Positions 1 through 64,000 of a stretch of DNA of 64,000 nucleotides are shown in pieces (position 1 is the first letter of the stretch; each line of letters opens with the position of its first letter). Source of the stretch: Cellulomonas timonensis (GTDB lineage: Bacteria > Actinomycetota > Actinomycetes > Actinomycetales > Cellulomonadaceae); the NCBI RefSeq assembly GCF_900046455.1, contig NZ_FCOT01000013.1, positions 186,001 through 250,000 of the forward strand, read 5' to 3'. A program made the translations under genes and the position numbers. The notes below the pieces were generated by a model, which searched no databases, was not told where the DNA came from, and saw nothing but the letters and a program-made list of their open reading frames with translations.

Positions 1-881
1 CCTTCACCGTGGAGAGCGGGCGCCTGACCGGCTTCGTCGGCGCCAACGGCGCGGGCAAGACCACCACGATGCGGATCATCCTGGGGGTGCTCGCCCCCGA
101 AGCCGGCACGGTGACCGTCGACGGCCGCCCGATCGACGCGGTGCAGCGCCGGTCCTTCGGGTACATGCCCGAGGAGCGTGGCCTGTACCCGAAGATGAAG
201 GTCGTCGAGCAGGTGGCCTACCTGGCCCGGCTGCACGGCTTCGACCGCCGCACGGCGACGGACCGGTCGCGTGACCTCCTGGAGCGGCTCGGCCTGGGCG
301 AGCGCGCCGACGACCCGCTGGAGAGCCTGTCCCTCGGCAACCAGCAGCGCGCGCAGGTCGCGGCGGCGCTGGTGCACGACCCGCAGGTGCTGATCCTCGA
401 CGAGCCGTTCTCCGGCCTGGACCCGATGGCCGTCGACGTGGTGCTCGGCGTGCTCGCCGAGAAGGCCGCCACCGGTGTGCCCGTCCTGTTCTCCTCCCAC
501 CAGCTCGACGTGGTCGAGCGCCTGTGCGACGACCTGGTGATCATCGCCGGCGGGCAGATCCGCGCGGCGGGCTCCCGGGGCGCGCTGCACGAGGAGTTCG
601 GCTCGACGCGTTACGAGATCTCCACGGCCCAGGACGTCGGATGGCTGCGCGCCGAGCGCGGCGTCACCGTCGTGGAGTTCGACGGCGGATCGGCGCTGTT
701 CGAGGCCGAGCAGGACGCCGCCCAGGCCGTGCTGCGGTCCGCTCTCGAGCGCGGCGCCGTCACCTCGTTCGGCCCGCAACGCCCCACCCTCGGCGAGATC
801 TTCCGGGAGATCGTCTCCGAGCCAGACGAGCACGCCACCACCGAGACCGCCCAGACCACCGAGAAGGAGATGGCCCGATGA
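1..881 (+). CDS. ABC transporter ATP-binding protein (5' end outside window)
   Basis: ATPase subunit of an ABC-2 type exporter, cytoplasmic face of the membrane. The frame is open to the left edge (codons for F-T precede the first GTG at 9), so the true start lies outside the window and only about 20-25 residues are missing. Walker A GANGAGKTT, signature LSLGNQQRAQ, Walker B LILDEPFSG and the H-loop SSHQ are all visible, so the ATPase should be active. The C-terminal about 80 residues resemble the DUF4162-type tail common in NatA/DrrA-like ATPases. Its stop overlaps the permease start (ATGA at 878-881), so the two are cotranscribed and form one transporter. Substrate is not readable from sequence; Na+ export or drug export are the usual annotations for such pairs. 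Confidence 0.93.
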   Translation, partial: FTVESGRLTGFVGANGAGKTTTMRIILGVLAPEAGTVTVDGRPIDAVQRRSFGYMPEERGLYPKMKVVEQVAYLARLHGFDRRTATDRSRDLLERLGLGERADDPLESLSLGNQQRAQVAAALVHDPQVLILDEPFSGLDPMAVDVVLGVLAEKAATGVPVLFSSHQLDVVERLCDDLVIIAGGQIRAAGSRGALHEEFGSTRYEISTAQDVGWLRAERGVTVVEFDGGSALFEAEQDAAQAVLRSALERGAVTSFGPQRPTLGEIFREIVSEPDEHATTETAQTTEKEMAR

Positions 882-1990
882 GCGCGCAGCGCCCGGCCGT
901 GCCGTCGATGTGGGGCTCCACGCTCCTCGTCGCCGAACGTGAGATCACCACGCAGGTCCGCACCAAGTCGTTCCTCATCTCGACAGCGATCACGCTGGGC
1001 CTGGTCTTGGTCGGGATCATCGCGCCCAGCCTGTTCGGCGGATCCGGCGACGACGCCATCAAGGTCGCCGTCGTGGCGTCCACCTCCACAGCTGTGGAGT
1101 CCGCCGAGGGGCTCGAGGCGGTCCTCGCGGACGACGCCGACGCGGCGCGCCAGATGGTCGAGGCGGACGAGGGGGAGGCCGCGGTGCTGCCCGGCGAGGG
1201 CGCGCTCGGCCTCACGGTCGTCGCCCGCACCAGCGCCCCCTCGGACGTGGTCGGCGCGCTGTCCGTGGCGCCCACGGTGGAGCTGCTCGACGGCGACGCG
1301 ACCAGCGAGGGCCTGCGCATGCTCGTCTCGATGGCCTTCGGCTTCGTCTTCATGATGTCGGCGATGGGCTCGGGCAGCATGATCGCCCAGAACACCGTCC
1401 AGGAGAAGCAGACCCGCATCGTGGAGATCCTGCTCTCGGCGGTCCCGGCCCGGGCGTTGCTCGCGGGCAAGATCCTGGGGAACTCGGTGGTCGCGTTCGG
1501 CCAGACCGCGGCCATCGCCGTGGTGGCCGTGATCGGGCTGGTCGTCACCTCCCAAGACGAGCTGCTGGGCGTCCTGGGATCGGCGCTGGTGTGGTTCATC
1601 GTGTTCTTCGTCGTCGGCTTCGTGCTGGTGGCGGCGATCTTCGCGGCGAGCGCGTCGCTGGTCTCCCGCCAGGAGGACGTCGGATCGGTGCTCACCCCGG
1701 TGATGATGATCGTGATGATCCCGTACTTCCTGGTGCTGTTCTTCAACGACAACGCCTTCGCGATGACCGTCATGTCCTACGTGCCGTTCAGCGCGACGGT
1801 GGGGATGCCCGTGCGGCTGTTCCTGGGCGAGGCGCACTGGTGGGAGCCGATCCTGTCGCTGGCGGTCCTGATCGGCTGCACGCTCGTGGTGACGGCGATC
1901 GCGGCGCGCATCTACTCGGGCTCGCTGCTGCGGATGGGCGGGCGCACGTCGGTGCGCGAGGCGCTGAAGGCGAGCGAGGACGCTGTCTGA
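878..1990 (+). CDS. ABC-2 type transporter permease (NatB-like)
   Basis: Membrane subunit partnering the upstream ATPase, 370 residues. One N-terminal membrane helix after about residue 25 is followed by a roughly 120-residue extracellular-type domain and then five or so hydrophobic helices in the C-terminal half, the topology of NatB/YhaP-type ABC-2 permeases. The conserved stretch NTVQEKQTRIVEILLSAV just after the second helix is the cytoplasmic coupling segment of this family. The ATG at 878 overlaps the ATPase stop by four bases, which decides the start. The gene ends in front of a strong GC-rich hairpin. Direction is probably export, inferred from family only. Confidence 0.92.
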   Translation: MSAQRPAVPSMWGSTLLVAEREITTQVRTKSFLISTAITLGLVLVGIIAPSLFGGSGDDAIKVAVVASTSTAVESAEGLEAVLADDADAARQMVEADEGEAAVLPGEGALGLTVVARTSAPSDVVGALSVAPTVELLDGDATSEGLRMLVSMAFGFVFMMSAMGSGSMIAQNTVQEKQTRIVEILLSAVPARALLAGKILGNSVVAFGQTAAIAVVAVIGLVVTSQDELLGVLGSALVWFIVFFVVGFVLVAAIFAASASLVSRQEDVGSVLTPVMMIVMIPYFLVLFFNDNAFAMTVMSYVPFSATVGMPVRLFLGEAHWWEPILSLAVLIGCTLVVTAIAARIYSGSLLRMGGRTSVREALKASEDAV

Positions 1991-1998
1991 CGGAATCA

Positions 1999-2045
1999 GG
2001 CGGCGGCCCGACGACGAGGACTCCCCTCGCCGCCGGGCCGCCGCC
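1999..2045. terminator. Bidirectional GC-rich hairpin
   Basis: Perfect 12-bp inverted repeat (1999-2010 with 2034-2045, GGCGGCGGCCCG arms) between two convergent genes. There is no U-tract, as is common for actinobacterial terminators. Confidence 0.6.
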
Positions 2046-2064
2046 CGTTCCACGGGGCTGCGCG

Positions 2065-2466
2065 TCAGCCGTTCGCTGACGTGTCCATGTGGAAGAACTC
2101 CCACACGTGCCCGTCGGGGTCGGTGACGGCCCGCTCGTACATCGGGTCCTCCGCCTGGGTGTCGCGGTACTGCGCGCCGCCGTGGGCCAGCGCGTTGGCG
2201 AAGAGCGCGTCGACCTCCTCGCGGGAGTCCGCCGACAGCGCGTGGAGCACCTGCACCGTGGCGCGAGCGTCGGCGATCGGGGCCCGGGCGAAGTCCGAGA
2301 AGCGCTCCCGCGCCAGCAGCATCACGACGATCGTGTCGGAGATGACGATCGACGTGGCCTGGTCGTCGCTGAACATCTCGTTGATGGTGAAGCCGAGCCC
2401 GGTGTAGAAGGCCCGGGAGGCGGCCAGGTCCGCCACGGGCAGGTTCACGAAGATCATGCGGTCCAT
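2065..2466 (-). CDS. VOC family (glyoxalase/bleomycin-resistance-like) protein
   Basis: Single VOC-fold protein of 133 residues. It begins MDRMIFVNLPVADLAASRAF, the typical first beta-alpha unit, and ends with DPDGHVWEFFHMD, the usual last strand carrying the acidic metal-ligand position (E in WEFFH). The ATG at 2466 is preceded by a good GAGGAGA ribosome site, so the longer frame to 2550 is not used. Members of this group are often annotated lactoylglutathione lyase relatives, but the substrate is unknown. It lies divergent from the ECF sigma gene across a 142-bp intergenic region holding a tandem direct repeat, so it may be a target of that sigma factor (inference). Confidence 0.85.
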   Translation of the reverse strand: MDRMIFVNLPVADLAASRAFYTGLGFTINEMFSDDQATSIVISDTIVVMLLARERFSDFARAPIADARATVQVLHALSADSREEVDALFANALAHGGAQYRDTQAEDPMYERAVTDPDGHVWEFFHMDTSANG

Positions 2467-2545
2467 CAGGCTCTCCTCGGATGCGGTCGGGTCAGCCGCC
2501 AAGGCGAGGCGGTGATGCGGGTACCGACCTCGCCCGCCGCCCGGA

Positions 2546-2573
2546 CTCATCGGACGGCCCTCATCGGGCGGCC
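2546..2573. repeat. Tandem 14-bp direct repeat in divergent promoter region
   Basis: Two adjacent copies of CTCATCGG(A/G)CGGCC (2546-2559 and 2560-2573) with one mismatch, between the VOC gene and the ECF sigma gene. This could be a regulatory site or chance. Confidence 0.4.
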
Positions 2574-2608
2574 GGGCTGCTGTGGGCGCCCCCGGCTACC
2601 GTGAGGGT

Positions 2609-3655
2609 ATGACCTTCGTCACAGGCGCCGACGGCTCGGAGCCGGGCGGCGCCTCGCCCACGCCCACCCCCGGCGACGTCCTGGAACGGGACTTCGCGGC
2701 ACTCACCGAGCCGCTGCGCCGCGAGATCATGGCGCACTGCTACCGCATGACGGGCTCGGTGCACGACGCCGAGGACCTCGTGCAGGAGACGTACCTGCGC
2801 GCCTGGCGCGCCATGCACGGCTTCGAGAACCGGGCGTCGCTGCGCACCTGGATGTTCCGCATCGCCACCAACACGTGCCTGACGCACCTGGCGGGACGGG
2901 CACGGCGGCCGTTGCCCACCGGGCTCGGGGCGCCCGCCGCCGACCCGGCCCATGAGCCCCGTGCCGACGGCGCGGTGCCGTGGCTCGAGCCCTTGCCCGA
3001 CGCGGTGGTGTGGGGCCATGAGTCCACCGACCCGGCGGCCGCCGCGGTGGGCCACGAGTCCGTGCGGCTCGCCTTCGTGGCGGCGCTGCAGCACCTCACC
3101 GCCCGGCAGCGCGCCGTGCTGCTGCTGCGGGACGTCCTGGCATGGAGCGCGGCAGAAGTCGCGGACGCCCTCGACATGACCGTCGCGGGGGTCAACTCCA
3201 CCTTGCAGCGGGCCCGCGCGAACGTCGCGCGCCTCGACCGGGAGCAGCCCGGCTCGCTCGACGACGAGCGGCTGCGCCACCTGCTGGACGCGTACGTGGC
3301 CGCCTTCGAGGCCTACGACGTGGCCGCGATCGTGCAGCTCATGGCGGCCGACGTGGTGTGGGAGATGCCGCCGTTCCCCGGCTGGTACAGCGGCCCCCAG
3401 GACGTGGCCACGCTCATCTCGACGTGGTGCCCCGCGAACGGGCCGGGGAGCATGCGGATGCTGCCGACGTCCGCGAACGGGTCGCCGGCGTTCGGGTTGT
3501 ACATGGCCGACCCCGGGGGCACGCACCGGCCGTTCCAGGTCCAGGTGCTCGAGGTCGACGACCGCGGGGTGGGCCGGGTGACGGCGTGGTTCGGGGAGCC
3601 GCTGTTCTCGGCTTTCGGGCTGCCGGGCGCCGTCCACCGCGACGCGGCCGGCTGA
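2609..3655 (+). CDS. ECF sigma factor with C-terminal SnoaL-like domain (SigG/SigJ type)
   Basis: RNA polymerase sigma-70 family ECF factor, 348 residues. Region 2 spans about residues 25-95 (CYRMTGSVHDAEDLVQETYL), and region 4 about 145-205 (LTARQRAVLLLRDVLAWSAA followed by an HTH). An NTF2/SnoaL-like domain of about 125 residues follows (LLDAYVAAFEAYDVAAIVQL start). This extra domain is typical of SigG/SigJ-like ECF groups, which lack a classical anti-sigma factor and are thought to be controlled by the tail itself. No anti-sigma gene is adjacent. ATG 2609 is chosen over GTG 2582 because a purine-rich GAGGG lies just upstream, but spacing is short. It is divergent from a VOC gene. Confidence 0.9.
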   Translation: MTFVTGADGSEPGGASPTPTPGDVLERDFAALTEPLRREIMAHCYRMTGSVHDAEDLVQETYLRAWRAMHGFENRASLRTWMFRIATNTCLTHLAGRARRPLPTGLGAPAADPAHEPRADGAVPWLEPLPDAVVWGHESTDPAAAAVGHESVRLAFVAALQHLTARQRAVLLLRDVLAWSAAEVADALDMTVAGVNSTLQRARANVARLDREQPGSLDDERLRHLLDAYVAAFEAYDVAAIVQLMAADVVWEMPPFPGWYSGPQDVATLISTWCPANGPGSMRMLPTSANGSPAFGLYMADPGGTHRPFQVQVLEVDDRGVGRVTAWFGEPLFSAFGLPGAVHRDAAG

Positions 3656-3676
3656 CGGGCCAGCCGGCCCGCGCGG

Positions 3677-4477
3677 TCATCTGCGGCCAGGCCGTCCCAT
3701 CGCTGCCTTGACCCCGATGTCCACAGCCGCGACGAGCCCGGCGTCCGGGAACCGCTCGCGCAGCGCATGCGCCGCTGCGGCTGGCACGTCGGTCGCCGTG
3801 ACGACCTGCTCGAAGACGTCCAGGTACTGAAGCGTCCACGTCACGGGATCGCCCTGCCAGTCGGCCGTGCGGTGGCCGGGCACGACCCGCCTCGCCGCGA
3901 CCGACTGGAGCTCGCGCAGCCGCGCCGCCCACTCCTCGCGCTCTGCCGCGGTGGGCGTGCCCGCCGTCCACAGATGATCGCCGCCGTACACCAGGGCGCC
4001 GCCCAGCACGGTGTGGGACTGCGGCTGCCACAGGTAGTCGCCACGCCAGCCGAGCGTCCCGCCCCCCGCGCGCAACTCGAAGAGCCGCCCCTCGAACTCG
4101 AACGTGTCACCGCCCCAGGCGTCGATGACGGCCCGGCGCGTCGGCAGGTTGCGGCCCAGCCGAGACCAGTGCGCGAGCTTGTCCTCGTACGTCTGCACGA
4201 TGCGGTCGACGACGCGCGCCGGGGCGAACACGTGGGCGTCGGGGAACGCGTCGGCGACGATGCCCGCTCCGAAGAAGAAGTCCGGTCCCGCCCCGCTGAT
4301 CAGCACGTGCGTCACCGGGCGGCCGGTCTCGAGGGCTGACGCGACGATGCGGTGGGCCTGTGAGGCGATGAGCCCGGTGTCGACGATCATCAGCGCCTCA
4401 TCGCCGTAGACGAGGGTGCTGGTCTTCGTGAGCCCGGTCTCCGGGGAGTCGAGCACGTCGAACGCCAGGTCTGTCAT
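3677..4477 (-). CDS. MBL-fold protein lacking the HxHxDH metal motif
   Basis: Metallo-beta-lactamase-fold protein of 266 residues. The fold is recognisable from STLVYGDEALMIVDTGL near residues 20-36, the VTHVLIS strand, and the later VVPGH and GGDH motifs. The first metal-binding loop, normally T-H-x-H-x-D-H, reads S-G-A-G-P-D-F (residues 61-67), so three histidines are replaced and only the aspartate remains. The protein probably binds at most one metal or none; hydrolase activity should not be assumed. ATG 4477 is the first plausible start after a long spurious upstream frame. The neighbour on the other side of a 141-bp divergent region is a CYTH protein; no functional link is evident. Confidence 0.82.
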   Translation of the reverse strand: MTDLAFDVLDSPETGLTKTSTLVYGDEALMIVDTGLIASQAHRIVASALETGRPVTHVLISGAGPDFFFGAGIVADAFPDAHVFAPARVVDRIVQTYEDKLAHWSRLGRNLPTRRAVIDAWGGDTFEFEGRLFELRAGGGTLGWRGDYLWQPQSHTVLGGALVYGGDHLWTAGTPTAAEREEWAARLRELQSVAARRVVPGHRTADWQGDPVTWTLQYLDVFEQVVTATDVPAAAAHALRERFPDAGLVAAVDIGVKAAMGRPGRR

Positions 4478-4618
4478 CGATGCCCCCGCTGCTGCCCGGA
4501 CGCTCGTCGTGAGGGCTGGGAGCCGTCGTCCCGGTCCCGGGTTGGCGTCGGGATCGACGTTACGCTCGTGATGAGGGCCTGGCCACAGGGCTGGTCCCGC
4601 GGGAGGGGAGCCGGGGCC

Positions 4619-5254
4619 ATGAGCGACAGCGGGAACGGTGACTTCGAGTTCGAGCGTCGGTTCTTCGTGCGGGAGGTGCCGAGCGAGGCGCTGGCCGAGC
4701 CCGACCCGGTGCTCATCGTGCAGAGCTACTACCTCGCCGACCAGGGCTTCGCGCTGCGGCTGCGCGTGCAGTCGTCGACCGCCCGGATCGAGATGGGCGG
4801 CTCCGAGGACGTCCTCGACGTGCTCGACGAGTTCGCCGGCCAGTTCGACTTCTGCGCCCTGACGGCCAAGGGGCCCATGGTCGAGGGCACGCGCTACGAG
4901 GCCGAGCGGGAGATCGACGTCAGCGTCGGCGTCGAGATGATCCGGCGCGGCGGGGCGCGCATCGTGAAGAACCGCTACTCCGTGTGGCTCGGCGGCGACG
5001 GCTGGGTGATCGACGTGTTCGGCGGCGCGAACCGCCCGTTGGTCATCGCCGAATGCGAGCGGGGCGGCCCGGTGACGGACTTGACCATCCCGTCCTTCTG
5101 CATCAGCGAGGTGACCGGCGACCGGCGGTTCTCGAACGACGCGCTGTCCGCGGCGCCGTTCTCCGGCTGGGCGGCCAAGTACGCCGCCGAGCTCGCCTCG
5201 GAGGGGCCGCGCTTCCTGCAAGGGCTGGGCGTCAACCGCTTCGAGCGCCCCTAG
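4619..5254 (+). CDS. CYTH domain protein (triphosphatase-like)
   Basis: CYTH superfamily protein, 211 residues. The N-terminal FEFERRFFV is the ExExK-like signature strand that coordinates metal-triphosphate. Further conserved basic/acidic strands follow (LRLRVQ, EAEREIDV, IVKNRYSVW, IAECE). Family members hydrolyse inorganic triphosphate or act as adenylate/thiamine-triphosphate enzymes; the specific substrate is not shown. ATG 4619 is supported by GGGAGGGGAG upstream. CYTH and CHAD domains are often found together for polyphosphate metabolism; here a stand-alone CHAD protein lies about 8 kb away on the other strand. Confidence 0.85.
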   Translation: MSDSGNGDFEFERRFFVREVPSEALAEPDPVLIVQSYYLADQGFALRLRVQSSTARIEMGGSEDVLDVLDEFAGQFDFCALTAKGPMVEGTRYEAEREIDVSVGVEMIRRGGARIVKNRYSVWLGGDGWVIDVFGGANRPLVIAECERGGPVTDLTIPSFCISEVTGDRRFSNDALSAAPFSGWAAKYAAELASEGPRFLQGLGVNRFERP

Positions 5255-5341
5255 CCGCTCGGTGGGCGGGCTGCCGGTCCGCGACGGAGAGTGGGAGGAC
5301 CACATCCGTGCCGCGCGCGCGGCCACCTGGCGGAGGTAGTC

Positions 5342-5971
5342 ATGACCAACCTGAGCATCATCGGGGCCGGCACGATGGCGGCCGCGATCGCGTCCGTGGG
5401 CGTCAACGGCGGGGCCCGCGTGCAGGTCCTGTCCCGGAACATCGACGCGGCGGTGCAGATCGCCGCGAACCTCGGCGAGCAGGTGGCGCCGGGCCAGCTC
5501 GGCGACCCGCTCACCGGCGACATCGTCGTCCTCGCGGTGCCGTACACCGGCCTGTCGCAGCTGGTCGAGCAGTACACCCCGGAGCTGGGCGGCAAGACGC
5601 TCGTCGACATCTGCAACCCCATCGACCTGGCCACGCTCGACGGGCTCGTCGTGCCCCAGGGCTCGTCGGCCGCCGAGCAGGTGGCGGTGTGGGCGCCCGA
5701 CGCGCATGTGCTCAAGGCCTTCAACACGACCTTCGCGGCGACGCTGGAGTCCGGGACGGTGGGCGGGCTCCCCACCACCGTCCTGGTGGCCGGCGACGAC
5801 CCGGCCGCCAAGCGCCAGCTCACCGACCTGCTCGACGCGGCGGGCCTGGTGGGGCTCGACGCCGGCGGGCTGAGTCGCGCCCAGCAGCTCGAGCAGCTGG
5901 GGTTCCTGCAGATCTCGCTGGCCACGGCGGAGCGCATCCGGTGGACCGGCGGATTCGCCGTGGTGCGCTGA
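5342..5971 (+). CDS. NAD(P)-binding reductase, F420-dependent NADP oxidoreductase-like
   Basis: Rossmann-fold protein of 209 residues starting MTNLSIIGAGTMAAAIASVG, with the GxGxxA dinucleotide loop. The conserved ILAVPY-like strand (VVLAVPYTGL) and the FNTTF motif (LKAFNTTFAATL) are typical of the NADP oxidoreductase coenzyme-F420-dependent family (PF03807). It probably reduces a small substrate using NADPH; whether F420 is used cannot be told. Start is fixed by GGAGG eight bases upstream. It lies just downstream of the CYTH gene with an 87-bp gap and could share its transcript. Confidence 0.85.
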   Translation: MTNLSIIGAGTMAAAIASVGVNGGARVQVLSRNIDAAVQIAANLGEQVAPGQLGDPLTGDIVVLAVPYTGLSQLVEQYTPELGGKTLVDICNPIDLATLDGLVVPQGSSAAEQVAVWAPDAHVLKAFNTTFAATLESGTVGGLPTTVLVAGDDPAAKRQLTDLLDAAGLVGLDAGGLSRAQQLEQLGFLQISLATAERIRWTGGFAVVR

Positions 5972-6060
5972 CCGGCGCGGACGCGAGAGGATCGGGGCAG
6001 CCCGCGCCAGGCGCCCGGGCGCTGAGCCGCACCGCCGCACGGCCGTACTGAGGAGCATTG

Positions 6061-7383
6061 ATGCCCGACTGGGTCGACCACGCCATCTGGTGGCACGCCT
6101 ACCCGCTCGGGTTCACGGGGGCGCCGGTGGACGGCCCCGACCCGGATCCCGGCGTCCGGCGCCGGCTCGGACGGCTCACCGACTGGCTCGACTACGTCGT
6201 CGAGCTGGGCTGTAACGGGCTGCTGCTCGGACCGGTCTTCGCCTCGCAGACGCACGGCTACGACACCCTCGACCACCTGGCGCTCGACCCGCGGTTGGGC
6301 GGCGACGAGGACTGGGACGCCCTGGTGGCGGCTGCCCGGGCGCGCGGCGTGCGGCTCGTGCTCGACGGCGTGTTCAACCACGTCGGGCGCGGGCACCCCC
6401 GGGTGCAGGCGGCGCTCGCGGACGGTCCGGGGAGCGACGCGGGCCGCTGGGTGCGGTGGGAGGGCGACGGCGACGCGGCGGTCCCGGCGGTCTTCGAGGG
6501 GCATGACCAGCTGGTGGTGCTCAACCACGACGAGCCCGAGGTCGCCCGCTACGTGGCCGACGTGATGTCGCACTGGCTGGCCCGCGGCGCCGACGGCTGG
6601 CGACTCGACGCCGCCTACGCGGTGCCGCCCGCGTTCTGGCAGGCGGTGCTGCCCGAGGTGCGCGCCCAGCACCCGCAGGCGTGGGTGCTCGGGGAGATGA
6701 TCCACGGCGACTACGCCGAGTACGTGACCCAGTCGGGCATCGACTCGGTGACCCAGTACGAGCTGTGGAAGGCGGTCTGGAGCTCGCTCGCCGACCGCAA
6801 CTTCTACGAGCTGGCGTGGGCGCTCGACCGGCACCGGGCCTTCTTGGAGGTGTTCCTGCCGCAGACCTTCGTGGGGAACCACGACGTGACGCGCATCGCC
6901 GACCGGGTGGGCGACGTGCGCCATGCGACGCATGCCCTGGCGGTGCTGATGTTCGTCGCGGGCACCCCGTCGGTGTACGCGGGCGACGAGCAGGGCTTCC
7001 GGGGGGTGAAGGAGGAGCGCTTCGGCGGTGACGACGCCATCCGCCCGGAGTTCCCGGCGGCCCCGGCCGGCCTCGCCCCCGAGGGCTGGGGCGTCTATCG
7101 CGAGCACCAGCGCCTGATCGGGTTCCGGCGGCGGCACCCATGGCTCGTGCGGGTGGCGGGGCGCACGGTGCAGGTCGCCAACGAGCAGCTCGTGGTGGAG
7201 TCCTCCTCGCCGGACGGGGCCGAGCGGCTGGTGCTGGTGCTCAATCTGGCGGACGAGCCGTTCACCCCGCAGGACCCGGTGGGGGAGCGGATGCTGCGCT
7301 CGGGCGACCTCGGCGTCGCGGAGGGCGGCCCGGGCGTCGTGCCGCCGCACGCGTGGGCGGTGTTCCGCGGCAGCCCGGGCTAG
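6061..7383 (+). CDS. GH13 alpha-amylase family glycosidase
   Basis: Glycoside hydrolase family 13 enzyme, 440 residues, without signal peptide, so probably cytoplasmic alpha-glucan or maltodextrin metabolism. All four GH13 regions are visible: DGVFNH (region I), GADGWRLDAAY with the nucleophile Asp (II), VLGEMIHGD with the acid/base Glu (III) and FVGNHD (IV). A short C-terminal beta domain follows. ATG 6061 has GAGGAG nine bases upstream. The stop overlaps the stop of the convergent DUF488 gene by four bases. The exact specificity (maltodextrin glucosidase, amylase or trehalose-related) is not determined. Confidence 0.92.
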   Translation: MPDWVDHAIWWHAYPLGFTGAPVDGPDPDPGVRRRLGRLTDWLDYVVELGCNGLLLGPVFASQTHGYDTLDHLALDPRLGGDEDWDALVAAARARGVRLVLDGVFNHVGRGHPRVQAALADGPGSDAGRWVRWEGDGDAAVPAVFEGHDQLVVLNHDEPEVARYVADVMSHWLARGADGWRLDAAYAVPPAFWQAVLPEVRAQHPQAWVLGEMIHGDYAEYVTQSGIDSVTQYELWKAVWSSLADRNFYELAWALDRHRAFLEVFLPQTFVGNHDVTRIADRVGDVRHATHALAVLMFVAGTPSVYAGDEQGFRGVKEERFGGDDAIRPEFPAAPAGLAPEGWGVYREHQRLIGFRRRHPWLVRVAGRTVQVANEQLVVESSSPDGAERLVLVLNLADEPFTPQDPVGERMLRSGDLGVAEGGPGVVPPHAWAVFRGSPG

Positions 7384-7730
7384 GGCTCGCCCTCGAGGTG
7401 GTCGAGCAGCACCTGCGCGTGGTTCATGTGCGGGTCGCGCGCCGCGTAGAGCAGCGTGACGCGCGGGTGCGACTGCGCCAGGTGGCGGAGCTCGGCGACC
7501 GCGGGGTTGTGGTCGAGCTCGGCGTCGTAGCGCGCGGCGAACTCGGCCTGCTTCGTGGGGTCGTGGTCCCACCAGGTGCGCAGCTCGGTGCTGGGCGCCA
7601 CATCGCGCAGCCACAGGTCCAGGTTGGCCTCGGCCTTGCTGACGCCGCGGGGCCACAGCCGGTCGACCAGCACGCGGTAGCCGTCGTCGGGGCTGACGGG
7701 GGAGTAGATCCGCTTGGTCGTCACGTCCAT
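7380..7730 (-). CDS. DUF488 family protein
   Basis: Protein of 116 residues matching the DUF488 family pattern: IYSP near the start, VLVDRLWPRGVSK, WLRDVAPS, LRTWWDHDP and a C-terminal VTLLYAARDP. The function is unknown; family members are small cytoplasmic proteins sometimes annotated as uroporphyrin-III C-methyltransferase relatives, without evidence here. It is convergent with the GH13 gene (stops overlap) and divergent from the dioxygenase at 7840. Confidence 0.88.
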   Translation of the reverse strand: MDVTTKRIYSPVSPDDGYRVLVDRLWPRGVSKAEANLDLWLRDVAPSTELRTWWDHDPTKQAEFAARYDAELDHNPAVAELRHLAQSHPRVTLLYAARDPHMNHAQVLLDHLEGEP

Positions 7731-7790
7731 CGATCGAGCATGCCCCCGCGGGCTCTGTGGCGCAGCGGGAATGGGCCGGGCTCGCGTGAA

Positions 7791-7804
7791 GTTGAACGAT
7801 CAAC
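7791..7804. promoter_or_regulatory. Inverted repeat, possible MarR-type operator
   Basis: GTTGA-ACGA-TCAAC is a perfect 5-bp inverted repeat located 36 bp before the VOC dioxygenase start, in the divergent region with DUF488. The TTGA/TCAA arms are like those bound by MarR-family repressors, which commonly control catE-like genes. No MarR gene lies in the window. Confidence 0.4.
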
Positions 7805-7839
7805 TACATTGGGAGTAGACCACCGACCGAGGAGCACCC

Positions 7840-8781
7840 ATGAGCACCGTCCCCACCACCCCCGCGACACTTCCGGGCCGCACCGACGCGATCGCCGCAG
7901 GCGCCGGGATGGACGCGGTGACCCTCCTCGTCGGCGACCTCGACCAGCAGGTGCGCTTCTACCGCGACGTGCTGCTCTTCGACGTCATCGAGACGCCCAT
8001 CGACCGGCTGGCGGGCTCCGGGCGCCCGGACGTCGTCACCCTGGGCCGCGGGACGACCCCGCTCGTCGTGCTCCGCCACACCCCCGACCTGCCGCCCCAG
8101 CAGCGCGGCCAAGCCGGCCTGTTCCACAGCGCCTTCCTCTTCGAGGACCGCGCCGCGCTCGCGGCGACCGTCGCCTCCGTCGCCCAGAAGGCGCCGCAGA
8201 GCTACGTCGGCAGCGCCGACCACCTCGTCTCGCTGGCGTTCTACGCCACCGATCCCGAGGGCAACGGCGTCGAGCTGTACTGGGACCGCGACCGTGGCGA
8301 CTGGGGCTTCGACCCGCAGGGGCACGTCCAGATGGACTCGCTGCGGCTCGACCCGAACGAGTTCCTGCGCCAGCACCTGCGCGAGCCCTCCAGCGTGGAC
8401 GCGTTCGGGCTGCCCGCCGTGCCGGCCAGCGGAGCCACGATCGGGCACGTGCACCTGCAGGTCGGCGACGTGCCCTCGGCCCGCGACTTCTACGTCGACG
8501 CCCTCGGCTTCGACGTGATGGCGGAGTTCCACGGCGCGCTGTTCGTCGCCGCCGGCGGCTACCACCACCACATCGCCGTCAACACCTGGAACAGCGCAGG
8601 AGCCGGGCCCCGGGCCTCCGCGCTGGGCCTGGGCGAGATCGGCATCGTCGTCCCCACCGCCGACGACGTCGCTGCCCTCGGCGACCGGCTCGCGCACGCT
8701 CGCGTGCAGGCGCGCCACGACGGCCTCACGCTGTCCTTCGAGGACCCGTGGCGCAACCTCATCAAGGTCACGGCGGGCTGA
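7840..8781 (+). CDS. Two-domain VOC ring-cleaving dioxygenase (CatE-like)
   Basis: Protein of 313 residues with tandem VOC modules (about residues 20-150 and 195-313). The second module carries the metal ligands expected for an extradiol catechol-2,3-dioxygenase: His in IGHVHLQVGD, His in the YHHHIAVNTW strand and Glu in LSFEDPWRN. The first module has Asp where the first His would be and is probably structural. This matches the CatE / YfiE-YwbC-type dioxygenases regulated by quinones in other bacteria. It would open aromatic diols in the cytoplasm. Preceded by an inverted repeat and GAGGAGC near the ATG. Its end overlaps the convergent ykoC gene by 14 bp. Confidence 0.87.
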   Translation: MSTVPTTPATLPGRTDAIAAGAGMDAVTLLVGDLDQQVRFYRDVLLFDVIETPIDRLAGSGRPDVVTLGRGTTPLVVLRHTPDLPPQQRGQAGLFHSAFLFEDRAALAATVASVAQKAPQSYVGSADHLVSLAFYATDPEGNGVELYWDRDRGDWGFDPQGHVQMDSLRLDPNEFLRQHLREPSSVDAFGLPAVPASGATIGHVHLQVGDVPSARDFYVDALGFDVMAEFHGALFVAAGGYHHHIAVNTWNSAGAGPRASALGLGEIGIVVPTADDVAALGDRLAHARVQARHDGLTLSFEDPWRNLIKVTAG

Positions 8782-9613
8782 ACGCGCCGAACGACTCCAG
8801 CCAGCCCGCCCCGGCCGACGCGGCCACCACCGCCGCGCAGGCGCCGAGCACCACGGCGGTGAACAGCGCATCCGCCCGGCCCAGCGCCACGGGCCTGTGC
8901 ACCGTGCGGGGGCCCGAGCCCAGCGCCCGCAGCTCCATCGACACCGCCATCCGCTGGCTCTGCCGAAGCGTCACCACCAGCAAGGTGAACGCCGCGCGCG
9001 CCGCGCCCCGCACTCGGCCCCGGCCGCGCCGCCCGGGCGGGACGCGTGCGGCCTGCGCCTGGCGGATGGTCGTCCAGCGCTCCGGGAGCTGTTCGAGCAT
9101 CCGGTACCCCGCGAGCACCGCGAAGGTCGCCTGCGGCCCGAGCCTGGCGTGCTGGTGCAGGCTCGTCATGAGCCGGGCGCCATCGGTGGTGAGGACGAAA
9201 GCGGTGGACAACGTCCCCACCAGCACCGTCCGCCACGCGAGCGAGGCGCCCACCGCCACACCCGCCCCGGTGACCTCCAGGGCGCCTGCCGTGAGCAGCA
9301 CGTCGCCGGGCCGGGTGACGGCGTTGACCAGGAAGACGCTGAGCGCGAAGGGTGTGAACGCGGCCTGGGCGCGCAGCACCACCCGCCATGGCAGCGCGCC
9401 GGCCCACGTGACCGCCGGGCCTGCCAGGAGCAGCAGGGCCAGGGGCGTCCACGGGTCCAGCACCGCCACCAGCGCGCCCGTGACGACGAGCAGCACCCCG
9501 AGCTTCACCGTCGGGTTGCGGCGGTGCAGCAGCGAGTCGTGCCCCATCGGCCGGCCCAGCCCTGGGTTGCCCACCTCGGCAGTGCCGCTCGCCTCGGCAG
9601 GCCGTCTCACCAC
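8768..9613 (-). CDS. ykoC: ECF transporter T component (YkoC/EcfT)
   Basis: Energy-coupling-factor transmembrane protein, about 280 residues. It has five or six hydrophobic helices and the two cytoplasmic coupling motifs of EcfT: RQAQAARV and SMELRALGSG near the C-terminus. It couples ATP hydrolysis by the ATPase encoded just upstream to the YkoE substrate component. GTG at 9613 or GTG at 9610 are both possible; the latter would give the GTGA overlap seen elsewhere in this operon. Last gene of ykoF-ykoE-ykoD-ykoC, which follows a TPP riboswitch, so it should be repressed by thiamine pyrophosphate. Confidence 0.9.
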   Translation of the reverse strand: MVRRPAEASGTAEVGNPGLGRPMGHDSLLHRRNPTVKLGVLLVVTGALVAVLDPWTPLALLLLAGPAVTWAGALPWRVVLRAQAAFTPFALSVFLVNAVTRPGDVLLTAGALEVTGAGVAVGASLAWRTVLVGTLSTAFVLTTDGARLMTSLHQHARLGPQATFAVLAGYRMLEQLPERWTTIRQAQAARVPPGRRGRGRVRGAARAAFTLLVVTLRQSQRMAVSMELRALGSGPRTVHRPVALGRADALFTAVVLGACAAVVAASAGAGWLESFGAFSPP

Positions 9614-11235
9614 AGCAGAGCCCCGGCCGACGCGCGGACGCCGTCGTCAAGCGCCGCCAGGAACGGGCGCAGGCTGGCGCCGGACGACCGCCACGCCTCG
9701 AGCAGCGGCGGCAGTGCTAGCCCTGCGCGGTGCAGCAGGGCCGTGTCCGCCAGCAGCCGGGCGGGCGGGCCGGAGCCCAGCACCCGGCCGCCGTGCAGCA
9801 CCACCACCTCGTCGGCCAGGGCGCCGACCAGGCGCAGGTCATGCGTGACGAGCACGACGCCACGGCCCTCGTCGGCCAGGCCGCGCAGCGCCCCCGCGAC
9901 GAGCGCGCCGGTGAGGCGGTCCTGGCCGAACGTGGGCTCGTCGGCGAGCAGCACGTCGTGGGCGCACACGGCCATCGCGGCGAGGGAGACGCGCCGCTGC
10001 TGACCGCCGGAGAGGCGGAACGGGTCCTGCTCGGCGAGGTCCCGCAAGCCCAGGTCGAGCAGGGCGCGCTCGGCGACGGCCTGGGCGTCGGGCCGTCCGG
10101 CGGCATGCGGCCCGTAGGCCAGCTCGGCCCGGACACTGCGGGTGAGGAGCTGGTGCTCGGGGTGCTGGAAGGCCATGCCCACCCTGCCGCCGGACACCTC
10201 GCCCGCGCTCGGCAGCAACCCCGCCAGGGCCAGCAGCAGCGAGGACTTGCCTGATCCGTTGACGCCGACCACCGCTGTCACGCGCCCGCGCCGGACCGCC
10301 AGGTCGACGGGGCCCACCACGCGGCGCCCGCCCCGGTCGACCTGCACCGACCGGGCCCGCAGCACCACCTCCCCACCCGATGGCGCAGCCGGCTCCCTGG
10401 CCGATGACACAGCCGGCTCGCCGGCCGACAGCACAGCGGCGGCCACATGAGAGGGGGAGTCGAAGCCGGCCGCGCGCAGCTCGGCGGACGCGGGCAGCCA
10501 GCACCCCAACGCCACGAGCTCGGCGGACCGCTCGGCCAGCACGGCGCCGGTCGGGCCGTCGACGCGCACCCGCCCCTGCTCGTCCAGCACGACGATGCGC
10601 CCCGGGAGGCTGCCGATCTCGTCGAGCCGATGCTCGACGATCACGCAGGCCCGGCCGTGGCGCGCGGCACGCACCGCGTCGGCGACCTGTCGGGCGCCGA
10701 CGGGGTCGAGCAGCGCGGTCGGCTCGTCGAGCAGCAGCACGGAGGGGTCCGCGACCAGCGCCGCGGCGGGCGCCACCCGTTGGCCCTCGCCGCCGGACAG
10801 CTCGCTGGTGCGGCGCCCGGCGAGGCTCCCCGCGCCGACCAGCGCGAGCGCCCGCTCGACCCGCGGCCCGATCTGCTCGCGCGGCACGGCCCGGTTCTCC
10901 GGCCCGAACGCGACCTCGTCGAGCACCGTCGGCAGCACGAGCTGGTCGGCGGGGTCCTGCGTGAGCACGCCCACCTCCCGGGCCAGCGTCGGGACGCCCG
11001 CAACCTCGGCCGCGCCCAGCACCGGCATCCCCGCGACCCGCACCTCGCCGCTCGCCTGCGCCCCGATCGACTGCGGGACCACGCCCGCCAGGACGCGCAG
11101 CACCGTGCTCTTGCCCGCGCCGGAGGGCCCGACCAGCAGCACCTGCTCGCCGGCGCCCACGTCCAGGTCGAGCCCGTCGAGCACCGGGTGCGCGGCCCTG
11201 GGGTACCGCACGGACAGCCCCCGCACCCGGATCAC
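9607..11235 (-). CDS. ykoD: ECF transporter ATPase, two fused ATP-binding domains (YkoD)
   Basis: Fusion of two ABC ATPases in 542 residues, replacing the separate EcfA1/EcfA2 pair. Domain 1 (about 1-230): GPSGAGKST, LSGGEGQRV, VLLLDEPTA, VIVEHRLDE. Domain 2 (about 285-500): GVNGSGKSS, LSGGQQRRVS, VLLADEPTF, VLVTHD. A linker of about 50 residues rich in Ala/Ser/Glu joins them. Both domains keep their catalytic motifs. GTG 11235 overlaps the ykoE stop (GTGA), fixing the start. It drives uptake of thiamine or its pyrimidine precursor together with YkoE and YkoC. Confidence 0.93.
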   Translation of the reverse strand: MIRVRGLSVRYPRAAHPVLDGLDLDVGAGEQVLLVGPSGAGKSTVLRVLAGVVPQSIGAQASGEVRVAGMPVLGAAEVAGVPTLAREVGVLTQDPADQLVLPTVLDEVAFGPENRAVPREQIGPRVERALALVGAGSLAGRRTSELSGGEGQRVAPAAALVADPSVLLLDEPTALLDPVGARQVADAVRAARHGRACVIVEHRLDEIGSLPGRIVVLDEQGRVRVDGPTGAVLAERSAELVALGCWLPASAELRAAGFDSPSHVAAAVLSAGEPAVSSAREPAAPSGGEVVLRARSVQVDRGGRRVVGPVDLAVRRGRVTAVVGVNGSGKSSLLLALAGLLPSAGEVSGGRVGMAFQHPEHQLLTRSVRAELAYGPHAAGRPDAQAVAERALLDLGLRDLAEQDPFRLSGGQQRRVSLAAMAVCAHDVLLADEPTFGQDRLTGALVAGALRGLADEGRGVVLVTHDLRLVGALADEVVVLHGGRVLGSGPPARLLADTALLHRAGLALPPLLEAWRSSGASLRPFLAALDDGVRASAGALLW

Positions 11236-11876
11236 GGCCTGCCCTCGCCGGCGACTGCCACAGCGTGGGAATCGGCCGCCGCGTCCGAGGCGAGCCGCGC
11301 GCGTCCCGCCGCGTGATCGTCCAGCACCCCGGTGCGCAGCAAGGCGTCGCCGGCCACCCGGGCCAGCAGCCCGCACAGCACCACGCCGCTCACCAACTGC
11401 AGCGCCACCCGCAGCGCGAACCAGTCCTGCGTCGCCCACCCGAACCGCACCATGCCGATGGCCAGGTTCGCGGCGGCCGCAGTGAGGCCGGAGAGCACGA
11501 ACACGCCCCACCCGTAGCGCCGGTACCGGGTGAGGGTGAAGGCCAACTCGGCGCCCGCGCCCTGCACCAGGCCCACCACCAGGAGCATCGGGCCCACGGG
11601 GGAGGCGAGGAACACGACCTCGACGAGCGCGGCCACGATCTCCGCGACGACGCCCACCCCGGGTTTGCGCACGATGAACACCGCGAGCGGCGCCACCACC
11701 ATCCACCCGCCGGCCAGCACGTTCTGCGCCAGGTCCCCGAACGGGCCCATCGCCACCTGCAGCGCGAGCCAGCCCTGCACCAGCGCCCAGTAGAGGAACC
11801 CGGCGACCACGGCGAGCGCGGCCAGCAGCACCAGCTCGTGCAGGGTGAGCGCGGCACGCCGCCGCACGGCGGTCAT
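11232..11876 (-). CDS. ykoE: ECF transporter S component, thiamine/HMP (YkoE)
   Basis: Membrane substrate-binding subunit of 214 residues with about five hydrophobic helices. The sequence (FLYWALVQGW, QNVLAGGWMVVAPLAVFIVR, ELAFTLTRYRRYGWGVFVLS) fits the YkoE family of group II ECF S components for thiamine or hydroxymethylpyrimidine. The ATG at 11876 overlaps the ykoF stop (ATGA), and its own stop overlaps the ATPase start. Placement directly between ykoF and the ATPase and behind a TPP riboswitch supports thiamine-related substrate. Confidence 0.9.
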   Translation of the reverse strand: MTAVRRRAALTLHELVLLAALAVVAGFLYWALVQGWLALQVAMGPFGDLAQNVLAGGWMVVAPLAVFIVRKPGVGVVAEIVAALVEVVFLASPVGPMLLVVGLVQGAGAELAFTLTRYRRYGWGVFVLSGLTAAAANLAIGMVRFGWATQDWFALRVALQLVSGVVLCGLLARVAGDALLRTGVLDDHAAGRARLASDAAADSHAVAVAGEGRP

Positions 11877-12493
11877 CGGGCGCCCGCCGCACTGGCCGAG
11901 GGGGAGCCCAGCGAGATCGTCGCGTGGGACACCACATGCCGCACCCGCTGCCCGACGAGCAGCCAGCCCTGCGCCACGGCCGCCAGCACGTCGGCCAGAT
12001 CGCCGTCGAGCCGCGTCACGAAGTGCTCGGAGCCGGTGACGACGCCCAGCCCGCGGGCGTGCTCGATCGCGGCGAGGATGCCGGCCATGTGGTCGCCGGG
12101 GCCGTCTGCGTCGCCGTCGTCGAGCGGGTACAGCGCCCAGTGGGCGCTCGCGGCGTGGTGGCTCGGCGGCAGCGGGCTCAGGGTGACCGGGCGTCGCAGG
12201 ATCGCGTCGTCGACGGCGCAGGCGACCTCGCCCGGGCACCCGCGCGAGAGGTGCACATGCGCGACGACGTGTGCGCCGGACTGCGCGGCGGCGGAGATCG
12301 CGTCGAGGAGGTAGGCCACGACATCGTCCTCGGCTCCCCGGATGAAGGTCGACACGTCGTCGGTGACGACCTCGACCTCGGGGCGCGCCGCCGCCTCCAG
12401 GGCTTCGAGGATGACGGGGACGAAGTCGGCGGTCATGGGCTGCAGCGACAGGCGCGCGCCGACTCCCAGCTCGGCCGGGGTGGGGGATGCGGG
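11873..12493 (-). CDS. ykoF: Thiamine/HMP-binding protein YkoF, 5' end broken by adapter insertion
   Basis: YkoF-family soluble thiamine/HMP-binding protein. The first in-frame ATG is at 12436, but family-like sequence continues upstream (ELGVGARLSLQPM) until the frame runs into Nextera adapter sequence at 12496, so the real start codon lies beyond the artefact and is lost or displaced. Two YkoF repeats are visible: DFVPVILEALEA with TDDVSTFIRG, and the second with AGILAAIEHARG and DLADVLAAVA. It belongs to the TPP-riboswitch-controlled ECF operon and presumably delivers or senses substrate for YkoE. Treat the N-terminus as unknown. Confidence 0.82.
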   Translation of the reverse strand, partial: PASPTPAELGVGARLSLQPMTADFVPVILEALEAAARPEVEVVTDDVSTFIRGAEDDVVAYLLDAISAAAQSGAHVVAHVHLSRGCPGEVACAVDDAILRRPVTLSPLPPSHHAASAHWALYPLDDGDADGPGDHMAGILAAIEHARGLGVVTGSEHFVTRLDGDLADVLAAVAQGWLLVGQRVRHVVSHATISLGSPSASAAGAR

Positions 12494-12495
12494 GG

Positions 12496-12571
12496 CTGTC
12501 CCCTATTCACAACTGACGCTGCCGACGAGCCTACGCGTGCCCGCTTCTGCGGCCTGGTGCTCCGTAGCACT
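12496..12571 (-). other. Embedded Illumina P5/Nextera Read 1 adapter (artefact)
   Basis: Read on the minus strand, 12528-12496 matches the 33-nt Nextera Read 1 transposase adapter at 29 of 33 positions, with TCGTCGGCAGCGTCAG exact. Immediately 5' is an 8-nt stretch GCGTAGGC in index position (6/8 like i5 index S517). Before that is sequence resembling the P5 primer (TACGG, ACCA in register). It sits in the ykoF leader/N-terminus and is not natural DNA. Confidence 0.88.
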
Positions 12572-12715
12572 GACTCGTCCGTCAGGCGGACCCCCGGGCA
12601 GCCACATGCGCACCGCCACGCCCCCGGGTCGGCGGTGTGGACGACGGAGGAGGGCAGCGTTCGCCGCCCAGCCCGTCGGCCACGCGGCGACGGGGGAGCC
12701 CGACGACACATGCCC

Positions 12716-12812
12716 TGCTCCCTACGCCGGTGTGAGCCGGATCAGGTTCCACGGGTCTGCGGGTGGGACTCTCGTCCGGCCGCACTCTCAGCGCTCCTGC
12801 GCTCCCCGGGGG
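12716..12812 (-). ncRNA. TPP (THI-box) riboswitch
   Basis: The minus strand shows the THI-box core in order: GGGGAGC, GCTGAGAGTGCGG (CUGAGA element), ACCCGTGGAACCTGATCCGG (the conserved ACCC...GAACCUGAU) and GGCGTAGGGAG closing the aptamer. It is upstream of ykoF-ykoE-ykoD-ykoC and should switch the operon off when thiamine pyrophosphate is bound, probably by hiding the ribosome site. The distance from aptamer end to the first ykoF ATG (about 280 bp) is inflated by the embedded adapter and possibly other misassembled sequence. Confidence 0.93.
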
Positions 12813-12873
12813 CTTGTCGCCACGGACGCTAACCGTGTGCGGGGCCGGTGGCGAGGCCCTGTCCGGATGGCGG

Positions 12874-13785
12874 TCAGCGCATCCACGCGCGCCGCCCGGG
12901 CCGGGTGGCCCGTCGCGCCAGATGGGGGAGCTGTTGTTCGAGCTCGAGCGCGCGCACCCGGGCCTGGTCGTGCAGCAGGCCGTAGGTGAACGCGTTCCCC
13001 CCGGCCAGAGGCGCCTCGACGGCGGCCCGCCGCAGCACGCCGCGCAGCACGACGAGGTCCTGGTGGGAGCCGAGCAGGTCCTGCACCCGCTCGGCGGCGC
13101 GCGCGCTGCGCACGGCGTCCTGCCCCACGACGGGCGCCAGCGTCTCGGCCGCGTACCGGGCCTGGCGGGCCTCCTTGCGCGCCTCATGCAGCGCGGCGTC
13201 CCGCTGCGCGCCCGACTGCTCGGCGCGCGCCGCCCGCCACGCGCGGCTCAGCCGGCGGAACGCCCGGTCCACGCGTGGCAGCAGCACCTCGTCGATGCCA
13301 CGGCTGGCCGCGGATGTCAGTGGCGGGTCCGCGACCAACTCCGCCACCCTCGCGCGCAGGGCCGCCCAGTCCGGCCCGTCGAGGTCCTCGACGACGCGTG
13401 CCAGCGCGGCCTCGTACGCGGAGCCGCGATCGGCGTCCAGGCGGGTGCGCACCGGCCCGATGACCAGGCCCGCCGGCACCTCCGCGAGCAGGTCGCCCAG
13501 CCCGGCGCGGCTGACATCGGCGTCCCGGGCCTGGCCGAGCCGGCGCCCGACCCGGCGCAGGTCGTCGCGCAGCGGGGCGGTGCGCGCGCGCAGCAGCACG
13601 GGTCGGAACGTGCCGAGCGCGCTGCGCAGCCTGCGGGTGGCCACCCGCATGTCATGCACCGCCTCCGGGTCCGCGGCGCGCACTCCGGGCTCCTGCGCGG
13701 CGAGCTGCGCCGCCTGGTCGGCGAGGCGCCGCAGCACCAGCCCTCCGGCGTCGGGGTTCGCCTCCTCTGCTGCGAGCCCGGCCAT
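12874..13785 (-). CDS. CHAD domain protein
   Basis: All-helical CHAD (conserved histidine alpha-helical domain) protein, 303 residues. Signature AVHDMRVATRRLRSALGTF near residues 42-60 contains the conserved His and Arg residues; a second copy ALHEARKEARQARYAAETLA near 200 is the repeat half. CHAD proteins bind polyphosphate; no enzymatic activity is expected. No CYTH domain is fused, unlike many actinobacterial homologues; the separate CYTH gene at 4.6 kb could be a partner. ATG 13785 has GGGAGGGAGG upstream. Divergently placed relative to the TPP operon leader only by intergenic space; same strand as its neighbours. Confidence 0.9.
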   Translation of the reverse strand: MAGLAAEEANPDAGGLVLRRLADQAAQLAAQEPGVRAADPEAVHDMRVATRRLRSALGTFRPVLLRARTAPLRDDLRRVGRRLGQARDADVSRAGLGDLLAEVPAGLVIGPVRTRLDADRGSAYEAALARVVEDLDGPDWAALRARVAELVADPPLTSAASRGIDEVLLPRVDRAFRRLSRAWRAARAEQSGAQRDAALHEARKEARQARYAAETLAPVVGQDAVRSARAAERVQDLLGSHQDLVVLRGVLRRAAVEAPLAGGNAFTYGLLHDQARVRALELEQQLPHLARRATRPGRRAWMR

Positions 13786-13820
13786 GGCGGCCTCCCTCCC
13801 AGTGCGTGCCTGTGTGGCTC

Positions 13821-14861
13821 TCAGCCCGCCATCGCGGCGGCGGTGTGCTCGGCGGGCACCCGGTCCTGCTCGGGCACGGGGCCTGGTGGGACGCCGTCGC
13901 CGAACGGCCGCCCGCCCAGCTCGTCGCGCCCATGCGGCGTCAGCCAGCCGCGCAGGTCGGGGCCCTGCGGGACGATCTGCGTCGGGTTGATGTCCTCGTG
14001 GACCACGTAGTAGTGCCGTTTGATGTGGTCGAAGTCGACGGTGTCGCCGAAGCCGGGCGTTTGGAACAGGTCACGCGCGTACGCCCACAGCACCGGCATC
14101 TCGGTGAGCTTGCTCCGGTTGCACTTGAAGTGGCCGTGGTAGACCGCGTCGAACCGCACCAGGGTGGTGAACAGCCGCACATCCGCCTCGGTGATCGTGT
14201 CCCCGACGAGGTACCGCTGGCGCTCGAGTCGCTCGGACAAGCGGTCCAGACGGTCGAACAGGCGGTGGTAGGCCGTGTCATACGCCTCCTGCGACCCGGC
14301 GAAGCCGCATCGGTAGACGCCGTTGTTGACGTCCCGGAACACCTCGCGGGCCACCGCGTCGATCTCGGGGCGCAGGTGCTCCGGGTACAGGTCAGGGGCG
14401 CCGGGGCGGTGCAGTGCCACCCACTCCGTCTCCAGGTCCAGGGTCATCTGGGCGTAGTCGTTCGTCACCACCTCGCCCGTGGTGACGTCGACGATCGCCG
14501 GCACGGTGATTCCCCGTGTGTAGCCGGGGAACCGGGCGAAGTAGGCGTCCTGCAGGCGCGGGATGCCGAGCACGGGGTCGACGCCGCCGGGGTCGAGGTC
14601 GAAGGTCCACGAGCGCCGGTCGTGCGTCGGGCCGGCGACCGCCATCGACAGGGCGTCCTCCAGGCCGAGCAGCCGCCGCACGATCACCGCGCGGCTCGCC
14701 CAGGGGCAGGCGCGGGACACGACCAGGCGGTACCTGCCCGCCTCGACGGGGTAGCCGTCCCGCCCGTCCGCTGTGATCCGCGTCGCGATGTAGCGGTCGT
14801 CCCTGGTGAACTCGGCGCCCGACGTCACATAGGCGCCTGCCGTGCTGACCTCGTGTGTCAT
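13821..14861 (-). CDS. Glutathionyl-hydroquinone reductase-like GST (YqjG/EcmB family)
   Basis: Xi-class glutathione S-transferase-like protein of 346 residues. The N-terminal thioredoxin-like domain has the SRACPWASRAVIVRRLLGLE motif with the catalytic Cys of CPWA. The helical C-terminal domain (YLVGDTITEADVRLFTTLVR, YYVVHEDINPTQIVP) is characteristic of S-glutathionyl-(chloro)hydroquinone reductases. Actinobacteria lack glutathione and make mycothiol, so the true thiol is probably mycothiol (inference). The last about 35 residues are a Pro/Glu-rich tail. Cytoplasmic quinone detoxification is the likely role. Confidence 0.9.
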   Translation of the reverse strand: MTHEVSTAGAYVTSGAEFTRDDRYIATRITADGRDGYPVEAGRYRLVVSRACPWASRAVIVRRLLGLEDALSMAVAGPTHDRRSWTFDLDPGGVDPVLGIPRLQDAYFARFPGYTRGITVPAIVDVTTGEVVTNDYAQMTLDLETEWVALHRPGAPDLYPEHLRPEIDAVAREVFRDVNNGVYRCGFAGSQEAYDTAYHRLFDRLDRLSERLERQRYLVGDTITEADVRLFTTLVRFDAVYHGHFKCNRSKLTEMPVLWAYARDLFQTPGFGDTVDFDHIKRHYYVVHEDINPTQIVPQGPDLRGWLTPHGRDELGGRPFGDGVPPGPVPEQDRVPAEHTAAAMAG

Positions 14862-14994
14862 GGGGAAATCCTGCCGTGTTCGACGCGTGCCCGCCGCTCC
14901 GCGCCCGCATCGGGCGCCATCCGCCGACTCCGCGCGCGACGCGAGGCCCGCCTAGGGTGTGGGGTTCTGCTGGTTGCCGACCACGAGGAGCCCC

Positions 14995-16849
14995 GTGCCC
15001 GCCCGTCCTGCCCGTCGCACGCTCCCGCTCGCCCGACTGGGCCTCGGGGCAGCGGTCGTCGTGGGGCTCACTGTCACGGCCTGCGTCGTGGGCCCCCGCC
15101 CGGCTCCCTCCGACGCCGCCCCCTCCGCCACGGCCACCCCGGCGGCGCTGGCGGCCGCCGGCAACCGGCCGGCGGCGGCGCGCACGCCTGGCGCCGGGGA
15201 CGCCGCCGCCACCGCGGCGCTCGCGGCCCGCCGCCCGCCGCACGCGCAGGCATACGTTGTTGAAAGTTTTGTCTATTTGATGTGTATATAAGCAAAAGCC
15301 GGCATACGAGTTTTCTGCCTGTCTCGTGGGCTCGGAGATGTGTATAAGAGCCGGGTACGCGCAGGCGCCGGTGGTGGTCCTGGCCCCTGCCGCCGACACC
15401 CCCGCCCAGCTCGCCGGAGCCTCGGCCGCCGTGGCCCTAGGCGTTCCGCTGCTGCTCACCGACGGCCCCGCCGACGACGCGGTCGCCGCGGAGCTGGTGC
15501 GACTCGGCGTGCGCGCGGTGCTCGTCATCGGCGGCGCCTCAGCGCCCGACGGCATCGACGCGGTGTCCCTGGCGGCCCACGCGCCGGTGGGCTCGGCGCT
15601 CGCGGACGCGACCGGGCTGCGCTTCGGCGAGGTGCGGCCCGTTGACGTCGGCCAGGAGCTGGCGGCGGTCGCGGCCCTCGGACGCCCCGCCACGGCGGTG
15701 CTGACAGCAGCCGGCGCCGACGCCGCCCCGGAGGACATCCCGGAAGAGACGTCCGATGCCACCCCCGACCCCGCTGGCGGCTCCGTGCTCCCGCAGGTCA
15801 GCCCGCCGGAGCCCGCCGCCGTGACCACTGTGCTGACCGACGGCCACCCCGCCCACCTCGCCGCCGTCGCCACCGCGCGCGCGGCCGGCTTGCCGGTGCA
15901 CGTCGTGCCGGGAGGGGACCCCCGCGCGTCCGCGGCCACGGTGGACGCGCTCGCCGGGAGCGGTCCCGTCCTGGCCCTCGGCGCGTCGTTCGGCTCGCAG
16001 GAGCTCCTCGCCCCGCGCCTCGCGAGCGCCGCCACCGGCGTGCAGGCCCCCGGCGGCGGCCAGCTCGTGTTCCCGACGGCGCCCGGCGCGCCCGGCAAGA
16101 GGTACGTCGCGCTGTACGGCACTCCCGGCACCCCGGCGCTGGGACTGCTGGGCGAGCAGGACGTGCCGGCGACGATCGCCCGCGCCCAGCAGCTCGCGGG
16201 CGAGTACCAGGCGCTCACCGGCGACACGGTGGTCCCGATGCTCGAGGTGATCGCGACGATCGCCTCGGCGGGGCCCGAGGACGGCAGCTACTCCCGGATG
16301 CGCCCGGTGGAGGACCTGCGCCCGCTCGTCGAGGCGGCGGGCGAGGCGGGTATGGCCGTCGTGCTGGACCTGCAGCCGGGCCGCACCGACTTCGTCACGC
16401 AGGCGCAGGCGTATGCGGACCTGCTCGCGCTCCCGCATGTGAGCCTCGCCCTGGACCCCGAATGGCGGCTCGCCCCCGACCAGGTGCACCTGCGGCAGAT
16501 CGGCTCGGTGGGCATCGACGAGGTCAACGCCGTCGTCACCTGGCTCGCGGACTTCACCCGCGAGCGGGCGCTGCCCCAGAAGCTCCTGGTGCTGCACCAG
16601 TTCTCGCTGCGGATGATCACCGAGCGCGAGCGGTTGGACACGAGTCGTGACGAGCTCGCGCTGCTCATCCACGTCGACGGCCAGGGCTCGCAGCCGGCGA
16701 AGGCCGGCACCTGGGCCGCGCTCCAGTTGGGCGCCCCGGCGGGGGTGCGCTGGGGGTGGAAGAACTTCATCGACGAGGACGTCCCGATGCTCGACCCGAC
16801 TCAGACATACCAGGTCACACCGGTGCCTGACCTGGTCACCTACCAGTAG
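14995..16849 (+). CDS. Uncharacterised lipoprotein, cell-wall-binding-repeat-2-like N-half, interrupted by adapter artefact
   Basis: Lipoprotein beginning at GTG 14995 with a twin-Arg/basic n-region, hydrophobic stretch and lipobox VTAC (residue about 31). The frame is broken by about 115 bp of Illumina adapter. The 10-bp sequence ACGCGCAGGC occurs on both sides (15242-15251 and 15357-15366), and removing 15252-15366 joins ARRPPHAQA to PVVVLAPAADTPAQ in frame, giving about 579 residues. The N-half (DTPAQLAGASAAVALGVPLL, VRAVLVIGGASAPDG) resembles cell wall binding repeat 2. The C-half (about residues 330-570) looks like a (beta/alpha) barrel with MAVVLDLQPGR, VSLALDPEW and KLLVLHQF. No known catalytic family is recognised; a carbohydrate-active or envelope role is a guess. 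Confidence 0.8.
15252..15356 (+). other. Embedded Illumina P7/Nextera Read 2 adapter (artefact)
   Basis: An AT-rich block in a GC-rich gene. 15301-15310 GGCATACGAG is the P7 end, 15313-15320 TTCTGCCT equals i7 index N703 as it appears in the primer, 15321-15335 GTCTCGTGGGCTCGG and 15336-15350 AGATGTGTATAAGAG are the Nextera Read 2 adapter. The segment 15252-15290 before P7 also contains a TGTGTATA fragment. The flanking 10-bp duplication fits the 9-bp duplication made by Tn5 tagmentation. Confidence 0.97.
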
Positions 16850-16903
16850 CGGCACTCCGGGGACGAGTCGTGGCGCCAAGGATCTCGACCTAGGCTGCGG
16901 GCG

Positions 16904-18691
16904 ATGAGCGAGCCGTCGGCGCCCTCTGAGCGCACCCCCGAACCGCTGGCCGAGCAGTCCGCGACGCAGCGTCGCGCGCGTTCGCGCTGGCTGCGGGTGG
17001 GGCTGCCCGCGTTGCTCGGCGCCCTGATCGCGTTGGTCTTCGGCGTCACGACGGCGACCGCCGACCTGAGCCTGGGCCCGCATGAGGCGCGCTACGACGT
17101 CACGACCGACAGCGTGGTCACCGTCGACCTCGGACCGCTGGGCACGTTGCAGCTCGACTCGCCGCTCCCGCTGACGCTCGGCGTCCACGTCACGGTCGAG
17201 GAGATCCCCGACTCCTTCACCGCAGTCGACGCCGCCACGACGCTGGAGGTCCTCAGTGGCGACCTCCAGGGCTACTTGCAGTTCTTCGCGGGCCCGCAGG
17301 CCACGGTGCATGACGCGACGCAGGCGCTCCTCACGGATGCGGTGCGGCGCTCGCTGGGGGCGTTCGCGGTGCTGGCGCTCGCCTGGTGGGGTGGCCGGTG
17401 GCTGATGGGCCGGGGCCGGCGCGAGGAGCTGGCCGAGCGCGTGGCGCCCCACGCCCGTCAGATCACGGGCGGCGTGCTGGTGGTGAGTCTGGGACTGGGC
17501 GTGCTCACCTCGAGCCTGGGCGAGGCGGCGCGGCCGCAGCCCGAGGCCCGCGTGTCCTCGGTCTTCGACGGCACGCCCCTCGAGGGCGCCCGGGTGACCG
17601 GGCGGCTCGGCGGCGTGATCGACACCTACGGCGGCTATGTGGTGGACGCCTACCGCTCGAACACCGCGTTCTACGACCAGGCCGAGTCCGCGCTGCAGGT
17701 CGCGTGGCGTGAGCGGGAGACGCTCATCGAGCAGGCGCAGGCGCAGGCGGGACCGTCGGTGCGCCTGAACGCGGGCGTGCCGGCAGCGGAGCAGAACCTT
17801 GACGAGGGTGCTGGGGAGGCCACAGGGGAGGCTGAAGGGGAGGAGGGCGCCACGCCCAGCCCGACGGCCACGCCCACGCCGAGCGAGGACGCCGCTGAGC
17901 GCTCGGAGCCGATCACCTTGGTGGTGATCTCCGACCTGCACTGCAACGTGGGCATGGCCCCGGTGATCCGCTCGCTGGCCGAGCTGTCGCAGGCCCAGGT
18001 GATCCTCGACGCGGGCGACACGACGATCAACGGCACCGCGGTGGAGCAGTACTGCGTGACGACATTCGCGCAGGCGGCGCCGGCCGGCGTGCCGATCGTG
18101 ACGTCGCCGGGCAACCACGACTCGCGTGAGACGTCGGCGATGTACGCGCGGGCCGGGGCCACGGTGCTCTCGGGCGAGGTGGTCGAGGTGGCGGGCCTGC
18201 GCATCCTCGGCGACCGGGACCCGAATGAGACGCGGATCGGCGCCGGCACGTCGTCGGCCGACACGGAGACCGCCGCCGAGATGGGCGCTCGGCTCGCCGA
18301 GACGGCCTGCGCCGACCCGGACGGGGTCGACTTGCTGCTCATCCACACGCCGCGGGTGGGCCAGGCCGCGCTCGACGAGGGCTGTGTGCCGGCGCAGGTG
18401 TCGGGGCACATGCACCGCAGGTCGGGGCCGTCGATGACGGGCGAGGGCGTGCGCTACGTCAGCTCGAGCACGGCCGGGGCCTCATCCGGGCAGGCGACGG
18501 TGGGTCCGCTGAACGGCATCGCGGAGATGACGGTGCTGCGCTTCGACCCGGACGACCGCAGGCTGCTCGACTACCAGGTGGTGCAGGTCGGCACCGACGC
18601 CTCGGTGGAGGTGGGCCCGCGGGTCGCGTGGCCGTCGCTGTCGCCGCTGCTGACGAGGCCGCGCTCGCCACTGCTCGTGCCGCTGGGCTGA
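16904..18691 (+). CDS. Membrane-anchored metallophosphoesterase
   Basis: Protein of 595 residues. Helix 1 at about residues 28-48, a second hydrophobic segment at about 146-166 and a third at about 187-203 anchor it. A predicted extracytoplasmic region of about 100 residues lies between the first two. The C-terminal calcineurin-like domain (about 345-560) carries VISDLHCN (DxH), DAGDT (GDxx), SPGNHD, LLLIHTP and SGHMHR (GHxH), a complete dinuclear metal site. A low-complexity Glu/Thr/Pro linker at about 305-340 separates the parts. It probably acts outside the membrane on phosphate esters; substrate unknown. It follows the barrel lipoprotein by 54 bp on the same strand and may be cotranscribed. 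Confidence 0.88.
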   Translation: MSEPSAPSERTPEPLAEQSATQRRARSRWLRVGLPALLGALIALVFGVTTATADLSLGPHEARYDVTTDSVVTVDLGPLGTLQLDSPLPLTLGVHVTVEEIPDSFTAVDAATTLEVLSGDLQGYLQFFAGPQATVHDATQALLTDAVRRSLGAFAVLALAWWGGRWLMGRGRREELAERVAPHARQITGGVLVVSLGLGVLTSSLGEAARPQPEARVSSVFDGTPLEGARVTGRLGGVIDTYGGYVVDAYRSNTAFYDQAESALQVAWRERETLIEQAQAQAGPSVRLNAGVPAAEQNLDEGAGEATGEAEGEEGATPSPTATPTPSEDAAERSEPITLVVISDLHCNVGMAPVIRSLAELSQAQVILDAGDTTINGTAVEQYCVTTFAQAAPAGVPIVTSPGNHDSRETSAMYARAGATVLSGEVVEVAGLRILGDRDPNETRIGAGTSSADTETAAEMGARLAETACADPDGVDLLLIHTPRVGQAALDEGCVPAQVSGHMHRRSGPSMTGEGVRYVSSSTAGASSGQATVGPLNGIAEMTVLRFDPDDRRLLDYQVVQVGTDASVEVGPRVAWPSLSPLLTRPRSPLLVPLG

Positions 18692-18747
18692 CTCGTGCTG
18701 GGCTGGCCAGCGGGGCGGGTTGCCCCGGCATACCGCTGGGCGGCAGA

Positions 18748-19707
18748 ATGTTCGGTGTGCCGAACTTTTCTCTTCGACTAGGCGCAGCGGTCTGCGCCGT
18801 GCTGCTCCTGGCCGGATGCGCAGGCGCCGGCGCCCGGCCGCAGTCCGAGGCCACCAGCGCCGCGCAGGACGGGCGGCCTGTTGTGCTCGCCACCTTCACG
18901 GTGATCGCCGACATGGCGGGCGTCGTCGCGGGCGACCACCTGCGCGTGGAGTCGGTCACCAAGGCCGGCGCCGAGATCCACGGCTACGAGCCGACGCCCG
19001 ACGACCTGCGCCGGGCGGCCCGCGCGGACCTCGTGCTCGACAACGGGCTCGGCCTCGAGGCCTGGTTCGACAAGTTCGTCGACCGGCTCGACGCGCCCCA
19101 CGTGACCCTCTCGGGCGGCGTCGAGACCATCCCCATCACCGGGGGCGAGGCGAAGGGGCACGCGAACCCGCATGCGTGGATGTCGCCCGCCGCGGCGCAG
19201 GTCTACGTCGCGAACATCGCCGACGCGTTCGCCGCGCTCGACCCTGAGCACGCCGACGACTACCGCGCCAACGCGGCGTCGTACTCGGCGCAGATCGCGG
19301 CCCTCGGCGACGAGCTCGAGCGCGAGCTCGCCTCGCTCGACCCGGCGCGTCGGGCGCTGGTGACCTGCGAGGGCGCGTTCTCCTACCTCGCCCGCGACGC
19401 GGGCCTGGCCGAGGCCTGGCTGTGGCCGGTGAACTCCGAGCGGCAGGGCACCCCGCAGCAGGTCGCCGCGACCATCGACTTCGTGCGGGACAACCGCGTG
19501 CCGGCGGTGTTCTGCGAGTCCACCGTCTCCTCCACCGCCCAGGAGCAGGTGGCCGACGAGGCCGGGGCCCGGTTCGCCGGGGTGCTGTACGTCGACTCGC
19601 TGTCCGAGCCCGACGGCCCGGTGCCCACCTACCTCGACCTGCTCGCGCATGACGTCCGGACGATCGTCGCGGGGCTCACCGGCGCCGACGAGGCGGCGGG
19701 CTCATGA
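18748..19707 (+). CDS. Mn/Zn ABC transporter substrate-binding lipoprotein
   Basis: Cluster A-I solute-binding lipoprotein, 319 residues. Signal peptide with lipobox LLAGC (Cys about 24). The mature part has ATFTVIADMAGVVAGD, the first metal His in AEIHGYEPTPDD, NPHAWMSP with the second His, a Glu in VTCEGAFSYLA and the last acidic ligand in YVDSLSEPDGP. This His-His-Glu-Asp set fits manganese or zinc binding proteins (MntA/ZnuA/TroA). There is no long His-rich loop, so Mn is slightly favoured. The ATG at 18748 overlaps a palindrome (18750-18765) likely bound by the regulator encoded last in the operon. GTG 18757 is an alternative start; a leaderless mRNA is possible. Confidence 0.92.
   Translation: MFGVPNFSLRLGAAVCAVLLLAGCAGAGARPQSEATSAAQDGRPVVLATFTVIADMAGVVAGDHLRVESVTKAGAEIHGYEPTPDDLRRAARADLVLDNGLGLEAWFDKFVDRLDAPHVTLSGGVETIPITGGEAKGHANPHAWMSPAAAQVYVANIADAFAALDPEHADDYRANAASYSAQIAALGDELERELASLDPARRALVTCEGAFSYLARDAGLAEAWLWPVNSERQGTPQQVAATIDFVRDNRVPAVFCESTVSSTAQEQVADEAGARFAGVLYVDSLSEPDGPVPTYLDLLAHDVRTIVAGLTGADEAAGS
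18750..18765. promoter_or_regulatory. Perfect palindrome, probable MntR/DtxR-family operator
   Basis: GTTCGG-TGTG-CCGAAC is a perfect 6-bp inverted repeat with a 4-nt spacer covering codons 1-6 of the metal-binding lipoprotein gene. The operon ends with a DtxR-family repressor, so autoregulation by blocking transcription start is likely (inference). Confidence 0.6.
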
Positions 19708-20426
19708 GCGCCGCCGCGATCGAGGTCCGTGGCCTGACGGTCCGCTATCACGACGTCGTGGCCCTCGACGGGGCCGACCTGACAGTGCTCCCGGGACGGC
19801 TCACCGGGCTGCTCGGCATGAACGGCTCGGGCAAGTCGAGCCTGCTCAAGGCGATCATGGGCATCGTCAGCCCCGACGCCGGCGACGTCCGCGTGCTCGG
19901 CCGCACATCGCGCGACGCCCGCCGCGAGGCGCTGCTCGGCTACGTCCCGCAGTCGGAGGACGTCGACTGGTCGTTCCCGCTCACCGTCCGCGACGTGGTG
20001 TCCCAGGGGCGGTACGGGCGGCTCGGCCCGCTGCGCGGGCTCCGGTCCGCCGATCGCCAGGCGGTCGACTCGGCGCTCGAGCGCGTGGGGCTCACCGACC
20101 TCGCCGGGCGCCAGATCGGCCGGCTGTCGGGCGGCCAGCGCAAGCGGGCGTTCATCGCGCGCTGCCTCGCGCAGGAGGCCCAGGTGCTGCTGCTCGACGA
20201 GCCCTTCGCCGGCGTGGACGTGTCCTCACAAGCCACCCTCACCGCGCTGCTGCGCGAGCTCGTCGCGGAGGGCGTCGCCGCCCTGGTCTCCACCCATGAC
20301 CTCGCCGCCTTGCCCGCCCTCGCGGATGACGCGGTCCTGCTGCACCGCCGGGTGCTGGCCGCCGGGTCGCCGCAGGAGGTGCTGCGGCCCGAGAACCTCG
20401 CGCTCGCCTTCGGAGGGGACTCATGA
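19704..20426 (+). CDS. Mn/Zn ABC transporter ATP-binding protein
   Basis: ATPase of 240 residues: Walker A GMNGSGKSS, signature RLSGGQRKRAFIARCL, Walker B VLLLDEPFAGVD, switch His in VSTHD. The insertion YVPQSEDVDWSFPLTVRDVV is characteristic of metal-type (MntB/ZnuC/SitB) ATPases of the manganese/zinc/iron chelate family. ATG overlaps the lipoprotein stop (ATGA). Third element of a tightly overlapped four-gene operon ending with its own regulator. Confidence 0.95.
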   Translation: MSAAAIEVRGLTVRYHDVVALDGADLTVLPGRLTGLLGMNGSGKSSLLKAIMGIVSPDAGDVRVLGRTSRDARREALLGYVPQSEDVDWSFPLTVRDVVSQGRYGRLGPLRGLRSADRQAVDSALERVGLTDLAGRQIGRLSGGQRKRAFIARCLAQEAQVLLLDEPFAGVDVSSQATLTALLRELVAEGVAALVSTHDLAALPALADDAVLLHRRVLAAGSPQEVLRPENLALAFGGDS

Positions 20427-21349
20427 CCGTCGTCGCGTGGCTCGCGGAGCCGTGGCAGTACGAGTTCATGCAGCGCGCGCTGCTGGTGACGGTGGTCGCG
20501 GCGGTGGTCTGCGGGCTGCTGAGCTGCTGGCTCGTGCTGATCGGCTGGTCGCTGCTGGGCGACGCCGTCGCGCATGCGGTGCTGCCCGGCGTGGTGCTGG
20601 CCTACCTCGCCGGCGTGCCGTTCGCGGTGGGGGCCCTGGTGTTCGGCCTCGGGGCGGTGGCGTTGATCGGGATGGTCCGCGAGACCACCGGCCTCCGGGA
20701 GGACACCGCGATCGGGGTGGTGTTCACGACGCTGTTCGCGCTGGGCATCGTGCTGGTGTCGGTGACGCCCAGCCAGATCGACCTCGGCCACATCCTGTTC
20801 GGCAACGTGCTCGGCGTCTCGGATGTGGACATCGCCCAGGTGGTGGTGCTCGGCGCCCTGGCGTTCACGGTGCTGGTGCTCAAGCGGCGCGACCTGACCC
20901 TGTACGCGTTCGACCGCACGCATGCGCATGCCGTCGGCATCTCCCCGCGCGTGCTCGCCGCGCTGCTGCTCGGGGTGCTTGCCCTGACGGTGGTGGTCGC
21001 GCTGCAGGCCATCGGCGTGGTGCTGGTCGTGGCCATGCTCATCACCCCCGGCGCCACGGCGTTCCTGCTCACCGAGCGGATGAGCAGGATGCTGGTCATC
21101 GCTCCGGTGCTGGCCGGGGGCTGCGCGCTCGCCGGGCTGTATGCGAGCTACTACCTGGACGCGTCCAGCGGCGGGATGGTCGTGCTCGCCCAGGGGCTGG
21201 TGTTCGCGCTGGTGTTCCTGTTCGCGCCGCGCCGGGGCGTGCTGCGCCGGCTGCGCGGGCGCGGGGCGGCAGCGGGCGGCGGTCTCGCGTCCGACGCCGC
21301 GGCGCCCGCCCAGGCGGCCACCGCCCTCGGCCCTAGGCTGGGCGCGTGA
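20423..21349 (+). CDS. Mn/Zn ABC transporter permease
   Basis: Membrane subunit of 308 residues with eight or nine helices, ABC-3 family (PF00950). Typical motifs: FMQRALLVTVVAAVVCGLLS, WSLLGDAVAHAVLPGVVLAY with the conserved DAVAHAVLPG, and TPGATAFLLTERM. Starts at ATGA overlap with the ATPase and ends at a GTGA overlap with the DtxR-type regulator. Transports the metal delivered by the lipoprotein encoded at 18.7 kb. Confidence 0.95.
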   Translation: MTVVAWLAEPWQYEFMQRALLVTVVAAVVCGLLSCWLVLIGWSLLGDAVAHAVLPGVVLAYLAGVPFAVGALVFGLGAVALIGMVRETTGLREDTAIGVVFTTLFALGIVLVSVTPSQIDLGHILFGNVLGVSDVDIAQVVVLGALAFTVLVLKRRDLTLYAFDRTHAHAVGISPRVLAALLLGVLALTVVVALQAIGVVLVVAMLITPGATAFLLTERMSRMLVIAPVLAGGCALAGLYASYYLDASSGGMVVLAQGLVFALVFLFAPRRGVLRRLRGRGAAAGGGLASDAAAPAQAATALGPRLGA

Positions 21350-22050
21350 GCTCCCCGGATTCGAATGCCTTGACGTCCGTCGCCCAGGACTACCTCAAGG
21401 TCATCTGGTCGGCTGGCGAGTGGTCGCAGGCCCCCGTCACCACCAAGATGCTCGCCGAGCGGCTCGGGGTGGGCGCGTCGACGGTCTCGGAGACGGTGCG
21501 CAGGCTCGCGGACCAGGGGCTGGTGACGCACGCCCCGTACGCCCCCATCGAGCTGACGCCGGAGGGCGTGGCCCATGCGGTGGCGATGGTGCGGCGCCAC
21601 CGGCTCATCGAGACGTTCCTGGTGAGCGTCCTGGGCTACGGGTGGGACGAGGTGCACGACGAGGCCGAGGTGCTCGAGCATGCGGTCTCCGACCTGATGG
21701 TGGACCGGATGGACGCGCGCCTGGGCTTCCCGACGCGGGACCCGCACGGCGACCCGATCCCCACAGCCGACGGCCATGTGCCGATGCCGCCGGCCCGGGT
21801 GCTGTGGGACCTGGTCGACGGTGACTGGGTCGTGGCCCGCATCTCGGACTCCGACCCGGAGCTGCTGCGCTACCTGGAGTCGGTGGGCCTGGTGCTGGAC
21901 GCCCGCGTGGAGGTCGCCGAGCGGCGGCACGTGACGGGTGTGACGGCGGTGCGGGTCCGGCCTCCGGCCGCGGGGTCCACCGAGCCCGAGCGTCCGGTGG
22001 AGTTGGGGGAGAAGGCGGCCTCCGCCATCTGGCTCGTGCCCGCAGGGTAG
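21346..22050 (+). CDS. DtxR/MntR-family metal-dependent repressor
   Basis: Regulator of 234 residues. The N-terminal winged helix (AQDYLKVIW, TKMLAERLGVGASTVSETVR, LVTHAPYAPIELTPEG) is followed by the dimerisation/metal domain (RRHRLIETFLVSVLGYGWDE, HDEAEVLEHAVSD, FPTRDPHGDPIP) and a C-terminal FeoA/SH3-like domain. Glu/His/Cys ligand positions include HDEAEVLEHA. It probably senses Mn2+ or Fe2+ and represses the operon via the palindrome at 18750-18765. GTG start overlaps the permease stop. Confidence 0.94.
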   Translation: MSSPDSNALTSVAQDYLKVIWSAGEWSQAPVTTKMLAERLGVGASTVSETVRRLADQGLVTHAPYAPIELTPEGVAHAVAMVRRHRLIETFLVSVLGYGWDEVHDEAEVLEHAVSDLMVDRMDARLGFPTRDPHGDPIPTADGHVPMPPARVLWDLVDGDWVVARISDSDPELLRYLESVGLVLDARVEVAERRHVTGVTAVRVRPPAAGSTEPERPVELGEKAASAIWLVPAG

Positions 22051-22073
22051 GGTTCCCCGCATCACCGCACGTG

Positions 22074-22106
22074 GACGACGGCGATTCGACGCGCCGTCGT
22101 CGAATC
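22074..22106 (+). promoter_or_regulatory. Two overlapping, mutually exclusive hairpins
   Basis: Stem A pairs GACGACGGCG (22074-22083) with CGCCGTCGTC (22092-22101). Stem B pairs GATTCGACG (22083-22091) with CGTCGAATC (22098-22106) and is followed by GTTT. They share bases, so only one can form. This may be a terminator of the metal operon, or an operator/attenuator for the MFS gene 61 bp downstream. Confidence 0.5.
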
Positions 22107-22167
22107 GTTTCGAGAACGCCGAGACCGGCTGCCACCCCCCACGTCGAACCGCTGGGAGGCGACACAC

Positions 22168-23397
22168 ATGGTCCAGACCGCATCCGAGGCGCGCCCGGCC
22201 TCCCCGTCGGCTGCGGGCGGCGCCGGACGACGCGGCATCCAGCCGGCCCTGATCGCCCTGGCCCTCGGCGGCTTCTCCATCGGGACCACCGAGTTCACCA
22301 CCATGGGCCTGCTGCCCGAGATCGCCGCCAGCGTCGGCGTCTCGATCCCCACCGCGGGCCACATCATCACCGCGTACGCGCTCGGCGTCGTCATCGGGGC
22401 CCCGCTGCTCACCACGCTGGCGGCCCGCGCCGACCGCCGCACCCTGCTGCTCTGGCTGATGGGGGCCTTCGCCGTCGCCAACACGCTGGCCGCCGTCGCG
22501 CCGAGCGCGAACTGGCTCATCGCCGCGCGCTTCCTGGCCGGGCTCCCGCACGGCGCGTTCTTCGGCGTCGGCGCCGTGCTGGGAGCGCACGTCGCCGGGC
22601 CGGGGCGGCGCGGGCGCGCGGTCGCCACGATGATGGCCGGGCTCACGATCTCCAACATCGTCGGCGTGCCCGCGTCCACGTGGCTCGGCCAGCAGTTCGG
22701 CTGGCGGCTCGCGTTCGTCGTGGTGGGCCTGCTCGGCCTGCTCACCCTCGCGGCACTCATCCGCTGGACGCCGAGCGTGCCCGCCGGGTCCGGGACCACC
22801 GTGCGCAGCGAGCTCGGCGCGCTGCGCAACCGGGGCCTGTGGATCGCGGCCGGGGCCGGTGGCATCGGCTTCGGCGGCATGTTCGCCGTCTACTCCTACA
22901 TCTCCCCGCTCCTCACCGAGGCCACGGGGCTGGAGGTGGGCCTCGTCCCGCTGGTGCTCGCGCTGTTCGGCGTCGGGATGACCATCGGCACCCTGGTGGG
23001 CGGCCGCCTCGCCGACCGGTCGGTGCCGCGCGCGATGCACATCGGCTTCGGCTCGACGATCCTCTCGCTGGTCGCCATCGGGATCTTCGGGGGAGCGCAT
23101 CCCGTCGTCGCGGTCAGCGCCATCGTCGCGCTCGGGATCACCTCGCAGATCCTCGGGATCGGCCTGCAGTCCCGCCTGATCGACCTCTCGCCGGACGCCC
23201 CGTCGCTGGGCGCGGCCCTGTGCCACTCCGCGCTCAACGTGGGGAACGCGGCGGGCGCGTGGGTCGGCGGGCTCGTCCTCGCCGCCGGGCTCGGCCACCT
23301 CGCACCGGCCTGGGTCGGCGCCGCGCTCACCGCCGCAGGCCTGCTGGTCGTGGCCACGGTCGGACGTGGCCCGGCGCCCGAGCCGACGCGGGCCTGA
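22168..23397 (+). CDS. MFS transporter, DHA1 family (AraJ/Cmx-like)
   Basis: Twelve-helix major facilitator of 409 residues. ALGGFSIGTTEFTTMGLLPE in helix 1 and the motif A-like LAARADRRTLLLW loop after helix 2 identify the AraJ/Cmx-type drug:H+ antiporter group. GAHVAGPGRRGRAVATMMAG lies in the helix 4-5 region. Such proteins export small molecules, including chloramphenicol in some cases, but substrate is unknown here. ATG 22168 has GGGAGG upstream. The paired-hairpin region precedes it, and a short CCCC-TTCG-GGGG hairpin (23427-23438) follows. Confidence 0.9.
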   Translation: MVQTASEARPASPSAAGGAGRRGIQPALIALALGGFSIGTTEFTTMGLLPEIAASVGVSIPTAGHIITAYALGVVIGAPLLTTLAARADRRTLLLWLMGAFAVANTLAAVAPSANWLIAARFLAGLPHGAFFGVGAVLGAHVAGPGRRGRAVATMMAGLTISNIVGVPASTWLGQQFGWRLAFVVVGLLGLLTLAALIRWTPSVPAGSGTTVRSELGALRNRGLWIAAGAGGIGFGGMFAVYSYISPLLTEATGLEVGLVPLVLALFGVGMTIGTLVGGRLADRSVPRAMHIGFGSTILSLVAIGIFGGAHPVVAVSAIVALGITSQILGIGLQSRLIDLSPDAPSLGAALCHSALNVGNAAGAWVGGLVLAAGLGHLAPAWVGAALTAAGLLVVATVGRGPAPEPTRA

Positions 23398-23426
23398 CCG
23401 ACCGATCTGGACCGGCGCACCGGAAT

Positions 23427-23438
23427 CCCCTTCGGGGG
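23427..23438 (+). terminator. Short CCCC-UUCG-GGGG hairpin
   Basis: CCCC TTCG GGGG followed by GTTAG, 30 bp after the MFS stop. UUCG is a stable tetraloop. The stem is short, so this is a weak terminator call. Confidence 0.4.
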
Positions 23439-23512
23439 TTAGTGTGGGCTCACTCCGACCGGACGCGCGGCCGCCTGGCTGCCCGTCTCCGCCGACGAAG
23501 ACGGGTCCCCTC

Positions 23513-24628
23513 GTGGCACACACCTTGACCGATGACGGCCTCGAGAAGGCCGCGCGACCTGGAGGCTCCGGCGACTCGCCGCGCGAGCGCCAGGTCAGCG
23601 AGTTCACCGACCTGATGCGCACCGTGCAGGAGTCCGGGCTGATGCGCCGGCGCTACGGCTACTACTGGACGCGGTTCGCGGTGCTCACGCTGCTGCTGGC
23701 GGGCACGGTCGTGGCGTTCGTGCTCATCGGCCACTCCTGGTGGCAGCTCGTCGTGGCCGCGGTGCTGGCCGTGCTGCTCGGGCAGGTCATGTTCCTGGGC
23801 CACGACGCCGCGCACCGGCAGATCTTCGCCTCCGGGCGGTGGAACGACTGGGCCAGCCTCGTCGTCGCCAACCTCTACGCGGGCATGTCCTACGGCTGGT
23901 GGACGCACAAGCACAGCCGCCACCACGCGAAGCCCAACACCGTCGACGCCGACCCCGACATCGCCTCCGGCGTGCTCGTGTTCACCACGGACGACCTGCC
24001 GAAGGAGCGCACCGGCGCGGCCGCCTGGTTCGCCAAGCGCCAGGGCTGGCTGTTCTTCCCCCTGCTGCTGCTCGAGGGCCTCAACCTGCACATCTCCGGC
24101 GTCAAGACGATCTTCGGCCGCGGCCCGGTCAAGCGGCGCCCGGTGGAGATCGCATTCGTGACGTTCCGGCTCGTCGGCTACGTCGCGCTCGTCTTCTGGG
24201 TGCTCCCCATCGGGATGGGCTTCGCGTTCCTCGGCGTCCAGCTCGGCCTGTTCGGCCTGTACATGGGCGCCAGCTTCGCGCCCAACCACAAGGGCATGCC
24301 CATCGTCCCGGCGTCGATGAAGATCGACTTCCTGCGCCGCCAGGTGCTGCTGAGCCGCAACATCAAGGGCGGCCGCCTCACCGACCTGTTCATGGGCGGG
24401 CTCAACTACCAGATCGAGCACCACCTGTTCCCGAGCATGCCGCGCCCGTCGCTGCGCCGGGTGCAGCCGATCGTGCGCGAGTTCTGCGCCTCGCGCGGCA
24501 TCACCTACACCGAGACGACGCTGGTCAACTCGTACCGGATCGTCGTGCGCTACCTCAACGAGGTGGGCCTCGCGGCACGCGACCCGTTCCAGTGCCCGCT
24601 CACCGCGGAGTTCCGCTCAGCCCGCTGA
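23513..24628 (+). CDS. Membrane fatty-acid desaturase
   Basis: Integral membrane di-iron desaturase of 371 residues. The three histidine boxes are complete: GHDAAH (about residue 93), HSRHH (about 137) and QIEHH near 303, followed by LFPSMPRPSL. Four or so hydrophobic helices lie in pairs between the boxes (WTRFAVLTLLLAGTVVAFVL; WQLVVAAVLAVLLGQ; later pair at about 205-255). The QIEHH box indicates the front-end/omega-type group (PF00487) that introduces double bonds into acyl chains of lipids. GTG 23513 is the best start (MAHTLTDDG...), although its ribosome site is weak; the frame extends further upstream without conserved sequence. Confidence 0.9.
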   Translation: MAHTLTDDGLEKAARPGGSGDSPRERQVSEFTDLMRTVQESGLMRRRYGYYWTRFAVLTLLLAGTVVAFVLIGHSWWQLVVAAVLAVLLGQVMFLGHDAAHRQIFASGRWNDWASLVVANLYAGMSYGWWTHKHSRHHAKPNTVDADPDIASGVLVFTTDDLPKERTGAAAWFAKRQGWLFFPLLLLEGLNLHISGVKTIFGRGPVKRRPVEIAFVTFRLVGYVALVFWVLPIGMGFAFLGVQLGLFGLYMGASFAPNHKGMPIVPASMKIDFLRRQVLLSRNIKGGRLTDLFMGGLNYQIEHHLFPSMPRPSLRRVQPIVREFCASRGITYTETTLVNSYRIVVRYLNEVGLAARDPFQCPLTAEFRSAR

Positions 24629-24680
24629 GCAGCGTGGGCGGGGAGTCGGTCGCCGAGGCCAGCGGGGCTAAACTCGCGGA

Positions 24681-27637
<2,957 letters not shown>

Positions 27638-27641
<4 letters not shown>

Positions 27642-28627
27642 GCACGCCCGTCCGGCGCGGCGGCCTGCTGCGGGGGCGGCCCGCCGGGCCGGCCGTCGCG
27701 CTGGTCACCGACTCCACTGCGGCGCTGCCTCCCGAGGTGGCCGCGCAGTGGGGCGTCATCGTCGTGCCCCTCGATGTCGTCATCGGCGGTGAGCGACGGC
27801 AGGAGGGCGTGGACCTCAGCTCCGCGCAGCTCGCTGCCGCGCTCGACGCGGGGGAGCGGGTGACCACGTCGCAGCCCGCCCCGGCCGCGTTCGCGGAGGC
27901 GTATGCGCGCGCCGTGGAGTCCGGCGCCCGGGAGATCGTGTCGATGCACATCTCCGGGGACCTCTCCGGCACGGTCCGCTCAGCCCAGGTCGCGGCGCTT
28001 GCGGCGCCGGTGCCCGTGCATGTCGTCGACTCGCGCTCGGTGGTCATGGGGCTCGGTTTCGCCGTGCTGTCGGCGGCGCAGGCGGTGCGTGACGGGGTGA
28101 GCGGCGGGCCCGATCCGTCGGCTCCCGGCGCCGAGGAGTCCCGTGCGCGGCGCCTGCTCGACCTGCGACGCCGCCCTGAGCGGGTCGCTGTCGACGGTGT
28201 CGAGGTCGCGCAACGCGCCCGGCAGGTGGGCTCGCAGGCGAGCGCGTGGTTCCTCGTGGACTCGCTGGACCACCTGCGCCGCGGGGGCCGGCTCAGCGCG
28301 ACCGCCGCCGCCCTGGGCACGGTGCTGGGCCTGCGCCCGATCCTCACGCTGCGGGACGGGCGCATCGAGGTGGCGGAGAAGGTCCGCACCCGTCGGGCCG
28401 CCCGCGACCGGCTGGAGGCACTCGCCGTCGCCGATGTGCGTCGACGGGGCTCTGCCCGGGTCGCCGTGCACCACCTCGGCCAACCCGAGCTCGCGGCCCA
28501 GCTCGCCGACCAGCTCGAGGCCTGGCTCGGCGACCTGGCCGGGAAGGTCCAGGTCTGCGAGGTCAGCGCCGTGATCGGCGCCCATGTCGGATCGGGGCTG
28601 CTGGCAGTGGTCGTCGCCGACGCCTGA
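27638..28627 (+). CDS. DegV family fatty-acid-binding protein (CTG start)
   Basis: DegV protein, about 329 residues; family members bind fatty acids and feed FakA-type kinases or act in lipid transport. The core begins [20 protein letters not shown] (N-terminal DegV strand with the lipid-contacting TDS), then [24 protein letters not shown] and [10 protein letters not shown], and ends with [14 protein letters not shown]. No ATG/GTG/TTG lies in frame before the conserved core; the only sensible start is CTG at 27638, overlapping the leuS stop as CTGA. CTG starts are rare, so a base error in the assembly (ATG or GTG to CTG) is also possible. Confidence 0.88.
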
Positions 28628-28719
28628 CCGGCCACCCCCAGCCGCGGGCGTCGCGTCCTCGTCGACCTGGCGGGCGGCGGTGAGACCGGCAGTCCGACGC
28701 GCGCTCCTACCGTGCCGCC

Positions 28720-29679
28720 ATGACCGCATCACCGGACGGCATCGCCCGCGACCGGCTGCTCGGGCTCGCCGCGCCGCCCGGCCATCCCGCCGCCCGCCCA
28801 CGGTGGACCCCTGAGCGCTCGCACCAGGGGGAGCGGGCGGTGGCGGAGCCCGAGCCGCGGCGCGACGGCGTCGCAGACGATGCGGCGGACGTCGCCGACC
28901 GGTGGCGGCAGGGCGCCCTCGCACGCGTCGGCGGCCTCTACGCCGCGGAGCACGGCGATCCGCTGGAGCATGGCCCCGCGACGCAGGCGCGCGAGCGCGG
29001 TCGGCCGCGTCAGCGCTGGGCCGTGCCGATGCGCCTCGCCCTGACGGCGTCGGTGGTGGTGGCCCTGGTGGGTGGCGGTGTCGCGGTGCGCGCGCTGTCC
29101 GCCCCCCGCGGCCCCGAGGTCGCCGAGTCGCTGCCCGAGGTCGCCGGCCCCTCAGCGCCGGTCGAGGAACTGCCCGTCGAGGAGCCGGCCCCCGTCGACT
29201 CCACCGCGGCCATGGTGGTGGTGCACGTCGTCGGGGAGGTCGCCCTCCCGGGCCTCGTCTCGCTGCCTGCCGGCTCGCGGGTGGCCGATGCGGTCACAGC
29301 GGTCGGCGGCGCGACGGGAGCCGCCGACCTCGCCGCGGTCAACCTGGCCCGGCAGCTCGTCGACGGCGAACAGGTGCTCGTGCCGGCGCCCGGCCAGGCG
29401 GCGCCTGAGGCTGGATCCGGGCGAGCGGCTGACTCTGCGGCCCAGGGCTCTGTGGGCCAGGGCTCTGTGGGCCAGGGCTCTGTGCCATCCCTGGTCAACC
29501 TCAACGTGGCCGACCTCGCGGCGCTCGACGGGCTTCCAGGCATCGGCCCGGTGCTCGCCGAGCGCATCGTGGCCTGGCGCGAGGAGCACGGCCGGTTCTC
29601 GGACGTCGAGGAGCTCGGGGAGGTCTCGGGGATCGGCCCCGCACTGCTCGGCAAGGTCCGCCCGCTCGTGCGGGTCTGA
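28720..29679 (+). CDS. comEA: ComEA-like helix-hairpin-helix DNA-binding protein
   Basis: Membrane-anchored DNA receptor-like protein, 319 residues. The long basic cytoplasmic N-terminus (about 100 residues) is followed by one transmembrane helix (LALTASVVVALVGGGVAVRA). Then comes an SLBB-like domain (VVVHVVGEVALPGLVSLPAG) and a C-terminal tandem helix-hairpin-helix (NLNVADLAALDGLPGIGPVL, VSGIGPALLGKV). A Gly-Gln-Ser-Val linker carries a 15-bp tandem repeat. It is directly followed by comEC (3-bp gap), the usual pairing for DNA uptake, though competence is unproven in this group. Confidence 0.93.
   Translation: MTASPDGIARDRLLGLAAPPGHPAARPRWTPERSHQGERAVAEPEPRRDGVADDAADVADRWRQGALARVGGLYAAEHGDPLEHGPATQARERGRPRQRWAVPMRLALTASVVVALVGGGVAVRALSAPRGPEVAESLPEVAGPSAPVEELPVEEPAPVDSTAAMVVVHVVGEVALPGLVSLPAGSRVADAVTAVGGATGAADLAAVNLARQLVDGEQVLVPAPGQAAPEAGSGRAADSAAQGSVGQGSVGQGSVPSLVNLNVADLAALDGLPGIGPVLAERIVAWREEHGRFSDVEELGEVSGIGPALLGKVRPLVRV
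29442..29484 (+). repeat. 15-bp tandem repeat in comEA linker
   Basis: CCAGGGCTCTGTGGG occurs at 29442 and 29457, with a partial third copy at 29472. It encodes repeated QGSVG in the linker before the HhH domain. In-frame copy-number change would not break the protein. Confidence 0.85.
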
Positions 29680-29682
29680 GCG

Positions 29683-31365
29683 GTGCAGCCGCCGGTGGAC
29701 CTGAGACTCGTGCCAGCGGCCGCCGGGGCGTGGGGCGCCGCCGCCCTCGTGGTCGCTCTCCCGCCTCGGGTTGCCGCGCTGGCCGCCGTGGTGGTGGCGT
29801 GCACGGTCCTCGCCGTCGTCCTCGTCGTCCTGGGGTTGCCTCGGAGGCTCGGCGCGGATGTGATCGGCCACGTCGTGCTGGTCGGGGTCGTCGTCGCGGC
29901 GGTGTGCGGGGCGACAGCGGCCCAGCTGCACGCGCGCTCCGCCGGCGGGCTCGCGGCCCATGCGGTCGACCGGCCCGTCATCCGGGTCGAGGGCACGCTG
30001 CGCACCGCGCCGGTCGCGCTGCCGAGCGCGTGGCCGGGCGGCGAGCCGCGCGTCCGCATCGTGCTGCAGCTGGCAGAGGTCGAGGTCCGCGGGGTGCGGA
30101 GCGACGTCGCGGCGCAGGTGGTGGTGCTGGGCGGCCCGGCGTGGGCCGGGCTCCGCGCGGGCGCCACTGTCCGGGCCGCCGGCCGTCTGCTGCCCGCCGA
30201 GCCCGCCGCGCGCGAGGTCGCCGTCATCATCGTGCCCGCGGCGCCGATGGGCATGGCCGACCCTCCGGGGCTGTGGCGCGGAACCGGCCAGATTCGCGCG
30301 GGCCTCGGGGCGCTGGCGGCCCGCCTGCCCGGTGACGCGGGCGCTCTGCTCCCCGGCATGGCGGTGGGCGACACCTCCCGGCTGCCCGACGACCTGGCCG
30401 ATGCCATGCGGACCTCGGGCCTGACCCATCTCACGGCCGTGTCCGGAGCCCACTTCGCGCTGGTCGGGGCCGCCGCGCTGACCTGCGCCACGCTCCTCGG
30501 GCTGGCGCGGCCGGTGCGGGCAGCGGCGACGGCGGTGCTGCTGGCCGGCTTCGTCGTCCTGGTGGAGCCCAGCCCGAGCGTGCTGCGGGCCGCCGCGATG
30601 GGGGCCATCGGGCTGGGCGGCCTCCTGGTTGGACGGCCGTCCCGGGCGCTGCCCGCACTCGGCGCCGCAGTCACCCTGCTGCTGATCGCCGACCCGTGGC
30701 TCGCCCGCGAGGTGGGCTTCGCGCTGTCGGTGCTGGCCACAGCGGCGCTGGTGCTGCTCGCCGGACCGCTGGCCGCGGCGTGGTCGCGGACGGGGCGCAC
30801 GACGGTCGCGCATGCGCTGGCCGTGCCCTTCGCCGCCCAGAGCGTGTGCGCGCCGGTGGTGCTGCTGCTCACCCCGTCGGTCTCCGCCTACGCCGTGGTG
30901 GCGAACCTCGTCGTGGCCCCTGCGGTGGCGCCCGCCACAGTGGTGGGCCTGATGGCCGCGCTGCTGGCGCCCGCCTGGCCGCAGGGCGCCCTGGTGCTCG
31001 CTCAGGTCGCCGGCGCCGGGTGCTGGTGGGTCGGCGCCGTGGCGCGTGTCGCCGCAGCCCTGCCGGGGGCCAGGGTGCCGTGGGTCGGGGGCGTCGCTGG
31101 TGCGGCCCTGCTCGGCGTGGCCACCCTCGCGGCGTTCAAGCTGCTGCTCGCGCCACGTGAGCCCGGCCCCGAGCCTGCCGGCGCCCGCGACAGCCTCCGC
31201 GAGCCCAGCGGCCTGGAGGGTGGGTCGTCCGTGGCAGGCTGGGGGAGTGCCTCCCACACCACGCCCCACGAGTCGGACCTCGCGCGGCGCCTCACGCGCC
31301 GCCCCTGCCGGGATCTCCTGGGACGAGGCGCCGCTCGCGCCCGTGGTGCTCGTCTCCGGGGCTGA
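29683..31365 (+). CDS. comEC: ComEC/Rec2-family competence protein, no MBL domain
   Basis: Polytopic membrane protein of 560 residues. Three N-terminal helices, an OB-like DUF4131 region (about 95-185, IRVEGTLRTAP) and the competence domain (LPGMAVGDTSRLP, GLTHLTAVSGAHFALVGA, SVLRAAAMGAIGL, FALSVLATAALVLL) with about eight further helices. The C-terminal metallo-beta-lactamase nuclease domain found in many ComEC proteins is absent. GTG 29683 follows comEA closely. The last 119 bp overlap the start region of holA in another frame, and the C-terminal 40 residues are Arg-rich and unconserved-looking, so the true end might be affected by an indel. Confidence 0.88.
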   Translation: MQPPVDLRLVPAAAGAWGAAALVVALPPRVAALAAVVVACTVLAVVLVVLGLPRRLGADVIGHVVLVGVVVAAVCGATAAQLHARSAGGLAAHAVDRPVIRVEGTLRTAPVALPSAWPGGEPRVRIVLQLAEVEVRGVRSDVAAQVVVLGGPAWAGLRAGATVRAAGRLLPAEPAAREVAVIIVPAAPMGMADPPGLWRGTGQIRAGLGALAARLPGDAGALLPGMAVGDTSRLPDDLADAMRTSGLTHLTAVSGAHFALVGAAALTCATLLGLARPVRAAATAVLLAGFVVLVEPSPSVLRAAAMGAIGLGGLLVGRPSRALPALGAAVTLLLIADPWLAREVGFALSVLATAALVLLAGPLAAAWSRTGRTTVAHALAVPFAAQSVCAPVVLLLTPSVSAYAVVANLVVAPAVAPATVVGLMAALLAPAWPQGALVLAQVAGAGCWWVGAVARVAAALPGARVPWVGGVAGAALLGVATLAAFKLLLAPREPGPEPAGARDSLREPSGLEGGSSVAGWGSASHTTPHESDLARRLTRRPCRDLLGRGAARARGARLRG

Positions 31366-32278
31366 GGGCCTGCTCGCCGAGCGGGCGGTCGACCGGATCG
31401 TCGCCCTGGCCAAGGAGCGTGACGCGGGTGTCGAGGTCACGACGCTCGACGGCGCCCTGTACAGCGGGGGGACGCTCGGAGTCGTGACGAGCCCGTCCCT
31501 CTTCGGCGAGGACCGGGTGGTCGTCGTGGAGGCAGTGGAGCGCGCGACCGACGAGCTCCTGGCCGACGCGCTCGCGTACCTCGCCGCCCCGGCGCCGGAT
31601 GTCGTCCTGGTGCTCCAGCACGGCGGCGGGCAGCGCGGCAAGAAGCTGCTGGACGCGGTCCGCGCGCAGGGCGTGCCCGTCGTCGCATGCGAGCCGCTGA
31701 AGAAGGACTCGGAGAAGGTGGCCTTCGTCACGGCCGAGTTGCGGCGCGCCTCGCGGCGGGCGGACGCGCGGGCCGTGCGCGCGTTGGTCGACGCGGTGGG
31801 GAACGACCTGCGCGAGCTCGGGGCGGCGTGCGCCCAACTCGTGGCGGACACGTCTGGTGTGATCGGCACGGAGGTTGTCGAGAGGTACTACGGAGGCCGG
31901 ATCGAGGCCACCGGCTTCCGGGTGGCGGACGCCGCGATCGAGGGGGACGCCGGCCAGGCGGTGGCGCTGCTGCGGCATGCCCTCGCCACGGGCGTGGACC
32001 CGGTGCCGATCGTCGCGGCGCTGGCGATGAAGCTGCGCACGTTGGCGAAGGTGGCGGCGACGCGCGGTCGGGGGGGAGTCTCGGTCCGTGACCTCAGCCT
32101 CGCTCCGTGGCAGGTGGACCGGGCGCTCAAGGACTTGCAGCGCTGGACCCCGGAGGGCCTGGCGGAGGCGATCACCGCCGTGGCGCAGGCCGACACCGAG
32201 GTGAAGGGCGGCGGGCGGGACCGGGAGTTCGCGGTCGAGCGCGCGGTGCTGCGGATCGCCTCAGCCGGCTCGCGGTGA
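31247..32278 (+). CDS. holA: DNA polymerase III subunit delta
   Basis: Clamp-loader subunit delta, 343 residues. The sequence APVVLVSGAEGLLAERAVDR starts the AAA+-like domain. VTSPSLFGEDRVVVVEAV, ELRRASRRADARAVRALVDA and LRELGAACAQLVAD are typical HolA motifs, ending with AVERAVLRIA. GTG 31247 (MPPTPRPTS...) is preceded by GGGGGA; it places the start inside comEC, with a 119-bp overlap. A later start would remove conserved strand 1. Convergent with the EAL-like gene, overlapping by 18 bp. Confidence 0.93.
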   Translation: MPPTPRPTSRTSRGASRAAPAGISWDEAPLAPVVLVSGAEGLLAERAVDRIVALAKERDAGVEVTTLDGALYSGGTLGVVTSPSLFGEDRVVVVEAVERATDELLADALAYLAAPAPDVVLVLQHGGGQRGKKLLDAVRAQGVPVVACEPLKKDSEKVAFVTAELRRASRRADARAVRALVDAVGNDLRELGAACAQLVADTSGVIGTEVVERYYGGRIEATGFRVADAAIEGDAGQAVALLRHALATGVDPVPIVAALAMKLRTLAKVAATRGRGGVSVRDLSLAPWQVDRALKDLQRWTPEGLAEAITAVAQADTEVKGGGRDREFAVERAVLRIASAGSR

Positions 32279-33022
32279 CGGGACGCAGTCCGTGAGGTCG
32301 AGCACCGACGCGGCGGCGAACAGGTGGCCCTGGAAGAGGTCGAACCCCACAGCGGCGCAGCGGAGGCGACAGGCCTCGTCCTCGACTCGCTCGGCGATCA
32401 ACTTCGCCCCGGAGCTGCCCGCGAGATCCACCAGCGCGTCACCCCGCGTCTCCAGGTCGCGGTAGTCGACCTTGACGTAGTCCGCGAACGGGAGCAGCGC
32501 GATCTGCGCAGGGCTCCCGGTGAAGTCGTCGAGCGCGATCCGGTACCCCTGACCGCGCAGTCGTCGCACGCCCGCCACCACGGCGGGGTCGAGGGGGACC
32601 GACTCGACGACCTCGAGCACCAGGCGGGCGGGGTGCGGCGGCAGCGGGAGGTCGCCCACGAGGTACGCGCGGGTGATGTTCACGAAGGCGAGGTGGTCGC
32701 CCGCCACGTGGTGGGCGCCTGTGCCGAAGACCTGTGCGAGGACTTTGCCGCTGGCGCGGTCCTGGTGCTCCGCGCTCCAGGTGTCGACCCGGACGGGCCG
32801 CCGGGTGGGGGACCGGTACAGGAACTCGAAGCCGACGGTGTCAGCGGCGGCGGTGACGATCGGCTGCCGTCCGAGAAGGGTGCGCCACGCGTGGCGGCGT
32901 GGGGTGGCGGGGGAAGCCGGCCGGGCCGTGTCGCATCGGGCCGCGGAAGTCAGGGCCGGGTTGGTCACGTGGGCTGAGAGCCCTGTCATGCGCGGTGATG
33001 ACGCGGAGCGCCCCGACTTCAC
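32261..33022 (-). CDS. EAL-like (c-di-GMP phosphodiesterase-type) protein with intact DDF motif
   Basis: Stand-alone divergent EAL-type domain of 253 residues (YuxH-like). Motifs in order: LLGRQPIV, GFEFLYRSP (replacing EALLRW but keeping Glu), FVNITRAYL (Asn), LVLEVVES (Glu), YRIALDDFTGSP (the DDFG loop), YVKVDYRD (Lys/Asp), LIAERVEDE and GFDLFQGHLFA. Most catalytic positions are kept, so c-di-GMP binding or weak hydrolysis is possible. The start is uncertain: GTG 33022, nine bp after the upstream paralogue, or ATG 32989. Operon with the paralogue encoded at 33032-33760, divergent from the peptide/XRE-TPR pair. Confidence 0.8.
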   Translation of the reverse strand: MKSGRSASSPRMTGLSAHVTNPALTSAARCDTARPASPATPRRHAWRTLLGRQPIVTAAADTVGFEFLYRSPTRRPVRVDTWSAEHQDRASGKVLAQVFGTGAHHVAGDHLAFVNITRAYLVGDLPLPPHPARLVLEVVESVPLDPAVVAGVRRLRGQGYRIALDDFTGSPAQIALLPFADYVKVDYRDLETRGDALVDLAGSSGAKLIAERVEDEACRLRCAAVGFDLFQGHLFAAASVLDLTDCVPSPRAG

Positions 33023-33031
33023 CCGGATGGC

Positions 33032-33760
33032 TCAACCAGGCTGCCGTGCGAGCCGCGTGGCCGAGCGGTCGAGCACGGTGGCGCGCTCGAGCAGGTTGCC
33101 CTGGAAGAGGTCGAAGCCGAGGTCGCGGCTGTGACTGAGCATCCAGCGCTGCTCGACGAACTCCGCGATCAGCAGGGCGCCGTAGGAGCGCGCCAGCTCG
33201 ACCACCGGCAGCCCCTCGACGTCGAGGTCGCGGACGTCGATCTTCACGAAGTCCGCGTGGGGCAGCAGCAGCCGCTGGTCCGGCCGACTGATGAACCCGG
33301 GGATCGCGATGCGGTAGCCGCGCTCGCGCAGGCGCCGGACCCCGGCGATGACGGTGGGGTCCACGTCGACGTTGTCGGCGATCTCGATCACGAGCCGGTC
33401 GGGGCGCGCGGGGATGGGCAGCTCGCCCACCAGGTAGCTGCGCGGCATGCGCACGAACAGCCATCGTCCGTGCGCGGCCTGCTCGAGGTCGCTGCGCCCG
33501 AAGGTGGCGCGGAGCACGTGGGCCGTGGCGCGCTCGTGCTGCAGCGCGCTCCAGCTGGGCGACGAGGTGTGGGGGGCTCCTGGGTTCCGGAATGAGAACT
33601 CGTAGCCGAAAGGCCGCAGCCGCGGGGTGAAGATCCCCTGCCTGCCCACGAGGACCTGCTCACGGGCCACGTGGCGCGCCCACTCGTCGCGGAGCCGCTC
33701 CGGGACTGCCGCGTCCACCGCTGCGGCCAAGGCGGCGGATGCTTGCTCGTCAGGGGTCAT
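33032..33760 (-). CDS. Degenerate EAL-like paralogue (DD replaced)
   Basis: Paralogue of the downstream protein, about 243 residues from ATG 33760 (MTPDEQASAALAAAV). It shares layout and motifs: LVGRQGIF, GYEFSFRNP, FVRMPRSYLVGELPIP, LVIEIADN, then YRIAIPGFIS where the catalytic DD pair is replaced by PG, FVKIDVRD, LIAEFVEQ and GFDLFQGNLLE. Loss of the two metal-binding aspartates suggests a non-catalytic c-di-GMP or protein-binding role, maybe pairing with the other copy. The upstream 226-bp region to the peptide gene is divergent and rich in GTGAC/GTCAC elements. Confidence 0.78.
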   Translation of the reverse strand: MTPDEQASAALAAAVDAAVPERLRDEWARHVAREQVLVGRQGIFTPRLRPFGYEFSFRNPGAPHTSSPSWSALQHERATAHVLRATFGRSDLEQAAHGRWLFVRMPRSYLVGELPIPARPDRLVIEIADNVDVDPTVIAGVRRLRERGYRIAIPGFISRPDQRLLLPHADFVKIDVRDLDVEGLPVVELARSYGALLIAEFVEQRWMLSHSRDLGFDLFQGNLLERATVLDRSATRLARQPG

Positions 33761-33986
33761 GACATCTATGACAGCACATACAAGCCGCTGTGACACTCGC
33801 CCTTCCGCGTGACATCGCCTCCCGGCCCTTCCGCGTCCCCCCAGCCAGGACATGTGATCGGCGTGCGGGACTCACCCATTCGGGGTGCAGTTCACCCCGG
33901 ACGCGCGAGGTGGCTGGCTTTCGAGTGGCGACTCCGGTCACTATATGTTTGACAGTAAGTCAGTCCACTGTGACAGGAGATCACCC

Positions 33987-34121
33987 GTGACCCGCACCCT
34001 GAAGGCCCTTTCCGTCCTCGCCGTCGCCTCCGTCCTCACGCTCGGCGCCTCGGCAGCCGCCCACGCCGGCGAGGTCACCGTCCTCTCGGGGGCCACGGGA
34101 TGTTGCCGCATCATCAAGTGA
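33987..34121 (+). CDS. Small secreted peptide precursor, 44 residues (pheromone candidate)
   Basis: GTG 33987 with AGGAGA eight bases upstream opens a 44-codon gene. MTRTLK is a basic n-region; residues 7-25 (ALSVLAVASVLTLGASAAA) form the hydrophobic core; AHA before Gly28 is a signal-peptidase I site. The mature peptide would be about 17 residues, GEVTVLSGATGCCRIIK, with an adjacent Cys pair and a basic end. It has its own strong terminator (34148-34184) and lies 134 bp before an XRE-TPR regulator, the layout of RRNPP peptide-receptor pairs. I recognise no known family. A non-signalling secreted peptide or bacteriocin-like role remains possible. Confidence 0.75.
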   Translation: MTRTLKALSVLAVASVLTLGASAAAHAGEVTVLSGATGCCRIIK

Positions 34122-34147
34122 GCGAGCCGACTCGCTGAGCTGTGCTC

Positions 34148-34184
34148 CAGAACGGGCGTCGACCGCGTGTCGGCGCCCGTTCTG
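34148..34184 (+). terminator. Strong hairpin after the peptide gene
   Basis: CAGAACGGGCG (34148-34158) pairs with CGCCCGTTCTG (34174-34184). The stem extends inward through one U-G pair to CGAC/GTCG, about 16 pairs with a 5-nt loop, then TGTTCC. It makes the peptide gene a separate short transcript. Confidence 0.8.
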
Positions 34185-34233
34185 TGTTCCAGTCCAGTAA
34201 CAATCCCCCGAATGGCGACGGACTTTCGCAGCC

Positions 34234-34250
34234 GTCACAGGTAAAGTGAC
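34234..34250. promoter_or_regulatory. GTCAC-N7-GTGAC inverted repeat before the XRE-TPR gene
   Basis: Perfect 5-bp arms (34234-34238 and 34246-34250), five bases before the ATG of the regulator. Related GTGAC/GTCAC pentamers occur at 33790, 33809, 33937, 33970 and 33987. This is a candidate operator for the regulator. Confidence 0.5.
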
Positions 34251-34255
34251 TCCTT

Positions 34256-35581
34256 ATGACCACGATCGCTGACCGCGTGCGCCAGGCACGCCTCGCCGCC
34301 GGGCTGTCGCAGACCGCGCTTGCCGGGGACGCGTTCTCACCGAGCTACATCTCGCTGATCGAAGCGGGGCGCCGGGAACCCACGGACGCCGCGCTTGCGG
34401 TGCTCGCGGGCCGGCTCGGGTCCACGGTGGAGTACCTCAAGCACGGCGACGACGGGCCCAACGAGGCGCGGACCAAACTCGAGGTCGACTACGCCAAGCT
34501 CGAGCTGACCTCGGGCGAGTCCTCGGCCGCCCGCGCACGCCTGGGCCGCCTGGACTTCGAGTCGGTCACCCAGGCGCTGCGCGTCGACGGGCTCCTGACG
34601 CTCGCTCGAGCGCATGAGGCCCTCGGCAACCTCGAGGAGTCCGTGGCGATCCTCGAGCCACTGCTCACGGACGCCCGGGGCCGCGGGCACCACATGGACG
34701 CCGCGATCGTGGCCACCGGCCTGGTCGCGTCCTACCTGGAGGCCGGTGACCTGCACCGGGCCGTCGAGATCGGCGAGCGCACGCTGCGCGACCTCGACGG
34801 TGCGGCGCTGGCCGGCACCGACGAGTACCTCCGGCTGGCCTCCACGGTGCTGTGGGCCTACGTCGAGCGCGGCGACCTGCTGTACGCGACGCACCGGGCC
34901 GCCGAGCTGATCCGGCAGGCGGAGGAGGTCGGCAGTGCGCGAGGCCGCGGCAGCGTCTACTGGAACGCCGCCGTCGTCGCCGAGCACCGCCGGGACTACG
35001 AGCTCGCGCAGCGCTACACGGAGCGGGCGCTCGCCCTGCTCGGCGAGGGGGAGAGCGGCCGCGACCTGCCGCGCCTGCGGCTCAACTACGCCTGGCTGCT
35101 GCTGCGCAGCGACCCCGCGGAGCCCCATGAGGCGCTGCGCCAGCTCGACCGCGCGATCCCGGAGCTGCTCGCCAGCGGGTCCGAGATCGAGCTCTCGCGG
35201 GTGGACGTGGAGCGTTCGCGCGCCCACCTCGTGCTGCATGACCCCGTGCTCGCCGAGGCCTGCGCACGGGACGCGATCGCGCGGCTGGGCGAGCAGCCGC
35301 GTCTGGAGACTGCGGTCGCCCAGCTCGCACTGGGGGATGCGCTCTACGCCCGGGAGGACGTCGCGGGGGCGACGCGGGCGTACCGATGGGCCGCGGACAT
35401 GCTCGGCATGATGTCCGCGAACCGGAAGTCGGCCGCCGCCTGGCGTGAGCTCGGCGACCGCTTCATCGGGAACGGGGACGTCGCGGGGGCAGCACATGCC
35501 TTCGATCGCGCTCTCCGCGAGGCGGGTATCCGGCCCGCCGTGCCAGCTGTCCTCCGGGAGGTGTGGAACGCGGGGGTGTGA
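34256..35581 (+). CDS. XRE-family HTH regulator with TPR domain (RRNPP-like)
   Basis: Regulator of 441 residues. An XRE HTH occupies about residues 5-60 (IADRVRQARLAAGLSQTALA, YISLIEAGRREPTDAALAVL). The remaining about 370 residues are helical TPR-like repeats (LLTLARAHEALGNLEESVAI, VASYLEAGDLHRAVEIGERT, YELAQRYTERALALLGEGES, VAGAAHAFDRALREAG). Architecture and length match NprR-like RRNPP receptors that bind short secreted peptides. The gene for such a peptide precedes it. The DNA-binding target is probably the GTGAC-rich region between 33.75 and 34.25 kb (inference). Ends at a perfect 15-bp hairpin convergent with rpsT. Confidence 0.88.
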   Translation: MTTIADRVRQARLAAGLSQTALAGDAFSPSYISLIEAGRREPTDAALAVLAGRLGSTVEYLKHGDDGPNEARTKLEVDYAKLELTSGESSAARARLGRLDFESVTQALRVDGLLTLARAHEALGNLEESVAILEPLLTDARGRGHHMDAAIVATGLVASYLEAGDLHRAVEIGERTLRDLDGAALAGTDEYLRLASTVLWAYVERGDLLYATHRAAELIRQAEEVGSARGRGSVYWNAAVVAEHRRDYELAQRYTERALALLGEGESGRDLPRLRLNYAWLLLRSDPAEPHEALRQLDRAIPELLASGSEIELSRVDVERSRAHLVLHDPVLAEACARDAIARLGEQPRLETAVAQLALGDALYAREDVAGATRAYRWAADMLGMMSANRKSAAAWRELGDRFIGNGDVAGAAHAFDRALREAGIRPAVPAVLREVWNAGV

Positions 35582-35603
35582 TCCCGCCGACCGTCGGACA
35601 TGG

Positions 35604-35639
35604 CGAAGGCGTCACCCCGCAGGGGGGGTGACGCCTTCG
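35604..35639. terminator. Bidirectional terminator between XRE-TPR gene and rpsT
   Basis: Perfect 15-bp stem: CGAAGGCGTCACCCC (35604-35618) with GGGGTGACGCCTTCG (35625-35639), 6-nt loop. Serves both convergent genes. Confidence 0.85.
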
Positions 35640-35659
35640 TTGGTCCTAGGTGGGCCTCG

Positions 35660-35920
35660 TCAGATCGACGAGACCGCCTTCGCCAGCGCGGACTTCTTGT
35701 TGGCGGCCTGGTTCGAGTGGATGACACCCTTCGAGACAGCCTTGTCGAGCTTGCGCGACGCGGTCACGAGGGCGGCCGATGCGGCCTCCTTGTCGCCACC
35801 GGCGACGGCCTCGCGGACACGACGCACGTGCGTCTTGAGCTCCGACTTGACCGCCTTGTTGCGCAGGCGCGCCTTCTCGTTGGTGCCGATGCGCTTGATC
35901 TGAGACTTGATGTTCGCCAC
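35660..35920 (-). CDS. rpsT: 30S ribosomal protein S20
   Basis: S20, 86 residues, beginning [20 protein letters not shown] and ending [13 protein letters not shown]. It binds 16S rRNA in the small subunit body. GTG 35920 is chosen because the conserved N-terminus starts there; GAAAG lies upstream. A promoter with a palindromic spacer is visible about 140 bp upstream, and a long leader (about 140 nt) separates them, which may hold autoregulation as known for S20 in other bacteria. Confidence 0.97.
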
Positions 35921-36060
35921 GTGTGGACTTTCTTGTGTGTTCGCCTGAGCGATCGATGAGGTCGTAGAGGGCTTGTCCAGCACCGGGACTTGGGCGTGGG
36001 GATACCCGCGGGGAGGCGCTGGACGAGTGCCCGCCGACCTGGGCGGACACGCGAGTTCCC

Positions 36061-36088
36061 ATCGTAGCAGTTGAACTGCACGTCACAA
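36061..36088 (-). promoter_or_regulatory. Probable rpsT promoter with palindromic spacer
   Basis: On the minus strand TTGTGA (36088-36083) and TACGAT (36066-36061) are spaced by 16 bp. The spacer contains the palindrome GCAGTT-G-AACTGC (36067-36079). The -35 overlaps the stop of the upstream PemK-like gene. Confidence 0.5.
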
Positions 36089-36571
36089 GGCGCGCACGAC
36101 CCGGTCGAAGACCGCGCGGTCGAGCACCGCGCCCTCGCGTCGCACTGCCGCCGGGTCGACGCGCAGCACCCGGTCGAGCCGGACCTCGCTGGGCCGGCCG
36201 CGCGGGTCCCAGCCGCCGGCCCCGATGTCCGCCCAGCGCCGCCCATGCCGGGCCTCGTCCGCCGCGTCGAGGTCGTGGTCCTTGCTCGAGAGCATCAAGG
36301 CCAGCAGCCACGTGCCGTCCCGGCCCACGACGAGCACGGGCCGGTCCTTGCCGCGTGACGGGTCGTCCTCGTAGGGGACCCACGTCCAGACGACCTCGCC
36401 CGGATCAGCCTCGCCGTCGAGCCGGGGCGTGTACTCGGCGCGGACCGTGCCGCTGAAGTCCCCGGGCGCCGTGCGCCGCGACGGCGCGGTGCGCGGCGGC
36501 GTTGACGCGCGGAGGGCCGCGGTACGCCGCAGCACCGACCGGAGCGCGCGCCGCCATCTGCCGTTCGTCAC
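36083..36571 (-). CDS. PemK/MazF-family protein, no antitoxin partner
   Basis: Protein of 162 residues. A basic N-terminal extension of about 40 residues is followed by a PemK/MazF-fold domain (PF02452): PGEVVWTWVPYEDDPSRGKD, RPVLVVGRDGTWLLALMLSS and SEVRLDRVLRVDP. The KDRPVLVVG strand is the family hallmark. MazF toxins are about 110 residues and follow an antitoxin; here none is adjacent, and such solitary actinobacterial homologues near rpsT are common, so a housekeeping or RNA-binding role is more likely than a TA toxin. GTG 36571 start. Confidence 0.82.
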   Translation of the reverse strand: MTNGRWRRALRSVLRRTAALRASTPPRTAPSRRTAPGDFSGTVRAEYTPRLDGEADPGEVVWTWVPYEDDPSRGKDRPVLVVGRDGTWLLALMLSSKDHDLDAADEARHGRRWADIGAGGWDPRGRPSEVRLDRVLRVDPAAVRREGAVLDRAVFDRVVRAL

Positions 36572-36660
36572 CCGCTCACCCTAGAGGCGTCGCCGGGACC
36601 CAGGTCAGAGGACGAGCGCGATGTCACACGCGCGTCACACAGCAGGGGTACGTTCCGGTC

Positions 36661-38262
36661 ATGGCGGACCTCTTCGACGACTACCCGGTCGGCCTCGCGT
36701 GGGACGAGATGCTCGATCGCGGCGGGGAAGTGCGGCCCGCCTACGGCAACGTGCACTCGGCGCTCGCGCAGCTCTCGGCCGACGACCTGCGCGCGCGGGC
36801 CGACGCCCTCGCGCGCTCGTACCTCGCGGAGGGGGTCACGTTCGACCTCGCCGGCGAGGAGCGACCCTTCCCGCTCGACGTGGCGCCGCGCGTGCTGACC
36901 AGCCAGGAGTGGGACCAGGTCGCCCCCGGCGTGGCCCAGCGGGTGCGCGCGCTCGAGGCCTTCCTCGCGGACGTCTACGGCCCCCAGAAGGCCGTCGCCG
37001 ACGGTGTGGTGCCCCGTGGCCTGATCGTCTCGTCCACGCACTTCCATCGGGCGGCCCGCGGCATCCAGCCCCCCAACGGTGTGCGCGTGCACGTCTCGGG
37101 GATCGACCTGATCCGCGACGAGGCGGGCACGTTCCGGGTGCTCGAGGACAACGTGCGGGTGCCCAGCGGCGTCAGCTACGTGCTGTCCAACCGCCGCGCG
37201 ATGGCGCGCACGTTCCCCGAGCTGTTCGCGACGCTGCGCATCCGGCCCGTGCAGGACTACCCCCGCCGGCTGCTCGCGGCGCTGACCGCCGCGGCGCCCG
37301 CCGGCGTGGACGACCCGACGGTGGTGGTGCTCACCCCGGGCGTGCACAACAGCGCGTACTTCGAGCACTCGCTGCTCGCGCGGACCATGGGCGTGGAGCT
37401 GGTCGAGGGCCGCGACCTGTTCTGCGCGGGCGGCCGGGTGTGGATGCGCACCACCCACGGGCGGCGGCGCGTCGACGTGGTCTACCGGCGGGTGGACGAC
37501 GACTTCCTCGACCCGGTCGCGTTCCGCTCCGACTCGCTGCTCGGCAGCCCGGGCCTCATGACGTGTGCGCGCGCCGGGTCCGTGACCATCGCGAACGCCG
37601 TTGGCAACGGCGTCGCCGACGACAAGCTCGTCTACACCTACCTGCCCGACCTCATCCGCTACTACCTGGGCGAGGAGCCGCTGCTCGCGAACGTGGACAC
37701 GTGGCGGCTGGAGGACCCGGGGGCCCTGGAGGAGGTGCTCGACCGGCTCGACGAGCTGGTCGTGAAGCCAGTGGACGGGTCCGGGGGCAAAGGCCTCGTG
37801 GTGGGCCCGCAGGCGAGCCGGCGCGAGCTCGACGCGCTGCGGGGGCGCCTGGTGGCCGATCCGCGCGGGTGGATCGCGCAGCCGGTGGTGCAGCTCTCCA
37901 CCGTGCCCACGCTGATCGGCGACAGCCTGCGCCCGCGGCATGTGGACCTGCGCCCGTTCGCGGTGAACGACGGCGAGCAGGTGTGGGTGCTGCCGGGCGG
38001 CCTGACCCGGGTCGCGCTGCCCGAGGGACAGCTCGTGGTGAACAGCTCCCAGGGCGGGGGGTCGAAGGACACGTGGGTGCTCGGCGACGCCGCAGCCCGC
38101 CGTGGTGGGCCGCGCGAGCATCCGGCGCCCGCCACGCCGCAGGCCCAGGCGGCGTCGCCAGTGCCGATCGACGCCAACCCCACCGACGACCTGCACGCGC
38201 AGGCGAGCCAGCAGCAGCAGGCGCTCGCCGAGCGGCCCGAGACGCTGGAGGCCCCGTGCTGA
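36661..38262 (+). CDS. Circularly permuted ATP-grasp type 2 protein
   Basis: Protein of 533 residues of the CP_ATPgrasp_2 family (formerly DUF404/DUF407). Motifs: RPAYGNVHSALAQLSADDL, FPLDVAPRVLTSQEWDQ, VHVSGIDLIRDEAGTFRVLE, EDNVRVPSGVSYVLSNRR, VDVVYRRVDDDFLDP, IANAVGNGVADDKLVYTYLP, VVKPVDGSGGKGLVVGP (ATP-binding loop) and SSQGGGSKDTWVL at the end of the domain. About 55 Ala/Pro/Gln-rich residues follow. With the alpha-E and transglutaminase genes behind it, it belongs to a widely conserved but poorly understood three-gene operon thought to make or modify an unusual peptide. ATG 36661 is the clear start. Confidence 0.94.
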   Translation: MADLFDDYPVGLAWDEMLDRGGEVRPAYGNVHSALAQLSADDLRARADALARSYLAEGVTFDLAGEERPFPLDVAPRVLTSQEWDQVAPGVAQRVRALEAFLADVYGPQKAVADGVVPRGLIVSSTHFHRAARGIQPPNGVRVHVSGIDLIRDEAGTFRVLEDNVRVPSGVSYVLSNRRAMARTFPELFATLRIRPVQDYPRRLLAALTAAAPAGVDDPTVVVLTPGVHNSAYFEHSLLARTMGVELVEGRDLFCAGGRVWMRTTHGRRRVDVVYRRVDDDFLDPVAFRSDSLLGSPGLMTCARAGSVTIANAVGNGVADDKLVYTYLPDLIRYYLGEEPLLANVDTWRLEDPGALEEVLDRLDELVVKPVDGSGGKGLVVGPQASRRELDALRGRLVADPRGWIAQPVVQLSTVPTLIGDSLRPRHVDLRPFAVNDGEQVWVLPGGLTRVALPEGQLVVNSSQGGGSKDTWVLGDAAARRGGPREHPAPATPQAQAASPVPIDANPTDDLHAQASQQQQALAERPETLEAPC

Positions 38263-39185
38263 GCCGCATCGCCGAGTCGCTGTTCTGGATCGGCCGCTAT
38301 GTGGAGCGCGCGGACGACACCGCGCGGCTGCTCGACGTGCACCTGCAGAACCTCCTCGAGGACCCGTGGTCCGAGGAGGACCTCGCGTGCCGCTCGCTGC
38401 TGTCGGTGATGGACCGCACCGACTTCCCGCCCGGCGTCCGGGTGGGGCGCGAGCTGGTGCTGGACGTGCTCGCCTACGACCGCCGCGCGCCCGCCTCGAT
38501 CGCCGGCGCGCTCACCGCCGCCCGGGAGAACGCCCGGCGGGCCCGCGAGACGGTGTCCACCGAGCTGTGGGAGTGCCTCAACACCACCTGGAACCAGTTG
38601 CCCGCGCAGGTGCGGCCCGGCCGGCCGCACGACTACTTCACGTGGGTGCGCGAGCGCGCGGCGATCGTCGCCGGGCTCGTCGACTCGGTGACGTCCCGGG
38701 ACGACACGTGGCAGTTCATGGTGCTGGGCCGCTCGCTCGAGCGCGCCGACATGACGGCGCGGCTGCTCACGACGCGGGCGCTGGCCGGCGCGTCGGGCCC
38801 GGGGTGGACCACGCTGCTGCGCTCCTGCGGCGCCCATGAGGCCTACCTGCGGACGTACCGGGGCATCGCGTCCGACGAGCGCGCGGCGGGGTTCCTGCTG
38901 CTCGACCGGCTGTTCCCCCGCTCGGTGGTGCACGCGCTGGGCCAGGCGGAGGCGTGCCTGGCGGCGCTCGAGCCGGTGGCGGACCGATCGTCGCTGGAGG
39001 ACGCGCGCCGGCATCTGGGGCTGGCCCGCACGAGCTTGGAGTACCGCCCGCTGCTCGAGGTCCTCGACGGGCTGCCGATGGAGATGGAACGGGTGCAGCG
39101 CGCGTGCTCGGCGGCCTCCGACGCGATCCGTGGCCGGTACTTCCCGACCGGCCACCTGACGACCTGGGTGGGTGAGGCGCTGTGA
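38256..39185 (+). CDS. Alpha-E domain protein
   Basis: Helical protein of 309 residues (PF04168). It starts MLSRIAESLFWIGRYVERAD, the diagnostic N-terminus, with SLERADMTARLLTTRA and LEYRPLLEVLDGLPMEMERV later. No catalytic residues are known. The GTG start overlaps the ATP-grasp stop and its own stop overlaps the transglutaminase start, so the three genes are translationally coupled. Confidence 0.95.
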   Translation: MLSRIAESLFWIGRYVERADDTARLLDVHLQNLLEDPWSEEDLACRSLLSVMDRTDFPPGVRVGRELVLDVLAYDRRAPASIAGALTAARENARRARETVSTELWECLNTTWNQLPAQVRPGRPHDYFTWVRERAAIVAGLVDSVTSRDDTWQFMVLGRSLERADMTARLLTTRALAGASGPGWTTLLRSCGAHEAYLRTYRGIASDERAAGFLLLDRLFPRSVVHALGQAEACLAALEPVADRSSLEDARRHLGLARTSLEYRPLLEVLDGLPMEMERVQRACSAASDAIRGRYFPTGHLTTWVGEAL

Positions 39186-40021
39186 GCCGGCTGCACGTGG
39201 TGCACACGACGGAGTTCCGTTACGCGTCGCCGGTCACGGCCTCCTACAACGAGGCGCGGATGACGCCGCTGTCGCAGCCGGGGCAGGCGGTGCTCGAGTC
39301 GCGGCTCGACGTGGCTCCGATGACCTGGTCCCACGAGTACCGCGACTATTGGGGGACGGCGGTGACGGCGTTCGAGGTGCTCGCGCCGCATGAGTCCTTG
39401 CAGATCACCGCCGAGCACCGGATCGAGGTGTCGGACCGGCCCGCGCCGCGCCCGCCGTGCTCATGGGACACCCTGGGCGCCCCCGAGCTGCGCGACAGGC
39501 TCGCCGAGTTCCTGTCGGACACGACGACGACGCAGGCGCCGCGGGACGTCGCCGAGCTGGCGGCCCGCGCGCGCCACGGCCGCGACCCGCAGGAGGCCGC
39601 CGTGGCGATCTGCGACGTCCTGCGCTCCGAGGTCGAGTACATCCCCGGCACGACGTCGGCCCACACCCCGGCCAGCGAGGCCTGGGCGGCGCGCAGCGGC
39701 GTCTGCCAGGACATGGCGCACTTGGCCGCCGGCGCGCTGCGCAGCGTCGGGCTGCCCGCCCGGTACGTGTCGGGCTACCTGCACCCACGCGGCGACGGCG
39801 CCATCGGCGAGACCCTGCTGGGGGAGTCGCATGCCTGGATCGAGTGGTGGGCGGGCGACTGGCACCCCTACGACCCGACCAACCGCACGCCCGCCGGGCA
39901 GCACCACGTGGTGCTCGCGCGGGGCCGCTCCTATGACGACGTGCCGCCCCTGCGCGGGATCTACGCGGGGGCCAGCACCCAGGACCTCGACGTGCGGGTG
40001 CGGATCACGCGCGAGTCCTGA
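39182..40021 (+). CDS. Transglutaminase-like cysteine peptidase family protein
   Basis: Protein of 279 residues with an N-terminal bacterial transglutaminase-like domain (RLHVVHTTEFRYASPVTASY) and a catalytic core. Cys in SGVCQDMAHLAAG, His in GESHAWIEWWAG and Asp in HPYDPTNRTP form the triad. It would cleave or ligate peptide bonds on the product of the ATP-grasp partner (inference). Start overlaps the alpha-E stop. The end overlaps the convergent GGDEF-EAL gene by 17 bp. Confidence 0.94.
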   Translation: MSRLHVVHTTEFRYASPVTASYNEARMTPLSQPGQAVLESRLDVAPMTWSHEYRDYWGTAVTAFEVLAPHESLQITAEHRIEVSDRPAPRPPCSWDTLGAPELRDRLAEFLSDTTTTQAPRDVAELAARARHGRDPQEAAVAICDVLRSEVEYIPGTTSAHTPASEAWAARSGVCQDMAHLAAGALRSVGLPARYVSGYLHPRGDGAIGETLLGESHAWIEWWAGDWHPYDPTNRTPAGQHHVVLARGRSYDDVPPLRGIYAGASTQDLDVRVRITRES

Positions 40022-42176
40022 GCGCCCGCCGGGTCGCCCCCGCGAGCGGGGAGTGGCCCGGCTCCGCGAGCCCGAGCGCGTGCTCGGGCTCCGGGTGCCC
40101 GAACAGCCAGCCCTGCCCGTGCGTCCACCCGTGGGCGAGCGCCAGGCGCCTCTGCTCCTCGGTCTCAATGCCCTCGACGACGCCGTGGCTCGACAACGAG
40201 TCGACCAGGGCGGCGATCGCCGTGCTGATCCGGTCGCAGGCGCCGCCGTCGCCCAGCCGGATGGTGAACGAGCGGTCCAGTTTGAGCCCGCGGATCGGGG
40301 CCTGCAGCACCGACGACAGCGCCGAGTACCCGGTGCCGAAGTCGTCGAGGACGAGCACCACGCCCAGCTCGGTGAGGCGGTCCAGGTCGGCCCGCGCCAG
40401 GTCGGTGGCCTGCAGCACGCCGCTCTCGGTGATCTCGATGCCCAGCCGGTCGCCGGAGACGCCGGCCTCGGCGAGGGCGTCGGCGACCGTCCGGGCGAGG
40501 CCCCTGGCGCCGAGGCCCTCGTCGCTGCGGCCGATCTGCCGCGGCGAGACGTTCACGTACACGCGGCCCGGCAGATCGGGGTGGCGGGCGAGGAACGCCA
40601 CGGCCTCCCGGATCACCCACGCGCCCAGGCCCACGATCAGGTCGGTGTCCTCGCACACCTGGATGAACTCGCCCGGGAGCAGCAGGCCGCGCTCGCGGTG
40701 CTGCCAGCGCACCAGTGCCTCGTGTGCGATGACCTCGCCGCTCGAGAGCTCGACGATGGGCTGGTAGTGCAGCACGAAGTCGCCGCGCTGCACGGCGCCG
40801 CGCAACTCGGCCTCGACGGAGATCCGGTGCAGCGCCTCGCGGCGGTACTCGTCCTGGTAGACCTCCCAGCGGGAGCGGCCGGACTGCTTGGCCACGTAGA
40901 GCGCGGTGTCGGCGTCCCGCAGCACCCGCTCGGCGTCACGGCTGCCGTCGTTCACCGTCAGCCCGGCGCTGAGTCGCGGGAGCACGTCATGCCCGCCGAC
41001 ATGCACCGGCGCGTGGACCACCGTGAGCACTGCGTCGAGCAGCTCGCCCGCGTGCTCGGCTGACGTGACCTGCTCGAAGACGATGACGAACTCGTCGCCG
41101 CCCACCCGGGCCACCGTGTCGCCGGGGCGGATGGCGGAGCGCAGCCGATCGGCCACGACCCGGAGCAGCAGATCGCCCGCGTCGTGCCCCAGGGAGTCGT
41201 TGACCCGCTTGAAGTCGTCGAGGTCGGCGAACACGACGGCCACATGGCCGGGCGCGTGGCGGTGCTGCTGCAGCGCGTGCGCGAGCCGGTCGAGCAGCAG
41301 GCGGCGGTTGGCCAGGCCGGTCAGGTGGTCGTAGAGCGCGCGCCACTCGAGCAGGTCCTGTGCGCGGCGCATCTCGGTGATGTCCTCGAGCTGGTACCAG
41401 AGGTGCAGCGGCTCGCCTGCCCCGTCGCGCACGACGGTGACCGTGAGCCGGGTGTGCAGGAGCGTCCCGGCGCCGGTGATGAACCTGCGGCCCATGGTGA
41501 CCGAGCTCGGTGCGCCCGCCGTCTCGTCCAGCAGCCGGGAGATCTCCGCGCAGCCGGATGCGCGCTCGTCAGGGTGGGCGAGCTCGTCGAGCGTGCGCGT
41601 GAGCAGCTCGGCGGGGGTCATGACCAGCGAACGGGCCAGGGCGGCGTTCGCGCGGACCAGTCGCCCGTCGAGGTCGATGAGCGCCATGCCGATCGCGGCG
41701 TCGTCGAAGGCGAGCCGGACCATGTCGGCTTGGGCGGCCAGCGCGCGGGCCTGGGCCACCTCGGTGGCCGCGGAGTCGATCGTCACCAGGAGCGCACGGT
41801 GCTCGGCGGGCATGTCGACCGGGGCGGTCGTGACCCGCAGCCAGGTGGGCTCGTCGTCCCCTTGGGGGATCCCGACCACGGCGCTGGCGGGCTCGCCGGT
41901 GCTCAGGGCGACGGTGGCGGGCAGCTCGTCAGCGGGGACCGGGCGGCCCTCCGGCGACCAGGCCTCGGCGCCGGCCTCGCCGAGGACCACGGCGGCGAGC
42001 TCGGCGGGGGCGTCTCCCAGCAGGCCGCGCGCGGCGGCGGTGGCGCCCAGCACGGCGCCATCTGGGGCCACCAGCAGCACGCCCCGGCGCAGCGCGTCGG
42101 CCAGCTCTGCCGACAGGGTCAGCCGTGAGGCGGGGGAGGCGGCTCGGGCCTCAGGATGCTGGTCCTGATCGGTCAC
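40005..42176 (-). CDS. PAS-GGDEF-EAL cyclic-di-GMP signalling protein
   Basis: About 723 residues from GTG 42176. Two PAS-like regions (about 20-130 and 150-280) lead into a diguanylate cyclase domain (YDHLTGLANRRLLLDRLAHA; active-site RVGGDEF near residue 358) and a C-terminal EAL phosphodiesterase. The EAL half has EALVRWQH near 485, YVNVSPRQIG, GIEITESG, VLDDFGTGYSALS near 610, LKLDRSF and VEGIETEEQ. All catalytic motifs of both enzymes appear intact, so it may make and degrade c-di-GMP according to the PAS signal. No signal peptide or membrane helix, so cytoplasmic. It coexists with two stand-alone EAL-like proteins at 32-34 kb. Confidence 0.92.
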   Translation of the reverse strand: MTDQDQHPEARAASPASRLTLSAELADALRRGVLLVAPDGAVLGATAAARGLLGDAPAELAAVVLGEAGAEAWSPEGRPVPADELPATVALSTGEPASAVVGIPQGDDEPTWLRVTTAPVDMPAEHRALLVTIDSAATEVAQARALAAQADMVRLAFDDAAIGMALIDLDGRLVRANAALARSLVMTPAELLTRTLDELAHPDERASGCAEISRLLDETAGAPSSVTMGRRFITGAGTLLHTRLTVTVVRDGAGEPLHLWYQLEDITEMRRAQDLLEWRALYDHLTGLANRRLLLDRLAHALQQHRHAPGHVAVVFADLDDFKRVNDSLGHDAGDLLLRVVADRLRSAIRPGDTVARVGGDEFVIVFEQVTSAEHAGELLDAVLTVVHAPVHVGGHDVLPRLSAGLTVNDGSRDAERVLRDADTALYVAKQSGRSRWEVYQDEYRREALHRISVEAELRGAVQRGDFVLHYQPIVELSSGEVIAHEALVRWQHRERGLLLPGEFIQVCEDTDLIVGLGAWVIREAVAFLARHPDLPGRVYVNVSPRQIGRSDEGLGARGLARTVADALAEAGVSGDRLGIEITESGVLQATDLARADLDRLTELGVVLVLDDFGTGYSALSSVLQAPIRGLKLDRSFTIRLGDGGACDRISTAIAALVDSLSSHGVVEGIETEEQRRLALAHGWTHGQGWLFGHPEPEHALGLAEPGHSPLAGATRRALRTRA

Positions 42177-42229
42177 CCTGTTCGTATCGGCTGTTCGGCG
42201 CCGGACATGAAGCACCCGGGGATATTCGT

Positions 42230-42241
42230 CGAACCGGTTCG
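42230..42241. promoter_or_regulatory. 12-bp perfect palindrome in divergent region
   Basis: CGAACCGGTTCG lies in the 163-bp intergenic region between the GGDEF-EAL gene and lepA. It is a possible operator for either gene. Confidence 0.35.
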
Positions 42242-42339
42242 GTTCTCGGCTCGGCCGGGCGCCGGATCGGGGATCGGCGCGCGCATGGGACGATGGGGGG
42301 CAGTCGTCCCCGTCCTCACGAACCCGGAGCGCACACGTC

Positions 42340-44194
42340 TTGTCCCCGATCCCGAGCGCCACGAGCATGAAGCGCATCCAGCCGGCCGCGACCCCGCCCG
42401 AGCTGCTGCGCAACTTCTGCATCATCGCGCACATCGACCACGGCAAGTCGACGCTGGCCGACCGCATGCTGCAGCTCACCGGAGTGGTCGACTCCCGGGC
42501 CATGCGCGCGCAGTACCTCGACCGGATGGACATCGAGCGCGAGCGCGGCATCACGATCAAGTCGCAGGCCGTGCGCATGCCGTGGGCCCTCGAGGACGAG
42601 TCGGGCACGCTGACGCCCTACGCCCTCAACATGATCGACACCCCGGGGCACGTGGACTTCACCTATGAGGTCTCGCGGTCGCTGGCGGCCTGCGAGGGCG
42701 CGGTGCTGCTGGTCGACGCGGCGCAGGGCATCGAGGCGCAGACCCTCGCGAACCTGTACCTGGCGATGGAGAACGACCTCCAGATCATCCCGGTGCTCAA
42801 CAAGATCGACCTGCCGGCGGCCCAGCCGGAGAAGTACGCCGAGGAGATCGCCGGCCTGGTGGGCTGCGAGCCCGACGACGTCATGAGGGTCTCGGGCAAG
42901 ACGGGCGCCGGCGTCACCGAGCTGCTCGACCGCATCGTGCAGCGCGTGCCCGCCCCGCGCGATGATCTTCGACTCCGTCTATGACACCTACCGCGGTGTC
43001 GTGACGTATGTGCGCGTCGTCGACGGGAGCCTCAGCCCGCGTGAGCGCATCGTGATGATGTCGACCCGCGCCGCCCATGAGCTCCTCGAGATCGGTGTGA
43101 CGTCCCCGGAGCCGGTGCCCACCCAGGGGCTCGGCGTCGGCGAGGTCGGCTACCTCATCACCGGCGTGAAGGACGTGCGCCAGTCCAAGGTCGGCGACAC
43201 GGTCACCAACCAGGCCAAGCCGGCCTCGGACGCGCTGGGCGGCTACTCCGACCCGAAGCCGATGGTCTTCTCCGGCCTGTACCCGATCGACGGCTCCGAC
43301 TACCCGGTGCTGCGCGACGCGCTCGACAAGCTCAAGCTCAACGACGCGGCGCTCGTGTACGAGCCCGAGACGTCAGTGGCGCTCGGCTTCGGCTTCCGCG
43401 TCGGCTACCTGGGCCTGCTGCACCTGGAGATCGTCCGGGAGCGGCTCGAGCGCGAGTTCAACCTGGACCTCATCTCCACGGCCCCCAACGTCATCTACGA
43501 CGTGACGCTCGAGGACCGGTCGGTCGTCACGGTGACCAACCCCAGCGAGTTCCCCGGCGGCAAGATCATGGAGGTCCGCGAGCCCGTGGTCCGCGCCACG
43601 ATCCTGGCCCCTGCCGACTACATCGGCGCGATCATGGAGCTGTGCCAGCAGCGCCGCGGCGACCTGCTCGGCATGGACTACCTCTCGGCGGACCGCGTGG
43701 AGATGCGCTACCAGCTCCCGCTCGCTGAGATCGTGTTCGACTTCTTCGACCAGCTCAAGTCGAAGACCCGCGGCTACGCCTCCCTCGACTACGACGTCAC
43801 CGGCGACCAGGCTGCCGACCTGGTCAAGGTCGACATCCTGCTGCAGGGCGAGCAGGTCGACGCGTTCAGCGCCATCGTCCACAAGGACAAGGCCTACGCG
43901 TACGGCGTCATGATGACGGGCAAGCTCAAGGACCTGATCCCGCGCCAGCAGTTCGAGGTGCCGATCCAGGCCGCCGTCGGCGCGCGGGTGATCGCGCGCG
44001 AGACGATCCGCGCGATCCGCAAGGACGTGCTGGCCAAGTGCTACGGCGGCGACATCTCCCGTAAGCGCAAGCTCCTCGAGAAGCAGAAGGAGGGCAAGAA
44101 GCGCATGAAGACCATTGGTCGCGTGGACGTCCCCCAGGAGGCGTTCATCGCCGCGCTCACCTCGCAGCAGACGGAGACCAAGGACAAGAAGTGA
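42340..44194 (+). CDS. lepA: Elongation factor 4 (LepA), frameshifted by a short deletion
   Basis: Translational GTPase. The first part (TTG 42340, or ATG 42367) has [20 protein letters not shown] (G1), [10 protein letters not shown] (G2), DTPGHVDF (G3) and NKIDLPAA (G4). The second, in another frame, starts [20 protein letters not shown] and runs through the C-terminal domain to [17 protein letters not shown]. The junction at 42949-42962 lacks the usual V-G-D-x-D-A-P-A linker: VPAP is joined out of frame to RAM, consistent with loss of about 26 nt between GCCC/GC-rich repeats. lepA is almost universal and other assembly faults are present, so misassembly is likelier than a real null. GGAG precedes the TTG. 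Confidence 0.93.
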
Positions 44195-44200
44195 TCGCCC

Positions 44201-45433
44201 GTGCCACCTGCTCTTCCTGACGGCGACACCCCGCCGGACGACGGCGCCCTGCCGGCCTCAGCGGCCGTGGGCGCGCAGGACCGGGCGTTCGGGGTGTACC
44301 TGCACGTGCCGTTCTGCACGGTGCGCTGCGGGTACTGCGACTTCAACACGTACACCGCCACGGAGCTCGGCGGCGGCGCGAGCCAGGCGTCCTACGCCGA
44401 GACGGCGCTGCGCGAGATCGAGCTGGGCGGCCGCGTACTGGCCGGGCTGCCCGGGCGTCCGGTGTCCACGGTGTTCGTCGGCGGCGGCACCCCGACGGTG
44501 CTCCCTCCCGGCGACCTGGCCCGCATGCTCGACGGAGTGCGCTCCACGTGGGGGCTGGCGCCGGGCGCCGAGGTGACCACCGAGGCGAACCCCGACTCGG
44601 TGACCCCCGAGTCGCTGGCCGCGCTCGCGGCGGCGGGCTTCACCCGCGTGTCCTTCGGGATGCAGTCGGCGGTGCCCCATGTGCTCGCGACGCTGGAGCG
44701 CACGCATGACCCGGCGCGGATCCCGGACGTGGTCCGCTGGGCGCGCGAGGCGGGGCTCAAGGTGTCCCTCGACCTCATCTACGGCACTCCCGGCGAGTCC
44801 CTCGACGACTGGCGGGCCAGCGTGGAGGCCGCCCTGGCGACGGGGGTCGACCACGTCTCGGCGTACGCCCTCGTGGTGGAGGCCGGCACGAAGATGGCCG
44901 TGCAGGTGCGGCGCGGGCTCCTGGACCTGCCCTCGGAGGACGACCAGGCGGCGAAGTACGAGGTGGCCGACGACCTGCTCACCGCCGCTGGGCTGCGCTG
45001 GTACGAGGTGAGCAACTGGGCGCGCACCGACGCCGACCGCTGCCATCACAACCTGGCCTACTGGCGCGGCGACGACTGGTGGGGCATCGGCCCCGGAGCG
45101 CACAGCCATGTGGGCGGCGTGCGGTGGTGGAACGTCAAGCACCCGCGCGCGTACGCGACGCGGCTCGAGGCAGGGCTCAGCCCGGCGGCGGGCCGTGAGG
45201 TCGTCGCGGGCGAGTCGGCTCAGCTCGAGCGGGTCATGCTGGGCGTGCGCCTCGCGGAGGGGCTGCCCCTGGAGGACTTGAGCGCGTCCGCCCGGTCGGC
45301 TGTGGCCGGCCTGGTGGCTGACGGGCTGCTCGACGGCGCGGCGGCGGTGGGCGCACGCGGCCCCCGGCGGGCGCTGCTGACCCGGCGCGGCCGGCTGCTG
45401 GCCGACGCGGTGGTCCGGGCGCTCACGGACTAG
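44201..45433 (+). CDS. hemW: Radical SAM heme chaperone HemW
   Basis: HemW (formerly coproporphyrinogen III oxidase-like), 410 residues. Radical SAM cluster motif is CTVRCGYCDF (CxxxCxxC) near residues 38-45. Further family motifs are VFVGGGTPTVL, EANPDSVTPE, RVSFGMQSAVPHVLATLERT and LIYGTPGESLDDW, with a C-terminal wHTH-like HemN_C domain. It inserts heme into target proteins in the cytoplasm. GTG 44201 follows the lepA stop by 6 bp; lepA-hemW order is standard in Actinobacteria. Overlaps the next convergent gene by 11 bp. Confidence 0.95.
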   Translation: MPPALPDGDTPPDDGALPASAAVGAQDRAFGVYLHVPFCTVRCGYCDFNTYTATELGGGASQASYAETALREIELGGRVLAGLPGRPVSTVFVGGGTPTVLPPGDLARMLDGVRSTWGLAPGAEVTTEANPDSVTPESLAALAAAGFTRVSFGMQSAVPHVLATLERTHDPARIPDVVRWAREAGLKVSLDLIYGTPGESLDDWRASVEAALATGVDHVSAYALVVEAGTKMAVQVRRGLLDLPSEDDQAAKYEVADDLLTAAGLRWYEVSNWARTDADRCHHNLAYWRGDDWWGIGPGAHSHVGGVRWWNVKHPRAYATRLEAGLSPAAGREVVAGESAQLERVMLGVRLAEGLPLEDLSASARSAVAGLVADGLLDGAAAVGARGPRRALLTRRGRLLADAVVRALTD

Positions 45434-46010
45434 GGCGCGCCTCCTCGTCCACGCGCGTGGGCCGGTATCGCACGGCGACCGCCCCCGACGCGAACTCCTG
45501 GCGGTCCACGAGCTCGAGCTGGATGCGCTCGCGCAGACCGGCGAGCAACGTCGGCCCGTGCCCGGTGAGGACCGGCTGCACCAGGAACTCGTACTCGTCG
45601 ATCAGTCCCAGGTCTGCCAGCGCCAGGGGGAGCGTCACGCCTCCCACCCACAGACCCTCGCCTGGCTCCTCCTTGAGCCGTTGAACCGCCGACCCCACGT
45701 CGCCTCGCACCAGCTCGGCATTCCAGTCGACGCCGTCCAGCGTGCTGGAGACGACGTGCTTCTCCGCCCGGTCGATGGCCTCAGCGAAGGGGATCTGCCA
45801 CTCATCCATCCAGTCGGGCCACGTGCCCGAGGCCGGCTTCCGCCACGCCGACTCCATCATCTCGTAGGTCACCCGGCCGAAGAGCAGGGCGTCGGCTCGC
45901 TCCATCTCAGCGGTCCAGTACCGCATGGACTCCTCGTCCGGGGGGAGCCCTGCCTCGTGATGGCAGCAGCCGTCGAGCGTGACGTTGATCGAGTATCGAA
46001 GTGGTCTCAT
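45423..46010 (-). CDS. Dihydrofolate reductase/RibD C-terminal family protein
   Basis: Protein of 195 residues: RPLRYSINVTLDG at the start, ADALLFGRVTYEMMESAW, KHVVSSTLD, LWVGGVTLPLALADLGLIDE and PVLTGHGPTLLAG match the RibD_C-like dihydrofolate reductase superfamily widely found in soil bacteria. It probably reduces a small molecule with NADPH, but not necessarily dihydrofolate. ATG 46010 with GGGGGCAACGAG upstream is preferred over the longer frame to 46070. Confidence 0.88.
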   Translation of the reverse strand: MRPLRYSINVTLDGCCHHEAGLPPDEESMRYWTAEMERADALLFGRVTYEMMESAWRKPASGTWPDWMDEWQIPFAEAIDRAEKHVVSSTLDGVDWNAELVRGDVGSAVQRLKEEPGEGLWVGGVTLPLALADLGLIDEYEFLVQPVLTGHGPTLLAGLRERIQLELVDRQEFASGAVAVRYRPTRVDEEARPSP

Positions 46011-46189
46011 CTCGTTGCCCCCTTGATGCGCCCCGCGCTCATCGGACCGTGCGTCGATGCACGGCGCCACGTCGCCTGCCGGCTCAGGGTCGACGACGAA
46101 TGCCGCCTACGCTGCCCGACGCGGTAGTGGCCGTCCAGTGCAATCGCCATCGATGTGGCGACGGCGCGGGTCCTCCGGGACAGGAAGCG

Positions 46190-46223
46190 CTGTGGGCCCC
46201 CACCGATCGGCGGGGGCCCACAG
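46190..46223 (-). terminator. Hairpin terminator of the DUF4870 pair
   Basis: Perfect 12-bp stem CTGTGGGCCCCC (46190-46201) with GGGGGCCCACAG (46212-46223), immediately after the stop at 46226 on the minus strand. Confidence 0.75.
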
Positions 46224-46225
46224 GC

Positions 46226-46585
46226 TCAGGAGACCAGGCGGATGTTCACCGGGTAGCGGTACCACTGGTACCGGTTGGCGGCGACGGCCGCGAGGATCAT
46301 GAAGACGAAGCCGGTGATGCTGACGCCCGCGACCAGCGGGCTGCCGAAGCCGAGGGTCACCATCGCGATCACGATCGATACCGCGTACGCGATGGCCAGG
46401 GTGATCTGGAAGTTCAGCGCCTCCTTGGCCTGGTTCTCCAGGTAGGGGCCGCGGCCCTTGAAGACGAGCCAGACCACGAGCGGGGCGATGAACCCGAGGA
46501 CGATGCCGCCCAGGTGGGCGAGGATCGCCCAGGTCCGCTCCTCGTCGGGGCGCAGGGGGATGGGGCCGTAGTGTGGGCTGAGGCC
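46226..46585 (-). CDS. DUF4870 membrane protein, 5' end broken by adapter artefact
   Basis: Small membrane protein of the DUF4870 family. The readable part (about 119 residues) contains RPDEERTWAILAHLGGIVLG, PLVVWLVFKGRG, NQAKEALNFQ and two further helices, ending YPVNIRLVS. Upstream in frame the sequence loses sense near 46590 where adapter-like DNA begins. A credible start, ATG 46680 (MSAPQPIP, overlapping the stop of the upstream DUF4870 gene as ATGA), is on the other side of the artefact and out of frame. Originally this was the second gene of a tandem DUF4870 pair. Confidence 0.82.
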   Translation of the reverse strand, partial: GLSPHYGPIPLRPDEERTWAILAHLGGIVLGFIAPLVVWLVFKGRGPYLENQAKEALNFQITLAIAYAVSIVIAMVTLGFGSPLVAGVSITGFVFMILAAVAANRYQWYRYPVNIRLVS

Positions 46586-46631
46586 ATGACTTGTAAGAAG
46601 ATGGGCACTCCGGGGTCGGTCGCGGCTAGGC

Positions 46632-46664
46632 TCGTGGGCGGCGTCGGATGTGTATAAGGGATCG
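46632..46664 (+). other. Embedded Nextera Read 1 adapter-like sequence (artefact)
   Basis: 33-nt window matching the Nextera Read 1 adapter at 27 of 33 positions, with GATGTGTATAAG exact; most mismatches are A to G. The preceding bases end TAGGC, the same as the index-position bases of the adapter at 12.5 kb. Sequence from about 46592 to 46631 is unlike the flanking genes and may be a degraded P5 end. Confidence 0.8.
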
Positions 46665-46676
46665 GCTGGGGGGCGC

Positions 46677-47069
46677 TCATCGGACCAGTGTCAGGGAGAA
46701 GGGGTAGTGGTAGCGGTCGCCACGCTGCACCGCCACGAACGCCAGGATCGAGAACACCAGGCTGAGGATGCCCAGCGCGATCTGGCCGAGGAAGCCCGCC
46801 AGCCCGATGAGGGGCATCTGGCCGACGACCCAGCACACCACGAGGCCGATGAGCAGGGTGAGCTGGAAGTTCAGCGCGACCTTCGCCTCGACGGCGATGT
46901 GGTTGCTGCGGTCCCGGTACACCAGCCAGATGACCAGCGCCGGGAGCCACCCGATGAACAGGTAGGCGAAGATGCCGCCCAGGTGGGCGAGGGCCGACCA
47001 GGTGCGCGCCTCGCTCTCCGAGACGCCTCGGGGGGTGGCCTGCGGCGGTGGGGGATAGTCGCTCGTCAT
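46677..47069 (-). CDS. DUF4870 membrane protein
   Basis: Complete DUF4870 protein of 130 residues. A Pro-rich N-terminus (MTSDYPPPPQATPRGVSE) is followed by ARTWSALAHLGGIFAYLFIG, PALVIWLVYRDRSN, AVEAKVALNFQLTLLIG and two more helices, ending YPFSLTLVR. Four transmembrane segments in all. Function unknown; paralogue of the following broken gene. Upstream to 47313 is a 244-bp intergenic region with a short direct repeat CCGGGCACGAC (47204 and 47217) but no other recognisable feature. Confidence 0.88.
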   Translation of the reverse strand: MTSDYPPPPQATPRGVSESEARTWSALAHLGGIFAYLFIGWLPALVIWLVYRDRSNHIAVEAKVALNFQLTLLIGLVVCWVVGQMPLIGLAGFLGQIALGILSLVFSILAFVAVQRGDRYHYPFSLTLVR

Positions 47070-47313
47070 GGTTGCTCCTGCGGTGGCCGGGCGGTCCGGC
47101 GTCGGGGGGATCGGGGGCCGTGCGCACCCGGCGCGAGGACTCTACCGAGAGGGCCGCGCCGACGCGGGCGGTTCGTCACGGTGTGGGCGCCTCACGCGGC
47201 CGGGCACGACCCGACCGGGCACGACCTCAGGACTCGGCGTACGTTGAGGAACCCGGACGGATCGCTTCCCGGGCCCGTTGCCACGATCCGGCGAGACCAC
47301 CCGGAGGCCGACG

Positions 47314-48088
47314 TTGAGCGAGAACACCCCGAGCACCCCGGACGAGACCCCCGCCGACGAGCCGGGGACCCACCGCCCGCGCGGGCAGCCAACCGGGCTA
47401 CGGCGGCCCCCCACCGCCGACGGTGGGCGACGCGTACGTGTGGGGCTGGCGCTCGTTCGGCGCGAACCTCGGCCCCATCCTCGTCACGGTGATCGCCTAC
47501 CTGGCCCTGGGCCTGCTGATCTCGATCCTGTGGAACGTGGCGATCTCTATCGGCGACGTCGGGGTCGATTGGAGGGACTACCGCGGGATCGGCGTGGTGG
47601 GCGGAGTGGGCGCGTACCTCAGCAGCCTGCTGCTGACGCTCATCGTGCTGTTCGTGACGTATGTGCTGCAGGCGGCGATCGTGCGCGGGGCGCTGGCGAT
47701 CAGCTACGGGGAGCGGCTCGAGCTGCGCACGATGTTCTCGTTCCCGAGCCTCGGCGACGTGCTGCTCGCGGCGCTGCTGGTGAGCGTGCTGACGTCCCTC
47801 GGGTCGTTGGTGTGCGGCATCGGCGCCGTCATCGTGTGGTTCTTCCTGCAGTTCACGCTGTTCTTCGTCATCGACGTGCGGCAGAACGCCATCGACGGCC
47901 TGCGCTCGAGCGCGCGGCTCATCACCAAGAACGCCTCGACGATGGTGCTGTTCACCCTCGCGGCGCTGCTGACCCTGCTGATCGGGGCCCTGCTGTGCGG
48001 AGTGGGCCTGGTCGTGGCGATCCCGCTGGTGGTCCTCGCGCAGACCTACCTGTACCGGCGGCTGCTCGGCGAGCCGGTCGCGGGCTGA
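47314..48088 (+). CDS. Polytopic membrane protein of unknown function, apparent frameshift
   Basis: The conserved part (47423-48088, GDAYVWGWRSFGANLGPILV onward) has five or six hydrophobic helices and a conserved motif HGTMFSFPSLGDVLLAAL-like (RTMFSFPSLGDVLLAAL), as in actinobacterial membrane proteins of the DUF975/GPDPase-anchor type. No ribosome site precedes GTG 47423. A good GGAGG sits eight bases before TTG 47314, opening MSENTPSTPDETPADEPG, a typical polar N-terminus for this family, but in a frame one base off. A one-base indel near 47380-47410 (where the alternate frame reads GYGGPPPPTV) would join them. Probably an assembly error. Confidence 0.7.
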
Positions 48089-48110
48089 CCAGGTCGCGCG
48101 GCCCAGGAGG

Positions 48111-48974
48111 TCAGGGCGCCGTCACGAAGTCGATGAGCTCCTCGACGCAGCCCAGCAGGGACGGCTCGAGGTCGGCGTAGGACCGCACCGACCGAAGGAT
48201 GCGCTGCCATCCCCGGGCGACGTCGGCCTGCTCCTCCGCGGGCCAGCCCAGCTCGCGCAGGATGCCGAGCTTCCACTCGGTGCCGCGCTCGATGACCGGC
48301 CACGCGCGGAGCCCGATCCGCTCGGGGCGCACCGCCTGCCACACGTCGATGTACGGGTGGCCCAGCACCAGCACGGTGCCGGCGGGGACAGTGCGCAGCG
48401 CGGCGTCGGCGATCCGCCGCTCCTTGGAGCCGGGCACCAGGTGGTCGACCAGCACGCCCACCCGGCGCCCCGGCTCGGGCGCGAAGTCGGCGAGGGCGTC
48501 GGCGAGGTTGTCCACCCCGTCGAGCAGCTCGACCACGACGCCCTCGAGGCGGAGGTCGTCGCCCCACACCTTCTCGACGAGCTCGGCGTCGTGCTTGCCC
48601 TCGACCCACAGGCGGCTGCCGCGGGCCACCCGGGCCTGGGCGCCGTGCACCGCCACGGAGCCAGAGGCCGTGCGGGTCGGGCGCGTGGCGGCGCGTGCTG
48701 TGACGGGCGCGGTCAGCTCGACGGGCGCGCCATCGACCCAGAACCCCGGGCCGAGCGGGAATGTGCGGGTGCGGCCCTTGCGGTCCTCGAGCACGACGAC
48801 GTGCTGGCCGCCGGACTTCTCGACCCGGACCACGGCGCCCACCCATCCGGTGGTGACCTCCTCGACGACCAGGCCGAGCTCGGCGGCCTGCGGCGTCGAG
48901 GCGCGCGGAGCGCGGTGGTGGGCCGAGCGCTGGGTGCTCGCGAGGACGTCCTGGCCATAGCGGTCGTGAGTCAC
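48111..48974 (-). CDS. DUF3097 family protein
   Basis: Protein of 287 residues matching actinobacterial DUF3097. The N-terminal beta-rich part (VGAVVRVEKSGGQHVVVLED, TFPLGPGFWVDG) is followed by a Toprim-like core: SRLWVEGKHDAELVEKVWGD (Glu), VELLDGVDN and VGVLVDHLVPGSKE (Asp-x-Asp-like). Toprim folds occur in primases, topoisomerases and RNase M5 type nucleases, so a nucleic-acid role is plausible but unproven. Convergent with the membrane protein gene and divergent from the DHA2 exporter. Confidence 0.9.
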   Translation of the reverse strand: MTHDRYGQDVLASTQRSAHHRAPRASTPQAAELGLVVEEVTTGWVGAVVRVEKSGGQHVVVLEDRKGRTRTFPLGPGFWVDGAPVELTAPVTARAATRPTRTASGSVAVHGAQARVARGSRLWVEGKHDAELVEKVWGDDLRLEGVVVELLDGVDNLADALADFAPEPGRRVGVLVDHLVPGSKERRIADAALRTVPAGTVLVLGHPYIDVWQAVRPERIGLRAWPVIERGTEWKLGILRELGWPAEEQADVARGWQRILRSVRSYADLEPSLLGCVEELIDFVTAP

Positions 48975-49037
48975 GCGCTGAGCCTACGGGCGCTGCGGGG
49001 CGCTGTGCCGTGCGACCCGTTGTGGTGCACTGGGCGA

Positions 49038-50498
49038 GTGACGCCCCCTGCCGCCGGCGAGTTCGTGCCGGACCCCCGCCGATGGCGCGCCCTGCAGGTG
49101 TGCCTGGCTATCGGCTTCATGACGATGCTCGACGTCTCGATCGTCAACGTGGCGCTGCCGTCCATTGACGCGGCGCTCGGCGCGAGCTCGAGCCAGTTGC
49201 AGCTCGTCGTGGCCGGCTACACCCTCGCCTTCGGGCTGGCCCTGGTCCCGGCGGGCCGGTGGGGCGACGCGCGCGGCAGGCGCCGGTTGATGATCGCGGG
49301 GCTGGGCGGCTTCGCGCTGACGAGCCTGGGCGCGGGGCTGGCGCCGACGGGTGGCGCGCTCGCCGTCATGCGGCTGCTGCAGGGGCTCAGCGCGGGGGTG
49401 CTGAACCCGCAGATCACCGGGCTGATCCAGGAGCTGTTCCGAGGCCCAGAACGGGCCCGCGCGTTCGGGGCGTTCGGGGCGACGATCGGGATCTCCACGG
49501 CGATCGGCCCGCTGCTCGGCGGGGTGATCATCCAGGTCGCCGGGAGCGAGACGGGGTGGCGGTGGGTGTTCATCGTCAATGTGCCCGTCATGGCCGTGGT
49601 GCTGCCGCTGGCCTTGCGGTGGCTGCCGCGCACACGGCCGCACGGCGCCCCGCGGTCCGACCCCGTCGGGCTGGCGCTGATCGGGCTGACCACTGTCGCG
49701 CTGATGCTGCCCCTGGTGACCACCACCGGCCTGGGCGACGACCCCGCGCGCTGGTGGTGGTGGGCCGTGGCCGCGGTGGTGGGGACGGCCGCCGTCGTCT
49801 GGGAGCGCCGCTACCAGCGGCTCACCGGCGCCGCGGTGCTCGACCCCGCGGTGCTGGGCCAGCCCTCGTTCCGCAACGGCGCGCTGCTGGGCTTCGCCTA
49901 CTTCGCGGGCTTCACCGCCATCTTCCTGGTGATCACGCTCTACCTGCAGAGCATCCTGGGGTACACCGCACTGCAGGCGGGGCTCGTCGGCATGCCGTTC
50001 GCCATCGCCTCCGCCGTCTCGGCGGCGCTGTCCGGGCGGCTGGTGGTGCGGCACGGGCGGCGCCTCGTGGTGGTGGGCCTAGTCCTGGTGCTCCTGGGCC
50101 TGGCCGGGACCGACCTGGCGTTCCGCACACTCGACGCGTCGACTGTCGGTTGGGTGGTGGCCGCCACGCAGCTCGTCACGGGCGCCGGCAGCGGCCTGGT
50201 GATCGCCCCGAACCAGACCCTCACGCTCGAACGGGCCCCGGTGGGCTCGGCGGGCGTGGCGGCGAGCATGCTGCAGCTCGGCCAGCGCGTCGGCTCCGCG
50301 CTCGGTGTGGCGGTGAACGTCGCCGTGTTCTACGCCACGCTCGCCGCGGGCGGATCGGGCGGCCTCGCTGTGGGGCGCGCGCTGATGGTCACGTCTGCGC
50401 TGGTGGCGGCTGCGCTGGTGGTCGCGGTGCTGGACCTGCGCACACGCTCTGCGGGCGCCTCGGAGAGGGGCGGTCCACCGGCTCCGGCGACCGCGTAG
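49038..50498 (+). CDS. MFS exporter, DHA2 family (EmrB/QacA type)
   Basis: Fourteen-helix drug:H+ antiporter of about 486 residues. MTMLDVSIVNVALPSIDAAL in helix 1 is the DHA2 motif D1; PAGRWGDARGRRRLMI is motif A, and GPLLGGVIIQVAG is motif C typical of antiporters. GTG 49038 gives the first residues before the conserved helix. Substrate unknown. Its last codons overlap the -10 (TAGAAT) of the hrcA promoter. Confidence 0.92.
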   Translation: MTPPAAGEFVPDPRRWRALQVCLAIGFMTMLDVSIVNVALPSIDAALGASSSQLQLVVAGYTLAFGLALVPAGRWGDARGRRRLMIAGLGGFALTSLGAGLAPTGGALAVMRLLQGLSAGVLNPQITGLIQELFRGPERARAFGAFGATIGISTAIGPLLGGVIIQVAGSETGWRWVFIVNVPVMAVVLPLALRWLPRTRPHGAPRSDPVGLALIGLTTVALMLPLVTTTGLGDDPARWWWWAVAAVVGTAAVVWERRYQRLTGAAVLDPAVLGQPSFRNGALLGFAYFAGFTAIFLVITLYLQSILGYTALQAGLVGMPFAIASAVSAALSGRLVVRHGRRLVVVGLVLVLLGLAGTDLAFRTLDASTVGWVVAATQLVTGAGSGLVIAPNQTLTLERAPVGSAGVAASMLQLGQRVGSALGVAVNVAVFYATLAAGGSGGLAVGRALMVTSALVAAALVVAVLDLRTRSAGASERGGPPAPATA

Positions 50499-50500
50499 AA

Positions 50501-50527
50501 TTGGCACTCGTGCCCCAGGAGTGCTAC
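50501..50527 (+). promoter_or_regulatory. CIRCE operator
   Basis: TTGGCACTC-N9-GAGTGCTAC matches the CIRCE element (TTAGCACTC-N9-GAGTGCTAA) with two changes. It lies 31 bp before hrcA. A -10-like TAGAAT ends at 50501. HrcA should repress its own hrcA-dnaJ operon here. Confidence 0.93.
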
Positions 50528-50558
50528 CCCTGCCACCCGCGAGGCGCCCGGAGGTGAG

Positions 50559-51581
50559 ATGAACGAGGACCGTCGGCTCGACGTGCTGCGCGCGATCGTC
50601 GAGGACTACGTCGCCACGCGTGAGCCTGTCGGCTCCCGTGCGCTCGCGGACCGGCATGCGCTCGGCGTCTCGCCCGCGACCATCCGCAACGACATGGCCG
50701 TGCTGGAGGAGGGCGGGTACATCGCCCAGCCGCACACGTCGGCCGGGCGGGTGCCCACCGACAAGGGCTACCGCCTCTTCGTCGACCGCCTGTCCACCGT
50801 CAAGCCGCTCTCCAGCCCGGAGAAGCGCGCGATCCAGGGCTTCCTCGACGAGGCCGTCGACCTCGACGACGTCGTGGACCGTGCCGTGCGGCTGCTCGCG
50901 CAGCTCACCCAGCAGGTCGCGGTGGTGCAGTACCCGTCGCTGCGCCGGTCGTCGCTGCGGCACCTCGAGCTGGTGCCGGTGGGGGAGCGCCACCTGCTCG
51001 TCGTCATCATCACGGACAACGGGCGCGTCGAGCAGCGCACCCTCGAGCTCGAGGCCCCCGCCGACGAGGCTGTGGTCGCCCGGCTCCGGATCCGGCTGAA
51101 CATCGCCGCCGCCGGCCACCGGCTCGCGGAACTCGACGACGTGCTGTCCCAGCTCCCGGACGCGTTCGCGCCCGGTGACGAGAAGCTCGTGCGGGCCGTC
51201 GTCAGCGTCGTCGAGGACACCCTCGCCGAGGAGAGCGAGGAGCGCATCGTGCTGTCCGGCGCCGCGAACCTCGCGCGTGCCGGGGGCGCGGACTTCGCGC
51301 ACACGATCGGCCCCGTCCTCGAGGCGCTCGAGGAACAAGTGGTGCTGCTGCGGCTGTTGGGGGAGATGGCCGAGGACGCCGAGGCGGTCTCGGTGCGGAT
51401 CGGCCGTGAGACCCAGCACGAGGGCCTGGTCGAGACCAGCTTCGTCACCACGGGCTACGGCGCCGACGGGGCCTCGGTGGCGCGGATCGGCTCGATCGGG
51501 CCGCTGCGCATGGACTACCCGGGGACGATGGCGTCGGTGCGCGCGGTCGCGCGCTATCTCTCACGCATCCTGGCCGGCTGA
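50559..51581 (+). CDS. hrcA: Heat-inducible transcription repressor HrcA
   Basis: HrcA, 340 residues. The N-terminal winged helix ([58 protein letters not shown]) is followed by the GAF-like domain ([14 protein letters not shown]) and a C-terminal dimerisation helix. It binds CIRCE, found at 50501-50527. GGAGGTGAG is an excellent ribosome site before ATG 50559. dnaJ2 follows after 45 bp. Confidence 0.97.
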
Positions 51582-51626
51582 CGCCTGGCCGACAGACATC
51601 CTCCCGCCTCCCACAGAAAGCGATCA

Positions 51627-52751
51627 GTGAGCGACTACTACGAGATCCTCGGTGTGCCGCGTGACGCGAGCCCCGAGCAGATCAAGAAGGCCTACCGGCG
51701 GCTCGCGCGCGAGCACCACCCGGACGTCGCGGGCGAGGGCGCCGGTGAGGACAGGTTCAAGGAGGTCTCGCGCGCCTACGAGGTGCTGTCGAACCCCGAG
51801 AAGCGCCGGATGTACGACCTGGGCTCCGACCCGTCGTCGCCCGGCGGCGGCATGGGCGGCGGCTTCGGCTTCCAGGACATCTTCGAGACGTTCTTCGGCG
51901 CCGCGGCCGGGCAGAGCGCGCAGCGGGGCCCGATCCCGCGCGCGCGCCGCGGCCAGGACGCGCTGGTGCGCCTCGAGATCGACCTCGCGGAGGCCACATT
52001 CGGCTCGCACCGCGACGTGCAGGTGGACACGGCCGTGCTGTGCCCCACCTGCTCGGGCAGCTGCTGCCGCCCGGGCACGTCGCCGCGCACCTGTGACGTC
52101 TGCGGCGGGCGCGGCAGCGTGCAGCGCGTCGCGCGCTCGTTCCTCGGCCAGGTCATGACGTCCCAGCCCTGCGCCGCGTGCCACGGCTTCGGCACCGTCA
52201 TCCCCGAGCCCTGCCCGGAGTGCTCGGGCGAGGGCCGGGTGCGCTCGCGCCGGACGCTCGAGGTCGACATCCCCGCAGGCGTGGACACGGGCACCCGGAT
52301 CAAGCTCACCGGCCAGGGCGAGGTCGGCCCCGCCGGCGGCCCCGCGGGCGACGTGTACCTGGAGATCCGGGAGCGCAAGCACGACACGTTCGTGCGGCGC
52401 GGCGACGACCTGCATTGCACGCTGCAGGTGCCGATGACCGCCGCGGCGCTCGGCACGATGCTCACGCTCGACACCCTGGACGGCCCGCGCGAGGTGGATC
52501 TGCGCCCCGGCACCCAGCCGGCACAGGTGGTCACGCTCAAGGGCCTGGGCGTCGGGCGGCTGCACGTGGGCGGGCGCGGTGACCTGCACGTGCACGTCGA
52601 CGTCAAGGTGCCCACCGACCTCGACGACGAGCAGGCGGACCTGCTGCGCCAGCTCGCGACGGCCCGCAACGAGGAGCGTCCGGACACCCGGCTCGCCTCC
52701 GCGCACTCGGGCGTCTTCGCCAAGCTCCGCGAGAAGCTCGCGGGGCGCTGA
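51627..52751 (+). CDS. dnaJ: Chaperone DnaJ (DnaJ2 type)
   Basis: Hsp40 cochaperone of 374 residues. The J domain at 1-65 has HPD (REHHPDV); a Gly/Phe-rich linker follows ([12 protein letters not shown]). The zinc region has four modules ([32 protein letters not shown]); the first has Cys in place of the usual second Gly. Then come the substrate-binding C-terminal domains. The hrcA-dnaJ arrangement marks the CIRCE-regulated second dnaJ of Actinobacteria. GTG 51627 start. Confidence 0.97.
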
Positions 52752-52752
52752 G

Positions 52753-53532
52753 GTGAGCGCACCGGTCTTCCTGGCCTCGCCAGGCGCGCTCGACGACGTC
52801 GCCCCCGGGGGCGTGTACGTGCTGGAGGGCGCCGAGGCGCGCCATGCGGGCGTGGTCCAGCGGCGGTCCGCCGGGGAGCGGGTCGACGTGGTCGACTGCG
52901 CCGGGGTGCGCCTCGAGTGCTCCGTCGCCGCCGTGGGCGGCGAGGGCGTGCGCCTGGACGTGCTCGACGTGGTGCGCGAGCCCGCCTCCGACGTGCGGCT
53001 GGTGCTGGTGCAGGCGCTCGCCAAGGGCGACCGCGACGAGATGGCGATCGAGGCCGCGACCGAGGTGGGCGTCGACGCGGTGCTGCCGTGGCAGGCCGAG
53101 CGCTCCGTGGTGGTGTGGCGCGGCGACCGCGCCGCCAAGAGCCGCGCCCGGTGGCTCGGCACGGTGCGCGCCGCCGCGAAGCAGTCACGCCGGGCCCGGG
53201 TCCCTGACGTCGGCCTGGCGGTCGACGGGCGCGGCCTGGCCGCGCGCGTCGACGAGGTCGTGGCCGCCGGGGGAGTCGCCCTGGTGCTGCACGAGGAGGC
53301 CAGCGCGCCGATCGCCGACGTGCGGCTGCCGCAGCCCGCGGCGCCGGATGGCCCCGCGCCCGAGGTGCTGGTGGTGGTCGGCCCCGAGGGCGGGATCTCC
53401 GCCCGCGAGCTCGAGGCACTGCTCGCGGCGGGCGCCAGTGCCGTGCGGCTCGGCCCGCATGTGCTGCGCACCTCCACGGCCGGCCCGGTCGCGCTGGCGC
53501 TGCTGGCGCAGCGGCTCGGGCGCTGGGGCTGA
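52753..53532 (+). CDS. rsmE: 16S rRNA (uracil-1498-N3)-methyltransferase RsmE
   Basis: SPOUT-fold methyltransferase of 259 residues. The N-terminal PUA-like part (GAEARHAGVVQRRSAGERVD) precedes the knot domain with LVQALAKGDRDEMAIEAATE, GVDAVLPWQAERSVV, KSRARWLGTVRAAAKQSRR, VVVGPEGGISARELEAL and the final VRLGPHVLRTSTAGPVALAL, all diagnostic. It methylates U1498 of 16S rRNA. GTG 52753 lies just after the dnaJ stop. Confidence 0.96.
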   Translation: MSAPVFLASPGALDDVAPGGVYVLEGAEARHAGVVQRRSAGERVDVVDCAGVRLECSVAAVGGEGVRLDVLDVVREPASDVRLVLVQALAKGDRDEMAIEAATEVGVDAVLPWQAERSVVVWRGDRAAKSRARWLGTVRAAAKQSRRARVPDVGLAVDGRGLAARVDEVVAAGGVALVLHEEASAPIADVRLPQPAAPDGPAPEVLVVVGPEGGISARELEALLAAGASAVRLGPHVLRTSTAGPVALALLAQRLGRWG

Positions 53533-53640
53533 CCTCAGCCTGGGCGCACGTCGAGCCGTGCGCCGCTCGGTAGGATGGAGGGGTCAGCCGTCACGACAGA
53601 TCGTCACGACAGAAGGAGCGCAGCGGCGCAAGCCGAGCAC

Positions 53641-54642
53641 ATGGCCGAGAGCACATCCGCACCGCGCGCGACCACTGCGGCCGGCGCGCGGGTCGAGCAC
53701 CGGATCACCATCCCACCCGCCGTGTCGATGGTCGAGCTCCTCGGGCTCCGGGACGAGGTGCTGCGCGCCATCGAGCAGGGCTTCACGACCGTCGACATCC
53801 ACGTCCGGGGCAACGAGGTCACGATGGCCGGCCCCGCCGGCGACGTCGCGATGGTCGCGCGACTGGTCGACGAGCTGGCCGAGATGGCGCTCAGCGGCAC
53901 CCCGCTCACCCCCGACGTGGTGACGCGCACCGTCGAGATGCTGACCGCCGGCGCCGTGGGCCGCCCGGCCGACATCCTCTCCTTCAACATCCTGTCCTCG
54001 CGCGGCCGCACGATCCGCCCCAAGACGGCGGGGCAGAAGGACTACGTCGACGCCATCGACAGGAACACCGTGACGTTCGGCATCGGCCCCGCGGGCACCG
54101 GCAAGACGTACCTCGCGATGGCCAAGGCCGTGCAGGCCCTGCAGGCGCGCGCCGTCACCCGGATCGTGCTGACCCGGCCCGCCGTCGAGGCGGGGGAGCG
54201 GCTCGGCTTCCTGCCGGGGACCCTGAACGACAAGATCGACCCGTACCTGCGCCCGCTGTACGACGCGCTGCACGACATGATCGACCCCGAGTCGATCCCC
54301 CGGCTGATCGAGGCCGGCACCATCGAGGTGGCGCCGCTCGCGTACATGCGCGGGCGCACCCTCAACGACTCCTTCATCATCCTCGACGAGGCGCAGAACA
54401 CCTCCACCGAGCAGATGAAGATGTTCCTCACCCGCCTGGGCTTCGGCTCCAAGGTGGTGGTCACGGGAGACGTGACCCAGGTCGACCTGCCCGCCGCGAC
54501 GGCCTCCGGGCTGCGCACGGTCGAGTCGGTCCTCGCCGACGTGGACGACGTCGAGTTCTGCCGGTTGACGTCGTCGGACGTGGTGCGTCACCGGCTTGTC
54601 AGCGACATCATCGACGCGTACGCGCGCTGGGACAGGTCATGA
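53641..54642 (+). CDS. phoH: PhoH-like ATPase
   Basis: PhoH family protein, 333 residues from ATG 53641 (ATG 53575 is an alternative). It has a KH-like N-terminus ([20 protein letters not shown]) and the ATPase core with [16 protein letters not shown] (Walker A), [40 protein letters not shown] (Walker B) and [12 protein letters not shown]. Thought to act in RNA metabolism with YbeY, encoded immediately downstream with an ATGA overlap. AAGGAG sits about 25 bp before ATG 53641, too far for an ideal site. Confidence 0.94.
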
Positions 54643-55091
54643 GCATCGAGGTCAACAACGAGTCCGGCGCCGAGGTCGACGAGGCGGAGTTCGCCGCGCT
54701 CGCCCGCTACGTGCTGGACGCCATGCACGTCCACCCCCAGACGGACCTGTCCATCCTGCTCGTCGGCACGGACGTCATGTCCGAGCTGCACGTGCAGTGG
54801 ATGGACGAGCCCGGCCCCACCGACGTCCTGTCGTTCCCGATGGACGAGCTGCGGCCGGGGCGCGAGGGCGAGCAGACGCCCGCCGGGCTGCTCGGCGACG
54901 TGGTGCTGTGCCCCGAGGTGGCCGCCGAGCAGGCGCGCGTCGCCGGGCACTCCACCGCCGAGGAGCTGCTGCTGCTGACCACGCACGGGATCCTGCACCT
55001 GCTGGGCTACGACCACGCCGAGCCCGAGGAGGAGAAGGAGATGTTCGCGCTGCAACGCCAGCTCCTCCTGACGTTCCTGGCCGGTCGATGA
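54639..55091 (+). CDS. ybeY: Endoribonuclease YbeY
   Basis: rRNA-maturation RNase of 150 residues. Zn-binding H-x3-H-x5-H is seen in [19 protein letters not shown]. Other family motifs are [20 protein letters not shown] and [12 protein letters not shown]. Acts in 16S rRNA 3' processing and ribosome quality control. Start overlaps phoH, end overlaps the CBS-pair protein (ATGA). Confidence 0.96.
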
Positions 55092-56371
55092 CGCAGCCGC
55101 CCATCGGGCTGCTGGTCACCCTCGCCCTCGTCGGGATCGTGCTGGCGGCCGCGCTGAGCGCCAGCGAGGTGGCAGTGCTGCGGGTCACGCGCGCCGCGGT
55201 CGCGGAGCTCTACACCACCCGGCACGCCGCGGCGGACCGGGTGCGCAGGCTCGTCGAGCACCCCGTGCGCGTCTCGTCGTCGGCGGCGTTCGTGCGACTG
55301 CTCGGCGAGATGACGGCCACCGTGTGCCTCACGCTGATCGTCGCGTCCACCGGCTGGCCCTGGTACGTGGTGCTGGTCGTCGCCGGGGTGCTGTGCGCGC
55401 TCGTGGCGTACCTGCTGGTGCGGGTGAGCCCGCGCACGCTCGGCCGCCAGCATCCCGTGACGGTGCTGGTGGCGTTCTCGCGGCTGCTGCTGGTGGTCTC
55501 CGCGCTGGTCGGCGGCTTCGCGCGCGCGGCGCCGTCGGGCCGGACCGTCGAGGCCGAGGACGAGCTGCGCGACATGGTGCAGCGGGTCAGCGAGTCGGAG
55601 GTCATCGAGGAGGACGAGCGCGACATGTTCCGCTCCGTGCTCGAGCTCGGCGACACCCTCACCCGCGAGGTGATGGTGCCGCGCACCGACATGCTCACCA
55701 CCGGCGCCGACACCACGCTGCGCAAGGCCCAGTCCCTGCTGCTCCGCTCCGGCTACTCCCGGGTGCCGGTGGTCGGCGACTCGGTGGACGACCTGCGGGG
55801 CGTGCTGTACCTCAAGGACGTCGTCCGGCGCCTCGCGGACGAGCCGCAGGCCGCCTCGGCGCCCGCCGCGTCGATCGCCCGGCCGCCGGTGTTCGTCCCC
55901 GAGTCCAAGCCGGTCGACGAGCTGCTGCGCGAGATGCAGGCCGGCTCGTCGCACATCGCGATCGTCGTCGACGAGTACGGCGGCATCGCCGGGCTCGTGA
56001 CCATCGAGGACGCGCTCGAGGAGATCGTCGGCGAGCTGACCGACGAGCACGACCGCTCCGGGCCGGTGGTCGAGGAGCTGGGCGACGGCGTGATCCGGGT
56101 CCCGGCCCGCCTCGGCAAGGACGAGCTGGGCGAGCTGTTCGGGCTGGAGGTCGAGGACGATGACGTCGACACCGCCGGCGGGCTGCTCGCCAAGGCACTC
56201 GGCAAGGTCCCGCTGCCCGGCTCGGTGGGCGAGATCCACGGCCTGCACCTGGTCGCCGAGCAGGCCGGCGGGCGGCGCAAGCAGATCATGACGATCCTCG
56301 CCAGCCGCATCGCACGAGACGACGAGCCCGACGAGGCCGACGACCATGACGACTTCCCCTCACGACGCTGA
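55088..56371 (+). CDS. CNNM/CorC-type membrane protein with CBS pair
   Basis: Hemolysin C/CorC-like protein, 427 residues. The N-terminal DUF21/CNNM membrane domain has about four helices ([40 protein letters not shown]). The acidic connector [19 protein letters not shown] leads to two CBS motifs ([34 protein letters not shown]). A CorC_HlyC C-terminal domain follows ([20 protein letters not shown]). Likely Mg2+/divalent efflux or related regulation. Translationally coupled to ybeY. Confidence 0.94.
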
Positions 56372-56387
56372 CACTGGAGCCACCCGA

Positions 56388-57299
56388 ATGACCTTCCGCT
56401 CAGGATTCGCCTGCTTCGTCGGGCGACCGAACGCCGGCAAGTCCACCCTCACCAACGCGCTCGTCGGCCACAAGGTCGCGATCACGTCCGGCCGCCCGCA
56501 GACCACCCGGCACACCGTGCGCGGCATCGTCCACCGTGACGACGCCCAGCTCATCCTGGTGGACACCCCGGGCCTGCACCGCCCGCGCACCCTGCTGGGC
56601 GAGCGGCTCAACGCCCTCGTCCGGGACACCCTCACCGAGGTCGACGTGGTGGGCTTCTGCCTGCCGTCCGACCAGAAGGTCGGGCCGGGCGACCGGTTCA
56701 TCGCCGAGCAGCTGCACGAGCTGGCACAGGGGCCGGGCAAGACGCCTGTCGTCGCGATCGCCACCAAGGCGGACCTGGTGGGCAAGCAGCGCCTCGCCGA
56801 GCACCTGCTCGCGATCTCCCAGCTCGGCGACTGGGCGGACATCGTGCCCGTCTCCGCCGAGTCCGGGTACCAGGTCGACGTGCTCGAGAACGTGCTGGTG
56901 AGCCACCTGACCGAGGGGCCCGCGCTGTACCCCGAGGGCGAGCTCACCGACGAGCCGGTGGCCGTCATGGTCGCCGAGCTGGTGCGCGAGGCGGCGCTCG
57001 AGGGCGTGCGCGACGAGCTGCCGCACTCGCTGGCCGTGGTGGTCGACGAGATGCTCCCGCGGGAGGGCTCCACCGACGAGCGCCCCATGCTCGACGTGCG
57101 GGTCAACCTGTTCGTCGAGCGGGACAGCCAGAAGGCCATCGTCATCGGCAAGGGCGGCTCGCGGCTGCGCGAGGTCGGCACCCAGGCCCGCCACGGCATC
57201 GAGGCGCTGCTCGGCACCCGGGTGTTCCTCGACCTGCACGTGAAGGTTGCCAAGGACTGGCAGCGGGACCCCAAGCAGCTCGGCCGCCTGGGCTTCTGA
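56388..57299 (+). CDS. era: GTPase Era
   Basis: Ras-like GTPase with KH domain, 303 residues. G1 GRPNAGKST, G2 around TTRHTVRG, G3 DTPGLH, G4 TKADLV, G5 SAES. The C-terminal KH domain contains VNLFVERDSQKAIVIGKGGS. Binds 16S rRNA 3' end in small-subunit assembly. ATG 56388 with GGAG nine bases upstream is preferred; ATG 56346 would overlap the CorC-like gene by 26 bp. Confidence 0.96.
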   Translation: MTFRSGFACFVGRPNAGKSTLTNALVGHKVAITSGRPQTTRHTVRGIVHRDDAQLILVDTPGLHRPRTLLGERLNALVRDTLTEVDVVGFCLPSDQKVGPGDRFIAEQLHELAQGPGKTPVVAIATKADLVGKQRLAEHLLAISQLGDWADIVPVSAESGYQVDVLENVLVSHLTEGPALYPEGELTDEPVAVMVAELVREAALEGVRDELPHSLAVVVDEMLPREGSTDERPMLDVRVNLFVERDSQKAIVIGKGGSRLREVGTQARHGIEALLGTRVFLDLHVKVAKDWQRDPKQLGRLGF

Positions 57300-57363
57300 C
57301 CAGCGAGTGAGCCAGCACCTGACACCCGAGGCCGACCCACCGGCCGTGCGGGATACTGGGGGG

Positions 57364-58860
57364 ATGCCCTACCGGATCGCAGGGAGCACCGCGGTGGGCA
57401 TCATCCTCCTCGCCCTCATCGGGGCCATCATGGGCCCGCAGTGGGATCCCGCGCCGATCAGCGACCCGCTGCCGCGGGAGAGCGAGTCCACCGTCATCGG
57501 CGGCGCCCAGGCGCGCCACCAGTACGAGGTCCGCACCACCCAGATGCTCGTGCAGCTGGACGGAGCCACGGTCGCGGCCCGCCTGATGGAGCCGATCGGC
57601 GCGCCCGACGGGCGACCCGGGGTCGTGTTCATCCACGGCGCCGGCACTGGCCAATCGGAGGAGGCGTTCGGCGCGCAGGCGCAGGCGCTCGCGGAGTCCG
57701 GGGTGGTGGCCCTGGTGCCCGCCAAGCGGATGGACACGTACACCACCAGCCACCGCGACTACGAGGCGATGGCGGCGGACTACGAGGAGTCGGTGCGGCT
57801 GCTGCGGACTGTGCACGGCGTCGACCCCGACCAGGTGGGCGTCTACGGCGAGAGCGAGGGCGCCTGGATCGCCCCCGTGATAGCGGCGCGCGACCCGCAG
57901 GTGGCGTTCGTGGTGCTGGTCTCGGCGCCCGTGGTGCCGCCGCGGCAGCAGGCGGCATTCGCCACCGATGCCTACCTGCGGAACACCGGAGTGCCCGCGG
58001 GCGTCTTCCGGGCGATCCCGCGGGCCGTCGGGATGTCATTGCCCGGCGGGGACTTCGAGTACATCGACTTCGATGTGGCGCCCTTCCAGCGGCAGATGAC
58101 GCAGCCGGTGCTGGTCGTCTACGGCACCGCCGACTTGTCCATGCCGATGGTGCAGGGCGCCGAGCAGATCATCCGGGACACGGCGATCGTCGGGAACACC
58201 GACATCACCGTGCGCTACTACGAGGACGCCAACCACGGCCTGCGGGTCGACGGCAAGGTCTCGGCGACGTTCCTGCGCGACCTCTCCGACTGGGTCGGCG
58301 GGCTGCCGGCCACCGCGGGGGCCGCGCCGCGCATCGCGGGAGCCGATCCCGTGCAGGTGTACCTGGCCGCCCCGGTGCCGACGCCGCGCTGGCTGGGCGA
58401 CGGTGACGTGCTGGTCGGCGTCGCGGCCGCGGGGGCGAGCCTCGTCGTGCTCGGACCGTTGGCGATGCTCGTCGCCCGGGGAGTGGAGAGGCTGCGCGGC
58501 TCGCCGGCGCGCCGCACGATGGCGCCGGGCGTCGCCGCTCGCGCCTGGACCCTCGGCGTGCTCGCGCTGCTCACCATCGGCGCCCTGATCTGGTACCTGC
58601 TGGCCGTCGCGCGGCTCGCGCTCGGCTATGAGCAGAACGTGTGGATCGTGCAGGGCGGGTGGCTGGCCGTGCGGGCGCTGGGCATCGGCGCCGTCGTCGC
58701 GGCCGTCCTGGTCTTCGACCGGGTGCGCCGGCTGCGCGACGAGCGGGCGATGATCGCGCGGGGCGCGGTCGCCATCGGGAGCCTCGGCTCGACGCTGCTC
58801 GGCTCGGCGGTGCTGCTGGTCGTGCTCGCGTACTGGGGTGTGTACCAACTCGGTATCTGA
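57364..58860 (+). CDS. Alpha/beta hydrolase fused to C-terminal membrane domain
   Basis: Protein of 498 residues. One N-terminal helix (STAVGIILLALIGAIMG) exposes an alpha/beta hydrolase domain (about 45-325) outside the cell. It has oxyanion loop FIHGAGTG, nucleophile YGESEGAWIA (GxSxG), Asp in VVYGTADLSMP and His in EDANHGLRV, a complete triad. Four more helices at about 350-495 form a membrane tail. This layout resembles exported esterases/thioesterases of unknown substrate. Stands alone between era and the phosphatase gene. Confidence 0.85.
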   Translation: MPYRIAGSTAVGIILLALIGAIMGPQWDPAPISDPLPRESESTVIGGAQARHQYEVRTTQMLVQLDGATVAARLMEPIGAPDGRPGVVFIHGAGTGQSEEAFGAQAQALAESGVVALVPAKRMDTYTTSHRDYEAMAADYEESVRLLRTVHGVDPDQVGVYGESEGAWIAPVIAARDPQVAFVVLVSAPVVPPRQQAAFATDAYLRNTGVPAGVFRAIPRAVGMSLPGGDFEYIDFDVAPFQRQMTQPVLVVYGTADLSMPMVQGAEQIIRDTAIVGNTDITVRYYEDANHGLRVDGKVSATFLRDLSDWVGGLPATAGAAPRIAGADPVQVYLAAPVPTPRWLGDGDVLVGVAAAGASLVVLGPLAMLVARGVERLRGSPARRTMAPGVAARAWTLGVLALLTIGALIWYLLAVARLALGYEQNVWIVQGGWLAVRALGIGAVVAAVLVFDRVRRLRDERAMIARGAVAIGSLGSTLLGSAVLLVVLAYWGVYQLGI

Positions 58861-58967
58861 CCTGGTGGGCGGCGGTACGCATCTGCCGCTCAACTAGGGC
58901 ACGATGTGGGCCGATACACCGAGTCGGGGGGCGTGCTGCCGTCCGGACACATGCTGGGGGTGAGCCG

Positions 58968-59792
58968 TTGCGCACGTCGTGGGGTTCCGCGACCGATCGT
59001 GGGCTGGTGCGCGCGGTCAACGAGGACGCCCTGCTGGCGTACCCACCGGTCTTCCTCGTCGCCGACGGCATGGGCGGCCACGACGCGGGCGACGTCGCGA
59101 GCCGGCTCGCCGTGGAGGAGTTCGCCCAGCTCGCCGGGCGCCCCCACGCCACCTCCGACGACGTGCACACGTGCTTCACGCGCACGGCCGAGCGCATCCG
59201 CGAGACGCTCGACGGGCGCCCCTGTGGCACCACCGTCGCCGGTGTCGCGGTCGCCGAGCATGAGGGCAGCTCGTATTGGCTGGTCTTCAACGTCGGCGAC
59301 TCGCGCGTCTACCGCTGGGTCGACGGCGGCCTCCGCCAGATCAGCGTGGACCACTCGGTGGTCCAGGAGTTGCTCGACACCGGCGAGATCGACGCGGGGC
59401 AGGCGCGCACCCACCCCGAGCGCCATGTGCTCACCCGGGCGCTCGGCAGCGGGGCGGGCCCCGAGCCCGACTACTGGATGATCCCCGCCGGCCCCCACGA
59501 CCGACTCCTGGTGTGCTCCGACGGCCTCACCGGCGAGCTCCCCGACGCGGCGATCGCCGCGGTCCTCGGGCAGTTCCCCGACCCGCAGGACGCCGCCCAG
59601 GAGCTCGTGCGGCTCGCGGTCGAGGCGGGCGGCCACGACAACGTCAGCACGGTGGTCGTGGACGTCGCGACGGCCGACGAGGGCGACATGCACATGACGG
59701 TCCCTCGCGCGGGCGCAGGCCTCGGCGCGAGCGCATGGGACGAGATGCTCGACGGCGCGACAGTGCCGCGTGCCAGGACGAGGGAGATCTGA
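58968..59792 (+). CDS. PP2C-family Ser/Thr protein phosphatase
   Basis: PP2C (Stp/PstP-like) phosphatase, 274 residues. Motifs: WGSATDRGLVRAVNEDA, FLVADGMGGHDAGDVAS, GTTVAGV, FNVGDSRVYR, LLVCSDGLTGELPD and GGHDNVSTVVVDV with metal-binding Asp residues present. TTG 58968 is the only sensible in-frame start; GGGGGTGAG lies directly upstream. No membrane helix, unlike PstP. First gene of an operon with FHA protein and kinase; it should reverse phosphorylation made by that kinase. Confidence 0.92.
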   Translation: MRTSWGSATDRGLVRAVNEDALLAYPPVFLVADGMGGHDAGDVASRLAVEEFAQLAGRPHATSDDVHTCFTRTAERIRETLDGRPCGTTVAGVAVAEHEGSSYWLVFNVGDSRVYRWVDGGLRQISVDHSVVQELLDTGEIDAGQARTHPERHVLTRALGSGAGPEPDYWMIPAGPHDRLLVCSDGLTGELPDAAIAAVLGQFPDPQDAAQELVRLAVEAGGHDNVSTVVVDVATADEGDMHMTVPRAGAGLGASAWDEMLDGATVPRARTREI

Positions 59793-59794
59793 CA

Positions 59795-61291
59795 GTGATC
59801 GTGCCGGAGTACACCCCTGGACAGTGGCACGCCGTCGTCGGCGGGGGCATCGTCGCGCTGCTCGCGCCGAGCACGTCACCCGAGACGGTCCGCGCGGTGT
59901 GGGACGCCGCGCCCGCCCAGGGCGGGCTCACCGACCAGCTCGAGGTGCTGCTGCGGGGCGGCATCAGCGGCCTGTTGCCCTTCGCGCTCGTCGACGTCAC
60001 GGGCGGCCGTGTGCACGCCGCGCTGCGCGGTGACGTCGAGGTCGAGGTCAGCGGCGAGGGCGGGACGCGTGTCCTGGCCGCTGGCGAGGTCACCACGTGG
60101 TCCGAGCGCGTCGCCGAGGGCGCCGACGTCATGACCGTGCGCGTCAGCGGGGGCACGCCGTGGCCGGTGTCGACGGCGCTCCCGCTCACCGCTGGAGTCG
60201 TGCTCGCGGACGGCGTGCGCGTCACGCTCGCGACCCCCGCCGGAGCCACCGAGCCCCCGGTCGTGGAGGCCGTCGAGCTGGTGGGCGCGTCGGACCCTTC
60301 CGAGGATGACGCGACGGCCGCCGAGCCCGAGCCTGCTGCCGAGCCCGTCGCCGAGCCTGTGCTGACGCCTGAGGCGGCAGTGTGGGCGACCGAGCTCGAG
60401 GACGTGCGTTCGGAGGGCGAGGCCGAGCGCGACGAACCGGCTGCCAGCGCCGAGAGCCTCATCGTCGGCGCGCCCGCGTGGCGGCTGGCGCCCGTGGACG
60501 CGTCTGCCGCGCCCGCAGCGCCTGTCGCGTTCGAGGCTCCGGCCGCGTTCGAGGCGCCTGCCCAGGCCGCCGCCGCGCCCGTCGACGCCCTCGGACACTT
60601 CGGCTCCGGCGGCGCCTTCGGCTCGGGCAGCCCGACGCCGTCCGACCCGTTCCGCATCGACCAGCTCCGCGCCGACGTCGAGCGTGTGGACAATGCCGAC
60701 CTCGACCGCGTCGACTTGGGCGGCGTGTTCGGCTCGACCTATGCCGAGCAGGCGTCCGAGGTCGTGGCCGAGGCGGAGGCCGCGATGCGCGCGGAGCAGG
60801 CGCCGGTGGTCGGCGACGCCCTGGCGCCCGATGACCACGACGGCCTGACGATCCTCAGCAGCGACCTCGTGGCGATCCGCGACCAGCTCCCGTCCTGGGC
60901 CGGCGACGAGGTGCCCGGCCCGTTCCGGGTCGTCGCCCCGGAGCCCCCGACGACCTCGCGGCTCGTGCTGTCGACCGGCGCCGTGGTGCCGCTCGACCGC
61001 GCGGTGCTGCTCGGCCGCGCCCCGCAGGTGCTGCGCGTCACGAACAGCGAGCTGCCGCGCCTGGTGAGCGTGCCGTCGCCACAGCAGGACATCTCCCGCA
61101 CGCATGCCGAGGTGCGCACGGAGGGCGAGGACGTGCTGGTCACGGACCTGCAATCCACCAACGGCGTGCTCGTGTCACGCGAGGGCGAGCGCGCGCGGCG
61201 CCTGCACCCGGGCGAGCCGACGCTCGTGCGGCCGGGGGAGCTCGTCGACCTCGGGGACGGCGTCACGTTCACGGTGGAGCGGGGTACGTGA
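59795..61291 (+). CDS. FHA domain protein
   Basis: Protein of 498 residues. The N-terminal about 150 residues (VPEYTPGQWHAVVGGGIVAL...) are conserved-looking but unassigned. A long Ala/Glu/Pro-rich region follows (about 160-370), and a C-terminal FHA domain spans about 385-495. FHA motifs: VLLGRAPQ, QDISRTHAEVRTEG and LQSTNGVLV, with the conserved Arg, Ser-x-x-His and Asn for phosphothreonine binding. GTG 59795, two bp after the phosphatase stop, has GGGAG upstream. It probably docks kinase-phosphorylated partners. Confidence 0.9.
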   Translation: MIVPEYTPGQWHAVVGGGIVALLAPSTSPETVRAVWDAAPAQGGLTDQLEVLLRGGISGLLPFALVDVTGGRVHAALRGDVEVEVSGEGGTRVLAAGEVTTWSERVAEGADVMTVRVSGGTPWPVSTALPLTAGVVLADGVRVTLATPAGATEPPVVEAVELVGASDPSEDDATAAEPEPAAEPVAEPVLTPEAAVWATELEDVRSEGEAERDEPAASAESLIVGAPAWRLAPVDASAAPAAPVAFEAPAAFEAPAQAAAAPVDALGHFGSGGAFGSGSPTPSDPFRIDQLRADVERVDNADLDRVDLGGVFGSTYAEQASEVVAEAEAAMRAEQAPVVGDALAPDDHDGLTILSSDLVAIRDQLPSWAGDEVPGPFRVVAPEPPTTSRLVLSTGAVVPLDRAVLLGRAPQVLRVTNSELPRLVSVPSPQQDISRTHAEVRTEGEDVLVTDLQSTNGVLVSREGERARRLHPGEPTLVRPGELVDLGDGVTFTVERGT

Positions 61292-62889
61292 CCGCACGCC
61301 GTGTGGCGTCGACGCCACCGCAGATCGCCGGGCACCGCTTCATCCGGGTGCTCGGCCTCGGCGGCTTCGCCGACGTCTTCCTGTACGAGCAGGACCTGCC
61401 GCGCCGTCTGGTCGCGGTGAAGGTGCTGCTCGCGGGGTCGCTCGACGACGAGCTCCGCACGGGGTTCCGCACCGAGGCGAACCTCATGGCGCAGCTCTCC
61501 CACCACCCGTCCATCGTCACGATCCACCATGCGGACATCGCGTCCGACGGCCGCCCGTACCTGGTGATGGAGTACTGCTCTGGCCCGGCCCTCGCCGAGC
61601 GGTACCGGCGTGAGCGCATCTCGGTGCCGGAGGCGCTCCGGATCGCGGTGCGCCTGGGCTCCGCCGTGGAGACGGCCCACCGGGCGGGGATCCTGCACCG
61701 GGACATCAAGCCCGCGAACGTGCTGACCACCGACTTCGGCTGGCCGGCGCTCACCGACTTCGGGATCGCCGCCACGACGGGCGCCGGGGCGGGGGCCGCG
61801 CTCGGCATGTCGATCCCGTGGTCGCCGCCGGAGCTCCTCGCGCAGCGGCCCCACGGGGACGCCCGCTCGGATGTGTACTCGCTCTCGGCGACGGTGTACT
61901 CGCTGCTCGCGGGCCGCACGCCCTTCGAGGCGCCCGGCAGCCCCAACGGCGCCGCCGACGTCGTCGCCCGGATCGAGCGGAGCCCGGTGCCGCTCACCGG
62001 CCGCGAGGACGTCCCGGCGTCGCTGCAGGCCGTCCTGGCTCGCGCGATGGCCAAGGACCCTGACCAGCGCTTCGCCACGGCGGCCGCGTTCGCGCGTGCC
62101 CTCCAGCAGATCGAGGCGGCCCTCGGCTTCGCGGTGACGCCGCTCGACCTGCCGGACGACGCGCGCCTCAACCCGCCGATGTCCGCCGCCCAGCTCCTCG
62201 CCTCGTCGGCCCCGGCCAGCGACGACGCGACCCGGTTGCGCCCCGTGATCAGCATCGACGCGACGGGCCTGCCCGCGCAGATGTCCGCGCGCACCCACGC
62301 CGGCGCTCCGCCTCCGCCTGTCGAGCAGTCACAGCCCGAGTCGACGGTGGACCCGTCGCCCGTCGCCCATCCGGCTCCCGCGCTGGGCCTTCCGGCGGGC
62401 GTGCAGTCGGCGCGGCCGGTGGCCCCGCTGGGGAAAGCGGTCCGGGAGCGGGGAGCAGACTCCCGCCGGGGCATGCGCCGGGCGATCGGCTCGGTGTCGG
62501 CGGTGCTCGTCGTCGCGGTGCTCGCCGGGGTCGCCGCGCTGACCCTGGGCGGCCGTGGCGATGCGCCGCTCGGGCCGGGGTCCACCGCCACCGAGCTGGT
62601 CGCGCCCACAGTCGGGGGCGTGTCGGCGGTGGTGCCCGCGCCGTCGGACCTCGTCGGGCGCCGGACCGCGGACGGAGTCGAGTTCACCTGGGCCAACCCC
62701 GACCCCGCCGACGGCGACCAGTACCTGTGGGGTGTGCGCACCGCGACCGGCGGCACGGAGCTGGAGCTCGTCGCCGAGCGCCGGGTGTCCGTCCCCGCCG
62801 CGCCTGACGAGCCCGTGTGCGTGGAGGTCTCCATCGTCCGGGCGAACCGCGCGTCGTCGTCCCAGCCCGCGGAGGCCTGCGCGCCATGA
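61288..62889 (+). CDS. Transmembrane Ser/Thr protein kinase with extracellular FN3-like domain
   Basis: Kinase of 533 residues. The catalytic domain (about 15-275) has GLGGFADVFLYEQ (P-loop), VAVKVL (Lys), ILHRDIKPANVL (HRD) and LTDFGIA (DFG). The activation segment ends IPWSPPE instead of APE. A Pro/Ala-rich juxtamembrane region precedes one helix (VSAVLVVAVLAGVAALTLGG, about 410). The outer part (about 445-530) looks like a fibronectin type III module (GVEFTWANPDP, YLWGVRTATGG). PASTA repeats are absent. GTG overlaps the FHA stop. Confidence 0.93.
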   Translation: MTARRVASTPPQIAGHRFIRVLGLGGFADVFLYEQDLPRRLVAVKVLLAGSLDDELRTGFRTEANLMAQLSHHPSIVTIHHADIASDGRPYLVMEYCSGPALAERYRRERISVPEALRIAVRLGSAVETAHRAGILHRDIKPANVLTTDFGWPALTDFGIAATTGAGAGAALGMSIPWSPPELLAQRPHGDARSDVYSLSATVYSLLAGRTPFEAPGSPNGAADVVARIERSPVPLTGREDVPASLQAVLARAMAKDPDQRFATAAAFARALQQIEAALGFAVTPLDLPDDARLNPPMSAAQLLASSAPASDDATRLRPVISIDATGLPAQMSARTHAGAPPPPVEQSQPESTVDPSPVAHPAPALGLPAGVQSARPVAPLGKAVRERGADSRRGMRRAIGSVSAVLVVAVLAGVAALTLGGRGDAPLGPGSTATELVAPTVGGVSAVVPAPSDLVGRRTADGVEFTWANPDPADGDQYLWGVRTATGGTELELVAERRVSVPAAPDEPVCVEVSIVRANRASSSQPAEACAP

Positions 62890-64000
62890 GCCTCGTCTCC
62901 GTCCGTCGTCGCACGGCCCAGGTCGCCGCAGTCGTCACCGTGCCAGCCGTGCTCGCCGTGCTGGCCCTGGTGAACCCGGGCTTCCCGCTCGCGCGCGTCG
63001 ACCTCAACGACTCCGGCGTGTGGCTGACCGCCACCGAGTCGCTGCGGCTCGGGCGGCTGAACGCGCAGGTGGAGGAGCTCAACGCGGGGCTGGTGACCAC
63101 GGGCAGCAGGTTCGACGTGCTGCAGGATGGCGCCGACGTGCTGCTGGTCGAGCCCCTCACGGTGGCCGTCGTCGACCCGGCGTCGGTGACGCTCACCGCG
63201 CAGGTCGCGACGCCCTCGGGCGCCGAGGTGTCGATGGGCGGCGGCGCCGTGGCCGTCGTCGCGCCCAACGGCGACGCCTGGGTGCGCCCGTTCGCCCAGC
63301 TCGGGTCGTTGGCGCCCAGCTCGGACACCCCGGACATGGCCCTCGGCGAGGGTGGCAGGGTCGTCGTCACCGACGCGGGTGTGGCGTACGGCGTGGCGGG
63401 GGAGACGGGCGACGTCACCCGTGTGGCGCTGGTCGACGGGCAGCCGCAGGCCGAGCCCGCGGGGACGCTCGGCGCCGGGGTCGAGCAACTGACGGCGGTC
63501 GGCGACGAGCCGGTGGGGCTCAGCGAGGGCACGGTGCGCACGCGCCAGGCGGTGATCGACGTCGGCGGCGGTCGTGACCTGGTGCTGCAGCAGCCCGGGC
63601 CTGCGGACGACTCTGTGCTGGTGGCGACGCGCGACGCCCTGGTCGAGGCGCCGCTGGGTGGCGGCGAGGCCGTGCGCCACGCGACGGCCGGGCAGGGCGT
63701 GCCCGCGGCGCCCGTGCGGCTGGACGGCTGCGCCCACGGGGCATGGGCCACCGGCTCGGGCTCTTACCTGCGCCGATGCGGCGACGGCACGGCCGAGGTG
63801 CTCGACCTGGAGGGCATGTCCACGAGCGACGAGCTCGCGTTCCGGGTCAACCGCGGCGTCGTGGTGCTGAACGACACCCTGCGGGGGCGGCTGTGGATGC
63901 CCCTGGAGGACACCGAGCTCCGGAAGCCCAACTGGCAGGACATCGTCCCCGAGGACGAGCCGGAGGACAGCGAGGAGGACGCCGAGGGCGCGGCGACGAC
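62886..64000 (+). CDS. Large membrane-anchored secreted protein, N-terminal part (3' end outside window)
   Basis: Open from ATG 62886 (ATGA overlap with the kinase) to the right edge, at least 371 codons. A basic start MSLVSVRRRTAQ precedes a helix (VAAVVTVPAVLAVLALV), and the rest is exported. It shows repeated beta-propeller-like strands (GGAVAVVAPNGDAWVRP, GRVVVTDAGVAYGVAG, LEGMSTSDELAFRVNRGVVV) and an acidic run at the end of the visible part. In related actinobacteria this position encodes very long proteins with Ig-like/FN3 repeats next to kinase, FHA and MoxR genes; the continuation here is inferred only. Confidence 0.82.
   Translation, partial: MSLVSVRRRTAQVAAVVTVPAVLAVLALVNPGFPLARVDLNDSGVWLTATESLRLGRLNAQVEELNAGLVTTGSRFDVLQDGADVLLVEPLTVAVVDPASVTLTAQVATPSGAEVSMGGGAVAVVAPNGDAWVRPFAQLGSLAPSSDTPDMALGEGGRVVVTDAGVAYGVAGETGDVTRVALVDGQPQAEPAGTLGAGVEQLTAVGDEPVGLSEGTVRTRQAVIDVGGGRDLVLQQPGPADDSVLVATRDALVEAPLGGGEAVRHATAGQGVPAAPVRLDGCAHGAWATGSGSYLRRCGDGTAEVLDLEGMSTSDELAFRVNRGVVVLNDTLRGRLWMPLEDTELRKPNWQDIVPEDEPEDSEEDAEGAAT

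Follow-up and report, generated by a model that had tools for sequence, protein, structure and literature searches.

The window analysed here, a stretch of 64 kb from a Cellulomonas timonensis contig, carries a small open reading frame (ORF) and the gene of a larger regulator, placed between two minus-strand genes encoding EAL-domain proteins and the gene of ribosomal protein S20 (PF01649). The small ORF, located at positions 33987-34121 on the plus strand, encodes a propeptide of 44 residues, composed of the signal sequence MTRTLKALSVLAVASVLTLGASAAAHA followed by GEVTVLSGATGCCRIIK; the junction between the two is a predicted AxA cleavage site (between AHA and GE, read by eye), beyond which 17 residues remain. 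The regulator gene follows in the same direction at 34256-35581 (plus strand), and its product of 441 residues is matched above the Pfam cut-offs by HTH_31, HTH_3, TPR_12, and TPR_2, in agreement with the HTH-TPR regulator downstream of the peptide gene that a preliminary description of this DNA had reported. This protein, the proposed receptor and repressor, is 97% identical to a protein of C. cellasea ET82, and its nearest named relatives are from Cellulomonas. On the other side, the first EAL gene is divergent (33032-33760, minus strand; PF00563, E 6.6e-10), and the second lies downstream of it on the same strand (32261-33022; PF00563, E 4.8e-14). By a reading of its motifs, the first EAL protein seems degenerate and the second more complete; a phmmer search of the second against the PDB found no relative at E up to 0.001.

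The propeptide gene has a GTG start codon with AGGAG upstream, and its product combines a charged and hydrophobic N-terminus with the tail SGATGCCRIIK. Pfam gave no match to the ORF, and the NCBIfam matches were at chance level. A search rule for such Cys-Cys ORFs, based on hydrophobicity, charge, and a ribosome-site pattern, matched only 33987-34121 in the whole window; when applied to 59 related loci, it gave 57 ORFs in the 249,771 bases that lie no further than 1.5 kb from the regulator, while the remaining 842,360 bases contained none, thus the ORF exceeds what chance would give. Furthermore, 18 close pairs of peptide genes showed a pS of 0.189 and a pN of 0.047, and the resulting ratio of 0.247 indicates that the ORF is under selection as a protein. 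The two adjacent cysteines are invariant in all the 76 distinct peptides (39-48 residues long), with a glycine directly before them in 74 and at position −4 in 71; an arginine or lysine comes next in 73, and two to six residues lead from the cysteines to the end. No clear AxA site for cleavage could be read by eye in many peptides of the Actinotalea type. The ORF at 33987-34121 is a real protein gene, and the early reading of it as a small signal-peptide gene with a Cys-Cys pair and its own ribosome site is confirmed by the AGGAG, the predicted AxA site, and the conservation of the product. Its hydrophobicity and charge suggest that the propeptide is exported.

Between the peptide and the regulator genes lies a hairpin (plus strand, at about 34148-34184), and the surrounding segment (34119-34205) folds at −45.5 kcal/mol, with a z score of −6.05. 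The preliminary description had seen here a strong private terminator: the great stability holds, but the hairpin has no T-run and is not among the calls of the terminator scan, and a role as a terminator is only probable.

Among 150 sampled genomes of the Cellulomonadaceae, 38 contain an orthologue of the regulator, and these belong to 4 of 25 genera. In all 38, including the genome studied here, an apparently secreted small ORF lies 64-305 nt upstream of the orthologue. The fixed rule found the ORF in 57 of 59 loci from named genomes, the two misses being L117 and L121. The preliminary description had named the lack of a conserved small ORF beside the regulator orthologues as a point on which its proposal could fail, and the ORF turned out to be conserved. 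In this family the peptide ORF is upstream of the regulator, in the same direction, and in one copy per locus. Some Cellulomonadaceae have a second paralogue of the regulator, with SPCCK-tailed ORFs alongside, and two of these paralogue loci (L035 and L036) have four tandem ORFs each. As a side observation, L117 is a Cellulomonas bogoriensis contig that equals L025, a locus having the ORF, both in length and in the position of the match.

The upstream regions of the peptide and regulator genes have a palindrome in common, GTCA-N9-TGAC. The putative operators in the window are GTCACAGGTAAAGTGAC at 34234-34250, in the regulator promoter and with the −10-like element TAAAGT inside, GTCACTATATGTTTGAC at 33937-33953, in the peptide promoter, and GTCATGACATCTATGAC at 33756-33772, which spans the start of the divergent EAL gene. 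Across 56 Cellulomonadaceae loci, 138 sites fall in the 1 kb that precedes the regulator vs 14 in the other 987 kb. The exact palindrome occurs in the regulator promoter of 50 of the 56 loci (with at most one mismatch in 56/56), and TANNNT lies inside it in 49 of those 50; it is also found in the peptide promoter in 39/55 loci and at the divergent EAL start in 44/51. As a control, 913 random placements of 55 nt gave no exact palindrome, and allowing one mismatch brought the count to 20. In a search of the Cellulomonas timonensis genome for a wider regulon, TGTCA-N9-TGACA has no match, the GTCAYNNNTANNRTGAC pattern matches only at the regulator, and GTCAY-N7-RTGAC is present in 31 places (4 for the reversed control), including the EAL and regulator promoters. 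Near the class-level regulators the operator gave nothing beyond isolated matches, and in other families of the order it was seen by eye at two loci (L053 and L054). The GTCA-N9-TGAC sites are putative binding sites of the regulator. Because the palindrome overlaps −10-like elements near the start codon, the regulator may act as a repressor, and its own message may perhaps be leaderless.

Of the 56 loci, 51 have a divergent EAL gene on the upstream side of the regulator; in L109, the gene is about 2 kb away. The five loci without it are L101, L113, L115, L117, and L118, and the contigs of L101 and L117 extend upstream for just 563 and 758 nt, respectively. Since the palindrome is common to the regulator, peptide, and EAL promoters, the proposal that the EAL-like pair could be the output gains support. 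Elsewhere the neighbors differ, and the regulator and the peptide remain paired. In family f35, CopC-like genes adjoin the regulator in 14 loci (L188 and L262 being one place); no CopC match was found outside f35 among the loci searched.

The pairing extends well beyond the family. In other families of the order, XRE-TPR homologues of about 34-42% identity also come with secreted Cys-Cys small ORFs, with tails such as GPGPVCCAG, GGTITCCSR, and RPATCCTKG, and in Kitasatospora the peptide ORFs are divergent and end in PPECC and SGQCC. With a profile built from 17 regulators (E up to 1e-25), matches were obtained in 88 of the 394 class genomes and in 30 of the 296 phylum genomes. The 118 class and phylum loci taken up (L125-L242) are part of these matches, the rest of which include many second copies in f35 or f37. 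The strict rule gave an ORF at 56 of the 118; many of these ORFs stop right at CC, and most are divergent or convergent. Looser looks at the regulators without a strict match added few ORFs in one case (L132 and L152) and no convincing peptide in two others. L052 has a divergent ORF, read by eye and missed by the rule, with PCCRGFQA and a longer tail.

For the pooled comparison, 146 loci were entered and two (L179 and L180) were dropped for short matches, which left 144 regulators. A Cys-Cys ORF at or near the end was found beside 79 of 106 regulators scoring at least 160 bits vs 3 of 38 below, a contrast to be read with the fact that the 160-bit line was set after the data had been seen and that profile A1 was built from peptide-bearing loci, all but L052. 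Without three duplicate rows (L149/L239, L052/L121, and L023/L037), the first count becomes 77 of 103. The shuffled-flank control gave 0.006 such ORFs per locus. Families with a Cys-Cys ORF are f1, f15, f16, f18, f27, f32, f35, f38, f44, f45, f46, f54, and f60, in addition to the Streptomycetaceae; in f35 the ORF lies beside 9 of 21 regulators, one of the nine (L204) being doubtful. No Cys-Cys ORF was found beside the regulators of f101 (0/3), f105 (0/1), and f39 (0/1), nor beside the 15 low-scoring regulators of f37, which is presumably Streptomyces. In the FastTree tree, most of the regulators with a Cys-Cys ORF fall in one group of 97 rows, with f44 and f60 outside; this group has an unstarred support of 86, in a tree where numerous long branches come together. 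The preliminary description had spoken of a new variant in a Micrococcales genome: the pairing is real, but it is wider than that, reaching 13 family codes and the Streptomycetaceae.

The AlphaFold2 model of the regulator (pLDDT 90.3, pTM 0.80) consists of an HTH followed by helix pairs up to the C-terminus. At E up to 1, neither Pfam nor NCBIfam gave the regulator a match to an RRNPP-specific, Rgg-SHP, or ComR-ComS model; the best NCBIfam matches were far under their cut-offs (RamB, E 0.0019; NsdA family, E 0.07), and phmmer against the PDB returned three engineered TPR sequences and nothing else. The structure matches of the model are a mix of generic TPR proteins, PlcR:PapR:DNA, NprR, NprR:NprX, and Rap:Phr. 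PlcR (3u3w) was found by Foldseek at E 1.5e-6, and the Z scores were 21.1 for Rap (4gyo), 20.8 for NprR (5dbk), and 18.8 for NprR:NprX (4gpk), with the TPR proteins LGN, APC, and OGT scoring equally or better; no fold match stands clear of the generic TPR proteins. A search of the viral_contigs collection for a phage origin gave one match, covering residues 1-55 only.

The regulator combines an N-terminal XRE-type HTH with a TPR domain (Pfam and AlphaFold2 model) and has the adjoining short gene for a propeptide of predicted export (38/38 orthologues, 57/59 loci) that mark RRNPP systems, and Pfam, NCBIfam, and phmmer against the PDB found no sequence match to a known RRNPP family. The RRNPP-like module of the preliminary description is thus upheld for architecture and gene pairing, which support the view that the pair works like an RRNPP system; membership in RRNPP is not supported, because no RRNPP-specific family model matches, the PDB matches are engineered TPR sequences, and the fold match is unspecific.

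Residues invariant across 17 diverse homologues of the regulator include W236, N237, R273, R390, W396, and R397, and the helix limits of the model place all six on the first helix of their pairs. The first helix of a TPR pair usually forms the concave face of the array, and in the model the invariant residues may line a peptide groove. Distances were compared among 48 loci with 39 distinct peptide C-termini. Given the EAL distance, the C-terminal distance of the peptide had a partial correlation of 0.375 with the TPR distance (0/499 permutations) and of 0.139 with the HTH distance (20/499): covariation of the C-termini is stronger for the TPR domain than for the HTH. The signal sequence likewise tracks the HTH (0.274, 0/499) and the TPR (0.119, 3/499) distances, which makes the control for descent imperfect.

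The reading that we consider likely is an RRNPP-like circuit formed by a secreted peptide and a cytoplasmic XRE-TPR receptor. The small gene would give a propeptide exported through its signal sequence, and the exported form would be trimmed to a short C-terminal Cys-Cys peptide; in Cellulomonadaceae we would guess that trimming after Cys-Cys-Arg/Lys produces the CC end that is encoded directly elsewhere. An Opp-type oligopeptide permease would probably carry the peptide back into the cell, and the 13 SBP_bac_5 oligopeptide-binding proteins of the Cellulomonas timonensis genome mean that an importer is available. Inside the cell, it would bind the concave TPR face of the adjoining XRE-TPR protein. 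The peptide-free regulator, probably a dimer, would sit on GTCA-N9-TGAC over the −10 regions of its own, the peptide, and the EAL genes and repress them. As to the sign of the peptide effect, we lean towards relief of repression, which would amount to autoinduction; the opposite, with the peptide as a corepressor, is possible. The output would be altered turnover or binding of c-di-GMP through the EAL proteins. More broadly, we slightly favor the idea of an old family of Actinomycetota pheromones, in which the Cys-Cys end would be a common recognition or redox element, the preceding residues would give lineage specificity, and dedicated XRE-TPR receptors would serve varied outputs (EAL proteins in Cellulomonadaceae; perhaps CopC-type proteins in f35 and a glycosyltransferase in Kitasatospora).

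The chief rival to this circuit is that the peptide is merely an output: the regulator would sense a metabolite, thiol stress, or a metal, and the secreted Cys-Cys peptide would act outside the cell, e.g., by binding metal. With the palindrome at its promoter, the peptide gene is indeed likely to be a target, metals can be bound by adjacent cysteines, and the CopC-like genes beside the f35 regulators in 14 loci keep this explanation alive. We nevertheless regard it as rather unlikely, since the CopC matches are confined to f35 among the loci searched, the regulator keeps its peptide while the neighbors change, and the variation of the peptide C-terminus follows that of the TPR domain more than that of the HTH.

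The remaining explanations look at the peptide gene in other ways. The position of the ORF in Cellulomonadaceae, upstream of the regulator and in the same direction, and the strong hairpin after it would suit a leader in which a ribosome reading the Cys-Cys codons controls the regulator by attenuation, but many other families carry the ORF in a divergent or convergent orientation, a conserved promoter-like operator belongs to the regulator itself, and a signal sequence has no part in attenuation, so that we give this mechanism hardly any credence. That the pair is a small bacteriocin or toxin-like peptide and the regulator of its gene is also very improbable: the peptide is small, secreted, and Cys-containing, and one paralogue has four tandem copies by it (L035 and L036), but no immunity, export, or modification gene was recognized in the neighborhoods examined (Pfam on few neighbors), and in Cellulomonadaceae each locus has a single copy, whose partner stays the same across large distances.

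PMC10075063 presents a large RRNPP survey tool that was run on Firmicutes and viruses and describes actinobacterial signals as typically small molecules made by enzymes, and the main text of PMC9765709 does not contain the word "Actinobacteria". Among the titles and abstract starts listed from open-licence PMC papers, we found no description of a Cys-Cys peptide paired with an XRE-TPR protein. If the RRNPP-like circuit is true, it would be an undescribed kind of peptide signaling in actinobacteria, and the phylum would gain candidate pheromones whose receptors can be named, together with an operator and a first output, all of them testable through synthetic peptides.

RRNPP-type sensing of peptides in the cytoplasm is known from Bacillota and from their phages and plasmids. 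The Bacillus receptors of PlcR-PapR and NprR-NprX have an HTH and a TPR superhelix and adjoin a short gene for an exported propeptide. The pair studied here resembles them in its N-terminal HTH, TPR superhelix, and adjoining short propeptide gene, with PlcR:PapR and NprR among the model matches; it differs in the lack of an RRNPP-specific sequence match, in its actinomycetotal host, in the invariant Cys-Cys, in the peptide gene being divergent or convergent in many families, and in the GTCA-N9-TGAC palindrome shared with the EAL gene. In the Rgg-SHP and ComR-ComS systems of streptococci, a small peptide gene likewise lies beside the XRE-TPR-type regulator that controls it, but no sequence match to them was found at E up to 1, and the propeptides described here have signal sequences and Cys-Cys. 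In the closest comparison within actinobacteria, the sections consulted of PMC11303876 describe a signal oligopeptide of Streptomyces coelicolor that is imported by the BldK ABC transporter with an SBP_bac_5-type binding protein, and they name no comparable gene pair for it. The candidate peptide would share with that signal its actinobacterial origin, its oligopeptide nature, and SBP_bac_5-type uptake, and the circuit, if true, could bear on imported actinobacterial oligopeptide signals such as the BldK-dependent one.

In both Kitasatospora loci with homologues of the XRE-HTH/TPR regulator, a gene for a family-4 glycosyltransferase, which we take to be GlgA, lies 3' of the peptide gene, on the same strand and after a gap of 28-37 nt (L122:8416-9799 and L123:5625-7020); the observation also covers L261:2078-3241. 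Relatives of the Kitasatospora glycosyltransferase are also found near the regulators of the actinobacterial family f44. In this family, the regulator and the Cys-Cys ORF (the small, putatively secreted propeptide ORF) are retained in 4/4 loci (L219-L222), in genomes of only 1.5-2.2 Mb, and our guess is that these belong to freshwater Nanopelagicales.

In a second family, f35, the regulator is adjoined by a gene for a CopC-like copper protein at 14 loci (L184, L187, L188, L189, L193, L194, L199, L200, L202-L206, and L262), a count in which L188 and L262 are the same place. Several f35 regulator matches (e.g., G830:C1:5461358-5462644) carry one stop codon within the aligned stretch, which may mark the end of the gene or interrupt it.

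Within the window, ARAGORN predicted a tRNA-Gly (gcc) at 31948-32027, inside a long open frame, presumably holA; the tRNA is probably a false call.

At L037 and L109, the regulators are in tandem: a second XRE-TPR gene adjoins the first, and the fixed ORF rule detected only a single Cys-Cys ORF per locus. Near-identical, low-scoring XRE-TPR genes (L235 and L236) lie one at each end of the 7.6 Mb contig G851:C1, a placement like that of terminal inverted repeats on linear chromosomes. A second XRE-TPR paralogue has Cys-Cys propeptide ORFs in tandem on its downstream side, four per locus (L035:3223-4098 and L036:143-1078), with the tails ASPCCKQAIR, LSPCCKSAIR, and ASPCCKSAGQ, and these four-ORF arrays resemble pheromone propeptides in tandem.
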